64,000 nt of DNA, taken from the NCBI RefSeq assembly GCF_021083185.1, contig NZ_JAIGQB010000013.1, positions 1-64,000 of the forward strand. Reading direction: 5' to 3'. Numbering within the stretch: position 1 is the first letter of the stretch; each line of letters opens with the position of its first letter. The position numbers and the translations under genes are program-made. The stretch comes from Nocardioides furvisabuli. Lineage in GTDB: Bacteria; Actinomycetota; Actinomycetes; Propionibacteriales; Nocardioidaceae. Below the pieces are notes generated by a model. The model did not search any database. It saw nothing but the letters and a program-made list of their open reading frames with translations, and was not told where the DNA came from. Below are positions 1 to 64,000 of the stretch, in pieces.

Positions 1-132
1 ACCTCAGAAGACGTCCGTCGAGGAGCACTGTCAGGATGGCTTCATCAGTACAACCACCACCGGCCCCACTCAGCCCTCGGTGGCCAACCACCCATCACCC
101 GGTTGGACAACCTGGCTGGAGATCACAGCTAG
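1..132 (+). CDS. IS481-type transposase, C-terminal fragment (5' end outside window)
   Basis: Reading frame 1 is open from the first base to a TAG at 130-132 and encodes about 43 residues. They contain WLHQYNHHRPHSALGG followed by a proline and a leucine-rich tail. This is the usual C-terminus of IS3/IS481 DDE transposases: the YN-x-x-RPH-x-x-LGG block after the catalytic Glu. The catalytic DDE residues lie upstream, outside the window, so it is unknown whether the element is intact. The stop is only 15 bp from the stop of the convergent metallopeptidase gene. No terminal inverted repeat is obvious between them, so the right end of the element may be lost or may lie inside this short gap. Confidence 0.72.
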   Translation, partial: TSEDVRRGALSGWLHQYNHHRPHSALGGQPPITRLDNLAGDHS

Positions 133-147
133 TCGGGCGGCTGCCCC

Positions 148-501
148 TCAGCCCCAGCCGAGCTGGTGCAGCCGGGCGTCGTCGAGGCCGAAGTGGTGGG
201 CGACCTCGTGCACCACGGTGATGCGCACCTCCTCCTCCAGCTCCTCCACCGTCTCCGCCATGTCGAGCAGGGGACCGCGGAAGAGCAGGATCCGGTCCGG
301 GAGCATGCCGGAGTGGTTGGCCGGTCGCTCGGTCAGCGCGAGTCCGTCGTAGAGACCGAGCAGGTCGGGGTCGTCGTCCGGGGCCTCGGCCTCGACCAGC
401 ACGACGACGTTGTCGACCAGGCGGGCCAGCTCGTCGGGCAGTCCGTCGAGGGCTCGCTCCACCATCGCATCGAAGGCGGCCGGGGCCAGGTCGAGGGGCA
501 T
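148..501 (-). CDS. zincin-like metallopeptidase family protein
   Basis: This is a 117-residue protein of the small bacterial metallopeptidase family formerly called DUF1025. The zinc motif HEVAHHFG (HExxH followed by a third ligand region, GLDDARLHQLGW) sits close to the C-terminus, as is normal for this family. The N-terminal half is acidic (AEAPDDDPDLLGLYDG). Length and end match complete family members. I chose the ATG at 501. It is preceded by GGGAG and by a TAGGGT hexamer 7 nt away; a GTG nine bases upstream is the alternative. The family fold resembles zinc peptidases, but substrates are not established, so the function is inferred from the motif. It lies downstream of the tRNA-Asp gene and its hairpin. 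Confidence 0.85.
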   Translation of the reverse strand: MPLDLAPAAFDAMVERALDGLPDELARLVDNVVVLVEAEAPDDDPDLLGLYDGLALTERPANHSGMLPDRILLFRGPLLDMAETVEELEEEVRITVVHEVAHHFGLDDARLHQLGWG

Positions 502-508
502 GGCTCCC

Positions 509-514
509 ACCCTA
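509..514 (-). promoter_or_regulatory. -10 element TAGGGT, 7 nt from metallopeptidase start
   Basis: On the minus strand TAGGGT is followed by GGGAGCC and then ATG. The distance fits a transcription start at or next to the start codon. Confidence 0.5.
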
Positions 515-554
515 GGGAGGTGCCCAAGCGGCCGCAGGGGCCTGAAATGCCGAG

Positions 555-580
555 CAGGGTGAGCCTGGTGGCTCACCCTG
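555..580 (-). terminator. hairpin terminator after tRNA-Asp
   Basis: Perfect 11-bp stem (CAGGGTGAGCC / GGCTCACCCTG) with a TGGT loop, 13 nt after the 3' end of tRNA-Asp. There is no U-run, which is common in high-GC actinobacteria. Confidence 0.7.
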
Positions 581-592
581 ATCGGCATGCAA

Positions 593-669
593 TGGCGACC
601 CCGACGGGACTCGAACCCGCGGCCTCCGCCGTGACAGGGCGGCGCGCTAACCAACTGCGCTACGGGGCC
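593..669 (-). tRNA. tRNA-Asp (GTC)
   Basis: The cloverleaf reads on the minus strand from 669. The acceptor stem is GGCCCCG/CGGGGTC, the D-arm is GCGC-AGTTGGTTA-GCGC, and the anticodon loop CTGTCAC gives GTC (Asp). The T-loop is GTTCGAGTC, the discriminator is G, and CCA is encoded (593-595). It is the second gene of a tRNA-Glu/tRNA-Asp tandem and is followed by a hairpin terminator. Confidence 0.95.
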
Positions 670-752
670 AGGTTGTAACTGGTGAAGCGGGTGGAACTCT
701 AACCCATGCTCTTCGGAGACCACCAATCGGCGCCCGCCCCCGAACCGGGCCG

Positions 753-825
753 TACCCCCAACCGGATTCGAACCGGCGCTACCGCCGTGAAAGGGCGGGG
801 TCCTGGGCCGCTAGACGATGGGGGC
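753..825 (-). tRNA. tRNA-Glu (TTC)
   Basis: The acceptor stem GCCCCCA/TGGGGGT has discriminator A. The anticodon loop CTTTCAC gives TTC (Glu), and the T-loop is GTTCGAATC. CCA is not encoded. It lies 83 nt upstream of tRNA-Asp on the same strand and is probably cotranscribed with it. Confidence 0.95.
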
Positions 826-859
826 CAGCTCGGTCAGACACGCCCGACCGAGCGCGCCC

Positions 860-890
860 AGCATAGGGCCAGCGAGGCCCGTCCCTCCAA
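860..890 (-). promoter_or_regulatory. possible promoter of the tRNA-Glu/Asp operon
   Basis: The minus strand has TATGCT (860-865) with a TTGGAG-like -35 (885-890) at a long 19-nt spacing, about 30 nt upstream of the tRNA-Glu 5' end. The -10 is good and the -35 is weak. The rest of 826-984 shows no gene. Confidence 0.35.
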
Positions 891-984
891 CCGCAGACCC
901 CTTTTCCCGCCTCCCTCCAGGGTGGTCGTGTCGAAGTTTCGTCCCGAGTTGCTCATCTGGCAGCGAATTGACACCTGCTTTGAC

Positions 985-990
985 TACTCT
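985..990 (+). promoter_or_regulatory. -10 element TACTCT for leaderless response regulator mRNA
   Basis: TACTCT is followed by 7 nt (TGCCCTC) and the GTG start at 998. No Shine-Dalgarno sequence is present. A TTGACA at 968-973 is too close to be its -35. Confidence 0.45.
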
Positions 991-997
991 TGCCCTC

Positions 998-1390
998 GTG
1001 AGCAGGAAGGCTCGGCAGTTGCGCTTCCTCGTCGTCGATGACAACGAGGACATTCGTGACGTCTTCTGCCGTCTCGTGGAGAGGGCCGGCCACCAGGCCG
1101 CCACCTCCGTGGACGGCATGGACGCCGTGGAGACGCTGCAGCGCGAAGCCTTCGACGTGATGCTCCTCGACCTGACGATGCCGCGCATGAGCGGTGTCGA
1201 CGTCGTGCGCTGGCTACGGGAGCACCCCGAGGTCGCGCCGGACGTGCGGATCGTCGTGATCAGCGCATGGGCGGGTGAGCACCGAGCTGTTCTCCAGGAA
1301 CTCGGCATCGAGACGGTCATGCAGAAGCCGCTGCGCATCCAACAGCTGACCGACCTGATCGCCGAGACACTGCATGCCCTGGAGTCCTGA
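998..1390 (+). CDS. single-domain response regulator (receiver only)
   Basis: This 130-residue CheY-like receiver has no output domain. It shows the acidic pair D14-D15, the phosphoacceptor D58 in LLDLTMPRMSG, S89 (IVVISA) and K110-P111, which are all the conserved active-site residues. It should accept phosphate from a histidine kinase and act through protein interaction. The histidine kinase four genes downstream (2711-4033) is the obvious partner, though the pairing is inferred from proximity. The GTG at 998 is chosen because the receiver fold starts ten residues later and a TANNNT hexamer lies 7 nt upstream. The next 100 nt before the small peptide gene carry a short GC hairpin. Confidence 0.9.
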   Translation: MSRKARQLRFLVVDDNEDIRDVFCRLVERAGHQAATSVDGMDAVETLQREAFDVMLLDLTMPRMSGVDVVRWLREHPEVAPDVRIVVISAWAGEHRAVLQELGIETVMQKPLRIQQLTDLIAETLHALES

Positions 1391-1438
1391 GCCCGTCCCT
1401 GAAATGCACCACCGGGCCCTGGACTCCCAGCAGTGTCA

Positions 1439-1462
1439 CCCCGCACCACCTTCGGCGCGGGG
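1439..1462 (+). terminator. weak GC hairpin between response regulator and small peptide gene
   Basis: A 6-bp stem CCCCGC/GCGGGG with a 12-nt loop. It may attenuate read-through from the response regulator into the downstream genes. There is no U-run, and the call is uncertain. Confidence 0.3.
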
Positions 1463-1490
1463 CCCCACCCCACCACCCCTGGAGATCACC

Positions 1491-1586
1491 ATGATGAACC
1501 GCATCCGCACCGCCATCGAGACCAAGCGCGCCGCCGACCAGCTGCAGGCCTACTACATGTGGCGTCCGGGCCCCGGCCGCCGCTGA
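1491..1586 (+). CDS. 31-residue peptide with aromatic-rich C-terminus (possible modified-peptide precursor)
   Basis: This short gene has a good ribosome site (GGAG, 6 nt before ATG) and lies 24 nt upstream of the P450. The product starts with a basic helical segment (MMNRIRTAIETKRAADQLQ) and ends with AYYMWRPGPGRR, which packs two Tyr, a Met and a Trp next to a Pro/Gly/Arg tail. Known cytochrome P450-modified ribosomal peptides (biarylitides, cittilins, atropopeptides) are made from short peptides with Tyr/Trp-rich cores encoded directly before the P450. This arrangement is similar, but no family match is claimed. It could equally be an uncharacterised small protein or a leader peptide. ATG 1494 is an alternative start. 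Confidence 0.55.
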   Translation: MMNRIRTAIETKRAADQLQAYYMWRPGPGRR

Positions 1587-1610
1587 CCTGCGAGTGACCC
1601 ACGCGCAGTG

Positions 1611-2714
1611 ATGCACGTGGACAGCGCCGAGTCGGCCGGTAGCCGGCTCGGCGCTGTCCTCTCCGCCCCGCGCACGGGCGTCGTACGCCTGTCCCCGGCC
1701 GGGCCGTGGCTCGTCACGACCCACGCCGACGCCCGGCGGGTCCTCACCGAGCCGCACCTGTTCGACTTCCCCGGCGACGTCACCCGCAGCGGGGACCTGT
1801 CCGGGAGCACCGGCGAGAGCCGGTCGGGCCACACCGTCTTCGCCCCGCTGGCCCCCGACCAGGTCGCCCGCGGGGTCCTGACCTTCGAGCGCGAGCTCGC
1901 GACGGCACTCGACACGCACGACCGCACCCGCCCCGCGGAGCCGTACGACGCGATGGTGCTGCTGCGCCAACCGGTCGCGCGCTCGACCACCGCCGCGGTG
2001 CTCGGCCAGCTCGACGAGGCTCGGCGCGACCGCGTCGCCGCCCTCGTGCTGGACTGGATAGACGCGCTCGCGCCCGTCATCTCGGCGCGGCGACCGCCCG
2101 GGCGCTGGCGCCGCACCCGCCGCACGGAGAAGGCGGCCCGCTACGCCCTCGAGGACGAGCTCGCGCCGCTCATCGGCCCCGAGGACACCCCGGCACAGGT
2201 GGCGACGCTCCTCGCTGCGGGCATCCAGGTCCCGATCGCCGCCGGCGCGTGGTTGCTGGCGTGGCTCGGCCAGCACGAGACCGGGGACCTCGATCCGACG
2301 TACGCCGTGTGGGAGACGTTGCGACTCACTCCCCCGACCTGGATCACTGCGCGCCTCACCACCGAGGAGGTGGAGCTCACCGGCGCCCGGGTGCCCGCCG
2401 GCCGCGTGGTGCTCGTCAGCCCGCTGCTGCTCGGACGTTCGGACGACCTGGTCCCGGGTGACGACCACGACCGCGGCACCTTCGACCCGGACCGGTGGCA
2501 GGACGGGCTCCAACGGCCCGGAGCCTGGCTGCCCTTCGGCGCAGGACCGCACGCATGCCCGGGCCGTACGCTGGGTACCGCCCAACTGGTCCACCTCGCC
2601 CGGTGGGGAGTGGACCGGACCATCGCCTTGAGTGAGAACGTGTCGATCGACCAGAGTCGGGGCATCCTGCCCTCACCGTGCCGCTTCACCGCTTCGCGAA
2701 GGGAGATCCCGTGA
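1611..2714 (+). CDS. cytochrome P450-like protein, shortened, with atypical I-helix
   Basis: The protein has 367 residues, which is short for a bacterial P450 (usually 400-450). The core signatures are clear. The K-helix ExxR is E235-R238 in VWETLRLTPP, FDPDRW is at 291-296, and the heme loop FGAGPHACPG (309-318) has Cys316 as thiolate ligand. The region where the I-helix should be (about 198-215, LLAAGIQVPIAAGAW) lacks the usual acid-Thr pair used for oxygen activation. The enzyme may therefore be a non-standard P450, a peroxygenase or cross-linking type, or not a mono-oxygenase. The stop overlaps the GTG start of the histidine kinase (GTGA), so the two are translationally coupled. Start ATG 1611; GTG 1608 is also possible. 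Confidence 0.85.
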   Translation: MHVDSAESAGSRLGAVLSAPRTGVVRLSPAGPWLVTTHADARRVLTEPHLFDFPGDVTRSGDLSGSTGESRSGHTVFAPLAPDQVARGVLTFERELATALDTHDRTRPAEPYDAMVLLRQPVARSTTAAVLGQLDEARRDRVAALVLDWIDALAPVISARRPPGRWRRTRRTEKAARYALEDELAPLIGPEDTPAQVATLLAAGIQVPIAAGAWLLAWLGQHETGDLDPTYAVWETLRLTPPTWITARLTTEEVELTGARVPAGRVVLVSPLLLGRSDDLVPGDDHDRGTFDPDRWQDGLQRPGAWLPFGAGPHACPGRTLGTAQLVHLARWGVDRTIALSENVSIDQSRGILPSPCRFTASRREIP

Positions 2715-4033
2715 CCCAGCCGTCCGCGCTGCAGGACGTGTCCTCCCGCGGGCCGGTCTCCGCGGACGCCGCTCGTCTCGCCGGGGTCATCCTCGAGGCC
2801 GAGATCAGCGCCGACGAGGCCATCGTCCGCACCGCCGCGCACCTGCTGTCCTGCGACCGGGTCGACCTGGTGATCGCCTCTCTCACCACCTTCGCCCCCG
2901 AGGACCCGACCGGGTGGCTGCGCCTCGGTGGCCGGGCGTGGGTGCGGGACTGGTCGCGCCCCGGTTTCGGATCCCTCCTGCCGGCCCCGGATGCCGGCCC
3001 CGAGGCGGCGCTCACCATGCCGTGGCTCTCGACCCACGCCCGCGCGGAGGGCCTTGCCGTTCTCACCGACGTCGAGCTCCTGCCGGACGAGGCAGCCCAG
3101 GACCGCGTCGAGCTGAAGAGGACGGACGTGCGGAGCCTGGTCTCGACGACCCTGCTCTCGCGCGGGGAGATGTTCGGCAGCGTGTCGGCGGTCAGCGCCG
3201 ACGTCGGACCATGGCCGGAGATCTTCGTCGAGGACGTGCGCCTGCTGAACTCGGCGATCACCTCCCGCATCATGCTGGAGCACTCGCGGCGGGCCCTGGC
3301 CGAGGCGATCGACGCCGGCGCCGAGGCACAGCTGGCCTACCAGCAGTTCTTCGGCGCGGTCGGTCACGAGCTGCGTACGCCGCTCAGCTCGGTCCTCGGC
3401 TACACCGAGGTGCTCCTCGACGACGCCGGCCAGTCGCCACAGGACCCGGTGTCAGCGGCCCTGCTGCGCGACGGTCCGGCGATGGTGCGCGCCTGCGAGC
3501 AGGTGCTGACGGTGGTCGACCACCTGCTCGGCACCGGTCGCGCGCTGTCGAGCGACGACCACAAGCAGGACGTCGTCCTCGCCGAGGCCGTGGCCGACGT
3601 CGTGCACTGGCACCGCAACCCGGCCCGGGCGGCCGGGGTCGAGGTGCACGTCGACATCGACCCCGCCGTCACCGTCTGGGCGCACCCGTCCGGCGTACGC
3701 CAGGTGCTGGCCAACCTCCTCGGCAACGCCATCAAGCACCACCGCAACGGCGCGGGAGAGGTGCACCTGACGACCCAGCGCCTGCGCGGCGAGAGCCGTC
3801 TGGAGATGGTGCGCATCGTGGTGCGCGACGACGGGCCCGGGCTCGCTGCCGACCAGCTGCTGCACGCCTTCGAGCCGTTCGTGCGGTTCGCGCCCCGCGG
3901 CACCAAGGGCAGCGGCCTCGGGCTGTCGATGTCGCGCACCATCGCCGAGCGCGACGGCGGCGCGGTCCGCGGCGAGTCCACGCCCGGCATCGGCTCGTCC
4001 TTCTGGCTCGAGCTGCCCGTGCGCGGCTCCTGA
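2711..4033 (+). CDS. soluble sensor histidine kinase
   Basis: This 440-residue kinase has no predicted membrane segment. Residues 1-200 resemble a GAF-type sensor region. The dimerisation/phosphoacceptor helix follows, with H219 in HELRTPLSSVLGY. The HATPase domain comes last, with its N-box around N339 (LLGNAIKHH), the G1 box DDGPGLA (about 373-379) and the G2 box GSGLGLSMS (about 399-407). The GTG start overlaps the P450 stop by four bases and has GGGAG upstream. The gene order response regulator, peptide, P450, kinase suggests the kinase signals through the receiver at 998. Its sensor input may be linked to the P450 or its product, but that is inference. Confidence 0.9.
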   Translation: MTQPSALQDVSSRGPVSADAARLAGVILEAEISADEAIVRTAAHLLSCDRVDLVIASLTTFAPEDPTGWLRLGGRAWVRDWSRPGFGSLLPAPDAGPEAALTMPWLSTHARAEGLAVLTDVELLPDEAAQDRVELKRTDVRSLVSTTLLSRGEMFGSVSAVSADVGPWPEIFVEDVRLLNSAITSRIMLEHSRRALAEAIDAGAEAQLAYQQFFGAVGHELRTPLSSVLGYTEVLLDDAGQSPQDPVSAALLRDGPAMVRACEQVLTVVDHLLGTGRALSSDDHKQDVVLAEAVADVVHWHRNPARAAGVEVHVDIDPAVTVWAHPSGVRQVLANLLGNAIKHHRNGAGEVHLTTQRLRGESRLEMVRIVVRDDGPGLAADQLLHAFEPFVRFAPRGTKGSGLGLSMSRTIAERDGGAVRGESTPGIGSSFWLELPVRGS

Positions 4034-4068
4034 GGCGAGCCGATTCCGTCCGTGCCGCGCGACTCATG

Positions 4069-4074
4069 TATTCT
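4069..4074 (+). promoter_or_regulatory. -10 element TATTCT upstream of tRNA-Phe
   Basis: TATTCT ends 10 nt before the tRNA 5' end, so the precursor would have a very short 5' leader. No clear -35 is seen. Confidence 0.45.
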
Positions 4075-4084
4075 CGTCCTGCTT

Positions 4085-4158
4085 GGGCAGGTAGCTCAGT
4101 TGGTACGAGCGATCGCCTGAAAAGTGATAGGTCGGCGGTTCGACCCCGCCCCTGCCCA
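4085..4158 (+). tRNA. tRNA-Phe (GAA)
   Basis: The acceptor stem is GGGCAGG/CCTGCCC, with discriminator A. The anticodon stem is ATCGC/GTGAT (one G-U pair) around the loop CTGAAAA, giving GAA (Phe). The T-arm is GGCGG-TTCGACC-CCGCC. CCA is not encoded. Confidence 0.93.
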
Positions 4159-4169
4159 CAAGCACAGAA

Positions 4170-4198
4170 GGGCCCCGATCACGTCCCGATCGGGGCCC
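4170..4198 (+). terminator. hairpin terminator after tRNA-Phe
   Basis: Perfect 11-bp stem GGGCCCCGATC/GATCGGGGCCC with a 7-nt loop, 11 nt after the tRNA. It separates the tRNA from the glycosyltransferase promoter. Confidence 0.75.
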
Positions 4199-4220
4199 TC
4201 CTGCGTGGTGCCGCCGGCCC

Positions 4221-4226
4221 TAGGAT
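4221..4226 (+). promoter_or_regulatory. -10 element TAGGAT for leaderless glycosyltransferase mRNA
   Basis: TAGGAT, then 6 nt (CGGGCC), then ATG at 4233. No Shine-Dalgarno sequence lies between. Confidence 0.5.
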
Positions 4227-4232
4227 CGGGCC

Positions 4233-5462
4233 ATGCGCATCGTGCTCGCCAACTCGGCCTTCCACCGCGTCGGGGGCAGTGAGACCTACCTGGCCACGCT
4301 CGCGGAGAACCTGCTGCGGCTGGGGCACGACGTCCGCATCTACACCCGGGTCGCAGGCGACATGGCGATGCTCGCCCGCCGTCACGGCATCGAGGTGATC
4401 GACTCGGTCGACGACCTCGGGGTCGCTGCTGACGCAGTGCTCTCCCAGGACGGCATCGTGGCCTACGACCTCGCCGGCGCCTGGCCGCAGGTCCCGCAGG
4501 CGTTCGTGTGCCACAGCTCGCTGTTCGACGTCCAGCAGCCACCGCTGGTCCCCGGCACGGCATCGGCCGTGATCGTCCTCAACGACCGCGTCCGACGGCG
4601 CGTCGAGGCGCTCAACGTCGACCTGGAGGTCGTGCGGCTGAAGCAGCCGATCGACACGCAGCGGTTCTCCCCCCGCTCCTCCCCCGCGGCCAGGCCGACG
4701 CGGGCGTTGGTCCTGAGCACCTATCTCGACGGTGCCCAACGCCACGTCCTGGACGAGTCGTGCGCGGCGGCGGGCGTCGAGCTGGTCTCGATCGGCATCG
4801 ACCACGTCGACCTGGCTCCCGAGGCCCTGATGGCCGACGTGGACTTCGTCGTCGGCAAGGGGCGCGCGGTGCTGGAGGCGATGGCGTGCGGGCGACCTGC
4901 CTACCTCTTCGACAGCTTCGGCGGCGACGGCTGGATCACCCCCGACAACTACCCCGAGCTCGAGGCGGACGGCCTGACCGGACAGCTGGGCGAGCGCGGG
5001 ATCGACGCCGACCGACTCCGGGCGGACCTCGCCGCGTACGACCCGGACTGGGGGCGCCTGGGCCGCGAGCTCGTCCTGCGTCACCACGACGCACGCCAGC
5101 ACGCCCACGCCGTCCTCGACGTGCTGGCCGGACTCGGGGCCGGCCACGGGCGGCCCGTCACCCTCGAGTCCGAGCTCGCCCGGCAGGTCCAGCTGCGGTG
5201 GAGTGCCGAGGCGGAGCTCTTCGGCCTCCGTGCCGAGACACGGCGCGCGTCCGCGCGGGCCGTGACCAGCGTCGAGGAGGTGGAGCTTGCCCGCCAGGAG
5301 ACCGCGCACGCCCGACACGCGCTGGCCCAGGTCACCGCCGAGCTGGACCGGCTACGCGAGCGGCTGGCGGACTACGAGCAGCGCAACCGTCGACTGCGCC
5401 GACGGCTGCGACGCCTCGGCGACGACCCGCAGGCCGAGACACCCGGCCGGGCCGATGACTGA
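4233..5462 (+). CDS. GT-B fold glycosyltransferase with C-terminal coiled coil
   Basis: This 409-residue protein starts with a typical family 4 Rossmann opening (IVLANSAFHRVGGSETYLATLAENL) and continues in the GT-B pattern. A glycine-rich, acid-containing donor-site region (GKGRAVLEAMACGRPAYLF) lies around residues 208-226. From about 310 onward it is highly charged and heptad-like (ELARQETAHARHALAQVTAEL), ending in an Arg-rich tail. This predicts a coiled coil for oligomerisation or membrane/partner binding. The stop overlaps the start of the acyltransferase by 8 nt, so the two are coupled. Donor and acceptor sugars cannot be read from sequence; a cell-surface polysaccharide or glycolipid is likely from context. 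Confidence 0.8.
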   Translation: MRIVLANSAFHRVGGSETYLATLAENLLRLGHDVRIYTRVAGDMAMLARRHGIEVIDSVDDLGVAADAVLSQDGIVAYDLAGAWPQVPQAFVCHSSLFDVQQPPLVPGTASAVIVLNDRVRRRVEALNVDLEVVRLKQPIDTQRFSPRSSPAARPTRALVLSTYLDGAQRHVLDESCAAAGVELVSIGIDHVDLAPEALMADVDFVVGKGRAVLEAMACGRPAYLFDSFGGDGWITPDNYPELEADGLTGQLGERGIDADRLRADLAAYDPDWGRLGRELVLRHHDARQHAHAVLDVLAGLGAGHGRPVTLESELARQVQLRWSAEAELFGLRAETRRASARAVTSVEEVELARQETAHARHALAQVTAELDRLRERLADYEQRNRRLRRRLRRLGDDPQAETPGRADD

Positions 5463-6114
5463 CCTGAGGCCCTCCGACCGGGCGCCCTACCTGCTCGCGG
5501 CCGCCGACGTGGTGATCGGCGCGGACGTCGAGATCGGCGCCCACGTCGTGCTGCACGCGGGGGTCGAGCTGCGCGCAGGTTGCCGCATCGACGACGGAGC
5601 CGTGCTCGGACGTCGTCCGCGGATGGGCACGGGGTCGGGGGCGCCGCCGCCGACCGACGCACCGACCGTCGTGGGAGAGGGTGCGGTCGTGGGGTGCCAC
5701 AGCGTCGTCAACGTCGGTGCCGTCCTCGGTCCGCGCACGTGGGTGGGCGACCACTGCCTGGTCCGCGAGGGCGCACGGCTCGGCGAGGACTCCTCCATCG
5801 GGCACGCCTGCACGATCGGCCGGGACTGCGTCGTCGGCGATCGTGTCCGGATGCAGGGCTACGTCGGCCTGGCGAGCCGGGTGCAGGTCGAGGACGACTG
5901 CTTCTTCGGGGCCCAGGTGGTGGTCAACGGTGGCGCGACCATGGGCTCGCGCCCGCCCGGACCGCCCGTGCTGCGCCGGGGTGCCCGGATCGGCAGCGGC
6001 GCGCAGGTGCTGCCCGGGGTCGAGATCGGGGCCGAGGCGGTCGTCGGCGCGGGCGCGGTGGTCGTGCACGACGTGGCTCCCGGCGCGATGGTGCGGGGAG
6101 TCCCCGCGCGCTGA
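5455..6114 (+). CDS. left-handed beta-helix (hexapeptide repeat) acyltransferase
   Basis: The 219 residues are almost entirely hexapeptide repeats of the [LIV]-G-x4 type (VIGADVEIGAHVVLHAGVEL at the start, GARIGSGAQVLPGVEIGAEA near the end). They close with VVVHDVAPGAMVRGVPAR, the normal end of sugar O- or N-acyltransferases of the WbbJ/PglD type. A loop insertion (about 55-80) interrupts the helix. It would transfer an acetyl or related acyl group to a sugar, probably on the glycan made by the overlapping glycosyltransferase upstream. The start ATG 5455 overlaps that gene by 8 nt. A quinovosamine- or UDP-amino-sugar-specific role is possible but not shown. Confidence 0.85.
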   Translation: MTDLRPSDRAPYLLAAADVVIGADVEIGAHVVLHAGVELRAGCRIDDGAVLGRRPRMGTGSGAPPPTDAPTVVGEGAVVGCHSVVNVGAVLGPRTWVGDHCLVREGARLGEDSSIGHACTIGRDCVVGDRVRMQGYVGLASRVQVEDDCFFGAQVVVNGGATMGSRPPGPPVLRRGARIGSGAQVLPGVEIGAEAVVGAGAVVVHDVAPGAMVRGVPAR

Positions 6115-6129
6115 CTGCGGTGCGGCACC

Positions 6130-7467
6130 ATGTGCGCTGTGCTCCCCCGCTTCGAGGTCGTCCACCGGTTGCGGCCGGTGGACCTCCTCGCCCCTCACGC
6201 GGTCGCGGTCCGGACCGGCGACGCCGGAGCGGTGGCCATGCCGGCCGTGGCGCCGTACGTCACCGTGACCTCGCCGGCCGCCGACGGCCCCGGACCCGCG
6301 CTGCACCTCGGCGGACACCGGCTGGGGATGACGCTCACCAACGGCTCGGTGACGATCACCGTCGACGGCGACGGCGACCGTCGCGAGCTGCGCAGCCGAC
6401 GCTTCCACCGCGCCGAGGGGCCGAGCGGCACCGCGCTCACCCTGACCGGGACCCACGTCACCGCCTGGACCCTCGAGCAGGCAGGCTGGGTGGCTCGGGC
6501 GCGCCACGACCTGCGTGAGGTGCTCGACACCCGCGACGAGGCCGCCCTGGCCGACCTCGTCGTCGAGCTGCCCGCCGGTGGGGGCGCTGCCGGTCGCTTC
6601 GGCCAGCTCGGCCTGCGCGACACGAGGTTCGTCACCGCCGAGGACGGGACTCCCCTGCGCGACGGCGACACCGCGTGGCTGACCGCGACGTCCGCCGGTC
6701 CGGGTTTCTTCGACACCGCGCACACCAGCGTGTGGTCGCTCGACCTCGGCACGCTCGACGTCAGCCATCGCGCCGACCTGTTCTTCCGACGCCCCGATCG
6801 ACCCGGGGTCTTCGGCGACCACGCCACCCACCTGGTCCGCACCGATGCGGGCGGCTGGCTGGTCGCCACGAGCACCTGGGGCGACTTCGAGCGGCCGGCG
6901 ACCCGCGCGGGACGGCGTACGCCGGCGGGGTTGCGCGTCACGCTCGCCGGGTCGGGCGCCGACCTGCTCCACGGCGCCCACGTCCTCGACACCCGCGAGC
7001 TGCCCCTGCCCACCGACGGGCTCGCGTCGATCGCCACCTGGGACCCGCACCTGGTGCGCCGCGACGACGGCTGGCTGGTCGGCTTCGTCAGCGCCCGGCG
7101 GTTCTTCGACTTCCATCCGGCCCTCGCGGGCGGACCCGCCCTGGACGACCTGCGACTGCTCGATGCGGCCACGGACCGGACCGCGACCGAGGGCACCACC
7201 CTGGTCGAGGTCGACGGCCGGACGGTCGTCCTGGCGAGCGACGGCCGCGACTCCCCGCGCCGGCTCCGGGCCCGGTTCCCGGCCTTCGACCTGACGATGG
7301 CCGAACGCGGCACGCTGGACGCGCCCTACCCGACCAACCTGCCGTGGCCGACGGTCGCCGCCGTCGACGGGGGCTGGGTGATGGCGACCTTCGACGGTCG
7401 CCGGGCGGGCGGGACGCTGCTCGGCTACGGCACCCACGGCGACCTGGTGCTGATGCGGTCACGGTGA
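6130..7467 (+). CDS. uncharacterised protein, predicted beta-propeller (glycosidase-like)
   Basis: I do not recognise a named family. The 445 residues are nearly all beta-strand with repeated blade-like segments that end in Asp-Gly-Gly-Trp turns ([50 protein letters not shown]). [12 protein letters not shown] near residue 302 resembles the D-P-x-x-V-x-x-D-G-x-Y pattern of five-bladed propeller glycosidases (GH43/GH32/GH68 clans). No signal peptide is visible. It begins 15 nt after the acyltransferase and is very likely in the same transcript. It may be an intracellular or unconventionally exported sugar-active enzyme, or a non-catalytic propeller; this is inference. Confidence 0.55.
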
Positions 7468-7502
7468 CGCGGCGGGACTACGCTGGGAGTGACGGCGGTC
7501 AC
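7458..7502 (+). promoter_or_regulatory. putative promoter with paired GTCAC palindromes upstream of amino-acid dehydrogenase
   Basis: GTCACGGTGAC (7458-7468) and GTGACGGCGGTCAC (7489-7502) flank a TACGCT -10 candidate (7479-7484). The second palindrome would overlap the transcription start, consistent with operator function. The first overlaps the stop codon of the upstream gene. Confidence 0.4.
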
Positions 7503-7565
7503 CACCCCTCGACCGCTCCGACCAGGTCCGCACACCCCGCGGCCGCACCCATCAGAAAAGGACGC

Positions 7566-8663
7566 ATGAGCATGTCTGGAGCCACCAGTTCGGGAGTCGA
7601 CGTCTTCGAGCTCGGCAGTGAGCACGAGCAGGTCGTGTTCTGCAACGACCGCGCGAGCGGCCTCAGGGCCATCATCGCCCTCCACTCCACCGCCCTCGGC
7701 CCGGGCCTCGGCGGCACCCGCTTCTTCCCCTACGCCAGCACCGACGACGCGATCGCCGACGTGCTCAACCTCTCGCGCGGGATGTCGTACAAGAACGCGC
7801 TCGCGGGGCTCGACCTCGGCGGCGGCAAGGCCGTCATCATCGGTGACCCGGCCGAGCTGAAGACCGAGGCGCTCCTGCGCGCCTACGGGCGGTTCGTCCA
7901 GTCGCTGAACGGTCGCTACTTCACCGCGTGCGACGTCGGCACCTTCTCGGAGGACATGGACCACATCGCCCGCGAGTGCGACTACGTCACCGGTCGCACG
8001 GTCGCGCACGGCGGCGCGGGCGACAGCTCGGTGCTGACGGCGTACGGCACCTTCCAGGGGATGCGCGCCGCGGCCGAGCACGCCTGGGGCGAGCCGACGC
8101 TGGCGGGTCGCACCGTCGGCATCGCCGGGGTCGGCAAGGTCGGGCGCCACCTGGTGCGCCACCTGATCGAGGACGGCGCCACCGTCGTCGTGACCGACGT
8201 CCACGCCCCGTCGGTCGAGGCGATCCGCGCCCAGTTCCCGCAGGTCCAGGCCGTGGCCTCGACCGAGGAGCTGGTCGCGAGCGAGCTCGACGTCTACGCG
8301 CCCTGCGCCATGGGCGGTGCGATCAGCGACGAGGTGCTCGAGGTGCTGCGCGCCACGATCATCTGCGGCGCGGCCAACAACCAGCTCGCCCACCCGGGCA
8401 TCGAGAAGAAGATCGCGGAGCGCGGGATCCTCTACGCACCCGACTACTGCGTGAACGCCGGCGGCGTGATCCAGGTCGCCGACGAGCTCGAGGGCTTCTC
8501 CTTCGAGCGCGCCCAGCAGCGCGCGACGGGCATCTTCGACACCACCCGCCGTGTCCTCGAGCTCGCGAGCTCTGACGGCGTCACGACCGCCGAGGCCGCC
8601 GACCGACTCGCCGAGCGTCGCATGCGCGAGGTCGGACGACTGCGCGGCATCCACCTGCGCTGA
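7566..8663 (+). CDS. vdh: Leu/Phe/Val dehydrogenase (valine dehydrogenase type)
   Basis: This 365-residue member of the Glu/Leu/Phe/Val dehydrogenase family reversibly deaminates a branched-chain or aromatic amino acid with NAD+. The substrate domain has GPGLGGTRF, the catalytic Lys motif LDLGGGKAV and a downstream Lys-rich turn. The Rossmann domain carries [13 protein letters not shown] (GxGxxG) near residue 190, followed by an Asp (TDVHAP) that selects NAD. The family ending [13 protein letters not shown] is present. Length matches Streptomyces valine dehydrogenase. The start ATG 7566 has AAGGAC 5 nt upstream; an in-frame ATG at 7572 is weaker. Substrate preference between Val, Leu and Phe is not certain. 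Confidence 0.88.
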
Positions 8664-8770
8664 CCGGGCGGTTCCTCGCCCACGACGTCGCTGACCGGGC
8701 GGTTCCTCGCGGTGCTACCGCGAGGAACCGCCCGGTCGCTGCGTCCCAGCGCGAGGAACTGCCCGCTCGG
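8659..8770. repeat. four-copy direct/inverted repeat with 21-bp palindrome at convergent gene ends
   Basis: GCTGACCGGGCGGTTCCTCGC occurs twice directly (8659-8679 and 8690-8710). An exact inverted copy starts at 8720, and a diverged inverted copy (GCGAGGAACTGCCCGCTCGG) lies at 8751-8770. Positions 8693-8713 and 8717-8737 form a perfect 21-bp stem with a GCT loop. The first copy contains the dehydrogenase stop codon. It lies between convergent genes and probably terminates both. Confidence 0.8.
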
Positions 8771-8838
8771 CGTCAGGGCGTGCTCGTACGACGGACACCC
8801 GGTCACTCGATCACCCGGGTGGTGCGTGCGTCGATCGG

Positions 8839-9027
8839 TCAGTCAGCGCGACGACGCGGGTCGGCATAGTCCGACCACTCGTCATCGTCGGGTTCGACGT
8901 CCGTCGAACGGTGGGTGTCCTCGCCGTGCAGCTCCTTCGCCAACGCGCCGAAGTCCGTCTCGTGAGTCCGGTACTTCAGGTCGCGTGCGACCTTCGTCTG
9001 CTTCGCCTTCGCTCGGCCGCGCCCCAT
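8839..9027 (-). CDS. DUF3073 small basic protein
   Basis: This 62-residue protein begins MGRGRAKAKQTKVARDLKYR and ends in an acidic stretch (VEPDDDEWSDYADPRRRAD), which is the signature of actinobacterial DUF3073. Function is unknown; the basic head and acidic tail suggest nucleic-acid or ribosome contact. The ATG at 9027 is chosen because it begins the conserved block and has GAGGGGGT about 10 nt upstream; a GTG 21 bases upstream adds unconserved residues. It follows purM on the same strand, an arrangement also seen in other actinobacteria. The 158-nt gap from purM holds a short hairpin at 9061-9079. Confidence 0.88.
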   Translation of the reverse strand: MGRGRAKAKQTKVARDLKYRTHETDFGALAKELHGEDTHRSTDVEPDDDEWSDYADPRRRAD

Positions 9028-9060
9028 AGGGTCGACCCCCTCGCACACTTGGCCGGGGCT

Positions 9061-9079
9061 GTCGGGAGATTCTCCCGAC
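9061..9079. terminator. short palindrome between purM and DUF3073 gene
   Basis: GTCGGGAGA and TCTCCCGAC are exact inverted repeats with a single base between them. It may act as a weak terminator for purM or as an operator for the DUF3073 gene. Confidence 0.35.
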
Positions 9080-9185
9080 GCGCCCGGTCTGATCGGTTAC
9101 ATATCGTGGGGGCAACGCTACCTGAGCGGTGGCTGTTCCCGCACACCTTGGTCCCGCATTTCGTGACCGGAACCACGGAAAGTCG

Positions 9186-10310
9186 TCACCAGCCGGGGTG
9201 CTGGCCCTCCAGCAGCACGCGGCCGCCGTCGCGGTCGTCCCTGCGGGCCTCGCCGGCCACCCACGCGCGGATGCCGTGGCCGGCCAGCAGCGCGATGGCC
9301 GCGTCGACCGACTCCGGCGCGGTGAGGGACACCATGCCGACGCCGCAGTTGAGGGTGGCCTCGAGGTCGGCCTGGGGCACCTGCCCCACCCGGCGTACGA
9401 CGTCGAAGACCGGCTGCGGCGTCCAGGTCGAGCGGTCGACGCGCACCGACAGCTCCTCGGGCAGCACGCGCTCGAGGTTGGCGGCCAGGCCGCCGCCGGT
9501 CACGTGGGACATGGCGTGGGTCTCGGTGCGCTCGGCGAGGTCGAGGCACGCCTTGGCGTAGATGCGGGTGGGCTCGAGCAGCTCCTCGCCCAGGGTGCGG
9601 CCGAACTCCTCGACCTCCCGGTCCACCGTCCACCCGGCGCCGCCGGCGTCCGGGGACCCGAGCAGGACGTGGCGCACGAGGGAGTAGCCGTTGGAGTGCA
9701 GACCGCTGGCCTCCATCGCGATGACCACGTCACCGGGGCGCACCCGACCGGGGCCGAGCAGCCTGCTCGCCTCGACCACGCCGGTCGTGGCGCCCGCGAC
9801 GTCGTAGTCGTCGGGGTCGAGCAGCCCGGGGTGCTCGGCGGTCTCGCCGCCGATGAGGGCGCAGCCGGCGACCACGCAGGCCTCGGCGATGCCCTTGACG
9901 ATCGCCGCGATCCGCTCGGGGACGACCCGGCCGCAGGCGATGTAGTCGGTCATGAAGAGCGGCTCGGCGCCGCACACGACGAGGTCGTCGACGACCATGC
10001 CGACCAGGTCGAAGCCGATCGTGTCGTGCTTGTCCATGAGCTGCGCGATCGCCACCTTGGTGCCGACGCCGTCGGTGGAGGTGGCCAGCAGCGGCCGCTC
10101 GTAGCGGGTGAGCGCGGAGGCGTCGAAGAGCCCGGCGAAGCCGCCCAGGCCGCCGATCACCTCGGGCCGGCGGGACTTCTCGACCCACCCCTTCATCAGG
10201 TCGATGGCGCGGTCGGCCGCCTCGATCGAGACCCCGGCGGCGGCGTACGCCCCGGATCCGGTGGAGGTGCCCGGGGGCACGTCGGAGGGGGCGGTGGGGG
10301 ACTCGGTCAC
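9186..10310 (-). CDS. purM: phosphoribosylformylglycinamidine cyclo-ligase (AIR synthetase)
   Basis: PurM closes the imidazole ring in step 5 of purine synthesis, using ATP to turn FGAM into AIR. The 374-residue protein has the family blocks in order. The glycine-rich N-terminal region (YAAAGVSIEAADRAI) is followed by TSTDGVGTKVAIA (substrate/ATP site), GFDLVGMVVDDLV, CALIGGETAEHPG, the MEASGLHSNGYSLVR strand and SHVTGGGLAANLERVLP. The start is GTG 10310, with GAGGAGAG just upstream. It sits 28 nt after purF and is surely cotranscribed with it. Confidence 0.97.
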   Translation of the reverse strand: MTESPTAPSDVPPGTSTGSGAYAAAGVSIEAADRAIDLMKGWVEKSRRPEVIGGLGGFAGLFDASALTRYERPLLATSTDGVGTKVAIAQLMDKHDTIGFDLVGMVVDDLVVCGAEPLFMTDYIACGRVVPERIAAIVKGIAEACVVAGCALIGGETAEHPGLLDPDDYDVAGATTGVVEASRLLGPGRVRPGDVVIAMEASGLHSNGYSLVRHVLLGSPDAGGAGWTVDREVEEFGRTLGEELLEPTRIYAKACLDLAERTETHAMSHVTGGGLAANLERVLPEELSVRVDRSTWTPQPVFDVVRRVGQVPQADLEATLNCGVGMVSLTAPESVDAAIALLAGHGIRAWVAGEARRDDRDGGRVLLEGQHPGW

Positions 10311-10338
10311 GTCTCTCCTCAGGAGCGGCGGGTGCTGG

Positions 10339-11883
10339 TCAGGGGTTGTTGAGGACCGGCAGCGCCCGGCCCATCGTCGGCGACTGGAGCGTCGCCTCGA
10401 GCAGGTGCTTGCCGAGCAGGCTCTCGTCGGGCAGCTCGATGGGGTACTCGCCGGTGAAGCACGCCGTACACAGGCGATCGGCTGCCTGACCGGTGGCCTC
10501 GACCATGCCCTCCAGCGAGATGTAGCCGAGGCTGTCGGCGCCGACGCTGGCGGCGATCTCCTCGGGGGTGAGGCCGTTGGCGATGAGCTCGGCGCGCGTG
10601 GCGAAGTCGATGCCGTAGAAGCACGGCCACTTCACCGGCGGGCTCGAGATCCGCACGTGGACCTCGAGGGCACCGGCCTCGCGCAGCATCCGGACCTGCG
10701 CGCGCTGGGTGTTGCCCCGCACGATCGAGTCGTCGACCACGACGATGCGCTTGCCGCGGATCATGTGCTCGAGAGCGTTGAGCTTCAGCCGGATCCCGAG
10801 CTGGCGCAGCGTCTGGCTGGGCTGGATGAAGGTGCGCCCGACGTAGGCGTTCTTGACGAAGCCCTGGCCGAACGGGATGCCGGACTCGGCGGCGTAGCCG
10901 GACGCCGCGGGCGTGCCGGACTCCGGCACCGGCATCACCAGGTCGGCCTCGACCGGGAACTCGCGGGCCAGGCGACGGCCCATCTCAACGCGCGCCTCGT
11001 GGACGTTGCGGCCACTGATGGTGGCGTCGGGGCGGGCGAGGTAGACGTACTCGAAGACGCAGCCCTTGCGGGCAGGCTCGGCGAAGGTGTGCGAGCGGAG
11101 GCCGTTCTCGTCGATGACGATCATCTCGCCGGGCTCGACCTCGCGCACGACGCTGGCGCCGATGGTGGCGAGTGCGGCGTCCTCGCTGGCCACGACCCAG
11201 CCGCGGTCGAGGCGACCGAGGACCAGCGGACGGATGCCCTGCGGGTCGCGGGCGGCGTACAGGGTGCCCTCGTTCATCCAGACGAAGCAGAAGGCCCCCC
11301 GCAGCAGCGGCAGGACCTCCAGCGCACGCTGCTCGAGCGTCGTGTCGGGGTGGTGCGCCAGGAGCGCGGTGACGAGGCCGGTGTCGTTGGTCGAGGTCTC
11401 GACGTCGCGGGCCTGCAACGGCAGCTCGCCGTCCGGGTCGGGGAGGCCGGTGACCATCTCGCGCAGCTCGTGGGTGTTGATCAGGTTGCCGTTGTGGCCC
11501 AGCGCGATCGACCCGTCGACGGTGGGTCGGAAGGTGGGCTGCGCGTTCTGCCAGGTGCTCGCGCCGGTGGTGGAGTAGCGCGAGTGGCCGATCGCGAGGT
11601 GACCCTTGAGCGAGTCGAGCGTCGACTCGTCGAACACCTGCGAGACCAGGCCCATGTCCTTGTAGACCAGGATCTGGCGCCCGTTGCTGACCGCGATGCC
11701 CGCGGACTCCTGCCCCCGGTGCTGCAGCGCGTAGAGACCGAAGTAGGTCAGCTTGGCCACGTCCTCGCCAGGGGCCCAGACGCCGAACACGCCGCAGGCG
11801 TCCTGCGGGCCCTGGTCCTGGGGGTCGAGGGCCGTGGTCAGACGGCCGTCGCCGCCCGTCCGCCTGCTCGTCTGGTAGGGCAC
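10339..11883 (-). CDS. purF: amidophosphoribosyltransferase (PRPP amidotransferase)
   Basis: PurF commits PRPP to purine synthesis by transferring glutamine ammonia. In the 514-residue form from GTG 11883, Cys30 in DACGVFGVW is the Ntn nucleophile after a propeptide, followed by ALQHRGQESAGIA. The phosphoribosyltransferase domain carries the PRPP loop VVVDDSIVRGNT near residues 381-392. Late Cys residues (CTACFTGEY, plus an earlier conserved Cys in PCFYGIDF) suggest the iron-sulfur-cluster class. A TAGACT hexamer ends 7 nt before GTG 11883, so this start is preferred over GTG 11889, which would leave one base. PurM follows downstream. Confidence 0.96.
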   Translation of the reverse strand: MPYQTSRRTGGDGRLTTALDPQDQGPQDACGVFGVWAPGEDVAKLTYFGLYALQHRGQESAGIAVSNGRQILVYKDMGLVSQVFDESTLDSLKGHLAIGHSRYSTTGASTWQNAQPTFRPTVDGSIALGHNGNLINTHELREMVTGLPDPDGELPLQARDVETSTNDTGLVTALLAHHPDTTLEQRALEVLPLLRGAFCFVWMNEGTLYAARDPQGIRPLVLGRLDRGWVVASEDAALATIGASVVREVEPGEMIVIDENGLRSHTFAEPARKGCVFEYVYLARPDATISGRNVHEARVEMGRRLAREFPVEADLVMPVPESGTPAASGYAAESGIPFGQGFVKNAYVGRTFIQPSQTLRQLGIRLKLNALEHMIRGKRIVVVDDSIVRGNTQRAQVRMLREAGALEVHVRISSPPVKWPCFYGIDFATRAELIANGLTPEEIAASVGADSLGYISLEGMVEATGQAADRLCTACFTGEYPIELPDESLLGKHLLEATLQSPTMGRALPVLNNP

Positions 11884-11890
11884 GGCCACG

Positions 11891-11896
11891 AGTCTA
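11891..11896 (-). promoter_or_regulatory. -10 element TAGACT for purF
   Basis: TAGACT, then 7 nt (CGTGGCC), then GTG at 11883. No Shine-Dalgarno sequence; consistent with a leaderless purF-purM message. Confidence 0.5.
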
Positions 11897-11994
11897 CGGG
11901 CTGCTCAGGTGGCGTCTCACATCCTCGACGCACCGGCCCCGATGGCCTCCCGGATGCACGTGCAGGTGCCGCAGCCGATCCGCGGACCGGCTCC

Positions 11995-13035
11995 TCAGCC
12001 GCCGGGCAGGACCGCGAGGACGCGGTGGAGGGCGAGCCTGGCGGCGGCGCGCGTCGACGCCGGGAGGGGTGCCAGGTCGAGCAGCACGTTGCCCCTCGTC
12101 CAGGCCGGGTCCGAGGGCAGCGCGCCCTCGGGGCCGGCGTACGCCTCGGTCGAGGCCAGGTCCAGCGCCTGCTCGAGGCCCAGCAGCGGACCGCCGCCGT
12201 CCGGCTCCCACGACGCGTCGGGGCGGCACACCATGTCGTGGCGCAGGGACTCGATGAGCGCGGTCACCGTGTGGAACGGCGCGGTGGTCGCCAGGGCGGC
12301 GCCCAGGCCGACGAGCCCCATCGGCGCGACGGGCGCGGGGACCCGGAGCCGCGTCAGCCCCACGGCGCGCGAGCAGGCGCGCATCAGCTCGGGGTAGGAC
12401 ACGACGTCGGGACCCCCGACGTCGACGGCGCCGAGCGGGCCGTCCTCGGCCAGGGCGTCGTCCATCGCCCGCAGCACGTCGGAGACGGCGACCGGCTGCA
12501 CGGAGCTGCGCATCCACAGCGGGACCGGCTGCACCGGGAACAGCGTGGCGATCTGCCGGATGATCTCGAAGGACGTCGACCCGGCGCCGACCACCACGCC
12601 CGCGCGGAGCGCGACCGCGTCCGCGCCCGACCCGAGGAGGATCCGCTCGACCTCGAGGCGCGAGGCGATGTGGGCCGACAGCTCGGACTCGGGCACGTCG
12701 GGGACGAGGCCGGACAGGTAGACGAGGCGGCGTACGTCGCTCGCGCCGACCGCTGCAGCCACCACCTCGGCGGCCAGCCGGTCGCGGTCGCCGAAGTCGG
12801 AGCGGTCGAGGGAGTGCACGAGGTAGACCACGGCGTCGACGTCGCGGACCGCCTCGGCGACGGCCTCGTCGTCGGTCACGTCGCAGCGGATCGCGCGCAC
12901 GCGCTCGTCCCAGCCGAACCGGTCCGGGTCGGGCACCGACGACGACGCGGCGACGACGTGGTGGCCGCGCTCGAGCAGGTGCGGGACGAGGCGGGAGCCG
13001 ATGTAGCCGGTCGCGCCCAGGACGAGGACCTTCAC
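11995..13035 (-). CDS. NAD(P)-binding, NmrA/epimerase-like protein
   Basis: The 346-residue protein opens with the Rossmann motif VLVLGATGYIGSRLVPHLL (GxTGxIG). It then has DVTDDEAVAEAVRDVDAVVYLVHSL, as in atypical short-chain dehydrogenases of the NmrA/NAD(P)H-binding group. There is no canonical YxxxK pair where extended SDRs have it, although YLSGLVP is near. The C-terminal 100 residues hold a DUF2867-like helical region. The substrate is unknown. Its ATG overlaps the stop of the SRPBCC gene upstream by four bases (ATGA), so the two proteins are probably made together. The 100 nt to purF contain the purF promoter only. Confidence 0.8.
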   Translation of the reverse strand: MKVLVLGATGYIGSRLVPHLLERGHHVVAASSSVPDPDRFGWDERVRAIRCDVTDDEAVAEAVRDVDAVVYLVHSLDRSDFGDRDRLAAEVVAAAVGASDVRRLVYLSGLVPDVPESELSAHIASRLEVERILLGSGADAVALRAGVVVGAGSTSFEIIRQIATLFPVQPVPLWMRSSVQPVAVSDVLRAMDDALAEDGPLGAVDVGGPDVVSYPELMRACSRAVGLTRLRVPAPVAPMGLVGLGAALATTAPFHTVTALIESLRHDMVCRPDASWEPDGGGPLLGLEQALDLASTEAYAGPEGALPSDPAWTRGNVLLDLAPLPASTRAAARLALHRVLAVLPGG

Positions 13036-13499
13036 GCCTCCCCCAGGTGCTTGAGCAGGTTGCGGGAGAAGACCGCGCCCATGTGCTTGACCACCCCGGC
13101 CATCACCCGCTCGACCGCGATCCGGGCCAGGCCCGGGAGCGGGAGCGTGGCGGCGATCTCGAGGTCGATGCTCACCTCGGTGCCGCCGTCACCGTGGTCG
13201 GCGAGGTCGTAGGTGCCGGTCACCGCGGTCATCTCGTCGGGCTGCTCGGCGTCGTGGGTGAAGACGATCCGCTCCTCGGGGTGCAGCTCCATGACCTCGG
13301 TGAACTTCGGGGCCACGGAGATCCCGAGCACCGGGATGGTGCCCATCCGCCAGGTCCACCGGTCGCCGTCGGCCTCGATGGAGGTGACGTACGGCGTCAG
13401 GCGGGCGATGAGGTCGGGGTCGGTGAGTGCCGTCCACACCTCGCTGCGCGAGGACTGGAGGACCGCCGACGAGCGGTCGCGGGCACGGAAGGTCGCCAT
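13032..13499 (-). CDS. SRPBCC (START-like) domain protein
   Basis: The 155 residues have the SRPBCC pattern: an N-terminal strand, SSRSEVWTALTDPDLIARLTPYV, a strand-rich centre (MELHPEERIVFTHDAEQPDEM) and a long C-terminal helix (IAVERVMAGVVKHMGAVFSRNLLKHL). The fold binds hydrophobic ligands in a deep cavity. The ligand is unknown. It is translationally coupled to the NAD(P)-binding protein downstream, which suggests a shared small-molecule substrate. ATG 13499 lies 6 nt after a TAGCGT hexamer. Confidence 0.85.
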   Translation of the reverse strand: MATFRARDRSSAVLQSSRSEVWTALTDPDLIARLTPYVTSIEADGDRWTWRMGTIPVLGISVAPKFTEVMELHPEERIVFTHDAEQPDEMTAVTGTYDLADHGDGGTEVSIDLEIAATLPLPGLARIAVERVMAGVVKHMGAVFSRNLLKHLGEA

Positions 13500-13505
13500 G
13501 GCGTC

Positions 13506-13511
13506 ACGCTA
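13506..13511 (-). promoter_or_regulatory. -10 element TAGCGT for SRPBCC gene
   Basis: TAGCGT, then 6 nt (GACGCC), then ATG 13499. Leaderless geometry. Confidence 0.5.
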
Positions 13512-13550
13512 CCGACGCCCACCCAGCGCCCTGCCTCCTCCGGGGTGGGC

Positions 13551-13596
13551 GGTGGGTGAGGCAGGTTCCGCAGCCGCAGGACCTGCCTCACCCACC
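13551..13596 (-). terminator. 16-bp palindrome terminator after the M20 peptidase gene
   Basis: GGTGGGTGAGGCAGGT (13551-13566) and ACCTGCCTCACCCACC (13581-13596) are exact inverted repeats with a 14-nt loop, 6 nt after the peptidase stop. An extra CCTGCCTC copy lies at 13530-13537, outside the stem. Confidence 0.75.
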
Positions 13597-13601
13597 GACG
13601 C

Positions 13602-14963
13602 TCAGTGCGCGAGCTCTCCGAGGTTGCGCAGGAGCAGCGCCTCGGCCTTGACGACCTTCTCGAACTCCGCGAGGTGCAGGCCCTCGTTGGCGCCGTGGGC
13701 GCGGGTGTCGGGGTCCTCCACCCCCGTGACCAGCACGCTGGCCTGCGGGAAGGCCTCGAGGAACTCGGCGATGAAGGGGATCGAGCCGCCGACGCCCATG
13801 TCGACCGGCGCGGTGCCGTCCCACGCCTCGGCGAACGCGGCACGCGCGGCGTCGTACGCCGGACCGCTGGCGTCGATCTGCGTGGCCTCGCCGGTGTCGA
13901 CGACGGTCGTGGTGAGGGTGGCGCCCCAGGGCGTGTGCTTCTCGAGGTGGGCCTGGAGGCACTGCACGGCGTTGGCCGTGGTGTCACCGGGCGCGATGCG
14001 CATGCTGATGCGGCAGCGCGCGGCCGGGACGAGCGTGTTGGACGCGCCCTCGACCTTGGGGGCGTCGAGGCCGGTGATGCTGATGGACGGCTTGGTCCAC
14101 AGCCGCTCCACGACCGAGCCGGAGCCGATCCACTCGATGCCCTCCGCTGCACCGGACTCCGCCCGCAGACGGGCCTCGGGGTAGTCGACGTCGGCCGCGG
14201 GGCCGGAGTGCAGGCCTTCGACCGCGACGTCGCCGGCGTCGTCGTTGAGGCTGGCGATGACCCGGCTCAGCGTCATGATCGAGTCGGGGACCAGGCCGCC
14301 CCACATGCCGCTGTGCACGGCGTGGGTCAGCGTGCGGACCTCGACGTCCATGCGCACCAGCCCGCGCAGGCTGGTCGTGAGGGCGGGCTCGCCGATGTCC
14401 CAGTTGCCCGAGTCGGCGATGACGATCACGTCGGCCTCGAGGCGGTCCTTGTAGGTCTCGAGCAGCTCGACGAGCGTGTCGGAGCCGACCTCCTCCTCGC
14501 CCTCGATGAACATCACCAGGTTCACCGGGAGGTCGTCGCCGAAGATCCGGACCGCGCCGAGGTGGGCGGCGATGCCGGCCTTGTCGTCGGCCGCGCCGCG
14601 AGCATAGAGACGGAGGTCGCCGCGCCCGTCCTCGCGCGCAGTGGGCTCCCACGGCGGTGAGTCCCAGTCGGCGTGGTCGTTCTCGGGCTGCACGTCGTGG
14701 TGGGCGTATAGCAGCACGGTCGGCGCACCCTCGGGACCGGTCTTCTTCGCGATCACGGCCGGCGGGGCTCCGTCGTACGCACGGACGATCTCGGTCTCGA
14801 AGCCCTCGGCGGCGAACAGGTCGCGGGTCGCCTCGGCGCTGCGCTCGACCTCGCCGGCGCGGGCCGGGTCGGCGGAGACCGACTCGATGCGGACCAGGTC
14901 GTCGAGGTCGCGGCGGATGCCGGGCATGACCTCGGCGAGGCGAGCGGTGATGTCGACAGTCAT
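13602..14963 (-). CDS. M20 family dipeptidase (zinc metallopeptidase)
   Basis: This 453-residue M20/M25/M40 peptidase would hydrolyse dipeptides or related amides with two zinc ions. The metal-site blocks are visible: YAHHDVQPE (His and Asp), the bridging region LYARGAADDKAGIAAHL, the catalytic general-base Glu pair in MFIEGEEEVGS, an Asp ligand (VIADSGNW) and the final His region GANEGLHLAEFEK. The dimerisation lid lies between. The ATG at 14963 is chosen because the peptidase domain begins there and TAGGGT lies 7 nt upstream. It is the last minus-strand gene after the liv-type operon but appears to have its own promoter. Confidence 0.92.
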   Translation of the reverse strand: MTVDITARLAEVMPGIRRDLDDLVRIESVSADPARAGEVERSAEATRDLFAAEGFETEIVRAYDGAPPAVIAKKTGPEGAPTVLLYAHHDVQPENDHADWDSPPWEPTAREDGRGDLRLYARGAADDKAGIAAHLGAVRIFGDDLPVNLVMFIEGEEEVGSDTLVELLETYKDRLEADVIVIADSGNWDIGEPALTTSLRGLVRMDVEVRTLTHAVHSGMWGGLVPDSIMTLSRVIASLNDDAGDVAVEGLHSGPAADVDYPEARLRAESGAAEGIEWIGSGSVVERLWTKPSISITGLDAPKVEGASNTLVPAARCRISMRIAPGDTTANAVQCLQAHLEKHTPWGATLTTTVVDTGEATQIDASGPAYDAARAAFAEAWDGTAPVDMGVGGSIPFIAEFLEAFPQASVLVTGVEDPDTRAHGANEGLHLAEFEKVVKAEALLLRNLGELAH

Positions 14964-14970
14964 GCGCGCA

Positions 14971-14976
14971 ACCCTA
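14971..14976 (-). promoter_or_regulatory. -10 element TAGGGT for M20 peptidase
   Basis: TAGGGT, then 7 nt (TGCGCGC), then ATG 14963. No Shine-Dalgarno sequence. Confidence 0.5.
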
Positions 14977-15042
14977 GGGCTCGCTCGTCCGGACCCGCTC
15001 GCCACCCGCTCGGCGCCCGTCCTCCTGCCCCGGCCGCGCGCG

Positions 15043-15942
15043 TCAGACAGCTGCCAGCGCCGTGTGTACGGCCTCGGCCACGCAGGCGGCCCCGCGGGCT
15101 CCCATCGTGATCGTGTAGTGATTGACGTCCTCGACCTCGCGCGAGCTGATCAGCCGCACACCGGCCAGCATCTGCGCGAGCCGGCCGCTCTCGTAGAGCC
15201 CCGGCGCCTCGTCGAGCAGGCCACGCGGTGCGGTCAGCAGCAGTGCGGGGTGTCGCAGGCGGGCCAGGGCGCCGGTGAGCGCCGTCCCGGAGACGAGGTC
15301 CGCGGTGTCGGCGGCCATCGCGTCGTGGCTCGTGGCCGGCCTGAGGTCGGGCTGCGCGCCCACGAGGTCGTAGGAGAGGTAGTCCTCGAGCTCCGGCGAC
15401 CAGTCGTCGGCGAAGGCGGGGTGGCGACGCCAGAAGTCGTGGTAGTCCTCGGTCGAGGCGAAGCGCATCGCGAGCCGCTCGGCGGTGGGTCCGAGGACGA
15501 GGGCGATGACCTCCTCGGTGCCGAGCCCTGCCGGCACGGCCAGCGGCAGACCACCGTCGACCAGGACGAGCTGGTCCACCCGGTCGGGATGGCGGTCGGC
15601 GAGCACGACGCCCACGAACGCACCCATCGAGTGGCCCACGACGAGCGTGCGGTCGACGCCCAGGTGGTCCAGGACCGCGACCATGTCGTCGGCGTGCCCG
15701 GCCATCCCGGGCGGATGCCCGGCGGGCGTGCCGGGGTGGCTGCGGCCCCGACCGCGCAGGTCGGGGGCGATGAGCCGAACGCCCGGCAGGAGCTCGGCCA
15801 GCCACTGCCAGGAGCGATGGGATGCGGTGATGCCGTGGACGAGGAGCGCGGACGGTGCGTCGGGCGCGTCGGCCTCCCACACCCCGACGCGGAGCACTCC
15901 GCCGCGCACGGGAACGTCGAGTGCGTGATGACGCTCGTTCAT
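15043..15942 (-). CDS. alpha/beta hydrolase, last gene of liv-type operon
   Basis: The 299-residue alpha/beta hydrolase has the oxyanion strand ALLVHGITASHRSWQWL and the nucleophile elbow VVGHSMGAF (Ser). A likely catalytic Asp lies on a later strand, with a late His in VEDVNHYTITMG. The sequence resembles esterases or C-C hydrolases of catabolic pathways. The ATG overlaps the stop of the 3-hydroxybutyrate dehydrogenase (ATGA), so it is the ninth and last gene of the transporter operon. It may release a 3-hydroxyacid from an ester or oligomer; that is inferred from the neighbours. Confidence 0.85.
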   Translation of the reverse strand: MNERHHALDVPVRGGVLRVGVWEADAPDAPSALLVHGITASHRSWQWLAELLPGVRLIAPDLRGRGRSHPGTPAGHPPGMAGHADDMVAVLDHLGVDRTLVVGHSMGAFVGVVLADRHPDRVDQLVLVDGGLPLAVPAGLGTEEVIALVLGPTAERLAMRFASTEDYHDFWRRHPAFADDWSPELEDYLSYDLVGAQPDLRPATSHDAMAADTADLVSGTALTGALARLRHPALLLTAPRGLLDEAPGLYESGRLAQMLAGVRLISSREVEDVNHYTITMGARGAACVAEAVHTALAAV

Positions 15943-16691
15943 CGCGAGGTCCACCCTCCGTCCATCGTGTACGACGCGCCGGTGACCATGCCGGCGTCGT
16001 CGGAGCACAGCCACGCCACGAGCGAGGCCACCTCGTGCGCCTCGACGAGCCGCTTCACCGCGCTCTCGGTGAGCATCACCTGCTCGAGCACCTCTGCCTC
16101 GGCGATCCCGTGCAGCCTCGCCTGGTCGGCGACCTGCTTCTCGACGAGCGGCGTGCGGACGTAGCCGGGGTTCACGCAGTTGCTGGTCACGCCGTGGGGC
16201 CCGCCCTCGAGGCCGGTCACCTTCGAGAGACCCTCCAGCCCGTGCTTGGCGGAGACGTAGGCCGCCTTGAAGGCGCTGGCGCGCAATCCGTGCACGCTGG
16301 AGACGTTGACGACCCGACCCCAGCCGCGGGCGTACATCGACGGCAGCACGGCACGCACGAGCAGGAAGGGCGCCTCGAGCATCACCTGGTGGATCAGGCG
16401 GAAGTCGTCGGCGACGAACTCGTGGATGGGCGCGACCCGTTGGATGCCGGCGTTGTTGACGAGGATGTCGGCGTCCAGGGTGAGGTCGTCGAGCGCGCGG
16501 GTGTCGGAGAAGTCGACCACCCAGGCCTCGCCGTCGATCTCGGCCGCCACGGCCTCGGCCGCCTCCGCGTCCCGGTCGGCGACGACGACCCGGGCTCCGA
16601 GCTCGGCCAGGCGGCTCGCTGTGGCGCGACCGATGCCGCTCGCACCTCCGGTGACGACGGCTCGCCTCCCGGCCAGGGTCTGAGCAGTCAC
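15939..16691 (-). CDS. bdhA: 3-hydroxybutyrate dehydrogenase (SDR family)
   Basis: This 250-residue short-chain dehydrogenase has the cofactor motif TGGASGIG, NNAG, the catalytic Ser region NVSSVHGLRAS and the YVSAKHG (YxxxK) active site. The run WGRVVNVSSVHG and the later PGYVRTPLVEKQ with C-terminal DGGW match the 3-hydroxybutyrate dehydrogenase subgroup closely. It would interconvert 3-hydroxybutyrate and acetoacetate with NAD. The GTG start overlaps the TetR stop (GTGA), and its stop overlaps the hydrolase start. A related 3-hydroxyacid substrate cannot be excluded. Confidence 0.85.
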   Translation of the reverse strand: MTAQTLAGRRAVVTGGASGIGRATASRLAELGARVVVADRDAEAAEAVAAEIDGEAWVVDFSDTRALDDLTLDADILVNNAGIQRVAPIHEFVADDFRLIHQVMLEAPFLLVRAVLPSMYARGWGRVVNVSSVHGLRASAFKAAYVSAKHGLEGLSKVTGLEGGPHGVTSNCVNPGYVRTPLVEKQVADQARLHGIAEAEVLEQVMLTESAVKRLVEAHEVASLVAWLCSDDAGMVTGASYTMDGGWTSR

Positions 16692-17380
16692 GACGGGTCC
16701 TCCGGTGTCGGCGCGCCAGTCGGACGCGGGGCGAGCGCGGTCTCGATGAACCGCATCATGTGGTCCAGCACGTGCGGATCGATCTGTTCGGGGCGTCGAC
16801 CGTGGGCGTCGCGCTCCCAGAGGATGTACCGGGCCCCCACCAGCTCACCGATGCCCATCAGCGCCCAGGCCGCGACCTCCGGGTCGATGTCGGAGACCTC
16901 GCCCGCCACCTGTGCTCTGCGCAGTCCCTCCACGTAGCCCGCGACGATGCGCGAGTAGTGCAGGTGCAACGCCTCGGGCGAGACCAGCTCGGCCTCGCGC
17001 ACCACGCGGTAGAGCGCAGGGTGCTCGGCGGTGAACCTGAAGAAGCCGGCGAACCCGGCCCGCTCCGCCTCGAGCCTCGACGACGCGCCCTCCATGGCCT
17101 CGGCCATGGAGCGGCGTACGCGGCGGTTGAGGTCGATCACCAACGCCTCGAAGATCGTCTGCTTGCTGTCGAAGTAGAGGTAGAACGTGCCGAGTCCGAT
17201 GCCGGCACGCTCGGTGATCTTGACGATCGACGCCTCGTGGTAGCCGAGCTCGGCGAAGACCTCCTCGGCGGCCTCGAGCAGCTTGCGCTGCGTGGCCTGT
17301 CCCCGCTTGGTGCGACTCGGCGCGTGGGGGGACATCGGGTCGGCACGTCGCTCGAGCTCACTGAAGTCAGACGTGGTCAT
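16688..17380 (-). CDS. TetR-family transcriptional regulator of the liv-type operon
   Basis: The 230-residue regulator has an N-terminal TetR helix-turn-helix (about residues 28-75, with VKITERAGIGLGTFYLYFDS) and an all-helical ligand domain. A basic tail precedes the helix-turn-helix. The ATG at 17380 lies inside the end of the acyl-CoA ligase gene (14-nt overlap), and the stop overlaps bdhA. A TetR repressor embedded in a catabolic operon usually responds to a pathway CoA-thioester or acid. The palindrome at 23641-23653 over the operon promoter is its likely operator (inference). Confidence 0.9.
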   Translation of the reverse strand: MTTSDFSELERRADPMSPHAPSRTKRGQATQRKLLEAAEEVFAELGYHEASIVKITERAGIGLGTFYLYFDSKQTIFEALVIDLNRRVRRSMAEAMEGASSRLEAERAGFAGFFRFTAEHPALYRVVREAELVSPEALHLHYSRIVAGYVEGLRRAQVAGEVSDIDPEVAAWALMGIGELVGARYILWERDAHGRRPEQIDPHVLDHMMRFIETALAPRPTGAPTPEDPS

Positions 17381-18932
17381 GGGGCCTCCTGCGTGACGTG
17401 GCGGAGTGATCGACGGTGGCGAGGAGGTCGATCCGCGCGATCTTGCCGATACCGGTGCGCGGCAGCTCACCGAGCACGTGGACCCGGCGCGGCAGCTTGA
17501 AGCTCGCGAGGTGCTCGCGAGCATGCTCGAGCACCTCCTCGCCCGTGAGCCCGACTCCCGGGACCGACTCCACGAAGGCGATCCCGACCTGCCCCCAGAC
17601 CTCGTCGGGCACGGCGACCACCGCCGCGTCGACGACCATGGGGTGTCGCGCCAGCACCGCCTCGACCTCGGCCGGCGCGACGTTCTCGCCCCCGGAGATG
17701 TAGATGTGCTTGAGCCGGTCGACGATGCGGTAGCAACCGTCCTCGTCACGCTCGGCGAGATCTCCCGTGCGCAGCCAGTCGCCGGTGAACGCCGCCGCCG
17801 TGCGGTCGGGGTCGTGGAGGTAGCCGGAGAAGACACCCGGTCCGCGGACCTGGAGCTCACCCCTCCCAGCGCCCTCCACCACGGCGCCCACGGAGGTCGT
17901 CGTCATCAGCCGCACCTCGACGTAGGGGTAGGGCCAGCCGACCGCGCCGGCGTGGCCGGCGGAACGACTCGGGGGCAGGAACAGCACGTTGGGCGATGCC
18001 TCGGTGAGCCCGTAGCCGTGGGCGATCTCCACCCCACGCGTCGCCCACGTCTCACGCAGAGCCTGCGGCAGCGAGTCACCGCCGACCACGACCTGCCGCA
18101 GGGTGCTCAGGTCGGCTCCGCCGAAGCCGGGATCGCGAGCCAGCAGGTGCAGCATGGTCGGCACGCTCATCGTCGTGCTGACCCGACGGTCGGCGATCAG
18201 CCGCAGCACCCGCGACGGCTCGAACGCGCGCTCGAGCACCACGGTCGCACCGTGCCACCACGCCGCGAGCGGCTGGCAGTTCCACGCGGCCACGTGGAAC
18301 TGGGGCAGGGTCGCGAGCACGACGTCGTTCTCCGACAGACCCGCCGCCTGGGCCATGGCCAGGCTGTTCCAGAAGCAGTTGGCGTGGCTGAGGACGACGC
18401 CCTTGGGCATGGCCTCGCTCCCCGACGTGAAGATCACCAGCACCGGGTCGTCGTCGACGACGTCGCGCTGGGTCGGCCAGTCCTCGCCCGCCTCGACGAT
18501 GCGGGTCGGGACGGTCGCCTCGACACCCGTGCTGCCGGGAGTGACGAGCGGAGCCCTCACCTCCACAGCTTCCAGCGACTCCCGGGCCAGGCGAGACAGC
18601 TCGTCCTCGGCGACCACGAGGGCGGGTCGCGTCGTCCGCAGCAGTGGTCCGAGCTCGGACGCGGTGAGGCGCCACGACAACGGGACCATCGCCAGACCGG
18701 ACTTGGCGCAGGCGAAGAAGAGCACGACGTGGTCGGCGGAGTTGCCCGACAGCGTGGCGATGCGGTCACCGACGCCGTAGCCGGCCCGCACGAACGACTG
18801 TGCCAGCGCGTCACTGCGTCGCTCGAGCTCGGCGTAGGTGACGCTCACGCCGCGGTCGTCGATCGCGACCTTGCCGGGATGGCGCCGGGCACTGTCGACG
18901 AGCCAGCGGCCCAGGGTGTGTGAGTCGGTCAC
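17367..18932 (-). CDS. acyl-CoA ligase (AMP-binding family)
   Basis: The 521-residue ANL-superfamily enzyme would activate a carboxylic acid with ATP and CoA. The P-loop-like motif VLVIFTSGSEAMPKGV, the AMP-site motif HGYGLTEASPNV, the hinge WLRTGDLAERDEDG and the C-terminal Lys region PRTGIGKIARIDL are all present. The GTG start overlaps the LivM stop (GTGA), and its end overlaps the TetR gene. Encoded with an uptake system, it probably traps the imported acid as a CoA thioester. Substrate specificity is not readable. Confidence 0.9.
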   Translation of the reverse strand: MTDSHTLGRWLVDSARRHPGKVAIDDRGVSVTYAELERRSDALAQSFVRAGYGVGDRIATLSGNSADHVVLFFACAKSGLAMVPLSWRLTASELGPLLRTTRPALVVAEDELSRLARESLEAVEVRAPLVTPGSTGVEATVPTRIVEAGEDWPTQRDVVDDDPVLVIFTSGSEAMPKGVVLSHANCFWNSLAMAQAAGLSENDVVLATLPQFHVAAWNCQPLAAWWHGATVVLERAFEPSRVLRLIADRRVSTTMSVPTMLHLLARDPGFGGADLSTLRQVVVGGDSLPQALRETWATRGVEIAHGYGLTEASPNVLFLPPSRSAGHAGAVGWPYPYVEVRLMTTTSVGAVVEGAGRGELQVRGPGVFSGYLHDPDRTAAAFTGDWLRTGDLAERDEDGCYRIVDRLKHIYISGGENVAPAEVEAVLARHPMVVDAAVVAVPDEVWGQVGIAFVESVPGVGLTGEEVLEHAREHLASFKLPRRVHVLGELPRTGIGKIARIDLLATVDHSATSRRRPHDHV

Positions 18933-20026
18933 GGACGGGCCTCCTCGAGCTCCCGCTCGGAGTCGGCGGTCTCGAGCACCGTGGTGCCGCTGCGCGAACC
19001 ACCGCGACCGGTCAGCTTCGCCGCCGTCCCGGCGATGCCTCCGGGGACGAAGAGGACGACGAGGACGAAGAGCGCGCCCAAAATGAACATCGGCTCCGAG
19101 AGCGGGACGTGCAGCACCGCCGGCAGGGACTCGACCGCGTCGGAGCCGGCCAGCAGGGTGAGCCGTTGGTTGAGCAGGGTGTAGAGCACGCCACCCACGA
19201 TCGCGCCCCACCGCGATCCGACACCGCCCAGGACGACCATCACGAGCACGGTGATGGTGAGGTCGGCACCGACGGAGCGGGGGACCGTGCCGGACTGGAG
19301 CAGCAGGTACATCACGCCGGACAACGAGGCGATGAGACCGCCGACGACGAAGACGACGAGCTTGGCGGTGTAGGGCTGCAACCCCAGTGCCCGCACCCGG
19401 AGCTCGTTCTCCCGGGCTGCGGCGGCGACGTGTCCGACGCGGGAGCGATCCATCCACAGCACGACGAGGTAGGCCACGACCACCACGGCGAGCGCCGCCC
19501 AGTAGAGGTTGCGCGTGTGGACCACGCCGACCAGCGCGTCAGGAACGTGCTCGGTGGCGAGGGACAGGCCCTCTTCGCCTCCGGTGAGCCCGCCGGGGTT
19601 GCGACGCACGAGCACGGATCCCGCCTGGGCGAAGGCCAGGGTGACCATCGCGAACGGGATGCCGGTGACCCGCAGGCTGACCGCACCCGTGACCACCGCG
19701 ATCACCCCCGCTGCGAGCAGCGTCAGCCCGAACGCCGGCCAGAGCGACAGGTCGGTGCGCTCGAGCAGGATGCCCAACCCGTAGGCGCCGCAGCCGAAGT
19801 AGAGCGCGTGGCCGAAGGAGAGCAGCCCACCGGTGCCGAGCAGCAGGTTGTAGGACAGCGCGAGCGAGGCGTAGACCATGCAGAGGGCGAGCAGCTGCAG
19901 CGCACCCGGCGTGTAGGTCGGGCCGGGCAGGATGCCCGGCAGGCTGACGGACAGGAGCGGCAGGACCGCGAGCAGCACGACGAACGCAGCGCCGGCTCCC
20001 GCGGGGACGATCTTCGAGATGCGCAT
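18929..20026 (-). CDS. branched-chain-type ABC transporter permease (LivM family)
   Basis: The 365-residue permease has about ten hydrophobic segments and the LivM hallmark SYNLLLGTGGLLSFGHALYFG after the first membrane spans. The coupling region RSRVGHVAAAARENELRVRALG (EAA-like) and the family block LGGVGSRWGAIVGG follow. The cytosolic C-terminal tail is charged. It pairs with LivH. Its ATG and the LivH stop share one base (TGATG). Confidence 0.92.
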   Translation of the reverse strand: MRISKIVPAGAGAAFVVLLAVLPLLSVSLPGILPGPTYTPGALQLLALCMVYASLALSYNLLLGTGGLLSFGHALYFGCGAYGLGILLERTDLSLWPAFGLTLLAAGVIAVVTGAVSLRVTGIPFAMVTLAFAQAGSVLVRRNPGGLTGGEEGLSLATEHVPDALVGVVHTRNLYWAALAVVVVAYLVVLWMDRSRVGHVAAAARENELRVRALGLQPYTAKLVVFVVGGLIASLSGVMYLLLQSGTVPRSVGADLTITVLVMVVLGGVGSRWGAIVGGVLYTLLNQRLTLLAGSDAVESLPAVLHVPLSEPMFILGALFVLVVLFVPGGIAGTAAKLTGRGGSRSGTTVLETADSERELEEARP

Positions 20027-20901
20027 CAGGCTGCCTTCCCCATCAGTCCGGAGGGCCGCACGAGCAGGACCCCTGCCAGGGCGAGCACGATGACGAAGTC
20101 GCCGGTGCCGCCCGCGTAGTAGTTGGCGAACTGCTGGAGCAGGGCGACCAGCACGGACGCGACCGCCGCACCGGTGAGGGACCCGAGCCCGCCGATGACG
20201 GTGACGATGAAGGCGAAGATCAGCAGGCTGCCGCCCAGGCTCGGCGAGACGTAGCCGAAGTAGTGGGCCGCCAGGACCCCTCCGAGGCCGGCGGCGGCGC
20301 CACCGATCGCGAAGACCAGGGTGAAGGAGCGGCGTACATCGATCCCCAGCGCGGTCACCATCGCACGGTTCTCGACGCCGGCGCGGATGATCATGCCGTA
20401 GCGGGTCCGGCGCAGGAACACCACGATGGCGAGGAGGACCAGGGCGGCGACCCCGATGATCACGAACCTGTCGTTGGGGACCCGCGCGCCGAGGATGCCG
20501 GTCGTCTCGTCCAGCCAGGCCGGACCTCGGATGAAGGTCGGGTCGGTTCCCCAGATGCCCTCGAACAGCGCCACGCTCGCCAGCGACAGGCCTACCGTGA
20601 CCAGCACCTGCTCGATGTGGCGCTCGTAGAGCGGTCGGATCAGGAGCAGCTCGGTCAGCGTCGCGACCCCTGCACCGACGAGCGCGCCCACCAGGATCGA
20701 GGCGATGAAGCCGGGCCAGCTGGTGGCGTCCAGCCGCAGCGCGGCGGCGTAGCCCAGCAAGGCGCCGAGGGTGAGGAACGCCCCGTGCGCGAAGTTCAGC
20801 ACGTGCATGAGGCCGTAGATCAGGGACAGACCCGATGCCACGAGGAAGTAGAGGGCCCCGAGCCCGAGGCCGGTGGCGAGGAGCAGGACGATCGTGCTCA
20901 C
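20026..20901 (-). CDS. branched-chain-type ABC transporter permease (LivH family)
   Basis: The 291-residue permease has LivH features: LSLIYGLMHVLNFAHGAFLTLGA near the N-terminus and eight or so membrane segments. Then come the EAA-like loop RYGMIIRAGVENRAMVTALG and IGGLGSLTGA, and an end at VRPSGLMGK. The GTG start overlaps the LivF stop (GTGA). It forms the membrane pore with LivM. Confidence 0.93.
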   Translation of the reverse strand: MSTIVLLLATGLGLGALYFLVASGLSLIYGLMHVLNFAHGAFLTLGALLGYAAALRLDATSWPGFIASILVGALVGAGVATLTELLLIRPLYERHIEQVLVTVGLSLASVALFEGIWGTDPTFIRGPAWLDETTGILGARVPNDRFVIIGVAALVLLAIVVFLRRTRYGMIIRAGVENRAMVTALGIDVRRSFTLVFAIGGAAAGLGGVLAAHYFGYVSPSLGGSLLIFAFIVTVIGGLGSLTGAAVASVLVALLQQFANYYAGGTGDFVIVLALAGVLLVRPSGLMGKAA

Positions 20902-21626
20902 GGGCGCACCTCGCCGCTCTCGGCGTGGACGCCGAGCAACCGTTGGGTCAGGAGCTCGTCGGAGAGGAGGTCGCTCGCGGACCCGGTGTGGACCACCCGG
21001 CCGCCCGCGATGACGACAGCGTCGCCGGCCAGTCGTCGTACGACGTCGAGGTTCTGCTCCACCAGCAGGATCGGCACCGTCGCCGACGCCAGCCGCAACG
21101 CTTCGATGACCTGCTCGACGATGAGGGGCGCAAGCCCCTTCGTCGGCTCGTCGACCAGGAGCAGCAGGTTGTCGTTCAGGAGGACACGGGCGAGCGCGAC
21201 CATCTGCTGCTGGCCGCCGGAGAGGGTGCCCGCCATCTGGTCGCGACGCTGGACCAGGTCGGGGAAGAGCCGGTCCACCATCTCGCGCCGCTCCCGGGTC
21301 GCACTGCCCTGCCGCTCGGCGAGGGCGAGGTTCTCGCTCACCGTCAGCCGGGCGAAGACCTCGCGGTCCTCGGGCACGTAGCCGATACCGCGCTGGACCA
21401 CCTTGTGGGTGGGCAGGGCATCGATGCGCTCGCCGGCGAGGGTGACCTCGCCGGTGCGCTGGTAGAGACCGAGCACGCCCTTGAGCGTGGAGGTCTTGCC
21501 GACACCGTTGCGCCCGAGGACCGCGGTGATGCCGGTGGCCGGCACCGTGAACGACACGTCCTCGACGACCTGCTGCCCCGCGACCGAGACCGCGAGGTGG
21601 TCCACCACCAGGACCTGGCCGCTCAT
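20898..21626 (-). CDS. branched-chain-type ABC transporter ATPase (LivF family)
   Basis: The 242-residue ATPase has Walker A GRNGVGKT, the Q-loop region, signature LSGGQQQMVALAR, Walker B LLLLVDEPTKGLAP and an H-loop (ILLVEQNL). It has the compact size of LivF. Its ATG overlaps the LivG stop (ATGA). Confidence 0.94.
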   Translation of the reverse strand: MSGQVLVVDHLAVSVAGQQVVEDVSFTVPATGITAVLGRNGVGKTSTLKGVLGLYQRTGEVTLAGERIDALPTHKVVQRGIGYVPEDREVFARLTVSENLALAERQGSATRERREMVDRLFPDLVQRRDQMAGTLSGGQQQMVALARVLLNDNLLLLVDEPTKGLAPLIVEQVIEALRLASATVPILLVEQNLDVVRRLAGDAVVIAGGRVVHTGSASDLLSDELLTQRLLGVHAESGEVRP

Positions 21627-22387
21627 GCGCCGGTCCCGAGGTAGGCGCTCTGCACGGTGGGGTTGTTCATGACGGCCTCTGGGGTGTCGAAGGCGATGAT
21701 GGTGCCGAAGTACATGACGGCGACCCGGTCGACGAGACCGAGCAGCACCTCCATGTGGTGCTCGACCATCAGGAGGGTCGATCCCTGGGAGCGGTGCATC
21801 TCGCGGATCGTCTCCGAGAGCGCACCCACGTCGCCCGAGCCCACGCCGGCCATCGGCTCGTCGAGGAGCACGACGTCCGCGTCGGTGGCGCGCAGCACGG
21901 CGATCTCGAGCTTCCGCTTGTCGCCGTGGGACAAGCTGCCGGACGGCAGCTCCATCTTGTCGGCGAGCCCGACCTCCACCAGGTGCTCCTCGGCCGCACG
22001 GGTGGCGGCGTCGTCCGGACGCGGGAACCGCCACGGGGACAGGCTGCCTCCGAGGGCTACCTGCGCGGCCATCCGGACGTTCTCACGGACCGTGAGCTGA
22101 GGGAACAGGCTGGAGGTCTGGAACGTCCGTCCCAGCCCCGCCCGCGCTCGGCGGTGCACCGACAGGTCGGTGACGTCCCGGCCGTCGATGAGCACCGTGC
22201 CGGACGTCGGCCTCGTGATGCCGGAGACGATGTTGAACAGCGTCGTCTTCCCGGCACCGTTGGGACCGATCACGCCGACGAAGGACCCCTTCTCGACCTC
22301 GAGGTCGACCCCCTCGAGGATCGTGGCGCCCCCGATCGTGAGACCGAGGTCCTTCACCTGCAGTGCGGGCGTTGCTGGGGCGGGCAC
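21623..22387 (-). CDS. branched-chain-type ABC transporter ATPase (LivG family)
   Basis: The 254-residue ATPase has Walker A GPNGAGKTTLFN, the LivG-type insertion around the Q-loop (LGRTFQTSSLFPQL), a modified signature LSHGDKRKLEIA, Walker B DVVLLDEPMAGV and H-loop MVEHHM. The signature has SHGDK where SGGQQ is usual, which is common in LivG. The GTG at 22387 is chosen because it begins 7 nt after the substrate-binding protein stop and leaves a normal N-terminus. Confidence 0.92.
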   Translation of the reverse strand: MPAPATPALQVKDLGLTIGGATILEGVDLEVEKGSFVGVIGPNGAGKTTLFNIVSGITRPTSGTVLIDGRDVTDLSVHRRARAGLGRTFQTSSLFPQLTVRENVRMAAQVALGGSLSPWRFPRPDDAATRAAEEHLVEVGLADKMELPSGSLSHGDKRKLEIAVLRATDADVVLLDEPMAGVGSGDVGALSETIREMHRSQGSTLLMVEHHMEVLLGLVDRVAVMYFGTIIAFDTPEAVMNNPTVQSAYLGTGA

Positions 22388-22394
22388 GACGCGC

Positions 22395-23597
22395 TCAGCC
22401 CGCCTCGGGCGGGGCGACCTGGTCGGCGGCCACCGTCTCGACGAGCTCGGGGGTGAACGAGTCGCCGTCGGCGACCAGGCGCGCCTGGTACATCTCCTGC
22501 AGCAGGGCGTGGTCACCCTCGCGGACGGTCACCTCGCCCTTGGGCGCGGCGAAGGTGTAGCCCTCGAGCGCCTCGACCATCGCCTCGACGTCACCGTCGC
22601 CCTCCTCGATCGCTCGCACGATCATCTGGGCGGCGGTGAAGCCGTCCGGGGTGAAGAGGTCGACGGTGCCGCCGGCGCCTTCGACCGCCTCGACCATCGC
22701 GGCGTTGACGTCGTTGTCGGGAGCGGTGCCGAAGTAGTGGCTGAGGAAGCTGATCCGCTCCGCCACCGGGCCGTAGGCGCCGTACGTCGCGACGTCACCG
22801 AGCCCGGTCACGACCGGGGCGACATCGAAGACGCCCTGCTGCTCGAGCGACTGCCACATCGACCCCGTGGTCTCACCGGCCCAGGCCACGAACACCAGGT
22901 CGGGGTCGGCGTCCTTGAGCTGCTGGGAGAACGACGTGAACTCCTTGATGTCCTCACCCACGAGCAGCGGCTCGACGGTGGCACCCTCGGCGCCGAGGAG
23001 CGCCTCGACCGCTGCGGAGTTGCCCTGCCCGAAGGCGTTGTCCTGGGCATAGACCACGACCTTCTGCCCGTCGATGTCCTCGAGGAACGTCCCGGCGGTG
23101 GCGACGTCCTGCATGCTCTGGCGTCCGGAGCGGAAGGTGTAGGCGTTGAGGCCGGTGATCGCGTCGGCGGCCGCTGCACCGGAGATGTAGAGGACCTTGT
23201 TCTGCGCGGCCTGCTCGGCGAGGCTCAGCGAGATGCCCGAGGACACGGTGCCGGTCAGGATCTTGACGCCGTCGCCGACGTACTCCTTGGCCAGCTGCAC
23301 GGCCTTGTCCGGATCGCCGGTGTCGTCGCCGTTGCGGATCTCGATCGTGACGCCGGCGACCTCGCCCGTGCCGTCGGTCGCGTAGTCCAGTCCCGCCTCG
23401 AACCCGCTCAGGAACTGCGTGCCGTACGCCGCGAGCGGGCCGGTCTCGGACGTGATGACCCCGACCTCGATCGAGCCGCCGCCCGCCCCTGCCTCGCCTC
23501 CGTCGTCGCTGGCGCTGGGCGCGCACGCCGTCAGGGTCAGTACGGCGGCAGTGGCCGCCGCGGCCGAGGCGAGAACGTGGTGTGTGGTGAGCCGCAT
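22395..23597 (-). CDS. ABC transporter substrate-binding lipoprotein (branched-chain type)
   Basis: The 400-residue type I periplasmic-binding protein has a signal peptide with lipobox LTAC (Cys about residue 25), so it is a membrane-anchored lipoprotein. An acidic Gly-rich linker follows. The mature part starts IEVGVITSETGPLAAYGTQFLSG, the standard LivJ/LivK-like opening, and contains paired lobes (VVVYAQDNAFGQGN). ATG 23597 has GGGGAG 5 nt upstream. It is the first gene of a nine-gene operon whose promoter and operator lie just upstream. Companion enzymes suggest an organic acid ligand, not an amino acid. Confidence 0.93.
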   Translation of the reverse strand: MRLTTHHVLASAAAATAAVLTLTACAPSASDDGGEAGAGGGSIEVGVITSETGPLAAYGTQFLSGFEAGLDYATDGTGEVAGVTIEIRNGDDTGDPDKAVQLAKEYVGDGVKILTGTVSSGISLSLAEQAAQNKVLYISGAAAADAITGLNAYTFRSGRQSMQDVATAGTFLEDIDGQKVVVYAQDNAFGQGNSAAVEALLGAEGATVEPLLVGEDIKEFTSFSQQLKDADPDLVFVAWAGETTGSMWQSLEQQGVFDVAPVVTGLGDVATYGAYGPVAERISFLSHYFGTAPDNDVNAAMVEAVEGAGGTVDLFTPDGFTAAQMIVRAIEEGDGDVEAMVEALEGYTFAAPKGEVTVREGDHALLQEMYQARLVADGDSFTPELVETVAADQVAPPEAG

Positions 23598-23633
23598 GAC
23601 TCCCCTACCTTTCCGTTGATGGCCCCAGCACAA

Positions 23634-23653
23634 ACCTGAGACCTGATTCAGGT
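23634..23653 (-). promoter_or_regulatory. palindromic operator over the start of the liv-type operon
   Basis: ACCTGAATCAGGT (23641-23653) is a 13-bp perfect palindrome. A third half-site, ACCTGA, repeats directly at 23634-23639. It overlaps the predicted transcription start, the typical position for repressor control. The operon's own TetR protein is the likely binder. Confidence 0.7.
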
Positions 23654-23658
23654 AACGG

Positions 23659-23688
23659 AAACTAGGCTGCGCGACCGCTCTCTGTCAA
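23659..23688 (-). promoter_or_regulatory. sigma-A-type promoter of the liv-type operon
   Basis: On the minus strand a perfect TTGACA (23683-23688) is followed by an 18-nt spacer and TAGTTT (23659-23664). The predicted transcript starts near 23652 and has a leader of about 55 nt. The -35 overlaps the stop codon of the upstream acetyltransferase gene. Confidence 0.8.
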
Positions 23689-24482
23689 GCGCCCCACTCG
23701 CCGCTGCGCCTCTCGAGCATCAGCTGGCGCTCGGCGTCGGCGAAGCCGAGGCGGCGGTAGATCCCGACGGCCTCGCCGTCGGTGTCCGCGACGATCACCA
23801 GGGTGCGTACGCCGAGCCGGTCGAGGGCGTCCTGGCCGGCGGCGTGGACGACGGCTGCGGCAAGACCCTGGCGACGGTGGTCGGGGTGTGTCTCGACGCT
23901 CTGGAACCGGGCGACGCCGTCCTCGGTGACGAAGGCGCCGGCGGTGGAGACGAGCGTGCCGTCGACGAAGGCGCCGAAGCGCTGCCCGCGACCGGCGTCG
24001 ACGAGGCGGCGCTCCTGGACGTTCTTCTGCCGCGCGAAGGTCATGAAGGCCTCCTCGGGCGTCTGCGGGTAGAGCTGCTGGCTCAGTCGGGCGCGCGCCT
24101 CCCAGTCGTCGTCTCCGTCGAGGGCGCGGACCTCGGCAGCGACCTCGCGGGGCGCCACCAGGGCGGACGCGGTCAGCACGGTGGCGTCGTCGACGGTCAT
24201 GCCGGCGGCCTCGAAGGCTGCCCGGGCGTCGTCGGAGAGGTCGGCGGTGTCGATGCCGATGCTGACGTGGTCGGCCAGCGGGAACTCGGTGTGGAAGGCG
24301 CCGACGACCTCGCGCTCGCCGCCCGGGACGGGCGGCTGCGCCAGCAGGATGAAGTTGCCCCAGAAGTAGGACGGGTTGTCGGGCGAGCGGACGACGAGGT
24401 GCGTGCCGCGGTCCTCGACGATGCTGCCGGAGGCGGTCAGCAGGGCGAGGTCGGTGCGGAATCCCAGGGAGCTCACGTGCAT
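23685..24482 (-). CDS. GNAT-family N-acetyltransferase
   Basis: The 265-residue protein has a C-terminal GNAT domain with the acetyl-CoA loop VETHPDHRRQGLAAAVV (R/Q-x-x-G-x-A) and the final strand TDGEAVGIYRRLGF. The N-terminal half is a second, degenerate acetyltransferase-like domain. The substrate is unknown. ATG 24482 lies 7 nt after TAGCCT. Its stop codon is part of the -35 box of the liv-type operon. Confidence 0.85.
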   Translation of the reverse strand: MHVSSLGFRTDLALLTASGSIVEDRGTHLVVRSPDNPSYFWGNFILLAQPPVPGGEREVVGAFHTEFPLADHVSIGIDTADLSDDARAAFEAAGMTVDDATVLTASALVAPREVAAEVRALDGDDDWEARARLSQQLYPQTPEEAFMTFARQKNVQERRLVDAGRGQRFGAFVDGTLVSTAGAFVTEDGVARFQSVETHPDHRRQGLAAAVVHAAGQDALDRLGVRTLVIVADTDGEAVGIYRRLGFADAERQLMLERRSGEWGA

Positions 24483-24489
24483 GGTGCGG

Positions 24490-24495
24490 AGGCTA
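24490..24495 (-). promoter_or_regulatory. -10 element TAGCCT for GNAT gene
   Basis: TAGCCT, then 7 nt (CCGCACC), then ATG 24482. It overlaps the end of the upstream dehydrogenase gene (stop at 24493-24495). Confidence 0.45.
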
Positions 24496-25395
24496 GTGGC
24501 TCACCACGTTGACCAGCGCAACACCAGCGACCATCCGCTCGAGCTGGACGCGGACGAGGGCCGCGATGCGCGGCAGCATCGCGGTCGTGCCTCCCGCGAC
24601 GTGCGGGGTGATGAGCACCTCGTGCGCGGACCACAGCGGGTGCCCGTCGGGCAGTGGCTCGGGGTCGGTGACGTCGAGCGCGAAGCGCAGCCGTCCGGCG
24701 TGGCGCAGCACCGCCCCGGTGTCGAGCACGGGGCCGCGGGCGACGTTGACGACCAGGGCGCCGTCCGGGAGCAGCGAGAGCGCGTCGTCGTCGAGGAGCC
24801 CGCGCGTCGCGTCGCTCAGGGGGACGAGCACGACCACCACGTCCTGCTCCGGCAGGAGCTCGGGCAGGTCGTCGATCCCGCGCACCCGGCCGACCAGGTC
24901 GTCGTCGCGCCCGCGTGAGGCGACGGCAGTGATCGAGGTCCGCATCGGCAGCAGTCGCTCGGCCAGCGCACGCCCGATCGAGCCGTAGCCGAGGACGAGC
25001 ACGTGCGCGTCGGCCAGCGAACGGCGTCCGGGCATGGGCTGCCAGTGGCCGTGACTGCGCACCGCCTCCGGGATGCCGCGCAGGCTGGCCAGCACGAGGC
25101 CGACCGCGTGCTCGGCAGTGGCGTCGTCGTGCACGCCGGTGGCGTTGCACAGGGTGATGCCGTCCGGCAGCCGCTCCGCCACGCCGTCGTACCCCGCGCT
25201 CTGGAGCTGCACCACGCGCAGGCCGCGCAGCTCGTGGCCCCGGTCGATCACGTCGGCGCGGGTGGCGTAGTGCGGCACCCAGAGCTCGACCTCGCCCTCG
25301 GGTGGCGGGCCGTCGCCGTTCCAGACGACGACCTCGGCACCGTCGACCGGACCGATCGCGTCGGCGAGCTCCTCGGTCGCGACGGCGGCCCTCAC
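24493..25395 (-). CDS. D-isomer-specific 2-hydroxyacid dehydrogenase family protein
   Basis: The 300-residue protein has the Rossmann motif VLGYGSIGRAL (GxGxxG), the conserved VNVARGPVLDTGAVL block with the substrate-binding Arg, DVTDPEPLP with the Glu, and the catalytic His in ITPHVAGG. The N-terminal domain is shorter than in formate or lactate dehydrogenases. It would reduce a 2-keto acid or oxidise a D-2-hydroxy acid with NAD(P). The GTG start overlaps the stop of the sterol-carrier-like gene by four bases. Confidence 0.9.
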   Translation of the reverse strand: MRAAVATEELADAIGPVDGAEVVVWNGDGPPPEGEVELWVPHYATRADVIDRGHELRGLRVVQLQSAGYDGVAERLPDGITLCNATGVHDDATAEHAVGLVLASLRGIPEAVRSHGHWQPMPGRRSLADAHVLVLGYGSIGRALAERLLPMRTSITAVASRGRDDDLVGRVRGIDDLPELLPEQDVVVVLVPLSDATRGLLDDDALSLLPDGALVVNVARGPVLDTGAVLRHAGRLRFALDVTDPEPLPDGHPLWSAHEVLITPHVAGGTTAMLPRIAALVRVQLERMVAGVALVNVVSH

Positions 25396-25733
25396 GGTGC
25401 CCCCAGCGGGAGGTAGGCCGTCAGGTCGGTGCGCTCCCCGCTCGCGCGGACGGTGCCGGCACCGACGGCCTCGTGCCACGTCGTACGCCCGGTGGCGAGA
25501 GCCAGCCAGGTGTCGGCGTCGGTCTCGATGACTGCCGGCGGCGTGCCGCGGGTGTGCCGGACCCCCTCGATGACCTGTACGGCAGCGAAGGGAGGCACGC
25601 GGACCTCGACCGAGCGGCCGGGCGCGCGCTGCTCGAGGACGGCGAGGTAGTGCTTGACCAGCGCCTTGGTGTCGCCCTGCTCGTGGGCGTGCGCGAGGTC
25701 GGAGCGAGTGAGCTTCCGGAGGCGGGCGGGCAC
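25392..25733 (-). CDS. sterol carrier-like (SCP2) family protein
   Basis: The 113-residue protein belongs to the actinobacterial sterol carrier family. It has VRVPPFAAVQVIEGVRHTRG, TPPAVIETDADTWLALATGR (the conserved D-x-x-T-W-L-x-L-x-x-G block of SCP2 proteins) and a closing Leu-rich strand. It may bind lipids or act as a subunit; no activity is proven. GTG 25733 lies 6 nt after TAGCCT. It overlaps and leads the hydroxyacid dehydrogenase gene. Confidence 0.8.
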   Translation of the reverse strand: MPARLRKLTRSDLAHAHEQGDTKALVKHYLAVLEQRAPGRSVEVRVPPFAAVQVIEGVRHTRGTPPAVIETDADTWLALATGRTTWHEAVGAGTVRASGERTDLTAYLPLGAP

Positions 25734-25739
25734 GGGGCG

Positions 25740-25745
25740 AGGCTA
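25740..25745 (-). promoter_or_regulatory. -10 element TAGCCT for SCP2-like gene
   Basis: TAGCCT, then 6 nt (CGCCCC), then GTG 25733. Leaderless geometry. Confidence 0.5.
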
Positions 25746-25768
25746 GCCCCCGGGGGGGCACGGCCGGC

Positions 25769-26602
25769 TCAGGCGATGGAGTCGAGGATCGCCAGCGTCG
25801 CGGTCCAGGCCTGGCTCTCGGGGTCGATGACGACGAAGTGGTCGCCCTCCACGCGGACGATCTCGGCCTGCGCGCCGGCGGCCCGGGCGTCCACGACGTA
25901 GCCCTCGGACTGACCCAGCGGGACGATCGCGTCGTCGATGCCGTGCACGCACCACACCGGCACGTCGAGCGGGACCTGCTGCTGGGGGTCCCACGGGGCG
26001 TCGTCGGGGCCGGGTTCGTGGCCGAGCAGCGCTGCCGCGGCACCGCCACCCAGACCCATCCGCTCCGACATGACGAGGTCGAGGACTCCGGCCTGGGAGA
26101 TGGCGTGGGTGACCGCGACGCGAGGCGCCTCGCGGCCCGCCGCCCAGACCGCGAGGTGCCCGCCGGCGGAGTGGCCGAGAGCCACGACGGTCAAGGTGTC
26201 CAGGCCCTCCACGTCGGCAAGGGCGTCGATGGCGGCCGCGACGTCGTCGAAGGTCTGCGGGGTGCCGCCGCCGTTGCCGACGCGGCGGTACTCGATGTTC
26301 CAGGCGGTCCAGCCCTCGGCCGCGAGCGAGCGGGCCAGCGGCTGGCCCAGCGTGAGGTCGTACGCCGACTTCCAGAACCCGCCGTGGATCACCACGACCA
26401 CTCCGCGCGAGTCACCGTCGGGGCGGTGGAGCTCGACGACCTGCGACGGGTCGCCGCCGTAGGCGATCAGCTCGGCGCCCTCCGGCGCGGCAGTCGGACC
26501 GGAGGCTGCGTCGGACACGGAGAACTCCTCGGAGCAGGCGCTCAGCAGCGCGGACGGAACCAGCCCGAGTGCGGGCAGGGCGAGCAGCGTACGACGGCGC
26601 AT
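25769..26602 (-). CDS. alpha/beta hydrolase lipoprotein
   Basis: The 277-residue protein starts with MRRRTLLALPALGLVPSALL and a lipobox LSAC (Cys about 23). It should therefore be exported, perhaps by Tat given the Arg cluster, and lipid-anchored. The hydrolase domain has an HGG oxyanion motif (VVIHGGFWKS), the nucleophile elbow ALGHSAGGHLAVW, an Asp on the later strand (HGIDDAIVP) and the catalytic His in VEGDHFVVID. This is the hormone-sensitive-lipase/kynurenine-formamidase-like arrangement. The natural ester or amide is unknown. It follows the tandem palindromes after purL. Confidence 0.85.
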   Translation of the reverse strand: MRRRTLLALPALGLVPSALLSACSEEFSVSDAASGPTAAPEGAELIAYGGDPSQVVELHRPDGDSRGVVVVIHGGFWKSAYDLTLGQPLARSLAAEGWTAWNIEYRRVGNGGGTPQTFDDVAAAIDALADVEGLDTLTVVALGHSAGGHLAVWAAGREAPRVAVTHAISQAGVLDLVMSERMGLGGGAAAALLGHEPGPDDAPWDPQQQVPLDVPVWCVHGIDDAIVPLGQSEGYVVDARAAGAQAEIVRVEGDHFVVIDPESQAWTATLAILDSIA

Positions 26603-26712
26603 GGGAGGGGTTCGGAGCCGAGAGGCGCGCGGCTGGGTCGTCGCGGCAGTCGGGCTCGTGGTCGGCGTACGGGCGGTGCGGCGCTCGGGCTGAGCGCGAG
26701 CTTCCAGTGCCG

Positions 26713-26775
26713 AACTGGAGCCTCCACCCCGAAACTTCGGGGTGGAGGCTCCAGTTTCCCCGGGTACCCGGGGAA
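26713..26775. repeat. tandem palindromes downstream of purL
   Basis: AACTGGAGCCTCCACCCCGAA (26713-26733) pairs exactly with 26736-26756, a 21-bp stem with almost no loop. A second perfect palindrome, TTCCCCGGGTACCCGGGGAA, follows at 26756-26775. Partial copies flank them. They lie 20-80 nt after the purL stop and should terminate purL transcripts. The rest of 26603-26794 shows nothing else. Confidence 0.8.
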
Positions 26776-26794
26776 CGCGACGAGGGGGAACGAG

Positions 26795-29107
<2,313 letters not shown>

Positions 29108-29114
29108 GGCCCCC

Positions 29115-29120
29115 AATCTA
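29115..29120 (-). promoter_or_regulatory. -10 element TAGATT for purL
   Basis: TAGATT, then 7 nt (GGGGGCC), then GTG 29107. It overlaps the stop of the upstream ESX-like gene (29118-29120). Confidence 0.45.
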
Positions 29121-30359
29121 CCGCCGCGGCTCCCCGGGCTCCTCGCCGGGCGCATGGTGGACGACCGTGATCGCGGCGGGACGCTCCGCGTCCTCCTCGT
29201 CGCAGACGTCGAGGTCGTCGTCGAGGGGCGCCTCCCCCGCGGCGCCCGGGCCGCGCTCGGACTCCTGCTCCGCCTCGCGCTGTGCCTTCCGGGCGGCCCG
29301 CTCGGCGCGCTTCTCCTCGAGCAGCGTGCGCTTGGCCTCCTTCTCCGCGTCCTTCGGCGCGGCCCCCAGGGCGTCGCGGTCGGCCTTGTCCCCCACTCGG
29401 GGCACGGCCCCGACGCCCCGGGCCGGGCCGGCGCTCGCTGCGGTGGAGGCTGATCCGCGCGCGGCACCGTCGTCGGCCCCCTCCGGGCGGGGCGTCGCCA
29501 GTCGACGCGAGCCGGCCCGACCGCCCGCGACCTGCCGCGACGCGCTGCCTGCCCGGGCTCCCATCGCCCCTGCCGCCATCCCGCCGATCATCGGCGAGCC
29601 GCTGCTCGCCGCGCGCTTGCCCGCCCCGCGGCGACCCAGGAGCGCACCGGCGGCCCCCGCGACCGGCGCGAGGCCGGTCGACGCGAGGCCGGTGAGGTCG
29701 GGCACGGAGACCGAGACCGACGCGATCGGGGGAAGTGCCCCCACGCCGGTCTGGGCGGAGCCGGCGACCGAGGTGGACGGCCCCGCCAGCGCGCCGACAC
29801 CGAGCTCGTGGCCGTCGCCGTCCCAGCCACCGGGGAAGTCGCCGCCGGCGAGCTCGGTGAGCCGGGAGCGTACGTCGACGAGCTCGGCACGGGCGGCCCG
29901 CAACCGCGCGCTCTCCTGGTCCAGCGACAGCGTCAGCCGGCCACGGATCTCCTCGGCCCGGAGGTGCCCGCGGTCGACCTTGCCGCGGTCGTCGTCCTCC
30001 GAGGGGTGGAAGACGAGGTGACGTGACTCGCCCACGACCTCGTGGGGGATCACCGCGACGGCGGTCCAGGCCTGGTCGAGCTCCTCCTGCGAGGAGGTGA
30101 TGATCGAGCTGATGGTGCGCAGCGACAGCGAGACCTGCGCGGCCAGGGCGGTGAACCGGTCGAGACTGACCAGGACCTGCCGGCGGTGCTGCTCGTAGCT
30201 CTCCGCAGCCGCTGCGTCCCAGCCCTCCGTCGCACGGCGGGCCGCCTCCACGATCTCGTCGCCGTGACGCGACATCAGCTCCGCGACCCGGGTCCAGGTC
30301 TCGGCCGCCTCGTCGAGCGGGCGCACGTCGGCACGCAGCTGCCAGGGATGGGCGGGCAC
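29118..30359 (-). CDS. WXG100-like protein with long low-complexity tail (ESX-type candidate)
   Basis: The 413-residue protein has an N-terminal helical hairpin typical of WXG100/ESX substrates. W47 sits in the turn ([16 protein letters not shown]), followed by a second long helix and an LxG/DUF4226-like helical stretch to about 185. Residues 190-330 are Gly/Ala/Ser-rich with small hydrophobic patches, and the C-terminal 90 residues are densely charged ([19 protein letters not shown]) and end acidic. No signal peptide or toxin domain is recognised. The GTG start is one base after the stop of the EspC-like gene. It may be a type VII secretion substrate or scaffold, but no ESX ATPase is encoded nearby. 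Confidence 0.6.
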
Positions 30360-30360
30360 G

Positions 30361-30717
30361 TCAGCCGCCCCTCGGACCGCGCGGCGCCACGTCGAAGCCG
30401 TCGAGCGCGACGTGGTGCGCCGCGCGCTCGAGCTCGACGGCCACCGCGTCGTCGGCCCGGACCGCGTCCTGCGCCGCGTCGACCAGGCCCGCGACGCCGA
30501 GGCCGAGGGTCCGGACCAGCGCGGCCACGACCTCGCCCGCATCGGCGAGCGAGTCGGCGTACGACGTGGAGACCGCGAGCGCGCCGGCTGCGTCGCCCAG
30601 CCCGTCACAGGCGGCCGCGAGGTCGGGCAGTGCGGTGCTCCAGTCCTGGGCCATCGACCTCAGGACGCTCTCGGACGTGGCGGCGAGCTCGACCAGCCTG
30701 GTCGGCTCGACCTGCAT
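30361..30717 (-). CDS. EspC/WXG-like small helical protein
   Basis: The 118-residue helical protein (MQVEPTRLVELAATSESVL, then LPDLAAACDGLGDAAGALAV) has the layout of the ESX-1 EspC-like family (about 100 residues, early Val-x-Pro-x-x-Leu, central Gly-rich bend). It is the first gene of a minus-strand pair with the 413-residue protein. Start ATG 30717 is a judgement; GTG 30744 would add nine residues, and neither has a strong ribosome site. It may partner the larger protein as WXG100 heterodimers do. Confidence 0.6.
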   Translation of the reverse strand: MQVEPTRLVELAATSESVLRSMAQDWSTALPDLAAACDGLGDAAGALAVSTSYADSLADAGEVVAALVRTLGLGVAGLVDAAQDAVRADDAVAVELERAAHHVALDGFDVAPRGPRGG

Positions 30718-30904
30718 CAGGGACCGCTTGCCGCTTCCGTTCACGTCAGCGGGATACCCGCGACCCGGTGGACCAAACACGTTCGCGCGACGCCTGTGGG
30801 TGAACAATTCCGTGGACGCGGTTTCGAGGCGGCAGGTTCGGGGAAGCAGGCCAGCACGGGCCCCACCCCCGGGACCGCCTCAGGCAACGACTCCAGGAGC
30901 CGCG

Positions 30905-31975
30905 ATGCACGCCGTGATGACCGTCGACCTGTCCGAGCTCGACGCCTGGTCCGCGCAGGTCCGGCGGGCGAGCGACGACCTCACCGGGATCGCCCGCAAC
31001 GGCGGCCACAGCCTGGTCCAGACCGACTTCGGCCCGATCCTGGAGACCATGATGGGCGCCTACAACGCGCTCCTCCCCTCGGTGCACCAGTCGCTCGAGG
31101 ACAACGGCACGGGCATGCGCGACCATGCCGAGGCCCTGCGCGCGACGGCACGCGACTTCACGCTGACCGAGGACGGGGTCGTGCGCCGTCACCATGCGCA
31201 CGGCGTCGACGCGCGGGACGGCTCGAGCAGCTTCTTCGACGTCGCCGAGACCACGATCCGCCGGGCGGCGCCGACCGAGACGAGCCTGCCGCAGATCAGC
31301 TTCGGCTTCCCCTACGACACCGTGTGCGACCTGGTGCGCATGCTGACCGGCTTCGACATCCGCGCCGAGCTCGCCGAGAAGATCGGCGGCGACGTGGTCG
31401 GCGCCTCGATGCAGGGGTCGTGCTTCGGCGGCCTGGGAGCGTCGATGAAGGGCGTGGCGGCCAACCTGCAGAGCGGTGGCCAGACCATCTCGAGGACCTG
31501 GCAGGGCGGCGCCGCCGACGCCGCGATCGGGCAGATCGGCGCGTGGGTCGGCTCGCTCGACACCCAGGCCGCGCAGCTCGTGCAGATGGGCCAGAACGTC
31601 GTCCAGATCTGCCGCGACGCCTGGCAGACCGCGCTGGCGGTCGTGCAGTGCGTGAAGTCGGCCGTGCAGACCGTCTCGGCGGCCCTGGCGACCATGAGCA
31701 TCCCGGGCGTCGGCTGGGCTCGCGTCGTGCAGGCGGTCTTCCAGGCCTTCCAGGCCGTGATGAAGGCCTACCAGGCGATCATGAAGCTCATCAGCGTCCT
31801 CCAGCAGGTCAAGGCCTTCATCGAGACGGTGAAGAGCTTCTTCGACGGCGACAGGGCGCCGGTCTCCACGGCCACCGCGCCCACCCTCACCGGAGCGCCG
31901 GGCAGTGTCACCCGCGACCCGCGCTCGGTCGCCACGCCCACCATCGGCCAGCGTCCCGTCGCCGTCACGGCATGA
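30905..31975 (+). CDS. large WXG100-like protein, divergent from the EspC-like gene
   Basis: The 356-residue protein has an N-terminal helical region (LSELDAWSAQVRRASDDLTG) and a central WXG100-like hairpin with W199 in RTWQGGAADAAIGQI. Long amphipathic and hydrophobic helices follow (about 205-310, rich in Val, Ala and Gln, with a VCK/VQC Cys pair), then a Pro/Thr-rich tail. No signal peptide. ATG 30905 has AGGAG upstream; ATG 30917 is a close alternative. The stop overlaps the next gene (ATGA). Function is unrecognised beyond the WXG-like fold. Confidence 0.6.
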   Translation: MHAVMTVDLSELDAWSAQVRRASDDLTGIARNGGHSLVQTDFGPILETMMGAYNALLPSVHQSLEDNGTGMRDHAEALRATARDFTLTEDGVVRRHHAHGVDARDGSSSFFDVAETTIRRAAPTETSLPQISFGFPYDTVCDLVRMLTGFDIRAELAEKIGGDVVGASMQGSCFGGLGASMKGVAANLQSGGQTISRTWQGGAADAAIGQIGAWVGSLDTQAAQLVQMGQNVVQICRDAWQTALAVVQCVKSAVQTVSAALATMSIPGVGWARVVQAVFQAFQAVMKAYQAIMKLISVLQQVKAFIETVKSFFDGDRAPVSTATAPTLTGAPGSVTRDPRSVATPTIGQRPVAVTA

Positions 31976-32373
31976 GCGAGGAGCTGCGCAGCCAGGCAGA
32001 GATCCTGGCCGCCATCGCCGGGGCGCGTGAGGACCTGAGCACCGGTCTCGCGGACCTGCAGGCGACCGTGGACGAGCTCACTTCCCGTCCCCTGCTCACC
32101 GAGGAGGAGAAGAAGGTCCTCGAGGAGCAGGCCGAGTCCGGCGAGCTCGGCGAGGACATGCGCACCCTCGTCGGCAAGATCAAGGACGGCGAGGACACCT
32201 GGGAGCAGGTCTTCTCCGGCGAGTCCTCGAACGGCTCGCTGCTGCAGGGCCACCTGACGCGCATGTTCGAGGAGCACCAGGAGGACATCGCGCTGGCCTT
32301 CGAGGAGCTGATCGAGGCCGAGGAGGCCAAGGGCAACTTCATCTTCGACGAGGTGCCCACCCGCGACGCGTGA
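31972..32373 (+). CDS. acidic partner protein of WXG-like gene (unrecognised)
   Basis: The 133-residue protein is strongly acidic and helical, with heptad-like spacing (LTEEEKKVLEEQAESGELGE) and a distinctive middle motif DTWEQVFSGESSNGSLLQGH. No known family is recognised. Its start is coupled to the WXG-like gene stop by ATGA. Size, charge and coupling suggest a chaperone, escort or immunity-like partner of the upstream protein; this is speculation from context. A hairpin follows its stop. Confidence 0.6.
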   Translation: MSEELRSQAEILAAIAGAREDLSTGLADLQATVDELTSRPLLTEEEKKVLEEQAESGELGEDMRTLVGKIKDGEDTWEQVFSGESSNGSLLQGHLTRMFEEHQEDIALAFEELIEAEEAKGNFIFDEVPTRDA

Positions 32374-32393
32374 GAACTACACGCCTGTAGTTC
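32374..32393 (+). terminator. palindrome after the acidic partner gene
   Basis: GAACTACA/TGTAGTTC with a CGCC loop starts one base after the TGA stop. It may act as terminator or as an operator for the downstream secreted-protein gene. Confidence 0.5.
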
Positions 32394-32474
32394 GCGCGAA
32401 GGCCTGTGACGGGTGTGACTGGTGTGGTTCTCTGGGCCCCGCTGCCACCCCTCGTCCGACCCGCCGGAGCCATC

Positions 32475-33827
32475 ATGCGTCGCCTGCCCCGTACGTTCCT
32501 CGCCGCCGCGACGCTCGTCCTCGCCGCGCCCCTGGCGACCATGGTGCCCGCCGGCGCCGCGGACCAGCCGGCGCCCCGCTCGGCCTCGCAGCGCCAGGTC
32601 GCGCTGGCCACGCCCGGTGACTTCACCGGCTACGGCTTCGACCAGTGCGTCGCGCCGACGCAGAAGGCGATGAACACGTGGTGGAGGAAGTCGCCCTTCT
32701 CCGCCGTCGGCATCTACATCTCCGGCGACTCGCGCGCCTGCCGCACCCAGCCCAACCTCAGTCCCACCTGGGTCGCCACCCAGGTCGCCCGCGGCTGGCG
32801 GCTGCTGCCCATCGCCCTGGGCCCGCAGGCCTCCTGCCAGCCGCGGTTCCCCCGCTACGCCGACGACTTCCGGATCAGCGCCACCCCCACCGGCGGCTAC
32901 GCCAGGGCGGCCCAGCAGGGCGCGACCGAGGCCGACAAGAACGCCGCCGACGCGACGGCGTACGGCATCGGACCCGGCAGCACGATCTGGTACGACCTCG
33001 AGGGCTTCGACCTCACCAACACCCACTGCCGCGAGTCGGCGCTCGTCTTCACCAGCGCCTGGGTGAGCCGGATCAAGGCGCTCGGCTACGTCGCCGGCTT
33101 CTACTCCAGCGCCAGCTCAGGCATCAAGATGCTCGACGACGCCCGCACGAAGCGCCCGGGCCAGTTCGCCCTGCCGGACCGCATCTGGATCGCGCGCTGG
33201 GACGGCGTCCCCAACACCTCGACCACCTACATCCCCGAGGACGGCTGGCGTCCCGGCGGCCGGATGAAGCAGTACCTCGGCGGCCACAACGAGACGTGGG
33301 GCGGCGTCACGATCAACATCGACAGCAACTTCATCGACCTCGGCGCCGGCTCCGTGCCCGTGCCCGAGGGCCGCTGCCCCGGCACCCGGCTGGGGTTCTG
33401 GAAGTACCCGACCCTCACGCCCTCGACCGCCCAGCCCACCCGGGTCAAGGTGCTCCAGTGCCTGCTCACCGAGCAGGGCACCTACGCCGGACCGGTCAAC
33501 GGCTCCTACGACGCAGCGACCGTCGCGGCGGCGCGCGCCTGGCAGGCGAAGCGGAAGTTCACCCCCACCGACACCTTCGAGAAGCGGCACTGGACGGCGC
33601 TGCTCTCCGCCGGTGCACGTACGACGGTCAAGCGCGGCTCGGTCGGCGAGTCGGTCCACCGCCTCCAGCGCGCGCTCAATGCCGCCGGGGCCGGACGCTT
33701 CCGGGCCAGCGGCGTCGTGGACGCCAAGACCGAGGCGGCGCTGCGGGCCTACCAGCGACGCCTGCGCATCCCCGTCTCGGGCGTCGCGACGCGCCAGACC
33801 TGGAACAAGCTGCAGCAGGGTCGCTGA
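32475..33827 (+). CDS. secreted DUF1906 (glycoside hydrolase-like) protein with two peptidoglycan-binding domains
   Basis: The 450-residue protein has a signal peptide (cleavage near AGA-AD, about 29). A DUF1906 domain (about 45-300) of the Rv2525c type follows; this TIM-barrel is related to glycoside hydrolases. It opens with TGYGFDQCVAP and includes IWYDLEGFDL, the acidic active-site-like strand. Two C-terminal PG_binding_1 domains (about 315-375 and 380-448) follow. It probably binds or cleaves cell-wall glycans outside the cell. Start ATG 32475 begins the signal peptide and has CCGGAG upstream. It follows the ESX-like genes on the same strand but is probably a separate transcript. Confidence 0.88.
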   Translation: MRRLPRTFLAAATLVLAAPLATMVPAGAADQPAPRSASQRQVALATPGDFTGYGFDQCVAPTQKAMNTWWRKSPFSAVGIYISGDSRACRTQPNLSPTWVATQVARGWRLLPIALGPQASCQPRFPRYADDFRISATPTGGYARAAQQGATEADKNAADATAYGIGPGSTIWYDLEGFDLTNTHCRESALVFTSAWVSRIKALGYVAGFYSSASSGIKMLDDARTKRPGQFALPDRIWIARWDGVPNTSTTYIPEDGWRPGGRMKQYLGGHNETWGGVTINIDSNFIDLGAGSVPVPEGRCPGTRLGFWKYPTLTPSTAQPTRVKVLQCLLTEQGTYAGPVNGSYDAATVAAARAWQAKRKFTPTDTFEKRHWTALLSAGARTTVKRGSVGESVHRLQRALNAAGAGRFRASGVVDAKTEAALRAYQRRLRIPVSGVATRQTWNKLQQGR

Positions 33828-33833
33828 GACCGC

Positions 33834-34280
33834 TCAGGCGGGCGGGCCGATGACCAGCGCCACGCCGGTGAGACCGGCGACGGCCACCAGGCCGACGAGC
33901 AGGCCCTGCGCCGGTCGGCGCAGGAGCCACGCCGTGACCCGCTCGACCGGACCGGCCGGGTGCTCGCTCCGCAGCCGCCAGTGCTGGCCGAGGAGCCCCG
34001 TGCGCTCGGCGTACCTCTCGAAACCGATCGTGGCGAACGGCGGCACCGCAGCCACCAGGCCCAGCGTCAGGCGACCCAGCGACCACCTCTGGTCGACCGC
34101 GACGAGCACCGCGGCCAGGCAGTAGGCGACGAAGACGACGCCGTGGACCATGCCGAAGACCTGCACACCGAGCTCGGTGGTCTCGGTGACGTACTTCAAG
34201 AACATCCCCGTCAGCAGCAGCGCCCAGGTGACGGCCTCGGCGAACGCTGCGGTGCGGAAGAGGCGGTGCGGGGTGCTCAT
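33834..34280 (-). CDS. DUF3817 integral membrane protein
   Basis: The 148-residue protein has three to four hydrophobic segments and the family opening [24 protein letters not shown], with a GxVHGxxF block ([16 protein letters not shown]). DUF3817 proteins are of unknown function and often lie near purQ in actinobacteria. The ATG overlaps the purQ stop (ATGA). The last 60 residues hold a basic linker and one more membrane helix. Confidence 0.85.
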
Positions 34281-34945
34281 GCGAACGCGCGCTCGACGAG
34301 CGAGGTGAAGAACCCGAGCCCGTCCGTGCCGGGACCGGTGAGGTCCTCGACCGCGTGCTCGGGGTGGGGCATCAGGCCGACGACGTTGCCGCGCTCGTTG
34401 GAGATGCCGGCGATGTCGCGCAGCGAGCCGTTGGGGTTGTCGTCGAGGTAGCGCGCCACGACCAGGCCCTCCCCCTCGAGCCGGTCGAGGGTGGGCTCGT
34501 CGGCGACGAAGCCGCCCTCGCCGTTCTTGAGCACGATCGTGACCTCGGCACCGGCGGCGTACGCCGACGTCCACGGGGTGTCGACGCGCTCGATGCGCAG
34601 GCGCTGGTCGCGGCAGACGAACTTGCGGTGGTCGTTGCGGATGAGCGCACCGGGGAGCAGGTGCGACTCGCAGAGGATCTGGAAGCCGTTGCAGATGCCG
34701 AGCACCGGCATGCCCGCTCCGGCGGCCTCGACCACCGAGGTCATCACCGGCGCGAAGCGGGAGATGGCACCGCAGCGGAGGTAGTCGCCGTAGGAGAACC
34801 CGCCCGGCAGGACGACCGCGTCCACGCCCTTCAGGTCCTCGTCGCCGTGCCACAGCGCGACCGCCTCGTTGCCGCCGATGGAGACCGCGCGGCGGGCGTC
34901 GACGTCGTCGAGCGAGCCGGGGAAGGTGACGACGCCGACCTTCAT
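34277..34945 (-). CDS. purQ: phosphoribosylformylglycinamidine synthase glutaminase subunit PurQ
   Basis: The 222-residue class I glutamine amidotransferase supplies ammonia to PurL. It has [13 protein letters not shown], the oxyanion strand [16 protein letters not shown], the nucleophile Cys in GICNGFQIL and the catalytic His/Glu in [13 protein letters not shown] 34945 overlaps the purS stop (ATGA). Confidence 0.97.
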
Positions 34946-35226
34946 GCGCGACCGGCCTCGTGGGCCACCTCGGACACGGAGTGGTCCTCGACGTGGACCT
35001 CGTAGTCCTCGATCACCGGGTTGGACAGCAGCGTCTCCGCGACCTTGTCGATCTCCGCGAGCACCGCGTCGGTGATCTCGCCGTCGACCTGGAGCTCGAA
35101 CCGCTTGCCCTGGCGGACATCGGTGACGAGGTCGAAGCCGAGGCGGGGCAGCGCACCGAGCACCGCCTTGCCCTGGGGGTCGAGGATCTCGGGCTTGGGC
35201 ATGACGTCGACGACGACTCGGGCCAC
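34942..35226 (-). CDS. purS: phosphoribosylformylglycinamidine synthase subunit PurS
   Basis: The 94-residue PurS opens with [19 protein letters not shown] and has the [10 protein letters not shown] strand and a C-terminal VEDYEVHVE-like strand ([11 protein letters not shown]). It bridges PurL and PurQ in the three-part synthase. The GTG start has AGGAG 6 nt upstream. It is the first gene of the purS-purQ-DUF3817 unit. Confidence 0.95.
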
Positions 35227-35264
35227 GGGGTGCTCCTGAGGACAGGGTGGAGGCGGGCGAGCCC

Positions 35265-35270
35265 GATTCT
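35265..35270 (-). promoter_or_regulatory. -10 element TAGAAT upstream of purS
   Basis: TAGAAT lies about 39 nt before the purS GTG, so this message would have a leader with a ribosome site, unlike purL or purF. No clear -35. Confidence 0.4.
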
Positions 35271-35335
35271 AGTGAGCCGCCGCGCGGGCGCACCCGGCGG
35301 GCACCAGGGTGGACGGACACGGCTGGCCAGGGCGC

Positions 35336-35388
35336 TGGGGAACGACCTGCGGGCCCAGACCGGCTGCGCCTCTGCAGATCGTTCCCCA
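35336..35388 (-). terminator. 15-bp inverted repeat after the VSR-like gene
   Basis: TGGGGAACGACCTGC (35336-35350) pairs with GCAGATCGTTCCCCA (35374-35388), one mismatch, 23-nt loop. It lies immediately after the stop of the 35391-36443 gene. Confidence 0.65.
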
Positions 35389-35390
35389 CC

Positions 35391-36443
35391 TCACTCCAGC
35401 GAGCGGTAGTGCTCGAGCATGAGCGCCTCGAAGGCCTCCTCGTCCTCGTCCGGCAGCGGCGGAGCGGGGACGAAGGCTCCCAGCCGCCACCGGCGCTGGT
35501 CCTCGCGCAGCCACAGCGCTCTCCCACGGGCCGAGGACATCCGCTCGCGCCAGACGCGCTCGGAGTCGCCGGCGACGAGGACGAACCCCTCCAGCCCGAC
35601 GCCCCGCAGCGCATCCGCCCGCGCCTCGTCGCGCCGCTGGCGCTCGCGGCTGCGGTGGGATGCGCCGTTGTACTCGCCGTAGGTCCCGGACTCGGGCTCC
35701 AGCAGGTCGACCACGGCGATCACCCGGCCGGACAGGTCCAGCACCTGACGATTCATGAGCGGTCGGGGAAACCCGACGTCGGACTCCCAGACCTGCAGCA
35801 TCTCGGACTCGCGGGGGGACCGGCACTCCGCACAGGCCCGCTCGAGGGCGTACGCCGCCGCCGCGGGCAGGCGTCGCACCGCGGCCACCTGACGCACCCC
35901 TTCGAGGTCGACGACGCCGGCTGCGAGCGCCATGTCGACCATCACCCCGGCAGCGCGAGTGGACGTCGCTCTGCTGAGCTCGTGCAGCAACGCGAGGTCA
36001 CCGGGCGTACACGGCACGCCGTGCCTCACGACCGGTTCGGGCAGCCGCCCCCGCGTGCGCTCGACCAGGACCCCCGGTCCACGGATACGTGACGTGTGCG
36101 GCAGCAGCACCGGAACCGGCCGCGGGGTCCGTCCGGCGAGGCCGTCGTAGTAGGCGGCACCGGCCAGCCGGAGCGCGGCCCAGCCCGTGACCACCCCGCC
36201 TTCGGGGAGGCGCACCGCTGCCTCGAGGATGCGTTGCTCGACCGTCTGCGGCACATGTGCGGGGACCACGAGGCCGTGGCTGCTGGTGCGCCACGACGGA
36301 CCAGCCGCGGTGCCGCGGCGTGGCCCGGAGTCCCCGTCGGGATCGACGCGCACCGGACGCACCAGTCCGACCGGCGCAGGGCAGGAGGGATGGAAGTCTG
36401 TCACTGAGAGCACCTGCCCCGCCGTGGGTCGGCGTATGCGCAC
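35391..36443 (-). CDS. VSR/DUF559-like nuclease-fold protein with AbiEi-like N-terminus (function unknown)
   Basis: The 350-residue protein has a middle like AbiEi-type antitoxin/regulator proteins ([18 protein letters not shown]; later [20 protein letters not shown]). The C-terminal region (about 205-310) has the order [14 protein letters not shown] and GEYNGASHR, which resembles the PD-(D/E)xK fold of very-short-patch-repair endonucleases. Such proteins are frequent and scattered in actinobacterial genomes, and no function is established. The start is uncertain, since the first 40 residues are not conserved-looking. Confidence 0.6.
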
Positions 36444-36469
36444 GTCCCCGCGGCTGTGGACGACCGGCT

Positions 36470-36527
36470 GGGGAACCAGGTGCAGGCCGGACGAGCCCCG
36501 CGGCCTGCGGCCTGCGAAGGGTTCCCC
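36470..36527 (-). terminator. composite inverted repeat after the small membrane protein gene
   Basis: GGGGAACC (36470-36477) pairs with GGTTCCCC (36520-36527) and GCAGGCC (36482-36488) with GGCCTGC (36509-36515). The latter is duplicated directly at 36502-36508. The two helices are separated by a small internal loop. Confidence 0.55.
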
Positions 36528-36555
36528 GGTCGGCGACGTCAGGCGACGGCGTACG

Positions 36556-36741
36556 TCACTCGCGCCGGCGCGCCGCCACGATCACCAGCGCGACCCCGAA
36601 GCCGGCGAGCACCGGGCCGACGGCGGCCCAGATCGTCTGGTCGGTCATCACGCTGCCCTCGATGTAGCCGAGCCCCTGGAAGGTCCAGATCGCGCCCACG
36701 ACCACCATCAGCGCGCCCAGCGCGATGCCGAGGGCGCGCAT
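36556..36741 (-). CDS. small two-span membrane protein
   Basis: The 61-residue protein consists of two hydrophobic helices (GIALGALMVVVGAIWTFQGL and AAVGPVLAGFGVALVIVAA) joined by a short loop and ending in RRRE. No family function is known. Its ATG overlaps the acyl-CoA ligase stop by one base, so it is coupled to that gene. Confidence 0.75.
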   Translation of the reverse strand: MRALGIALGALMVVVGAIWTFQGLGYIEGSVMTDQTIWAAVGPVLAGFGVALVIVAARRRE

Positions 36742-38306
36742 CAGGTGAGCTCGCGCTTGAGGATCTTGCCCGTCGCGGTCATGGGCAGCTGGTCGACGAA
36801 CTGAACGATGCGGGGGTACTTGTAGGCAGCCATCTGCTCCTTGCCCCAGGCGACGAGCTCGTCCTCGGTGACCGTGGCGCCGTCCTTGCGGATCACGACG
36901 GCCTTGACCTCCTCGCCGTGGCTGTCGTGGGGCACGCCGATGACGGCGGCGAGCGAGACGTCGGGGTGGGTCAGGAGGACCTCCTCGATCTCGCGCGGGT
37001 AGACGTTGAAGCCGCCGCGGATGATCATGTCCTTGGACCGGTCGACGATGTAGTACCAGCCGTCGGCGTCCTTGCGGCCCAGGTCGCCGGAGCGGAACCA
37101 GCCGTCGACGATCGCCTCGGCGGTCGCATCGGGTCGGCCGTAGTAGCCCTTCATGATGTTCGGGCCCTTGATCGCGATCTCGCCGACCGCGTCCTCGGCG
37201 TCCTCGAGGTCCTCACGCACGCCCGGCTCGGGGTTGATGAGCTTCATCTCGACGCCCGTGATCGGCCTGCCGATGGAGCCGACGCGGGCCGGCTCGCCCC
37301 AGACCGAGAAGCTGGCCACGGGCGAGGTCTCGGACAGGCCGTAGCCCTCGAGGATGGTCACGCCGAAGCGGCGCTCGAACTCCTTGTGCACCTCGACCGG
37401 CAGCGCGGACCCGCCTGCCGCCGCGACGCGCAGGGTGTCGGCGAGCTTCTTCACGTCGACGCCGGAGTCGTCGAGCGCTCCGAGCAGTCCCCAGTACATC
37501 GTCGGGACGCCGGCGAAGAAGGTGACGTCCTCCTTGTCCATCAGCGCCAGCGCCGGGCCGGCCTCGAAACGGGGCAGCAGCACGACGGTGCCGCCGAAGG
37601 CGAAGCCGGCGTTCATGATCACGGTCTGGCCGAAGGAGTGGAAGAGCGGCAGCACGCACAGCAGCGTGTCGGGGTTGGCGGCGTCGGCACCGAAGATCGA
37701 CTCGCCCGCGAGCGCGTTGGAGATCATGTTGCGGTGCATCAGCTCCGCGCCCTTGGGCTGGCCGGTGGTGCCCGAGGTGTAGAGGATGACGGCGGTGTCG
37801 TCCTCGTCCACCTCGCGGGTCTCGAAGGCCGGGGACTGGCCCTGCAGCGCCTGGCCCAGCGTCTGGACGCCCTCGATCGGCGACTCTGCGGCCGGGTCCG
37901 CGGTGATCAGGAAGAAGTGCTCGCACGCGTCGGTCTGCTCGAAGCCCGCGTGACCCTCGGCGCCGATCGCCAGGTCGGGGGTGCCCTCGAAGCAGAAGTA
38001 GGCCTTCGCGTCGCTGTCGTCGAGGTGGTAGGCCACCTCGCGGCCCTTGAGGAGCACGTTGAGCGGCACGACGCTCGCCCCGGCCTTGAGGATGCCGTAG
38101 TAGACGATCGGGAAGTACGGCAGGTTCGGGCAGCTCAGCGCCACCTTGTCGCCCGGCTCGATGCCGCGCGAGACCAGCAGGTTCGCGACCTGGTTGGCGG
38201 CGCCGTCCACCTGGGCATAGGTGAGTCGCGTGTCGCCCAGCACGACCGCCGTACGGTCCGGGTGGGCCTGGGCAGAGCCTTCGAGCAGCGAGGAGAGGTT
38301 CGACAT
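36741..38306 (-). CDS. long-chain fatty acid-CoA ligase (AMP-binding)
   Basis: The 521-residue ANL enzyme has ILYTSGTTGQPKGAELMH (ATP loop), EGYGLSETSPVAS, the hinge Asp-Gly-Trp-x-x-x-GDL (VDGWFRSGDLGRKDADG) and the C-terminal catalytic Lys region TATGKILKREL. It resembles FadD-type medium/long-chain acyl-CoA synthetases. It activates a fatty acid for degradation or lipid synthesis. ATG 38306 lies 6 nt after TAGGTT. A one-base stop/start overlap joins it to the small membrane protein. Confidence 0.92.
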   Translation of the reverse strand: MSNLSSLLEGSAQAHPDRTAVVLGDTRLTYAQVDGAANQVANLLVSRGIEPGDKVALSCPNLPYFPIVYYGILKAGASVVPLNVLLKGREVAYHLDDSDAKAYFCFEGTPDLAIGAEGHAGFEQTDACEHFFLITADPAAESPIEGVQTLGQALQGQSPAFETREVDEDDTAVILYTSGTTGQPKGAELMHRNMISNALAGESIFGADAANPDTLLCVLPLFHSFGQTVIMNAGFAFGGTVVLLPRFEAGPALALMDKEDVTFFAGVPTMYWGLLGALDDSGVDVKKLADTLRVAAAGGSALPVEVHKEFERRFGVTILEGYGLSETSPVASFSVWGEPARVGSIGRPITGVEMKLINPEPGVREDLEDAEDAVGEIAIKGPNIMKGYYGRPDATAEAIVDGWFRSGDLGRKDADGWYYIVDRSKDMIIRGGFNVYPREIEEVLLTHPDVSLAAVIGVPHDSHGEEVKAVVIRKDGATVTEDELVAWGKEQMAAYKYPRIVQFVDQLPMTATGKILKRELT

Positions 38307-38312
38307 GCGGCC

Positions 38313-38318
38313 AACCTA
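38313..38318 (-). promoter_or_regulatory. -10 element TAGGTT for acyl-CoA ligase
   Basis: TAGGTT, then 6 nt (GGCCGC), then ATG 38306. Confidence 0.5.
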
Positions 38319-38338
38319 CTCAGCGGTCGTGACGGCCG

Positions 38339-38782
38339 TCACCCGTCGTCTCGCCGGCGGGCGATGATCCGTCCCGCCTTGCGCAGGTCGGCGGCGATCG
38401 CCGCCGATCCCAGCAGCCCGGCAGCGACGGCGGGGACCGCCCACGCACCGCGTCCCTCGACCGTCCCGTCCGCCTGCACCCGGCAGCCGCCGGTCACGTC
38501 GGTGAAGTGCAGCGTCAGCGTCGCGCTCACCCCGCGCCAGGTCCCGCGCTCGGTCCAGACCCGGAACGGCACGAGCTCGGTGGTCTCCATGTGGGGGCGT
38601 ACACCGACCGAGGTGGTCTCTCGCCAGGCCTGGCCGAGGTGGGGCTCCTCGTCCGCAGGAACCTCGACCGAGCGCAGGGACGACTGCCACTCGGGCCGGT
38701 TGCGCGGGTCGCACAGGTAGCGGAAGGCCGCCTCCGCCGTCACTGGGAGCTCGACGGTGGCGGAGATCGCCCGGGTGCTCAG
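38339..38782 (-). CDS. SRPBCC domain protein, apparent CTG start
   Basis: The 147-residue protein begins with the strand [22 protein letters not shown] and shows the normal SRPBCC order: helix with [14 protein letters not shown], strand-rich centre and a C-terminal helix ending RRRDDG. No ATG, GTG or TTG lies between the purC stop and the first conserved strand. The CTG at 38782 has GGGGAG 6 nt upstream and overlaps the purC stop as CTGA, just like the ATGA/GTGA overlaps elsewhere here. If that start is wrong, the next GTG would cut into the fold. The ligand is unknown. Confidence 0.72.
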
Positions 38783-39672
38783 AACGACTCCCCGGTCAGG
38801 AGCTCGTAGGCCTCGACGTACCTCGCCCGGGTGCGCTCGACGACCGCCCCGGGCAGGGGCGGCGGCGCCTCGCCCGACGAGCGGTCCCATCCGGACTCCT
38901 CGGTGAGCCAGTCGCGCACGATCTGCTTGTCGTACGACGCCTGGGCGCGGCCCGGCTGCCAGTCGGCTGCCGGCCAGAAGCGCGAGCTGTCGGGGGTGAG
39001 GACCTCGTCGGCGAGGATCGTGGTGCCGTCAACGCGCCGGCCGAACTCGAGCTTGGTGTCGGCCAGGATGATGCCGCGCTCGAGCGCTTGGGCGTGCGCC
39101 TTGCCGTAGACCTCCATGGTCAGCATCCGCAGCTCCGCGGCTGCGTCGTCGCCGATGGTCTCGACCACGGACTCGTAGTCGACGTTCTCGTCGTGCTCGC
39201 CGAGCTCGGCCTTGGTCGCCGGGGTGAAGATCGGCTCCGGCAGTCGGCTGCCGTCCTGCAACCCGGCGGGCAGCGCGATGCCGCAGACCGCGCCGGTGCG
39301 GTGGTAGTCGAGCAGGCCCGAGCCGGTCAGGTAGCCGCGCGCCACGCACTCGACCGGGAACATCTCCAGCTCCTCGCAGATGACCGCGCGACCGGCGACG
39401 GAGGCAGGGACGTCGGTCGACACGACGTGGTTGCCGACGAGCCCGGCGAGCCGGTCGAACCACCACAGCGACATCCGCGTCAGGATCTCGCCCTTGTCCG
39501 GGATCGTGGAGTCCAGGACGAAGTCGTAGGCCGAGATGCGGTCGCTGGCGACCATGAGCAGCCGGCCGGCGTGCTCGCCGGCGTCGATGCGGTAGAGGTC
39601 GCGGACCTTCCCGGAGTGGACGTGGGTGGTGCCCTCGATCGCAGGGGCTTCGGGGATCTTCAGGTCGGCCAC
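38779..39672 (-). CDS. purC: phosphoribosylaminoimidazole-succinocarboxamide synthase (SAICAR synthetase)
   Basis: The 297-residue PurC joins CAIR and aspartate with ATP. It has [51 protein letters not shown] and [14 protein letters not shown] with the downstream [11 protein letters not shown], all typical. It is of the eukaryote-like longer type used by actinobacteria. GTG 39672 lies 6 nt after TAGGCT. The stop overlaps the SRPBCC start (CTGA). Confidence 0.96.
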
Positions 39673-39678
39673 GCGGCC

Positions 39679-39684
39679 AGCCTA
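39679..39684 (-). promoter_or_regulatory. -10 element TAGGCT for purC
   Basis: TAGGCT, then 6 nt (GGCCGC), then GTG 39672. It overlaps the stop of the upstream membrane protein gene. Confidence 0.5.
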
Positions 39685-40167
39685 GTGCGCGTAGAAGTCC
39701 TCGACGCGGGGCCTGCTCGCGAGTCGGTCGTGCCACCAGCCCGCGACGAGGCCGACCAGGACCGAGGTGACGACCATCCAGAGCAGACGATCGAAGCCTC
39801 CTCCGAGCAGCACCAACAGCAGCACCGCCACTGCCGCGTGGGTCAGTCCTCCGGCGAGGCGTGCGGCGCGTCTGGTGCGGAAGTCCCTGGCGCCGCCGAC
39901 GACGAGAGTGAGCACCACCCCGACGAGGAGTCCGCACACAAGGCCGGCGGTGGCGTGGGCGAGGGCGAAGGCCACGCTGCGGATGACGTACCTGAAGAGC
40001 GGCAGGGTGAGCCCGTCACCGCCACTCTGGACCGACACAGTCAGCACGGCCACCCATACCAGGGTGAAGCCGTAGACGCCGCCGACCACTGCGCTGAACA
40101 GCCACATCATCATCCAGCGTGCGTCTCGTCGGCCACGCCCGGCGTCGGCCACATCACCATCCCCCAT
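39682..40167 (-). CDS. four-span membrane protein of unknown function
   Basis: The 161-residue protein has four hydrophobic segments (for example WMMMWLFSAVVGGVYGFTLV and FALAHATAGLVCGLLVGVVL) and a short cytosolic C-terminus (RPRVEDFYAH). No family is recognised. ATG 40167 follows TAGGGT at 8 nt. It is transcribed toward purC. Confidence 0.65.
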   Translation of the reverse strand: MGDGDVADAGRGRRDARWMMMWLFSAVVGGVYGFTLVWVAVLTVSVQSGGDGLTLPLFRYVIRSVAFALAHATAGLVCGLLVGVVLTLVVGGARDFRTRRAARLAGGLTHAAVAVLLLVLLGGGFDRLLWMVVTSVLVGLVAGWWHDRLASRPRVEDFYAH

Positions 40168-40175
40168 GGCGCGAG

Positions 40176-40181
40176 ACCCTA
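40176..40181 (-). promoter_or_regulatory. -10 element TAGGGT for membrane protein gene
   Basis: TAGGGT, then 8 nt (CTCGCGCC), then ATG 40167. It overlaps the stop of the upstream gene at 40179-40181. Confidence 0.45.
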
Positions 40182-40727
40182 GCGGTGCAGCCACCACGCC
40201 ATCCGGCGCGTGATCCACGGCAGGAACACGTAGGTCATCAGCGGGGTCATCACCGTGGTCACCAGGACGACGCGCGCCACCAGCGCCCAGTCGGCGATGG
40301 TCTGCGACGCCACGGCGTTGGCGGCCAGGCTGAGCGGGAGGAAGACGAGGTAGATGACGATCATCTGCTTCCACCGCGGCGGCGCCGTCGGAGCGGCGCT
40401 CAGCAGCTCGACCGACGCCGGCTCGTCGAACCATCCCTCGATGCCCGTACGCCGTTCACGGCGCGACTCCACGACGTCGCCGGCGGCCGCCTCGAGCCAC
40501 CACGCGCGCTGGGGGGAGGCCTCCCAGGCAGCCAGCGCCTCGGCGTCGGCGAAGCGGTAGAGCATGTGCCAGTCGGCCGAGTCCGCGCTCGGCCGGACCC
40601 AGCCCGAGCCGAGGAACCCGTCGAACTTCTCCGCCATCGACGTCCCCGCCTGCATCCAGGCGAGCATCTGGGTGGTGTGCGACGGGTCGACGTGACGGGT
40701 GACGGACACGGTGACGGGGGCGCTCAT
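40179..40727 (-). CDS. antibiotic biosynthesis monooxygenase-like domain with membrane tail
   Basis: The 182-residue protein has an N-terminal ferredoxin-like ABM domain (about 1-105: VSVTRHVDPSHTTQMLAWMQ, then DWHMLYRFADAEALAAWEAS). Two membrane helices follow (VIYLVFLPLSLAANAVAS and ARVVLVTTVMTPLMTYVFLPW) and it ends RRMAWWLHR. This matches the COG3224 type of ABM proteins. Catalysis is not proven. The 85 nt upstream (40728-40813) show no other feature. Confidence 0.82.
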   Translation of the reverse strand: MSAPVTVSVTRHVDPSHTTQMLAWMQAGTSMAEKFDGFLGSGWVRPSADSADWHMLYRFADAEALAAWEASPQRAWWLEAAAGDVVESRRERRTGIEGWFDEPASVELLSAAPTAPPRWKQMIVIYLVFLPLSLAANAVASQTIADWALVARVVLVTTVMTPLMTYVFLPWITRRMAWWLHR

Positions 40728-40813
40728 GGTGACCATGATCGGGCGCGGCGGCATGCGGTGCGAAGCCGACGGCGACGAGATCCCGGCCACGTCGGATCGG
40801 TCGGTCTGCCCTG

Positions 40814-41092
40814 TCAGTAGCCGACGTCGAAGGAGGTCGCGCCCGACGGCGCCGCGTCGCGGACGGCCACGTCGGTGACCCTCGCCATCGAAGGTCCGGT
40901 GCGGCACCATGCCACGAGCGCGTCGACGGCGTCGTCGTCACCCTCGGCATGCAGCAGCACCGAGCCGTCCGGCTCGTTGCGCACCCAGCCGGCCACGCCG
41001 AGCCGCTGCGCCTGCTCCTGGGTGCACCACCGGAACGACACGCCCTGCACCCGTCCGGTGACCCGCGCCTGGACTGCCTTCACGAGGGACAT
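40814..41092 (-). CDS. acylphosphatase
   Basis: The 92-residue acylphosphatase has the active loop GRVQGVSFRWCTQ (catalytic Arg in the F-R position) and the catalytic Asn in AGWVRNEPDGSV. It hydrolyses acyl-phosphates. The ATG at 41092 has GGGGCAGG just upstream. It is divergent from the MFS gene. Confidence 0.93.
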   Translation of the reverse strand: MSLVKAVQARVTGRVQGVSFRWCTQEQAQRLGVAGWVRNEPDGSVLLHAEGDDDAVDALVAWCRTGPSMARVTDVAVRDAAPSGATSFDVGY

Positions 41093-41132
41093 CCTGCCCC
41101 GACGCGTGGGGGCGGGTGCAAGGCTTTCGGCC

Positions 41133-42584
41133 GTGAGCCAGGACGAGCAGCAGCGCACCGCGCGCGCCGGGGCGGCCGGCGAGACGGCGTACGAGCCCGA
41201 CCCGCGGCGCTGGCGGGTGCTCGCGGTGTCGCTCGTGGTCGGCTTCATGTCGCTGCTCGACGTCACGATCGTCAACGTCGCGGTCCCCTCGATCCGCGCC
41301 GGCCTCGACACCAGCGCCGCCACGATCCAGTGGGTCGTCTCGGGCTACGCGCTCGCCTTCGGGATGACGCTCGTGGCGGGAGGTCGACTCGGCGACGCCC
41401 ACGGCCGGCGCCGGATGATGACGATCGGGCTGCTCGGCTTCATCCTCTCCAGCCTCGCGGTCGGGCTGGCGCCCAACGCGGCTTCGATCGTCGTCGCCCG
41501 GCTCGTCCAGGGCGCCAGCGCGGGGCTGCTGACGCCCCAGAACTCCGGCCTGATCCAGCAGCTCTTCCGCGGCGAGGAGCGGGGTCGTGCCTTCGGGATG
41601 TTCGGCTTCACCGTGGCCGTCGCGTCCGCCGCAGGTCCCCTGATCGGCGGGGCGCTCATCGCCGTTCTCGGCGAGGAGAACGGCTGGCGCTCGCTCTTCC
41701 TCATCAACGTCCCGATCGGCCTGGTCGCGCTGGTGCTGATCCGTCGCCTCGTGCCCGACAACGACTCCGGCGCTGCGGCCGAGAAAGACCCGCGTGTCGA
41801 CCTGGTGGGCGCGCTGCTGCTGGGGCTCGCGGTGCTGTCGGTCCTCTACCCGCTGATCAGCCTCGAGGGCGGGGCCAGCCTGCCGCTGCTCGGCCTGCTC
41901 GCCTTCCCGGTGCTGGCGTGGGCGTTCGTGCGGTGGGAGCGCGAGACCGTACGCCGGGAGCGGCCGCCGCTGCTCGACGTCTCGCTGCTGCGCGGACTGC
42001 CCGGCTACGCCAACGGGCTGCTGGTCGGCACCCTCTACTTCACCGGCTTCACCGGCATCTTCCTCGTGCTGTCGGTGCACCTGCAGGAGGGCGAGGGGTT
42101 CTCCCCGCTCGGGGCGGCGCTGCTGATGACGCCCTTCGCGGTCGGGGCGGCGACCACCTCACCGCTCGCGGGCCGGCTCGTGGCCCGGATCGGGCGCCGC
42201 GTCACGCTGCTCGCGCTCGGCGTGATGATGACGGGCACGGCCCTCGCCGCCGCGCTGGTGACCCAGCCGGCCGACCGGCTGTGGTGGACGCTCGCGCCGG
42301 CGATGTTCCTCGCCGGCATCGGGGGCGGTGGTGTCATCTCCCCCAACTTCACCCTCACCCTCGCCGAGGTCCCGCCGCGGATGGGCGGCGCCGCCGGTGG
42401 CGCCCTGCAGACCGGCCAGCGGATCGGGTCCGCGCTCGGCGCAGCCCTGCTGATGACGGTCTACCTCGCGGTCGACTCCGTCGCGTCCGCGCCGGTGGCC
42501 GCCCGGGCGGCGCTCCTCGCGGCGCTCGTGGTGCTGTCCGCCGCCCTCGCCGCCGCCGTACGGTCCTGGCGGCGCGGGGACTAG
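41133..42584 (+). CDS. DHA2-family MFS transporter
   Basis: The 483-residue transporter has 14 hydrophobic segments typical of DHA2 drug:H+ antiporters. Motif D1 (LLDVTIVNVAVPSI) is in TM1, motif A (GRLGDAHGRRRMM) between TM2 and TM3, and motif C-like GPLIGGAL is in TM5. It probably exports a toxic compound or metabolite. GTG 41133 is used; the 40 nt from the divergent acylphosphatase contain no clear promoter box. It ends at a double palindrome facing purB. Confidence 0.9.
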   Translation: MSQDEQQRTARAGAAGETAYEPDPRRWRVLAVSLVVGFMSLLDVTIVNVAVPSIRAGLDTSAATIQWVVSGYALAFGMTLVAGGRLGDAHGRRRMMTIGLLGFILSSLAVGLAPNAASIVVARLVQGASAGLLTPQNSGLIQQLFRGEERGRAFGMFGFTVAVASAAGPLIGGALIAVLGEENGWRSLFLINVPIGLVALVLIRRLVPDNDSGAAAEKDPRVDLVGALLLGLAVLSVLYPLISLEGGASLPLLGLLAFPVLAWAFVRWERETVRRERPPLLDVSLLRGLPGYANGLLVGTLYFTGFTGIFLVLSVHLQEGEGFSPLGAALLMTPFAVGAATTSPLAGRLVARIGRRVTLLALGVMMTGTALAAALVTQPADRLWWTLAPAMFLAGIGGGGVISPNFTLTLAEVPPRMGGAAGGALQTGQRIGSALGAALLMTVYLAVDSVASAPVAARAALLAALVVLSAALAAAVRSWRRGD

Positions 42585-42605
42585 AGGGCGGGCGGGCGGT
42601 CTTTC

Positions 42606-42686
42606 GGGATCCCCGGCTGGCCGGGGATCCCAGAGGTTGTCAGGGCATGCACGACCCGACAACCTGCGGGAGAGCCTGACAACCTC
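42606..42686. repeat. double palindrome with three GGTTGTC copies between convergent genes
   Basis: GGGATCCCCGG (42606-42616) pairs with CCGGGGATCCC (42621-42631). GAGGTTGTCAGG (42633-42644) pairs exactly with CCTGACAACCTC (42675-42686). A third copy, GACAACC, lies at 42658-42664 inside the loop. It sits between the MFS gene and purB ends and probably terminates both. Confidence 0.75.
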
Positions 42687-42696
42687 GGCCCGCCGG

Positions 42697-44115
42697 TCAG
42701 AGGATGGCGCCCGGCACGTACGCCGCTGCGTCGGGGTGGCGGGCCGCGAGCGCCTCGACCCGGGCGACGACCGCACGGGTCTGGGCCACGGCAGCCCCGG
42801 TGAACTCGATCGGGTCGGCGACGAGCGCCTCGATCTGCTCGCGGGTCAGGCCCAGCCGCTCGTCGGCGGCGAGCTTGGCGAACACGTCGTTGTCGGCCTG
42901 CCCCGCGCGCATCGCCAGCGCAGTCCCGACAGCGGCCTCCTTGATCGCCTCGTGGGCCGCCTCGCGCCCGACGCCGTTGCGGACCGCGGCCATGAGCACC
43001 TTGGTCGTGGTGAGGAACGGGAGGTAGCGGTCGAGCTCGCGCTGGATGACGGCCGGGAAGGCGCCGAACTCATCGAGCACGGTGAGGAAGGTCTGGAAGA
43101 GCCCGTCGGTGGCGAAGAACGCGTCGGGCAGCGCGACGCGGCGCACGACCGAGCAGGAGACGTCGCCCTCGTTCCACTGGTCGCCGGCGAGCTCGCTGAC
43201 CATCGACAGGTGGCCGCGCAGGATCACCGCGAGACCGTTCACCCGCTCGCACGAGCGGGTGTTCATCTTGTGCGGCATCGCCGACGAGCCGACCTGGCCC
43301 TCCTTGAAGCCCTCGGTGACCAGCTCGTGGCCGGCCATCAGGCGCACGGTGGTCGCGAGGTTGGAGGGACCACTGACGAGCTGCACCAGCGCGGCGACGA
43401 CGTCGAAGTCGAGCGAGCGGGGATAGACCTGGCCGACGCTGGTCAGGGTCTGCTCGAAGCCGAGGTGGGAGGCGACCCGCTGCTCGAGGTCGTCGAGCAA
43501 GGCGTCGTCGCCGTCGAGCAGGTCGAGCATGTCCTGGGAGGTGCCCATCGGGCCCTTGATGCCACGCAGGGGGTAGCGCGCGAGCAGCTCCTCGATCCGC
43601 TGCACACCGATGAGCATCTCGTCGGCGATGCTCGCGAAGCGCTTGCCGAGCGTGGTGGCCTGGGCGGCGACGTTGTGCGAGCGGCCGGCCATGACCGTCG
43701 CCTCGTGCTCGGCGGCGAGCCGGCCGAGGCGGACCAGCGCGGCGACGGCGCGGTCGCGCACCACCTCGAGCGAGCGGCGTACCTGCAGCTGCTCGACGTT
43801 CTCGGTGAGGTCGCGCGAGGTCATGCCCTTGTGGATGTGCTCGTGACCGGCCAGCGCCGAGAACTCCTCGATGCGGGCCTTCACGTCGTGGCGGGTGACC
43901 CGCTCACGGGCGGCGATCGAGTCGAGGTCGACCGTGTCCACGACCGACTCGTAGGCCTCGACGACGCCGTCGGGCACGTCGATCCCGAGGTCGCGCTGGG
44001 CCTCGAGCACCGCGATCCAGAGCTGCCGCTCCAGGACGATCTTGTGCTCTGGCGACCAGATCTCGGCGAGGTCGGCTCCGGCGTAGCGGGTGGCCAGGAC
44101 GTTGGGGACGCTCAC
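42697..44115 (-). CDS. purB: adenylosuccinate lyase
   Basis: The 472-residue PurB acts in two steps of purine synthesis, splitting SAICAR and adenylosuccinate. It has the fumarase-superfamily signature SSAMPHKMNTRSCERV with the catalytic Ser loop, plus TSRDLTENVEQLQ and AGRSHNVAAQATTLGKR (catalytic His). The GTG start has GGAGGATG upstream. It is 45 nt after purD on the same strand. Confidence 0.96.
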   Translation of the reverse strand: MSVPNVLATRYAGADLAEIWSPEHKIVLERQLWIAVLEAQRDLGIDVPDGVVEAYESVVDTVDLDSIAARERVTRHDVKARIEEFSALAGHEHIHKGMTSRDLTENVEQLQVRRSLEVVRDRAVAALVRLGRLAAEHEATVMAGRSHNVAAQATTLGKRFASIADEMLIGVQRIEELLARYPLRGIKGPMGTSQDMLDLLDGDDALLDDLEQRVASHLGFEQTLTSVGQVYPRSLDFDVVAALVQLVSGPSNLATTVRLMAGHELVTEGFKEGQVGSSAMPHKMNTRSCERVNGLAVILRGHLSMVSELAGDQWNEGDVSCSVVRRVALPDAFFATDGLFQTFLTVLDEFGAFPAVIQRELDRYLPFLTTTKVLMAAVRNGVGREAAHEAIKEAAVGTALAMRAGQADNDVFAKLAADERLGLTREQIEALVADPIEFTGAAVAQTRAVVARVEALAARHPDAAAYVPGAIL

Positions 44116-44160
44116 GGGCAGTCATCCTCCCACCTGCCGGGCACGACCGGTCCCCGGACC

Positions 44161-45425
44161 TCAGCCACGGGACGCGGCACCCTCGACGACGCCGAGCGGC
44201 TCCGCGGCGATGTCGCGACGCCACTGCGCGCCCGGGAAGCTGATCGAGGAGATGCCCTCGTACGCCTTCGCGCGAGCGTCGGCGACGTCCGAGCCGGTCG
44301 CACGCACGGCGAGCACCCGGCCGCCGGCCGTCACCAGTCCGGCGTCGGTCCGCGCGGTGCCGGCGTGGATGACGTCGACGTCGGTCTCGACGGCCAGGGT
44401 CTCGGTGCCGACGATCACGTCGCCGGTGCTCGACCCCTCGGGGTATCCCGCGCTGGCCATGACGACCGAGACCGCGGCGCCGTCGGCGAAGGTCGGCGCC
44501 GGCACGGTCGACAGGTCGCCGTCGGCCGCGGCGCGGAGCAGGGTGCCGAACGGCGAGGTCAGCAGCGCGAGCACGGGCTGGACGTCGGGGTCGCCGAAGC
44601 GGCAGTTGAACTCGATGACCTTCGGGCCCGAGGCGGTCAGCGCGAGGCCGACGTAGAGGCAGCCGACGAAGGGTGCGCCGCGCTGCTGCATCTCGGCAAG
44701 CGTCGGTCCGACGACCTCGGCCATCACGGTGTCGACGATGCCGTCGGGCAGCCACGTCAGCGGGGCGTAGGACCCCATGCCGCCCGTGTTGGGGCCGCGG
44801 CCGCCGTCGAAGATGCGCTTGAAGTCCTGGGCCGGCAGCAGCGGGCGGCCGACGGTGCCGTCGCAGACGACGAAGAGCGAGAACTCGGGACCGTCGAGGA
44901 ACTCCTCGACGACGACCCGGTCACAGCCCGCCGCGTGGGCCAGCGCCTCGGCGCGGTCGGTGGTGACCGCCACGCCCTTGCCCGCGGCGAGCGCGTCGTC
45001 CTTCACGACGTACGGCGCTCCGAAGGCGTCCAGCGCCGCGGCGACCTCCTCGGGCGTGGTGCACGTGCGCGATCCGGCGGTCGGCACGCCCGCGGCCGCC
45101 ATGACCTCCTTGGAGAAGGTCTTCGACCCCTCGAGCAGGGCCGCGGCACGGGACGGGCCGAAGACGGCGATGCCCGCGTCGCGCACGTCGTCGGCGACGC
45201 CCGCGACCAGCGGGGCCTCCGGGCCGACGACCACCAGGTCCGCGCCGATCGACGTCGCGAGCGCAGCGACGGCCGTCCCGTCCATCAGGTCGACGGGGTG
45301 GAGCGCGGCGACCTCGCCGATGCCCGGGTTGCCGGGGGCGGCGTGCACCTCCGTCACCGCCGCGTCGTGGGACAGGGCCAGGGCCAGCGCGTGCTCGCGT
45401 CCGCCGGTGCCGACGACGAGGACCC

Positions 45426-45429
<4 letters not shown>
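44161..45429 (-). CDS. purD: phosphoribosylamine-glycine ligase (GAR synthetase)
   Basis: The 422-residue ATP-grasp enzyme joins phosphoribosylamine and glycine. It has [17 protein letters not shown], the ATP-grasp strands [38 protein letters not shown] and [19 protein letters not shown] 45429 overlaps the purA stop (GTGA), so the two are translationally coupled. Confidence 0.97.
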
Positions 45430-46709
<1,280 letters not shown>

Positions 46710-46745
46710 CTCAGCCCTCCTCTGTCTTCCGGCAGAAATGAAAAC

Positions 46746-46770
46746 AGCCCCGGCACAAGGCATCGGGGCT
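46746..46770 (-). promoter_or_regulatory. hairpin plus U-run in the purA leader (attenuator-like)
   Basis: In the purA sense direction AGCCCCG and CGGGGCT form a 7-bp stem with an 11-nt loop, followed directly by GTTTTC and more T-rich sequence. It lies 37-61 nt before the purA start. Because the upstream gene is divergent, the structure is in the purA leader, not at the end of another message. It may be a conditional terminator or a 5' stabiliser. Confidence 0.55.
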
Positions 46771-46781
46771 CTTGCGGAGCC

Positions 46782-46787
46782 ACGCTA
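46782..46787 (-). promoter_or_regulatory. -10 element TAGCGT upstream of purA leader
   Basis: TAGCGT would start the purA transcript near 46775, only about five bases before the leader hairpin. No good -35. Confidence 0.4.
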
Positions 46788-46814
46788 CCGCACCTCGGAC
46801 TCGTCGCCGTGGAC

Positions 46815-46820
46815 TAGTGT
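46815..46820 (+). promoter_or_regulatory. -10 element TAGTGT for lipid kinase gene
   Basis: TAGTGT, then 7 nt (CCGCCTC), then GTG 46828. Leaderless geometry. Confidence 0.5.
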
Positions 46821-46827
46821 CCGCCTC

Positions 46828-47742
46828 GTGCGCTCACTCCTCGTCATCACCAACGCCGATGCCGGGACCTCCGACGAGGAGCGCCTGGCCGTGGCCCTCG
46901 CCATCCTGCGCGAGGACGCCTCCGTCGAGGTCGCCAAGACCTCCAACCCGGGTGAGCTCGACGGCGTGCTGCACCGCGCCGGCGGCCGCACCGTGGTCGT
47001 CGCCGGTGGCGACGGGAGCATGCACGCGGTGGTGAAGGCCCTCCACAAGCGCCACGAGCTGGCCGAGACCACCCTGGCCCTGCTGCCGATGGGCACCGGC
47101 AACGACTTCGCCCGCGGCAACCGGATCCCCCTCGAGATCGAGGACGCCGCCCGCCTGGTGCTGAGCGGGGAGGCCCGCGAGGTCGACCTGCTCGTCGACG
47201 AGGTCGGCAACATCGTGGTCAACAACGTCCACGTCGGCGTCGGCGCCCAGGCCAGCCGCAAGGGCGCGAGGTGGAAGACCCGTCTGGGGTCGGCCGGCGT
47301 GGGCAAGGTCAACCTCGGCAAGCTCGGCTACCCGATCGGTGCCGCGCTGTCGGCCTTCCATCCGCCGAGCTGGCGGATGCGCGTCGAGATCGACGGCAAG
47401 GTCGTCAACGACGTCGACCGCCCGGTCCTGATGGTGGCCATCGGCAACGGCGGCAACGTCGGCGGCGGCACCGAGCTCAACCCCGACGCCGACACCGAGG
47501 ACGGGCGCCTCGACGTGATGATCAGCCGCGCCGTGACCCCGCTCGCCAAGCTCGGCTACGTCGCTCGCCTGCGCACCGGTGACCACGACGAGCGCGACGA
47601 CGTGGTGACCCTGCGCGGGAGCACGGTCAAGGTCAGCGGCGACGAGTTCTGGCTGGCGGCCGACGGCGAGATATCGGGCCCGGAGCGCAGCCGGAGCTGG
47701 CGCCTCGAGCCCGCGGCGTACCGCCTCATCCTGCCGGCCTGA
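46828..47742 (+). CDS. diacylglycerol/lipid kinase family protein
   Basis: The 304-residue protein has the DAGK catalytic motif VVVAGGDGSMHAVV, the downstream LPMGTGNDFARG and a C-terminal Glu/Asp-rich active-site strand (DGRLDVMI with late DGEI). It would phosphorylate diacylglycerol or a related lipid with ATP. It is divergent from purA and convergent with the TrmB/LuxR-like regulator. Confidence 0.9.
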   Translation: MRSLLVITNADAGTSDEERLAVALAILREDASVEVAKTSNPGELDGVLHRAGGRTVVVAGGDGSMHAVVKALHKRHELAETTLALLPMGTGNDFARGNRIPLEIEDAARLVLSGEAREVDLLVDEVGNIVVNNVHVGVGAQASRKGARWKTRLGSAGVGKVNLGKLGYPIGAALSAFHPPSWRMRVEIDGKVVNDVDRPVLMVAIGNGGNVGGGTELNPDADTEDGRLDVMISRAVTPLAKLGYVARLRTGDHDERDDVVTLRGSTVKVSGDEFWLAADGEISGPERSRSWRLEPAAYRLILPA

Positions 47743-47757
47743 CGCTCCCGGCACGGC

Positions 47758-48747
47758 TCAGAGCCAGCCGCGGCGCACGGCCTCCACCCCTGCCTGGAAG
47801 CGCGTGTCGACGCCGAGGTCGGTCATCAGCGCCGAGATCCGGCGACGCACCGTGCGCAGGCCGATCCCGAGCTTGCGGGCGATCACCTCGTCGGTGGCCC
47901 CCGCCATCAGCTGCTCGAGGAGGAACCGGCGCTCGTCGGGGCTCCCCTGGCCCGACTCCAGCTCGGGGACGGGTGCGGCGCGCGACCACAGGAGCTCGAA
48001 CCAGAGCGTGAGCGCCGAGACCACCGAGCGCTGCCGCACGTGCACGCGCGGCTCGTCGGCGTAGCCGAGCGGCTCGGGGAGCACGGCGTGTGCATCACCG
48101 AGGATGAACATCCTGGTCGGCACCTCCGACATCACCCGCACCTGCTCGCCGAGCTGGGCGCGCGTGCGCAGAGCGTCCGGCGCCTCGGTGAGGGCCCGGA
48201 CGGGGTAGATCGCCCGCGAGCGGCGTCCCGTCGCCATCGCCTCGGCGAGGACCGTGCTCACCCGCGCCTCGCGCGGCATCGCCCACGCGTCGGGCCGCAG
48301 CCAGAGCATGTCGCCGCGGCTGGTGCGGAGCATCAGCTGGAGCAGCTCGAGCGGGTTGCCGCCCGAGCTCAGCTCCCCGTCGAGCGGACGGATCTCGGTG
48401 AGGTCGTTCTCGTCGGGCCGCGTGGCGGCGGCGACCAGGTGCGGCACCGCGCTCGCCAGCTCACCCAGCCGCGCCGCGGAGGTCGCAGCCTGCTGCGACT
48501 CCTTGCGCACCAGCTCGGACAGCACCTCCACGAGAGGGGGTACGACGAGGCGCTCGCCGTCGAGGGCCACCAGCCCGCGCTCCTGCAGCGGCCTCAAGGC
48601 GCGCAGCAGGCCCTCGGGCGGCTCCTGCACCAGGCGAGCGACGCCGACCAGGGTGTGGCCCGAGACCGGGACGAGGCGGAAGTAGAGCTGCTCGGCGTCG
48701 CGGGTGAGCCCGAGCGCCGCAAGCACGGAGGAGGGGTCGCCGGCCAT
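47758..48747 (-). CDS. TrmB-like / LuxR-type transcriptional regulator
   Basis: The 329-residue regulator has an N-terminal winged-helix region like TrmB (ALGLTRDAEQLYFRLV, then LLRALRPLQERGLVAL), a middle phospholipase-D-like sensor region and a C-terminal LuxR helix-turn-helix (ATDEVIARKLGIGLRTVRRRISALM). Targets are unknown. ATG 48747 lies 6 nt after TAAACT. It is divergent from lysS. Confidence 0.82.
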   Translation of the reverse strand: MAGDPSSVLAALGLTRDAEQLYFRLVPVSGHTLVGVARLVQEPPEGLLRALRPLQERGLVALDGERLVVPPLVEVLSELVRKESQQAATSAARLGELASAVPHLVAAATRPDENDLTEIRPLDGELSSGGNPLELLQLMLRTSRGDMLWLRPDAWAMPREARVSTVLAEAMATGRRSRAIYPVRALTEAPDALRTRAQLGEQVRVMSEVPTRMFILGDAHAVLPEPLGYADEPRVHVRQRSVVSALTLWFELLWSRAAPVPELESGQGSPDERRFLLEQLMAGATDEVIARKLGIGLRTVRRRISALMTDLGVDTRFQAGVEAVRRGWL

Positions 48748-48753
48748 GCTGGC

Positions 48754-48759
48754 AGTTTA
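48754..48759 (-). promoter_or_regulatory. -10 element TAAACT for TrmB/LuxR-like gene
   Basis: TAAACT, then 6 nt (GCCAGC), then ATG 48747. Confidence 0.5.
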
Positions 48760-48914
48760 GTGCCAGCGGCACTCGCGAACCATGTGGCAGCGACCGGCCA
48801 CTCCATAATGAGGCGACCAGTCGCGTGCGGGGGTGTGCGGCGAGGTCAGCTCCTCGGGAGCACAGCGTCGGAGTCGCTTCGGGGGACGACTCCGGCGCTG
48901 CCCGTGTCCACCGA

Positions 48915-48920
48915 TAGCCT
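48915..48920 (+). promoter_or_regulatory. -10 element TAGCCT for lysS
   Basis: TAGCCT, then 7 nt (TGGCGCC), then ATG 48928. Confidence 0.5.
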
Positions 48921-48927
48921 TGGCGCC

Positions 48928-50649
48928 ATGGCACGAGGTGGACGACAGGGACAGGGTGAGCCGATCGACTGGGTGACGCGCGCGGCGGACGACGCCGTAC
49001 GCCACGCCGGCGAGGGCAACCTGGTGACGGTCGCCTCGGGCGCCTCGCCGAGCGGTCCGATCCACCTGGGCAACCTGCGGGAGTTCATCACCCCCCACTT
49101 CGTCGCCGAGGAGCTGCGCCGACGCGGCGTGCCGGTGCGCCACCTCCACTCGTGGGACGACTTCGACCGCTTCCGCAAGGTCCCCGCCGGGGTGCCGGCC
49201 GAGTGGGCCGACCACATCGGGCGCCCCCTCACCGCGGTGCCCGACCCGTGGGAGTGCCACGCGAGCTGGGCCGAGCACTTCAAGGCCCCCCTGCAGGACG
49301 CGCTGCGCGAGCTCGGCGTGGAGATGGAAGAGATCTCCCAGACCGAGATGTACACCTCCGGCGCCTACCGCCGGCAGGTCCTCGAGGCCGTGGCGCGCCG
49401 CGACGACATCGAGGCGGTGCTCGCCCGGCACCGCACCAAGAAGGTGAGCGCCGGCGACGACGCCTCCGCGCAGGAGGCCGCCGACCTCGCGGACTCGGTC
49501 GCCAACGAGGACGCCGACGAGGCGACGACCTCTCCCGACTCCTCCCCCGACTCGATCGTCCGTTTCCCCTACCGGCCCTACTGCCGCGAGTGCGGGCGCG
49601 ACACCGTCACCACCACGGCGTACGACGAGGCCACCACGACGCTGTCCTACACCTGCGCCTCCTGCGGCCACGACGGCACCACCGACCTGTCGAGCGACAA
49701 CGACGGCAAGCTCGTGTGGAAGGTCGACTGGCCGATGCGCTGGGCCTACGAGAAGGTCAACTTCGAGCCGGCCGGTCGCGACCACATGACCCCCGGGTCG
49801 TCCTACACCGTCGGCACCGAGATCGCGCCCTCGATCTTCGACTGGCGCGCGCCCGCCCGCGTGATCTACGCCTTCGTCGGGTTCGCCGGGGTGCAGAAGA
49901 TGTCGTCGTCGGCCGGCGGCGTGCCCACCGCGACCGACGCGCTGCGCATCCTCGAGGCACCGATGCTGCGCTGGCTCTACGTCCGCCGCGCCCCGACCCA
50001 GGCCTTCGACATCGACTTCGGTCCGGCCATCGTGCGGCTCTACGACGAGTGGGACGCGCTCGGCCGCAAGGCTGCGGAGAAGTCGGACGTCGCGACCCTC
50101 GCCTGGCACCGCGCCTGCGAGACGGCGTCCGCCGGCCGGCTGCCCACCCCGGCCGTCCCCGTGCCGTTCCGCACCCTGTCCTCGGTCGCCGACGTGACCG
50201 CGGGCTCGGCCGAGCTCATCTCTCGGATCGTGGAGTCCTCGGGCTTCCCGCACGACTCGGTCGCCGACCTCGAGCCGCGGCTGTCCAAGGCCATGCAGTG
50301 GACGGTCGAGCACGTGCCCGCCGACGAGCGCACCACGGTGCGCGAGACGCCGGACACCGAGCGCCTGGCCAGGTTGTCCGAGGACGAGGAGCTGTGGCTG
50401 CGGATCTTCCTCGACCGGCTCCCCGAGGACGGCGACCTCGACGCGGTCACCTCGGTCGTCTACGGCGTGCCGAAGGTCGCCCGCGGGCTCGGCTTCGAGG
50501 ACGCGCCGACGCATGAGGTGAAGGCGGACCAGAAGGACTTCTTCCGGCTGCTCTACCACCTCCTCGTCGACGCCGACCGCGGTCCGCGCCTGCCGACGCT
50601 GGTGCTGGCGCTGGGACCGGCGAAGGTGCGCCGGCTGCTCGGCGCCTGA
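48928..50649 (+). CDS. lysS: class I lysyl-tRNA synthetase
   Basis: The 573-residue class I LysRS charges tRNA-Lys with lysine. It carries the HIGH-type motif SGPIHLGNLRE (about 42-52) and the KMSKS-type KMSSS at K324. It also has a zinc-finger-like insertion with C219-x2-C222 and C243-x2-C246. The Asp/Ser-rich linker before the finger is unusually long (about 175-205). Many actinobacteria carry this class I enzyme alongside or instead of the class II form; no class II gene is seen here. Start ATG 48928 lies 7 nt after TAGCCT. Confidence 0.94.
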   Translation: MARGGRQGQGEPIDWVTRAADDAVRHAGEGNLVTVASGASPSGPIHLGNLREFITPHFVAEELRRRGVPVRHLHSWDDFDRFRKVPAGVPAEWADHIGRPLTAVPDPWECHASWAEHFKAPLQDALRELGVEMEEISQTEMYTSGAYRRQVLEAVARRDDIEAVLARHRTKKVSAGDDASAQEAADLADSVANEDADEATTSPDSSPDSIVRFPYRPYCRECGRDTVTTTAYDEATTTLSYTCASCGHDGTTDLSSDNDGKLVWKVDWPMRWAYEKVNFEPAGRDHMTPGSSYTVGTEIAPSIFDWRAPARVIYAFVGFAGVQKMSSSAGGVPTATDALRILEAPMLRWLYVRRAPTQAFDIDFGPAIVRLYDEWDALGRKAAEKSDVATLAWHRACETASAGRLPTPAVPVPFRTLSSVADVTAGSAELISRIVESSGFPHDSVADLEPRLSKAMQWTVEHVPADERTTVRETPDTERLARLSEDEELWLRIFLDRLPEDGDLDAVTSVVYGVPKVARGLGFEDAPTHEVKADQKDFFRLLYHLLVDADRGPRLPTLVLALGPAKVRRLLGA

Positions 50650-50677
50650 GCCGTTTCACCTCGAGCACATTCCGAAA

Positions 50678-50727
50678 GTCAGGCCGGGCCTGACGAGCCG
50701 GTGGTGGGATGCCGACATCCCAACCAC
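50678..50727 (+). terminator. paired hairpins after lysS / before secreted collagen-like gene
   Basis: GTCAGGCC-G-GGCCTGAC (50678-50694) is an 8-bp palindrome that should end the lysS transcript. GTGGTGGGATG and CATCCCAACCAC (50701-50727) form a second hairpin with a CCGA loop and one bulge, just before the ribosome site of the next gene (GGAGG, 50730-50734). Confidence 0.55.
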
Positions 50728-50740
50728 ACGGAGGAAATCC

Positions 50741-51244
50741 ATGCTCAACAACGCGCTCGGCACCGTTCGCCGCGGCATCCCCACCATCGTCATCGCCGGC
50801 GCCCTCGTCGTGGCCTCGGCCACGAGCGGTGCCACTGCTGCCCTCGTCATCACCGGCAAGCAGATCAAGGACAACACGGTCACGACGAAGGACATCAAGA
50901 ACGGCACCCTGTCGACGAGGGACATGTCGTCGTCGACGCTCTCCTCGCTCAAGGGCGCCACCGGTCCCGCCGGGGCCCCGGGAGCCGCTGGTGCGCCGGG
51001 CGTCTCGGGCTACCAGATCGTCACCGCGTCTGCCGTCATCCCGGCCGACGACGGCGGTGAGGTCGTCGCCAACTGCCCGCCCGGCAAGAAGGTGCTCAGC
51101 GCCGCCGGCGAGCTCGCCGGGGCCTACACCGGAACAGCGGTCAGCATCGACCTCAGCGCGACGTCGGCGACGGCGTACGCCGCGAACTACTACGACACCG
51201 CCGACACCCTGACGATCGACGTCGTCTGCGCCGTCGTCGGCTGA
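50741..51244 (+). CDS. secreted protein with short collagen-like Gly-x-y segment
   Basis: The 167-residue protein has an N-terminal signal/anchor (IPTIVIAGALVVASATSGATAAL) and a region of TTKDIKNGTLSTRDMSSSTL repeats. A short collagen-like segment follows (GATGPAGAPGAAGAPGVSG, six Gly-x-y triplets). The C-terminal beta-rich domain has two Cys (VVANCPPGKKVLSAAGEL and IDVVCAVV) that can form a disulfide. Proteins of this build are common and unassigned in Nocardioidaceae and their relatives. It may be a trimeric surface protein. The ATG has GGAGG 7 nt upstream. Confidence 0.8.
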   Translation: MLNNALGTVRRGIPTIVIAGALVVASATSGATAALVITGKQIKDNTVTTKDIKNGTLSTRDMSSSTLSSLKGATGPAGAPGAAGAPGVSGYQIVTASAVIPADDGGEVVANCPPGKKVLSAAGELAGAYTGTAVSIDLSATSATAYAANYYDTADTLTIDVVCAVVG

Positions 51245-51273
51245 CCGACCGTTCCGACGCCCCGGTGGGCCGG

Positions 51274-51738
51274 TCAGCTGCGGAAGCTGACCGGCTCGCC
51301 GAGGTAACGCTCGAGGTCGGCGCGCACGGCGTCGCTGATCGCCCACGCCGACTGCGCCGCGTGGTCCCACAGGACGTTGACGCACTCCCACACCGCCGCC
51401 GGGGCGCCACCCGCCTCGACCCGCAGCTCCGCGGCGACCGTGAACGACGACCGGCCGACCCGCGTCACCCAGAGCGAGGCCAGGAACGGCTGGTAGGGGA
51501 CGAACCGCATCTCACCGTGGTACTCGATGGTCTGCGACGCGACCAGCTCCGAGACCCCGTCCGGCGTGCCGTGCAGCAGGCCGGTCGCCCCCTCGGGCAG
51601 GCCCGGCAGGTGCGCGAAGCGCAGGAACTCGTAGCGCGCCTCGTCGAGCACGCGCACGGCCTCGACGTTGTCGACGTGCCCGGCGAGGTTGATGTCGCGG
51701 TAGCGCGCCTGGATCTCGGTGGTGAAGGTCTGGGCCAT
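51274..51738 (-). CDS. acyl-CoA thioesterase (hot-dog fold)
   Basis: The 154-residue 4HBT-type thioesterase has RYRDINLAGHVDNVEAVRVL, the Y-R-D-x-D/N and GHVNN block with its catalytic Asp, and a second strand set with YHGEMRFVPY. It should hydrolyse an acyl-CoA. Its end faces the collagen-like gene across an imperfect inverted repeat (51240-51278). Confidence 0.88.
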   Translation of the reverse strand: MAQTFTTEIQARYRDINLAGHVDNVEAVRVLDEARYEFLRFAHLPGLPEGATGLLHGTPDGVSELVASQTIEYHGEMRFVPYQPFLASLWVTRVGRSSFTVAAELRVEAGGAPAAVWECVNVLWDHAAQSAWAISDAVRADLERYLGEPVSFRS

Positions 51739-51763
51739 GACCGAAGTGTGTCGGACGCCCGCC

Positions 51764-51769
51764 TAGGGT
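51764..51769 (+). promoter_or_regulatory. -10 element TAGGGT for DUF3151 gene
   Basis: TAGGGT, then 6 nt (TGGGCC), then ATG 51776. Confidence 0.5.
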
Positions 51770-51775
51770 TGGGCC

Positions 51776-52198
51776 ATGACCTCCGGACCCTTCGGCGGCG
51801 ACCTGATGGCCGGTCCCCCGCCCACCCACCTTCCCGCCGACCCCGCCGACGCCGAGCTGGCCGGCGGCGAGGCCCCCGCCGCGGTCGTACGCCGCCACCC
51901 GGAGTCGCCCGCCGCCTGGGCCGCGATGGCCGCCGAGGCCCAGCAGGCCGGCGCCGACGACGTCACCGTCTACGCCTACGCCCGCGTCGGCTACCACCGC
52001 TCACTCGACCGGCTGCGACGCAACGGCTGGAAGGGCCACGGACCCGTGCCGTGGGAGCACGAGCCCAACCGCGGCTTCCTGCGCTCGCTCGCCCTGCTCG
52101 CGACGGCTGCGCGCGCCATCGGCGAGACGCCCGAGTGGGAGCGCTGCTCCACCTTCCTCCGCGAATCCAGCCCGGCGGCGGCGGACGAGCTCCTCTGA
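51776..52198 (+). CDS. DUF3151 protein
   Basis: The 140-residue protein has the DUF3151 pattern: THLPADPADAELAGGEAPAA, VRRHPESPAAWAAMA, then VYAYARVGYHRSLDRLRRNG, GPVPWEHEPNRGFLRSL and ERCSTFLRES. Function is unknown. DUF3151 genes typically lie near the aldolase gene (fba) in actinobacteria, as here. Confidence 0.92.
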   Translation: MTSGPFGGDLMAGPPPTHLPADPADAELAGGEAPAAVVRRHPESPAAWAAMAAEAQQAGADDVTVYAYARVGYHRSLDRLRRNGWKGHGPVPWEHEPNRGFLRSLALLATAARAIGETPEWERCSTFLRESSPAAADELL

Positions 52199-52269
52199 CC
52201 GCTCGTCGCGGCAGATCGACCGCTGGTCGAGCCACCCCGACGGAGGGGTGACGCGCGTCGCCGCGCCGG

Positions 52270-52275
52270 TAAGGT
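52270..52275 (+). promoter_or_regulatory. -10 element TAAGGT for DUF3311-symporter operon
   Basis: TAAGGT, then 7 nt (CTCGCGG), then GTG 52283. This is the only promoter candidate for the two-gene operon. Confidence 0.5.
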
Positions 52276-52282
52276 CTCGCGG

Positions 52283-52570
52283 GTGAATTCCGGGAACACA
52301 CCTCTGCAGTCGCGCCCTGAAGACCCGGGCGTCCCCCCGACCGACAAGGGCAAGATGGCGCTCGCCGCCGTCCTGCTCCTCATCCCCATCGTCGTGCTCC
52401 TCTGGGTGCCGCACTACGCGAAGGTCGAGCCGACGCTGCTCGGCTTCCCGTTCTTCTTCTGGTACCAGTTCCTCTGGGTCTTCATCTGCTCCGCCCTGAC
52501 CTGGACGGCGTACAAGCTCACGCTGTCGGCCCGCGGCAAGACCACGCACAAGGTGGGTGGGGACCGATGA
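52283..52570 (+). CDS. DUF3311 small membrane protein, symporter partner
   Basis: The 95-residue protein has two membrane helices (MALAAVLLLIPIVVLLW and FFFWYQFLWVFICSALTW) around the DUF3311 hallmark PTLLGFPFFFWYQFLW. DUF3311 proteins are regularly encoded just upstream of MctC/SSS-type symporters and may help assembly. The stop overlaps the symporter start (ATGA). Confidence 0.9.
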   Translation: MNSGNTPLQSRPEDPGVPPTDKGKMALAAVLLLIPIVVLLWVPHYAKVEPTLLGFPFFFWYQFLWVFICSALTWTAYKLTLSARGKTTHKVGGDR

Positions 52571-54285
52571 CGCCGCAGCTGACCGTGATGGCCGCCGAGA
52601 CCGACGGCATCAACGGCGTCGCGCTCTCGGTCCTCATCGCCCTCTTCGCCCTGGTGACCGTCGCCGGCTTCATGGCCACCCGCTTCATGCGCGCGGACTC
52701 GATGGAGTCGCTCGAGGAGTGGGGCCTGGGCGGTCGCAAGTTCGGCACCTGGATCACGTGGTTCCTGCTCGGCGGCGACCTCTACACGGCGTACACCTTC
52801 GTCGCCGTCCCGGCCGCGATGTTCGCGACCGGTGCGGTCGCCGGATTCTTCGCCGTGCCCTACACGATCGTGCTCTACCCGATCATCTTCATCTTCATGG
52901 CGCGGCTGTGGTCGGTGAGCCACCGCCACGGCTACGTCACGACGGCCGACTTCGTGCGCGGCAGGTACGACGACCGGGGGCTGTCCCTCGCCGTCGCGGT
53001 CACCGGCTTCGTGGCCACCATGCCCTACATCGCGCTCCAGCTCGTCGGCATCCAGGCGGTGCTGGAGGTGGCCGGGCTCGGCGGCGGCGACAACATCGTC
53101 CAGAAGGACGCGCCGCTCTTCATCGCCTTCGCGCTGCTCGCGGCCTACACCTACTCCAGCGGCCTGCGGGCTCCGGCGGTCATCGCCTTCGTCAAGGACA
53201 TCCTGATCTACCTCGTGATCATCGTGGCGATCGTCTACCTGCCCGGCCAGGTCGGCGGCTGGGACGCGATCTTCGGCGCGGCCGAGGACAAGATGGCCGC
53301 CACCAACGAGGCGACCGGCGGCCCCACCGGATCGTTCATCCCCGGCGCCGGCCAGGGCTGGGCGTACGCCACCCTGGCGCTGGGCTCCGCGCTGGCGCTG
53401 TTCATGTACCCGCACTCGATCACCGCGTCACTGTCGTCGAACTCCCGCAACACGATCCGTCGCAACGCCGCCATCCTGCCGGCGTACTCCTTCGTGCTCG
53501 GCCTGCTGGCCCTGCTCGGCTGGGTCGCGATCGCTGCGGGCACGCAGCCGATCGGCCTCGACGGCGAGCCCAACGCGCAGCTGGTGATCCCGCAGCTGTT
53601 CGAGGACATGTTCCCGGCGTGGTTCGCCGGGGTCGCCTTCGCCGCGATCGCGATCGGCGCGCTCGTGCCGGCCGCCATCATGTCGATCGCCGCGGCCAAC
53701 ACGTTCAGCCGCAACATCTACAAGGAGTGGCTCAAGAAGGACGCCACCCCCGCGCAGGAGGCCAAGGTCTCCAAGCTGATGTCGCTGCTGGTGAAGGCGT
53801 TCGCGCTGATCTTCGTGCTCACCCTCGACAAGCAGAACGCGATCAACTTCCAGCTCCTCGGCGGCATCTGGATGCTCCAGACCTTCCCGGTGATCGTGTT
53901 CAGCCTCTTCACGCGGTGGTTCCACCGCTACGGCCTGCTCGTCGGCTGGGCCGTCGGCATGGTCTACGGCACCGTCGGGGCCTACAACGTGAAGAACCCG
54001 GTCACCGGGAAGGCCTTCGGCGGCTCGCTCGACAACATCCCCGGCATCGGCGAGATGGGCTACATCGCGATGACGGCCTTCGTCATCAACGTGGCCGTCG
54101 CGACCGTGCTGACGGTGGCGCTGCGGGCGGCGAACGTGTCCAACGGTCGCGACGAGACGATCCCGTTCGACTACTTCGCCGACGCCGACGACCCGCGGGT
54201 GCAGAAGGACCTCGTGGAGCACAGCTCGCACGAGATGCCGTACGGCGACCCGGACGACATCGCGGGGAACGCACCGGCGCGCTGA
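52567..54285 (+). CDS. sodium:solute symporter (SSS family, monocarboxylate type)
   Basis: The 572-residue transporter has about 13 membrane helices and SSS features: WGLGGRKFGTWITWFLLGGD and the TTADFVRGRY cytosolic loop. Its closest look is to MctC-type monocarboxylate (acetate/propionate/pyruvate) permeases, which co-occur with DUF3311. The C-terminus is cytosolic and acidic. The ligand is inferred from family only. A strong 13-bp hairpin follows. Confidence 0.9.
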   Translation: MTPQLTVMAAETDGINGVALSVLIALFALVTVAGFMATRFMRADSMESLEEWGLGGRKFGTWITWFLLGGDLYTAYTFVAVPAAMFATGAVAGFFAVPYTIVLYPIIFIFMARLWSVSHRHGYVTTADFVRGRYDDRGLSLAVAVTGFVATMPYIALQLVGIQAVLEVAGLGGGDNIVQKDAPLFIAFALLAAYTYSSGLRAPAVIAFVKDILIYLVIIVAIVYLPGQVGGWDAIFGAAEDKMAATNEATGGPTGSFIPGAGQGWAYATLALGSALALFMYPHSITASLSSNSRNTIRRNAAILPAYSFVLGLLALLGWVAIAAGTQPIGLDGEPNAQLVIPQLFEDMFPAWFAGVAFAAIAIGALVPAAIMSIAAANTFSRNIYKEWLKKDATPAQEAKVSKLMSLLVKAFALIFVLTLDKQNAINFQLLGGIWMLQTFPVIVFSLFTRWFHRYGLLVGWAVGMVYGTVGAYNVKNPVTGKAFGGSLDNIPGIGEMGYIAMTAFVINVAVATVLTVALRAANVSNGRDETIPFDYFADADDPRVQKDLVEHSSHEMPYGDPDDIAGNAPAR

Positions 54286-54318
54286 CAGCAGCTCCTCCGG
54301 TGGGCGTGACCTGACGCA

Positions 54319-54351
54319 GGGCGCCGCGTTGTTCCGGTCAACGCGGCGCCC
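54319..54351 (+). terminator. hairpin after the symporter gene
   Basis: A 13-bp stem (GGGCGCCGCGTTG / CAACGCGGCGCCC) with a TTCCGGT loop, 33 nt after the symporter stop and upstream of the carboxypeptidase gene. Confidence 0.8.
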
Positions 54352-54383
54352 CTCAGCCGCCGCACACGCCCCCGGAGGAACTC

Positions 54384-56510
54384 ATGCGCACTCACCCGTC
54401 CCGGTTCCGGAAGGCGTCGACGCTGGCCGCACTCGCGGCCTCGACGCTCGCCCTCACCGTCGCAGCCCTCACCGTCCCGTCCGCCGCCCAGGACCCGCTC
54501 ACCTCCGCGACCGAGCTGTTCGCCCCGCGGCTGGTCACGGTGGACACCCCGACCCGTGCCGACAAGTCGCGGCTCCAGGCACTCGGCCTCGACCTCACCG
54601 AGCACGCCGGTCACGACTACGTCGAGATCGTGCTCCACACCGTCGCCGACCGTGACGCCCTGCGGGCAGCCGGCTTCACGTGGGACGTGCGGATCCCCGA
54701 CCTGCTGCGTCGCGAGGCCGAGATCAACCGACTCGACGACCTCTTCGCGGCCACCCGGCTGCGCACGGCGCTGCCCTCGGGCCGCGACGCCTACCGCAGC
54801 CTGGCCGACTACAACTCCGAGATGAAGGCCATGGCCCAGGCCAACCCCGGCCTGGTCAGGCTGCTGACGCTGCCCGAGAAGACCCTGGACGGGCGGACGG
54901 TCCACGGCGTCGAGATCGCGACGGACGTCGCGGCCCGTGACGGTCGACCCACCTTCGCGATGTTCGGCGTGCACCACGCCCGCGAGTGGCCCTCGGGCGA
55001 GCACGCGATGGAGTTCGCCGTCGACCTCGTCAAGGGCGCCCGCGCCGGCGACCCGCGCATCCGCAGCCTTCTCGACCGCGGCCGCATGGTGGTGGTGCCG
55101 GTGGTGAACCCCGACGGCTTCCACCTCTCCTTCACCGACGGCCAGCTGGTCGACCTGCGCGAGCTCGACGGCGGCGGCACCGCCTCGATCCTCGGCACCC
55201 CCGGCAACGCCTACAAGCGCAAGAACTGCCGGGTCGTCGACGGCCAGGACACCCCCGACGGCACGTGCGCCGCCTTCAGCCTGACCAGCCCCGGCGGCTT
55301 CCTCGTCGGCACCGACCTCAACCGCAACTACGGCGGGCTGTGGGGCGGGCCCGGCGCCTCGGACCTCTTCGCCGACCCGACCTACCGCGGCGCCGAGCCG
55401 TTCTCGGAGCCGGAGACCCGCAACGTGCGCGACCTGATCTCCTCGCGGCAGGTCACGATGATGATCTCCAACCACACCTTCTCCAACCTGGTGCTGCGGC
55501 CCAACGGCGTGAACCCGACGACGATCGGTGCCGACGGGCTGCCGGTGGGCGACGCCCCCGACGAGGAGGCGATGAAGAAGGTCGGCGCGCGGATGACCGC
55601 GCAGAACGGCTATGCCAACATCCACGGCTGGGAGCTCTACGACACGACCGGCACCACCGAGGACTGGTCCTACAACGCCACCGGCGGCTACGGCTACACC
55701 TTCGAGATCGGCCCCGACGAGTTCCACCCGCCCTTCGCCCAGGTGGTCGACGAGTACCTCGGAGCAGGCGCGTACGCCGGCAAGGGCAACCGCGAGGCGT
55801 ACCTCATCGCCTTCGAGGAGGCCATCGACCGCGGCAGCCACGCGGTCATCTCGGGCAAGGCCCCCGCGGGCGCGACGCTGCGGCTGCGCAAGGAGTTCTC
55901 CACGCCCACCTGGAGCCCCGAGAACGACTTCACCGACTCCCTCGAGAGCTCGATGGTCACTGGTGCCAAGACCTTCAGCTGGGACGTCAACCAGTCCACC
56001 CGCCCGGCGGTCCAGGCACGCCTGGTCAAGCTGCTCGCGGAGGAGCCGACCCGCAGCGAGACCTTCACCGGCACCGTCGCACCGGGGACCTCGGTGGACC
56101 ACGAGCTCGTCGTGACCGAGACCGACCAGGAGATCCTGCACGTCGACCTCGACTGGCCGACGCCGGACGACCTCGACCTGGAGGTCTACCGCAAGGAGGC
56201 CGACGGCTCGCTGACCGAGGTCGGCGGCTCGGGGAACTTCGTGGGCGACAAGGAGCGGGCGACGATCAACGCCCCCACGCCGGGCACCTACGTCCTGCGG
56301 GTGGTGAACTTCGCGTCGGTGACACCGACCTACACGCTCACCGCGGCCCTGTACGACGCGACGGAGCAGCTCACCGCTCCGCTGGTCGAGGCCTGGACCC
56401 TGACGTGCGAGAAGGACGGGCAGGTCCTGCAGACCGTGCCGGTCGTGGTCGAGCGCGGTCAGCAGGTGAGGGTCGACCTCAAGGAGTGCTCGCGGCGCTG
56501 GGGCCGCTGA
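54384..56510 (+). CDS. secreted M14 zinc carboxypeptidase with C-terminal PPC-like domain
   Basis: The 708-residue protein has a signal peptide (LAALAASTLALTVAALTVP, cleavage before QDPL) and a propeptide-like region (about 35-140). The M14 domain has zinc ligands H198-x-x-E201 (VHHAREW) and H364 (NHTFSN), the substrate Arg/Asn block NRNYGG (313-318) and the general base E441 (FEIGPDEF). All catalytic residues are present. The C-terminal 200 residues form two beta-sandwich regions, one of the PPC pre-peptidase type (DLDLEVYRKEADGSLTEVG). It should trim C-terminal residues from extracellular peptides or wall peptides. Confidence 0.93.
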   Translation: MRTHPSRFRKASTLAALAASTLALTVAALTVPSAAQDPLTSATELFAPRLVTVDTPTRADKSRLQALGLDLTEHAGHDYVEIVLHTVADRDALRAAGFTWDVRIPDLLRREAEINRLDDLFAATRLRTALPSGRDAYRSLADYNSEMKAMAQANPGLVRLLTLPEKTLDGRTVHGVEIATDVAARDGRPTFAMFGVHHAREWPSGEHAMEFAVDLVKGARAGDPRIRSLLDRGRMVVVPVVNPDGFHLSFTDGQLVDLRELDGGGTASILGTPGNAYKRKNCRVVDGQDTPDGTCAAFSLTSPGGFLVGTDLNRNYGGLWGGPGASDLFADPTYRGAEPFSEPETRNVRDLISSRQVTMMISNHTFSNLVLRPNGVNPTTIGADGLPVGDAPDEEAMKKVGARMTAQNGYANIHGWELYDTTGTTEDWSYNATGGYGYTFEIGPDEFHPPFAQVVDEYLGAGAYAGKGNREAYLIAFEEAIDRGSHAVISGKAPAGATLRLRKEFSTPTWSPENDFTDSLESSMVTGAKTFSWDVNQSTRPAVQARLVKLLAEEPTRSETFTGTVAPGTSVDHELVVTETDQEILHVDLDWPTPDDLDLEVYRKEADGSLTEVGGSGNFVGDKERATINAPTPGTYVLRVVNFASVTPTYTLTAALYDATEQLTAPLVEAWTLTCEKDGQVLQTVPVVVERGQQVRVDLKECSRRWGR

Positions 56511-56524
56511 CCGGCCCGGACCGC

Positions 56525-56564
56525 ACGACGCCCGCCCTGCTCGTAGGAGCAGGGCGGGCGTCGT
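56525..56564. terminator. 18-bp bidirectional hairpin between carboxypeptidase and fba
   Basis: ACGACGCCCGCCCTGCTC pairs exactly with GAGCAGGGCGGGCGTCGT around a GTAG loop. It lies between convergent genes. Confidence 0.85.
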
Positions 56565-56579
56565 CGTGCCGGGCGTGGG

Positions 56580-57614
56580 TCAGCCGGCGAGCGACGTCCC
56601 CGCGGAGCGCAGGTTCTGGCAGGCCTCCACGATGCGCTCGGCCATGCCGGCCTCGGCTGCCTTGCCCCAGGCGCGCGGGTCGTACTGCTTCTTGTTGCCG
56701 ACCTCGCCGTCGACCTTCAGCACGCCGTCGTAGTGGGCGAACATGTGCGCCGCGACCGGGCGGGTGAAGGCGTACTGGGTGTCGGTGTCGACGTTCATCT
56801 TGATCACGCCGAAGTCGACCGCGTCGCTGATCTCCTGCGCGGACGAGCCGGAGCCGCCGTGGAAGACCAGGTCGAACGGGCGGGCGTCGGAGCCCAGGCC
56901 GAGCTCGGAAGCGGCTGCCTCCTGCGCGGTCTTGAGGATCTCCGGGCGCAGCTTGACGTTGCCGGGCTTGTAGACGCCGTGCACGTTGCCGAAGGTCAGC
57001 GCCGTCATGTAGCGACCGCGCTCGCCGGCGCCGAGCGCCTTGACCGTGGCGATCGCGTCCTCGGGCGTGGTGTAGAGCTGGTCGTTGATCTCGTTGGCCA
57101 CGCCGTCCTCCTCACCGCCGACGACACCGACCTCGATCTCGAGGATGATCTGGGCCGCGGCGCACTTGGCGAGCAGCTCCTCGGCGATCTGGAGGTTCTC
57201 CTCCAGCGGCACCGCGGAGCCGTCCCACATGTGCGACTGGAAGAGCGGGGCCTCGCCGCGCGCGACGCGCTCGGCGGAGATGTCGAGCAGCGGGCGGACG
57301 AAGCCGTCGAGCTTGTCCTTGGGGCAGTGGTCGGTGTGCAGCGCGATGTTGACGGGGTAGTTCTTCGCGACCTCGGCGGCATAGGCGGCGAAGGCCACCG
57401 AGCCGGACACCATGTCCTTCACGGACGGGCCGGAGAGGTACTCCGCGCCGCCCGTGGACACCTGGATGATGCCGTCGGAGCCGGCGTCGGCGAAGCCCTT
57501 GAGCGCGGCGTTGAGCGTCTGGGAGGACGACACGTTGATGGCCGGGTAGGCGAAGGACTTGGCCTTCGCGGCGTCCAGCATCTGCGCGTAGACCTCGGGG
57601 GTGGCGATGGGCAT
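56580..57614 (-). CDS. fba: class II fructose-bisphosphate aldolase
   Basis: The 344-residue zinc aldolase cleaves fructose-1,6-bisphosphate in glycolysis and gluconeogenesis. It has LHTDHCPKDK (zinc His), EIEVGVVGGEEDG, the GNVHGVYKPGNV His region, FHGGSGSS and NVDTDTQYAFTR. The ATG has GAGGAG 8 nt upstream and a leader of about 30 nt. Divergent from the anti-sigma/sigma pair. Confidence 0.96.
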   Translation of the reverse strand: MPIATPEVYAQMLDAAKAKSFAYPAINVSSSQTLNAALKGFADAGSDGIIQVSTGGAEYLSGPSVKDMVSGSVAFAAYAAEVAKNYPVNIALHTDHCPKDKLDGFVRPLLDISAERVARGEAPLFQSHMWDGSAVPLEENLQIAEELLAKCAAAQIILEIEVGVVGGEEDGVANEINDQLYTTPEDAIATVKALGAGERGRYMTALTFGNVHGVYKPGNVKLRPEILKTAQEAAASELGLGSDARPFDLVFHGGSGSSAQEISDAVDFGVIKMNVDTDTQYAFTRPVAAHMFAHYDGVLKVDGEVGNKKQYDPRAWGKAAEAGMAERIVEACQNLRSAGTSLAG

Positions 57615-57653
57615 CGGCGGTTCTCCTCAGAAGGGGTCCTACAGGCACTCCCA

Positions 57654-57659
57654 ACCCTA
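57654..57659 (-). promoter_or_regulatory. -10 element TAGGGT upstream of fba
   Basis: TAGGGT about 40 nt before the ATG gives a conventional leader containing the ribosome site. A weak TTTCGG -35 lies 17 nt upstream of it. Confidence 0.4.
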
Positions 57660-57773
57660 GTGGCTACTGGTGGGTCCGAAATCCTGCGAGCTCCCGTCTC
57701 ACCACGTGACAACCGTTCGGTGCCACCGCTCCGTCTCCACGGCTGGCACACTCACCCGCAGGGGGAACACTCG

Positions 57774-58703
57774 ATGAGCACGGAGATCGACTGGCAGCGC
57801 GAGCTCGACAGCTCGTTCGGGGACGGCCGCGACGTCCCTGCGGGCCACTACGTCGCGGCTGGCAGGAGCGCCGTACGCCGTCGGCGGGCGGCGGCGGCCG
57901 TCATCATCTCGGCCGCCGTGGTGCTCGTCGGTGGCGTGGTCTGGTCGACCAGCCCGGGCAGCACGCCCCGCAGCGAGGCGCCGCTGGCCACCCAGGGCCC
58001 AGCCCCCGACCGGAGCGCGGGAGGGTCCGACGCCGAGACCAGGCGCGAGCGGCGGCTGGGGCCGGAGGAGCTGCAGTCGACCGCTGACCAGCAGACGGGG
58101 CTGGACGTCGATTTCGTCGGCAACCCCGCCACGCTCACCGACGACGGACTGGTGCTCGCGCCCGGTGCCGGGCCGGTGCTGCAGAGCGTCGCCGACCCCA
58201 TGGATCAGCCCGCCCGCGCGGGCCGGTCGTCGATCGGTCTGCGCGTGATGTTCGAGGGGGAGGAGAAGTACTCGCTCGTCACCTACGACAACGGGTCCAC
58301 CTCGCTCCACACCGAGCCGGCGACCGGAAACTTCGCGGGATGGCTGGCCGACAAGGTGAGGATCGAGCGCTCCCTCGACCTGGGGACCGATGACTCTCCT
58401 GCGGACGTGACCGCGACCCCGGACGCGTGGCTCAAGCTGGCCCCGGCCGGCACGATCGCGTCCGCGTCCCCGTTCGTCGCCGTGCGGGAGACCCGCGAGG
58501 TCGACCTGGGGGGCGGCTTCGCGCTGGAGTCCGACCGCACCGGAGTTGCCCGGTTGCAGGTGACCGGCCTGTCGGAATACGTCGCGTGGCGCGTGGTGGA
58601 CGACGAGCTCGAGGTGGTCCACGCCGGCGGTCGCTTCGAGTCCCTCGACGCCTTCGTCGAGTGGGCACGCCGGCAGTACGCCTCCGGCGAGGGCATGCGA
58701 TGA
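57774..58703 (+). CDS. membrane-anchored protein encoded before SigE-family sigma factor (putative anti-sigma)
   Basis: The 309-residue protein has a cytosolic N-terminus (ELDSSFGDGRDVPAGHYVAAG), a single membrane helix after an Arg cluster (AAAAVIISAAVVLVGGVVW, about 40-58) and a large beta-rich external domain without recognised family. Such proteins are commonly encoded with SigE-family sigma factors in actinobacteria and may act as anti-sigma or sensor, but no zinc anti-sigma motif is seen. The stop overlaps the sigma start (ATGA). Usually the sigma gene comes first; here the order is reversed. Confidence 0.7.
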   Translation: MSTEIDWQRELDSSFGDGRDVPAGHYVAAGRSAVRRRRAAAAVIISAAVVLVGGVVWSTSPGSTPRSEAPLATQGPAPDRSAGGSDAETRRERRLGPEELQSTADQQTGLDVDFVGNPATLTDDGLVLAPGAGPVLQSVADPMDQPARAGRSSIGLRVMFEGEEKYSLVTYDNGSTSLHTEPATGNFAGWLADKVRIERSLDLGTDDSPADVTATPDAWLKLAPAGTIASASPFVAVRETREVDLGGGFALESDRTGVARLQVTGLSEYVAWRVVDDELEVVHAGGRFESLDAFVEWARRQYASGEGMR

Positions 58704-59197
58704 GGAGCACGGACCGCGACGCAGCCTTCAGCGAGTTCGTCGCCGCCCGCCAGGCTCGCCTGCGCCGCATCGCCTACGCGCTCTGCGGCGACTGGCACCG
58801 CGCCGACGACCTGCTGCAGACCGCCCTGACCAAGCTGTACGTCGCCTGGCCGCGCATCCGCCACGAGGGGAACGAGGAGGCCTACGTCCGCCAGATCATG
58901 GTGCGGGCCAACATCGACGAGTCCCGTCGGCCGTGGCGGCGCGAGCGACCCAGCGAGCACCTGCCCGAGGTGGCCGCCCACGGGCCGACCTCGACCGAGG
59001 AGCGCTCGGCGCTCTTCGAAGCGCTGCAGGCGCTCCCCGAGCAGCAGCGCAAGGTGGTCGTGCTGCGCCACTGGCTCGGGTTGTCGGTGCGCGAGACGGC
59101 CGCTGAGCTCGGCATTGTGGAGGGCACGGTCAAGAGCCACAGCAGCCGTGGCCTGGCGGCCCTCGAGGCGGTGCTGGCGCCGCAGCGGTACGCCTGA
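58700..59197 (+). CDS. SigE-family RNA polymerase sigma factor
   Basis: The 165-residue group 4 (ECF-like) sigma factor has region 2 (FVAARQARLRRIAYALCGDWHRADDLLQTA) with the -10-recognition segment YVAWPRI-like, and region 4 with a helix-turn-helix (LSVRETAAELGIVEGTVKSHSSRGL). It matches the SigE-family group (Streptomyces-type, about 170 residues). It is coupled to the membrane protein gene by ATGA and should be released under some envelope signal. Confidence 0.9.
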   Translation: MRSTDRDAAFSEFVAARQARLRRIAYALCGDWHRADDLLQTALTKLYVAWPRIRHEGNEEAYVRQIMVRANIDESRRPWRRERPSEHLPEVAAHGPTSTEERSALFEALQALPEQQRKVVVLRHWLGLSVRETAAELGIVEGTVKSHSSRGLAALEAVLAPQRYA

Positions 59198-59267
59198 GGG
59201 GGGAGGCAAACTGCACCCGCACGGGTATGGCGTCCGCGCGGCGTCAGGCCTAGGTTGACGCTCACGA

Positions 59268-59285
59268 GGACCCGCGGTCGGGTCC
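59268..59285 (+). terminator. hairpin after the sigma factor gene
   Basis: GGACCCG-CGGT-CGGGTCC, 7-bp stem, 70 nt after the stop, with a further GC-rich fold at 59284-59314. The 137-nt gap (59198-59334) shows nothing else except an isolated TAGGTT at 59251-59256. Confidence 0.5.
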
Positions 59286-59334
59286 GGGGTGCCGTGGGGA
59301 CATCCCGGCCCCGGCCGCGCTCGGCCCGGCAGCG

Positions 59335-60018
59335 CTAGCCGCGCCAGGCGTCGGCGCTGCCGAGGTCGGCGTACGCCCTGACCCAGCTGTGCATGGCGAT
59401 GGCCGCGGCCGAGCTGGCGTTGATGGAGCGGGTGGAGCCGAACTGCGCGATCGAGAAGGTCCCGTCGCAGACCTCGCGCGCCGACTCGGACAGGCCCGGT
59501 CCCTCCTGGCCGAAGAGGAAGCAGACCCGGCGCGGCAGCTCCATCGTCTCGAGGTGCTCGCTGCCCGGGAGGTTGTCGATGCCGAGCAGGCGCACGGGGT
59601 GCTCGAGCCCGTGGAGGTACGCCGCCAGCGCGGCGGCGTCGGGGTGGTGGCGCACGTGCTGGTAGCGGTCGGTCACCATCGCGCCGCGCCGGTTCCAGCG
59701 TCGGTTGCCGACGATGTGGACCTCCGCGGCGAGGAAGGCGTTGGCGGTGCGCACGATCGTGCCGATGTTGAAGTCGTGCTGCCAGTTCTCGATCGCGACG
59801 TGGAAGCCGTGCCGGCGCGTGTCGAGGTCGGCGACGATGGCCTCCATCGTCCAGTAGCGGTAGCGGTCGACGACGTTGCGTCGGTCGCCGTCGCGCAGCA
59901 GGTCGGGGTCCCACTGCCCGCCCTGGGGCCACGGGCCCTCCCACGGACCGACGCCCACCTCGGGTGCACCGTGGGGCATCGGGTCGTAGGGCGCCCGCTG
60001 CTGCGGCTCCTCACCCAC
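59335..60018 (-). CDS. SpoU-family (SPOUT) RNA methyltransferase
   Basis: The 227-residue methyltransferase has the SpoU core: FHVAIENWQHDFNIGTIVRTANAF (motif 1, with N-x-x-x-x-x-R), FGQEGPGLS (motif 2) and QFGSTRSINASSAAAIAM (motif 3), the trefoil-knot SAM site. It would methylate a tRNA or rRNA ribose or base. The first 45 residues are a proline-rich extension. GTG 60018 lies 5 nt after the DedA stop; a later ATG at the PHGAPE position is possible. Confidence 0.88.
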   Translation of the reverse strand: MGEEPQQRAPYDPMPHGAPEVGVGPWEGPWPQGGQWDPDLLRDGDRRNVVDRYRYWTMEAIVADLDTRRHGFHVAIENWQHDFNIGTIVRTANAFLAAEVHIVGNRRWNRRGAMVTDRYQHVRHHPDAAALAAYLHGLEHPVRLLGIDNLPGSEHLETMELPRRVCFLFGQEGPGLSESAREVCDGTFSIAQFGSTRSINASSAAAIAMHSWVRAYADLGSADAWRG

Positions 60019-60023
60019 GGCGG

Positions 60024-60689
60024 TCAGTCCGACGGCGGGGCGGGGCGGCGGCGCAGCGAGCGGACCCTCAGCAGCACCCACCACGCCACGGCCGACGCGA
60101 CCGTGAGGATGACGAGCTTCTGGAAGGTGCCGGCGTAGGTCTCGACCACGTGCCACTGCTCGCCGAGGTAGTAGCCGGCGAGGACGAAGATGGTGTTCCA
60201 GATGGCGCTGCCGGCCAGGGTCAGGCCGAGGAACTGCCAGATCGGCATGCGCTCGATCCCGGCGGGCACCGAGATCAGGCTGCGGAAGATCGGCACCATC
60301 CGGCCGAAGAAGACCGCCTTGCGGCCGTGGCGGGCGAACCACTCCTCGGTGCGCTCGAGGTCCGAGGTCTTGGTCAGCGGCAGCCGCTCCCAGACCCAGT
60401 ACATCCGGTGGCGGCCGAACAGCAGGCCCAGGGCGTAGAGCAGCGTCGCGCCCACCACCGAGCCGACCGTCGTCCAGATCAGGGCCTCGGCGAGGGTGAA
60501 GGAGCCCTGGCTGGCGGTGAAGCCGGCCAGCGGCAGGATCACCTCGCTGGGCAGCGGCGGGAAGAGGTTCTCCGCCGCGATGACCACCGCAGCCCCGACG
60601 GGGCCGAGGCGCTCCATGAGGTCGACGGCCCAGCCGGCGACGCCGTCGAGCTCAGCACCGGGTTGGGCAGCGAGGAGGCGGGACAGCAC
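60024..60689 (-). CDS. DedA-family membrane protein
   Basis: The 221-residue DedA protein has about five membrane helices and the family motifs: ENLFPPLPSEVILPLAGF, the glycine-rich GxLLYALGLLFGRH region, and FFGRMVPIFRSLISVPAGIERM. DedA/VTT proteins flip phospholipids. GTG 60689 lies 6 nt after TAGGGT. The SpoU gene follows in the same transcript. Confidence 0.92.
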   Translation of the reverse strand: MLSRLLAAQPGAELDGVAGWAVDLMERLGPVGAAVVIAAENLFPPLPSEVILPLAGFTASQGSFTLAEALIWTTVGSVVGATLLYALGLLFGRHRMYWVWERLPLTKTSDLERTEEWFARHGRKAVFFGRMVPIFRSLISVPAGIERMPIWQFLGLTLAGSAIWNTIFVLAGYYLGEQWHVVETYAGTFQKLVILTVASAVAWWVLLRVRSLRRRPAPPSD

Positions 60690-60695
60690 CCCGTG

Positions 60696-60701
60696 ACCCT
60701 A
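60696..60701 (-). promoter_or_regulatory. -10 element TAGGGT for DedA gene
   Basis: TAGGGT, then 6 nt (CACGGG), then GTG 60689. Confidence 0.5.
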
Positions 60702-60719
60702 GATCACGGGTCCGCGACG

Positions 60720-61256
60720 TCAGCCAGCGGCGCGTACGGCGTCGAGGTCGGCGCGGGTCAGCACCGACCGGACCTCGAGCCCGACGTCGGCCAGCGGGTC
60801 CTCGCCCTCCGGGGAGCGGTCGATGGCGCACACCACGACCTCGACGACCGCGCCGAGCTCACGCAGCGCGCGGGTCGCGTCGCGGACCGCGCCGCCGGTG
60901 GTGATGACGTCCTCGACGAGGGTGACCCGTCGACCGGACACGTCGGGGCCCTCGGCCAGCTTCGCGGTGCCGTACTCCTTGGCCTGCTTGCGCACGAACA
61001 GCGCCGGCAGGCCCGTCCTCGCGCTGACCATGGTCGCGATCGGGACACCGCCGAGCTCGAGCCCGCCGAGGAGCTCGGTGCCCTCGGGCAACAGTCCCAC
61101 CATCTGCGCGGCCACGCGGTCGAGCAGGACGGGCTGCGCCTCGAAGAGGTACTTGTCGAAGTAGGTGTCCGCGACCTGCCCCGAGCGGAGGGTGAACTCC
61201 CCCGTGAGGCGGCAGGTGGCGTCGATGTCGGCGGCGAGGGTGGGGTCGGTGCTCAC
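60720..61256 (-). CDS. pyrE: orotate phosphoribosyltransferase
   Basis: The 178-residue PyrE makes orotidine monophosphate from orotate and PRPP. It has FTLRSGQVADTYFDKYLFE, the G-x-x-x-G-G-V-P-I block LELGGVPIATM, VRKQAKEYGTAKLAEG with the catalytic Lys and Glu loop, and the PRPP motif VTLVEDVITTGGAV. GTG 61256 is chosen for its 7-nt distance from TAGGGT. It is divergent from the aminotransferase. Confidence 0.95.
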   Translation of the reverse strand: MSTDPTLAADIDATCRLTGEFTLRSGQVADTYFDKYLFEAQPVLLDRVAAQMVGLLPEGTELLGGLELGGVPIATMVSARTGLPALFVRKQAKEYGTAKLAEGPDVSGRRVTLVEDVITTGGAVRDATRALRELGAVVEVVVCAIDRSPEGEDPLADVGLEVRSVLTRADLDAVRAAG

Positions 61257-61263
61257 ACCGCCG

Positions 61264-61269
61264 ACCCTA
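61264..61269 (-). promoter_or_regulatory. -10 element TAGGGT for pyrE
   Basis: TAGGGT, then 7 nt (CGGCGGT), then GTG 61256. Its -35 would fall on the opposing -10 of the aminotransferase gene. Confidence 0.5.
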
Positions 61270-61283
61270 GCCAGGCCGCTGGG

Positions 61284-61289
61284 TAGCGT
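61284..61289 (+). promoter_or_regulatory. -10 element TAGCGT for aminotransferase gene
   Basis: TAGCGT, then 6 nt (GGGGCC), then GTG 61296. It lies 14 bp from the opposing pyrE -10. Confidence 0.5.
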
Positions 61290-61295
61290 GGGGCC

Positions 61296-62474
61296 GTGCC
61301 CACCGCGAAGCCCCAGCCCCTCGCCGCCCGCCTGGCCCACATCCCGCCCACCGTCTTCAGCGAGATGTCCGCGCTCGCGCTGCGGACCGGGGCGATCAAC
61401 CTCGGCCAGGGCTTCCCCGACGTCGACGGTCCGCGGTCGGTGGTGGAGGCGGCCGAGCGCGCCCTCGAGGGCGGCGCCAACCAGTACGCCCCCGGCATCG
61501 GCGTGGCGTCGCTGCGGGCCGCGATCGCGCGCCACCAGCAGCGCCACTACGGCCTCGAGGTCGATCCCGACCAGGAGGTGGTCGTGACGACCGGCTGCAC
61601 CGAGGCGGTCGCCGCCGCCCTCCTCGGCCTCGTCGACCCCGGCGACGAGGTGGTCGTGCTCGAGCCCTACTACGACTCCTACGTCGCGATGCTCGACATG
61701 TGCGGCGCGGTCCGGCGATCGGTGACGCTGCGGGCACCGTCCTTCCGACCCGACCCCGACGAGCTGCGGGCAGCGGTCACCGACCGGACCAAGGTCATCC
61801 TGCTCAACACCCCGCACAACCCGACCGGGACCGTGCTGACCCGCGAGGAGCTGCAGGTGGTGGCCGACCTGGCGATCGCGCACGACGTGCTGGTGATCAC
61901 CGACGAGGTCTACGAGCACCTCGTCTTCGACGGTCTCTCCCACGTGCCGATCGCCACGCTGCCGGGGATGTGGGAGCGCACGCTGACGCTCTCGAGCGCC
62001 GGCAAGTCGTGGTCCTTCACCGGCTGGAAGGTCGGCTGGGCCACCGGACCCGCCGCGCTCGTAGGAGCGGTGCTCGCGGCCAAGCAGTGGCTCACCTTCA
62101 CCTCGGGCTCGCCCCTGCAGCCCGCCGTCGCGCACGCGCTCGACCACGAGCCCGACTGGCCGGTCGAGCTCGCCCGGGACCTGCAGTCCCGGCGCGACCT
62201 CCTGTGCGAGGGCCTCACCGCGGCCGGGCTCTCGCCCCGCGTGCCGGAGGGCACCTACTTCACGACCACCGACATCTCGCACCTCGGCTGGGCCGACGGC
62301 CGCGAGTTCTGCCTCGCGCTGCCTGAACGCGCCGGCGTGGTCGCGATCCCGACCCAGGGGTTCCACGACGACGCCGACGCCGGTCGGCAGCTGGTGCGCT
62401 GGGCCTTCTGCAAGCAGCCCGACGTCATCGCCGAGGGCCTGCGCCGCCTCGCAGCGGCCGACCTCGCGCGCTGA
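61296..62474 (+). CDS. PLP-dependent class I/II aminotransferase
   Basis: The 392-residue fold-type I aminotransferase has INLGQGFPDVDGP, TTGCTEAVAAALLGLVDPGDEVVV, NTPHNPTGTVLT, TDEVYEHLVFDG and the PLP Lys in SSAGKSWSFTGWKVGW. It resembles the kynurenine/DapC (YbdL-like) group, which includes N-succinyldiaminopimelate and methionine aminotransferases. The exact substrate is uncertain. Confidence 0.92.
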   Translation: MPTAKPQPLAARLAHIPPTVFSEMSALALRTGAINLGQGFPDVDGPRSVVEAAERALEGGANQYAPGIGVASLRAAIARHQQRHYGLEVDPDQEVVVTTGCTEAVAAALLGLVDPGDEVVVLEPYYDSYVAMLDMCGAVRRSVTLRAPSFRPDPDELRAAVTDRTKVILLNTPHNPTGTVLTREELQVVADLAIAHDVLVITDEVYEHLVFDGLSHVPIATLPGMWERTLTLSSAGKSWSFTGWKVGWATGPAALVGAVLAAKQWLTFTSGSPLQPAVAHALDHEPDWPVELARDLQSRRDLLCEGLTAAGLSPRVPEGTYFTTTDISHLGWADGREFCLALPERAGVVAIPTQGFHDDADAGRQLVRWAFCKQPDVIAEGLRRLAAADLAR

Positions 62475-62489
62475 CGATGCGCAGCGCGC
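62466..62489. terminator. hairpin over the converging gene ends
   Basis: GCGCGCTG (62466-62473) and CAGCGCGC (62482-62489) with an 8-nt loop include the aminotransferase stop and abut the membrane-protein stop. Confidence 0.6.
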
Positions 62490-62490
62490 C

Positions 62491-63297
62491 TCAGCGGCCG
62501 GGGTAGTCCCGGGGCGGGTGGTCCGACCCGTCCGACGGCGGCTGGCCGTAGGGGTTGTCCGACGACGGCGGCTGGCCGTAGGGGTTGTCGGCCCGCGGCG
62601 CCTCGGGCGGCGGCTGGGTGGCGTACGGGTTGGACCCGTAGGTGTCGCCGCCCTGGCTGCCGGTTCCGTAGGGGTCCGTGCCGTAGCCGGCGCCGGGGTG
62701 GCCGGCGGACGGGTAACCACCGCCGGGGTAGCCGCCGGGTGAGCCCTTGCGGGCGAACCAGTCGCCGGCGCCGCCGACGAAGAGCAGCACGATGGTCGCC
62801 ACCGAGGCGATCAGCGTGATGACCGAGACGCCACTCGTGATGCCGAGCAGCGACAAGAGCGCGACGACCGAGCTCGAGATGACGAGCAGGATGCGCGCGA
62901 CGTTGGAGCGGCGGAGCACGAAGACCGCGAGCACGAGCGCGATCACCGCCCAGACCACGAGGCCCAGGATGAAGGCGACGAGCACGCCGACGGCGGCGTC
63001 GGCGTCGATCCCCGCGTCCTGGAACTCCGGGACGCGCTCCATCTCGGTGATCACCTGGTCGCGGGCGACCAGCAGGGCGAGGCCGGCGAAGCCGAAGAGC
63101 ACCGCAGTCAGGCCCGAGAAGACGATGGTGATCCAGGCAGCGGCCGTCACCGTGCCGGGACGACGGTCGCCCTGCCCGGCGGGCGCGCCGTAGGACGGCT
63201 GCCCCTGCCCGCCGTAGGGGGACGGCTGTCCCTGCTGGCCGTAGGGGCCTGGCTGGCCGTACGGCGTGTGGGTGGGCCCGGGCTCCTGGTCGCTCAT
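62491..63297 (-). CDS. Pro/Tyr-rich tetraspan membrane protein
   Basis: The 268-residue protein has a Gln/Pro/Tyr/Gly-rich N-terminus (PYGQPGPYGQQGQPSPYGG) and four membrane helices (about 48-170). A second low-complexity tail has repeated NPYGQPPSS-type units (NPYGQ repeated, GGYPGGGYPSAG). The layout is like the many unassigned DUF4064-like membrane proteins of actinobacteria. The tails may bind partners or the cell wall. No enzymatic motif is seen. Confidence 0.72.
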   Translation of the reverse strand: MSDQEPGPTHTPYGQPGPYGQQGQPSPYGGQGQPSYGAPAGQGDRRPGTVTAAAWITIVFSGLTAVLFGFAGLALLVARDQVITEMERVPEFQDAGIDADAAVGVLVAFILGLVVWAVIALVLAVFVLRRSNVARILLVISSSVVALLSLLGITSGVSVITLIASVATIVLLFVGGAGDWFARKGSPGGYPGGGYPSAGHPGAGYGTDPYGTGSQGGDTYGSNPYATQPPPEAPRADNPYGQPPSSDNPYGQPPSDGSDHPPRDYPGR

Positions 63298-63343
63298 GGG
63301 ACTATCTCACCACGAGGTCGGTGGCCGGCGCAGGGCGCGAGGC

Positions 63344-64000
63344 TCAGCGCGCGTCGACCGCGAACCAGCGCCGCACCTCGACCCGGCGCAGGCACAGGAC
63401 GGTCGCCACCGCCGCTGCAGCCGGGATCAGGGTGAGGGGCGTGCTGAGCACCAGGGCGAAGCACGCGCCGGCGCTGAAGGCGGCGCTGACGATCAGCCCG
63501 CGACGCGCCCAGTCGCGGCGCGCCATCGCGAAGCCGGCCAGGACCAGCGCCACCACGCACCACGCGACGAACCCGCCGGCCAGCGCCAGGACGGTGCCGC
63601 GCAGCTGCTCGAGGGTCAGGCCGTCCTCGACGACCTGGGGCTGCTGCTCCTCGATCACGCTCATCAGGAAGTCCGGGGACAGCCCGGCGATCACGATCCA
63701 CAGCAGCGACAGGCTGAGCAGGCCACCGGCCGTCACCACGGTGATCACGAAGGCCGCCACCATCGCGCCGGGCCGCTCGTGGAGCAGCTGCTGCTGCTCC
63801 GGGGCCGCGGGCACAGCGGAGCGCTCGTCGCCACCGCGCGGGCCGAGCGGCTGGCCGTAGGGCGAGTGGGCCGCGGTGTCCGGCTCGCCGAACGGCCGCG
63901 TGGCCGGCGGGGGCGCCGACGCCCCGCCCCGCTGGGCGGATCGGGCGTCCGGCGCACCGACGCCGGACGGCGTACGCCACGGGTCGTCCGTGCGCTTGGT
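63344..64000 (-). CDS. second membrane protein with disordered N-terminus (5' end outside window)
   Basis: The frame is open from the right edge (64000) to the stop at 63344, about 218 residues without a start codon before GTG 63814. Its true start must lie beyond the window unless translation begins at that GTG. The N-terminal part is Gly/Pro-rich with an SPYGQPLG-type segment. Four hydrophobic segments follow (VAAFVITVVTAGGLLSLSLL, TVLALAGGFVAWCVVALVLA and two more). The layout resembles the neighbouring 268-residue protein and suggests a tandem paralogue. Confidence 0.7.
   Translation of the reverse strand, partial: TKRTDDPWRTPSGVGAPDARSAQRGGASAPPPATRPFGEPDTAAHSPYGQPLGPRGGDERSAVPAAPEQQQLLHERPGAMVAAFVITVVTAGGLLSLSLLWIVIAGLSPDFLMSVIEEQQPQVVEDGLTLEQLRGTVLALAGGFVAWCVVALVLAGFAMARRDWARRGLIVSAAFSAGACFALVLSTPLTLIPAAAAVATVLCLRRVEVRRWFAVDAR

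Follow-up and report, generated by a model that had tools for sequence, protein, structure and literature searches.

The locus analysed here raises the question of whether a 31-codon open reading frame (ORF), placed between a receiver gene and a cytochrome P450 gene in Nocardioides furvisabuli, encodes the precursor of a P450-modified ribosomal peptide (RiPP), and whether such a peptide is tied to a two-component pair of its own. A sequence-only reading had described a receiver, a 31-residue peptide gene with a ribosome site, a P450 starting 24 nt further on and a histidine kinase whose GTG start overlaps the P450 stop, and all of these elements are present as described in the window (the whole stretch of 64,000 nt that was analysed, G000:C5:1-64000, which begins at a contig end). 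The receiver, the 31-codon ORF, the P450 and the histidine kinase lie on the plus strand between a tRNA-Glu gene (minus) and a tRNA-Phe gene (plus), and the features of the locus are as follows:

593..669, minus strand: tRNA-Asp (gtc), left flank (ARAGORN)
752..825, minus strand: tRNA-Glu (ttc), left border (ARAGORN)
998..1390, plus strand: receiver-only response regulator of 130 aa with a GTG start (Pfam Response_reg, E 8.9e-22)
1439..1462, plus strand: stem-loop between the receiver and peptide genes (26 relatives show covariation in the matching 7-bp stem)
1481..1484, plus strand: GGAG, ribosome-binding site for the peptide gene (the 26 aligned relatives all have TGGAG)
1491..1586, plus strand: putative precursor peptide gene, 31 aa, with core Tyr22 and Trp24 (Y-x-W), then Arg25 and a Pro-rich tail (ORF, motif conservation)
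1611..2714, plus strand: cytochrome P450 of 367 aa, ATG 24 nt past the peptide stop (Pfam p450, E 8.9e-16, residues 232-326)
2711..4033, plus strand: histidine kinase with a GTG start and a 4-nt overlap with the P450 stop (HisKA, E 3.1e-8; HATPase_c, E 3.6e-23)
4085..4159, plus strand: tRNA-Phe (gaa), right border (ARAGORN)

The peptide had no Pfam match, a promoter scan of positions 500-4400 returned no sigma-70-like site, and exporter, peptidase and immunity genes were absent from the four-gene unit.

The P450 was found in 58 of the 215 genomes of the genus, its own genome counted, and the other 57 copies were 47-92% identical to it in the protein search, with 92% identity for that of Nocardioides lacusdianchii. 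A family-wide profile search detected it in 58 of 341 genomes, all Nocardioides, and searches of the order and the class, both of which were samples, gave matches in 34 of 293 genomes (37 genera) and in 9 of 394 genomes (137 genera), every one of them Nocardioides. These genome searches scored the best first-pass candidates in each genome (e.g., 9 for the P450, 8 for the kinase and 20 for the receiver) within set E-value limits. Besides, a scan of named genomes, considering the best 80 of 102 relatives, yielded 38 close loci (L104-L141; titled Nocardioides in 37 cases and Actinomycetota in the remaining one, a MAG), after which the next P450 relative dropped to E 9e-9, a value relative to the candidates; these 38 loci overlap the 58 genome loci and are no independent evidence. 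Among those found, the close relatives of the P450 are confined to the genus Nocardioides. A plasmid origin was rejected, considering that 141 plasmid records matched and in none of them did a single place account for 80% of the P450.

Upstream of the P450, an ORF of 24-31 residues was present in all 58 loci, encoding 55 different peptides, and the short gene that the sequence-only reading expected before homologues of this P450 is therefore a constant of the family. These ORFs were obtained from an unfiltered ORF listing of the 300 nt before each P450 followed by a motif-based pick, in which Y-x-W doubled as a filter, and the unfiltered listing gives the same ORFs. In the motif-anchored peptides, Tyr and Trp are each present in 58/58, and the residue after Trp is Arg in 56 and Val in two; aligned on the motif, only the start Met, the Tyr and the Trp are fixed in every locus. 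The middle residue of Y-x-W is of nine kinds (M12, A12, S10, L7, G7, T5, V3, F1 and P1) and the residue preceding Tyr varies as well (I10, Y9, P9, V9, M8, L5, A4, F3 and W1). The proposal that a YYMW tail is conserved thus held in part: Y-x-W-(R/V) is kept in 58/58, but the Met position varies freely and, since a Tyr precedes the core Tyr in just 9 of the 58 loci, the double Tyr is no family trait. A Met-Pro variant before Tyr, also seen in 9/58, requires three changes on the P450 tree versus a mean of 8.5 in shuffles. A chance ORF was rejected because a short upstream ORF carrying [YF]xW[RV] occurred in 58/58 loci, compared with 7 of 2,900 dinucleotide shuffles of these upstream stretches and 2 of 2,844 other windows of those loci.

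The codon changes among 21 different gap-free relatives put the pN/pS of the leader at 1.30, that of YxW at 0.49 and that of the tail at 0.45, indicating that the leader drifts while the tail is held, in line with what had been anticipated from the sequence. The whole-peptide value in the 21 gap-free relatives was 0.79, with the two shifted frames at 0.95 and 1.67; on its own, the 0.79 is weak and no proof of coding. The first and the second ATG are both candidates for the translation start. In N. currus, three tandem precursor copies were found, each with YSW; the contig starts at this precursor locus, and a receiver lies near the start of another contig (G020:C12:431-799). It could be argued that the peptide is an unmodified small regulator docking on the kinase or the P450, and that the P450 produces or degrades a small molecule to which the kinase responds; peptide, P450 and kinase do co-occur, and a small protein regulator is plausible where a kinase belongs to the unit. 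However, the leader drifts and Tyr and Trp alone are fixed besides the start Met, and three tandem copies in one species suit precursors better than regulators, and we consider this explanation quite unlikely.

The gap between the receiver and peptide genes contains a 7-bp stem in which 95.1% of cells pair across 26 close relatives, and slid versions of the stem pair at most 61.5%. Double changes occur in six of the seven pairs, a level reached by 2 of 500 shuffles, and the covariation score was reached by none of 500. The stem may act in precursor translation or mRNA stability. A known RNA family in this gap was rejected, as no Rfam family matched there at gathering score. The covarying stem-loop just upstream of the ORF, together with an ORF end at most 60 nt from the assigned P450 start in 48/58 loci, could also point to a leader ORF that acts beside the conserved hairpin to control how the P450 is translated or transcribed, and whose peptide is itself functionless. 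Nonetheless, the hairpin precedes the ORF instead of following it, the Arg and Pro codons of the tail differ synonymously while the residues are kept, and the tandem precursor copies retain the core residues; the chance that the short ORF is such a leader appears very small.

Moreover, the signalling genes accompany the P450 with the same regularity as the peptide. A kinase homologue stands downstream of the P450 in 58/58 loci, being in pieces in one of them (G191, a low-quality genome), and the two genes overlap by 4 nt in 39/58; a receiver homologue adjoins the unit in 57/58, the exception being truncated where its contig ends. The kinase profile matched 59 of the 215 genomes, namely the 58 P450 genomes and G200, in which a kinase fragment lies at a contig end. 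The receiver profile matched 62, namely the 58 P450 genomes and four others, of which G017, G035 and G168 carry lone receivers with no family kinase or P450 within the 6.4 kb fetched, while the receiver of G004, without a P450, sits at a contig end. Extra receivers were also found in several P450-carrying genomes.

Among the 38 named loci, tRNA-Phe follows the kinase in 30, tRNA-Glu precedes the receiver in 29 (in the 30th the contig ends) and tRNA-Asp lies upstream in 28; the remaining eight loci are diverged and located elsewhere in the genome, five of them with tRNA-Arg in the fetched stretch. A larger biosynthetic cluster was rejected, since the flanking genes vary by lineage (rough ORF calls, 38 named loci) and tRNA genes stand on both sides in 29/38. 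To find empty sites, tRNA-Phe was sought in ten genomes, nine of them P450-less, and eight of these nine sites were fetched. The distance from tRNA-Glu to tRNA-Phe was 85-206 nt in seven of the eight P450-less sites, with the cluster absent, and 2.9 kb in the eighth. Between the tRNAs of the empty sites, tblastn with the receiver, P450 and kinase (E up to 1) gave no match, and a 29-bit P450 stretch in L203 (E 0.006) lies outside the tRNA gap. On the left, the flank seen in N. furvisabuli aligns past the tRNAs with five of the eight empty sites, and the right side aligns little beyond tRNA-Phe. Given the linked presence and the empty tRNA sites, the four genes appear to be acquired or lost as a set. 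The four-part arrangement noticed in the sequence-only reading is real and its genes stay together throughout the genus, considering the constancy of peptide and kinase (58/58) and receiver (57/58) and the empty sites without the cluster.

The haem-ligand Cys316 and the ExxR motif (Glu235, Arg238) of the P450 are invariant (in alignments of 25 and of 28 sequences), so the enzyme should bind haem. The I-helix of P450s usually carries an acid-alcohol pair, at the position that reads AGxQVP in this family, where A, G and Q are invariant. The AlphaFold2 model of the P450 has a mean pLDDT of 78.5 and was aligned by VIA-align with 5l91 over 330 residues, nearly the whole chain (Z 27.4, 3.4 A, 15% identity, with many rows tied), and Foldseek against solved P450s gave 14-21% identity among the matches listed. 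As judged from this model, whose fold match is full-length at 15% identity, the P450 is complete in fold and far from solved P450s. The fold search retrieved generic P450s, with none of the matches listed standing out as a RiPP P450, which excludes nothing. The best NCBIfam match was ApyO (NF050147), scoring 69.7 bits where the cut-off is 525 and covering residues 232-347 only.

Taken together, a conserved short gene beside a P450, an invariant aromatic core and an intact haem Cys and ExxR, which are the marks of a P450-modified RiPP, were all found, and two fixed aromatics with a free middle residue, a drifting leader, tandem copies and a P450 downstream give the look expected of such a system. 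Our preferred explanation, which we hold to be probable, is that the unit represents a new kind of P450-modified RiPP, working as one module in which Tyr(i) and Trp(i+2) are probably cross-linked and which has its own two-component pair. The earlier suggestion of a possible P450-modified ribosomal peptide with such a pair gains support from the Y-x-W ORF in 58/58 loci and from the conserved unit, the chemistry being predicted from sequence. The 31-residue peptide would be the RiPP precursor and its basic N-terminal half the drifting leader recognised by the P450, which would oxidise the Tyr and Trp of Y-x-W and link the two side chains, closing a three-residue macrocycle. The tail, rich in Pro and Arg, might be kept in the product or, as the unit holds no peptidase, trimmed by a housekeeping peptidase.

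Alternatively, the P450 could modify the peptide without a cross-link, for instance by hydroxylation or nitration of Tyr, the Trp serving for recognition only. A Tyr-nitrating RiPP P450 exists in RufO, and sequence alone cannot distinguish a cross-link from hydroxylation or nitration; yet Tyr and Trp are invariant in 58/58 while the residue between them varies, which is the pattern expected of two joined side chains, and a modification without a cross-link seems unlikely.

Regarding the two-component pair, the kinase has an ATPase domain and a HisKA domain with the phospho-acceptor His219 in HELRTP, invariant in 24 aligned sequences, and the receiver has the phospho-acceptor Asp58 and Lys110, both invariant in 23 aligned sequences, and no output domain in Pfam. 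The kinase model (pLDDT 84.0, pTM 0.52) shows a mixed helix-strand domain followed by long helices and the kinase core; its N-terminal domain is GAF-like, with a Pfam GAF match below the cut-off, and the fold search was swamped by the kinase core and gave nothing firm on the ligand of this domain. The strongest 19-residue hydropathy over the 58 kinases has a median of 1.35 and a maximum of 1.92, which does not suggest that most of them are membrane proteins, a membrane segment being possible in some members. From gene linkage we infer that the kinase of the unit phosphorylates its receiver.

Within the RiPP explanation, the kinase with its GAF-like domain would probably be cytoplasmic and co-translated with the P450, and kinase and output-less receiver would form a private pair that may sense the modified peptide (or a state needed to make it) or may set its production via a partner protein. 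A narrower version, which we put forward tentatively and regard as doubtful, is that the P450-cross-linked Y-x-W peptide is an intracellular messenger and not an exported antibiotic, being read by the soluble GAF-type kinase and passed to the output-less receiver.

Some observations count against the preferred RiPP explanation, namely the weak codon-level selection on the whole peptide (0.79), the missing exporter, peptidase and immunity genes and the P450-less receivers in four genomes, as do the kinase in pieces in G191, the distance of the P450 from solved P450s and the kinase hydropathy of up to 1.92.

Among known systems, the biarylitides (BytA/BytO, P450Blt) resemble the unit in having a tiny precursor beside a P450 and ring residues two apart, the first being Tyr. 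MxYxW precursors have been reported, with Trp accepted at the second ring position in MKYLW and MKYIW, in PMC13417212, whose text has no occurrence of histidine kinase, response regulator, two-component or Nocardioides. The Y-x-W spacing matches the biarylitides as a sequence motif in 58/58 loci, the ring being predicted here, but biarylitide precursors have five residues versus 24-31 in the Nocardioides unit; BytO and P450Blt are likened by description, the solved P450s matched by sequence and fold being generic among the matches listed. ApyO offers, through variants, a coupling of Tyr and Trp two apart and is the best NCBIfam match of the Nocardioides P450, although the latter misses the NF050147 cut-off. 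PMC13192836 describes ApyO precursors with YxY, WxY and YLW motifs, a native C-C link, an N-C link through Trp in a WLY variant and, for a YLW variant, a cross-link suggested by tandem MS. The aminopyruvatide pathway uses three different metalloenzymes (PMC10635010), whereas between its bordering tRNAs the Nocardioides unit consists of four genes only. P450-made Tyr-Trp side-chain links are described for lapparbin, rubrin, micitide and atropopeptides in PMC13250620 (lapparbin and micitide), PMC13383641 and PMC12352619, and the text of the atropopeptide paper PMC11450843 has no occurrence of histidine kinase, two-component, response regulator or Nocardioides. The likeness to these four lies in the links described for them.

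The dedicated two-component pair is what distinguishes the Nocardioides unit from known P450 RiPPs. Lantibiotic-type clusters carry a dedicated kinase and regulator, as in NisRK, with NisK residing in the membrane and NisR acting as a DNA-binding protein. The unit shares with them (predicted) RiPP genes that have their own kinase and regulator, but its kinase lacks a clear membrane segment and its receiver an output domain.

A literature search, with most subscription journals outside its coverage, found no paper on this four-part system, and a precursor-P450 pair tied to a kinase and a receiver had no second case in the literature searched. Because this pair is bound up with a kinase and a receiver of its own, the role of the peptide can be tested by single-gene deletion and add-back. 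Besides, the nine kinds of middle residue in the predicted ring constitute a natural library that would be useful for enzyme work. Overall, if true, this explanation would add to the P450-made cyclic peptides, through a P450 family that the present searches found in Nocardioides alone.

The left end of the contig lies close to the four-gene unit of receiver, precursor peptide, P450 and histidine kinase, and a tRNA gene called by ARAGORN forms the right border of this unit:

1-132, plus strand: transposase-like frame, tail part only, at the contig start
4085-4159, plus strand: tRNA-Phe

The transposase-like frame reads WLHQYNHHRPHSALGGQPPITRLDNL, sits about 0.9 kb upstream of the receiver and resembles an IS family. 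The tRNA-Phe was absent from the Rfam matches at gathering score.

Homologues of the receiver and of the kinase were also found at other sites in Nocardioides genomes. Additional receivers of the same family, sharing 47-73% identity with the receiver of the window, occurred in several genomes (loci L191-L198 and L187-L189), and within the fetched stretches they were accompanied neither by a same-family P450 nor by a close kinase homologue. Further kinase relatives were located elsewhere in genomes G118 (L183) and G125 (L184), and in G089 (L185) two same-family kinases were arranged in tandem, the second behind the first.

The locus of Nocardioides sp. B-3 (L043/L131) carries a fragmented kinase gene and a P450 with an odd stretch, and sequencing error is a possible cause of both, since the completeness of this genome (G191) was rated 61%.

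The gap between the receiver and precursor peptide genes measured 147-152 nt at six loci (L020, L034, L067, L069, L071, and L075), compared to about 80-101 nt in their close relatives. In the longer gap, the initial block (CCCTGAA..CACC..CGGG) appears to have been duplicated.
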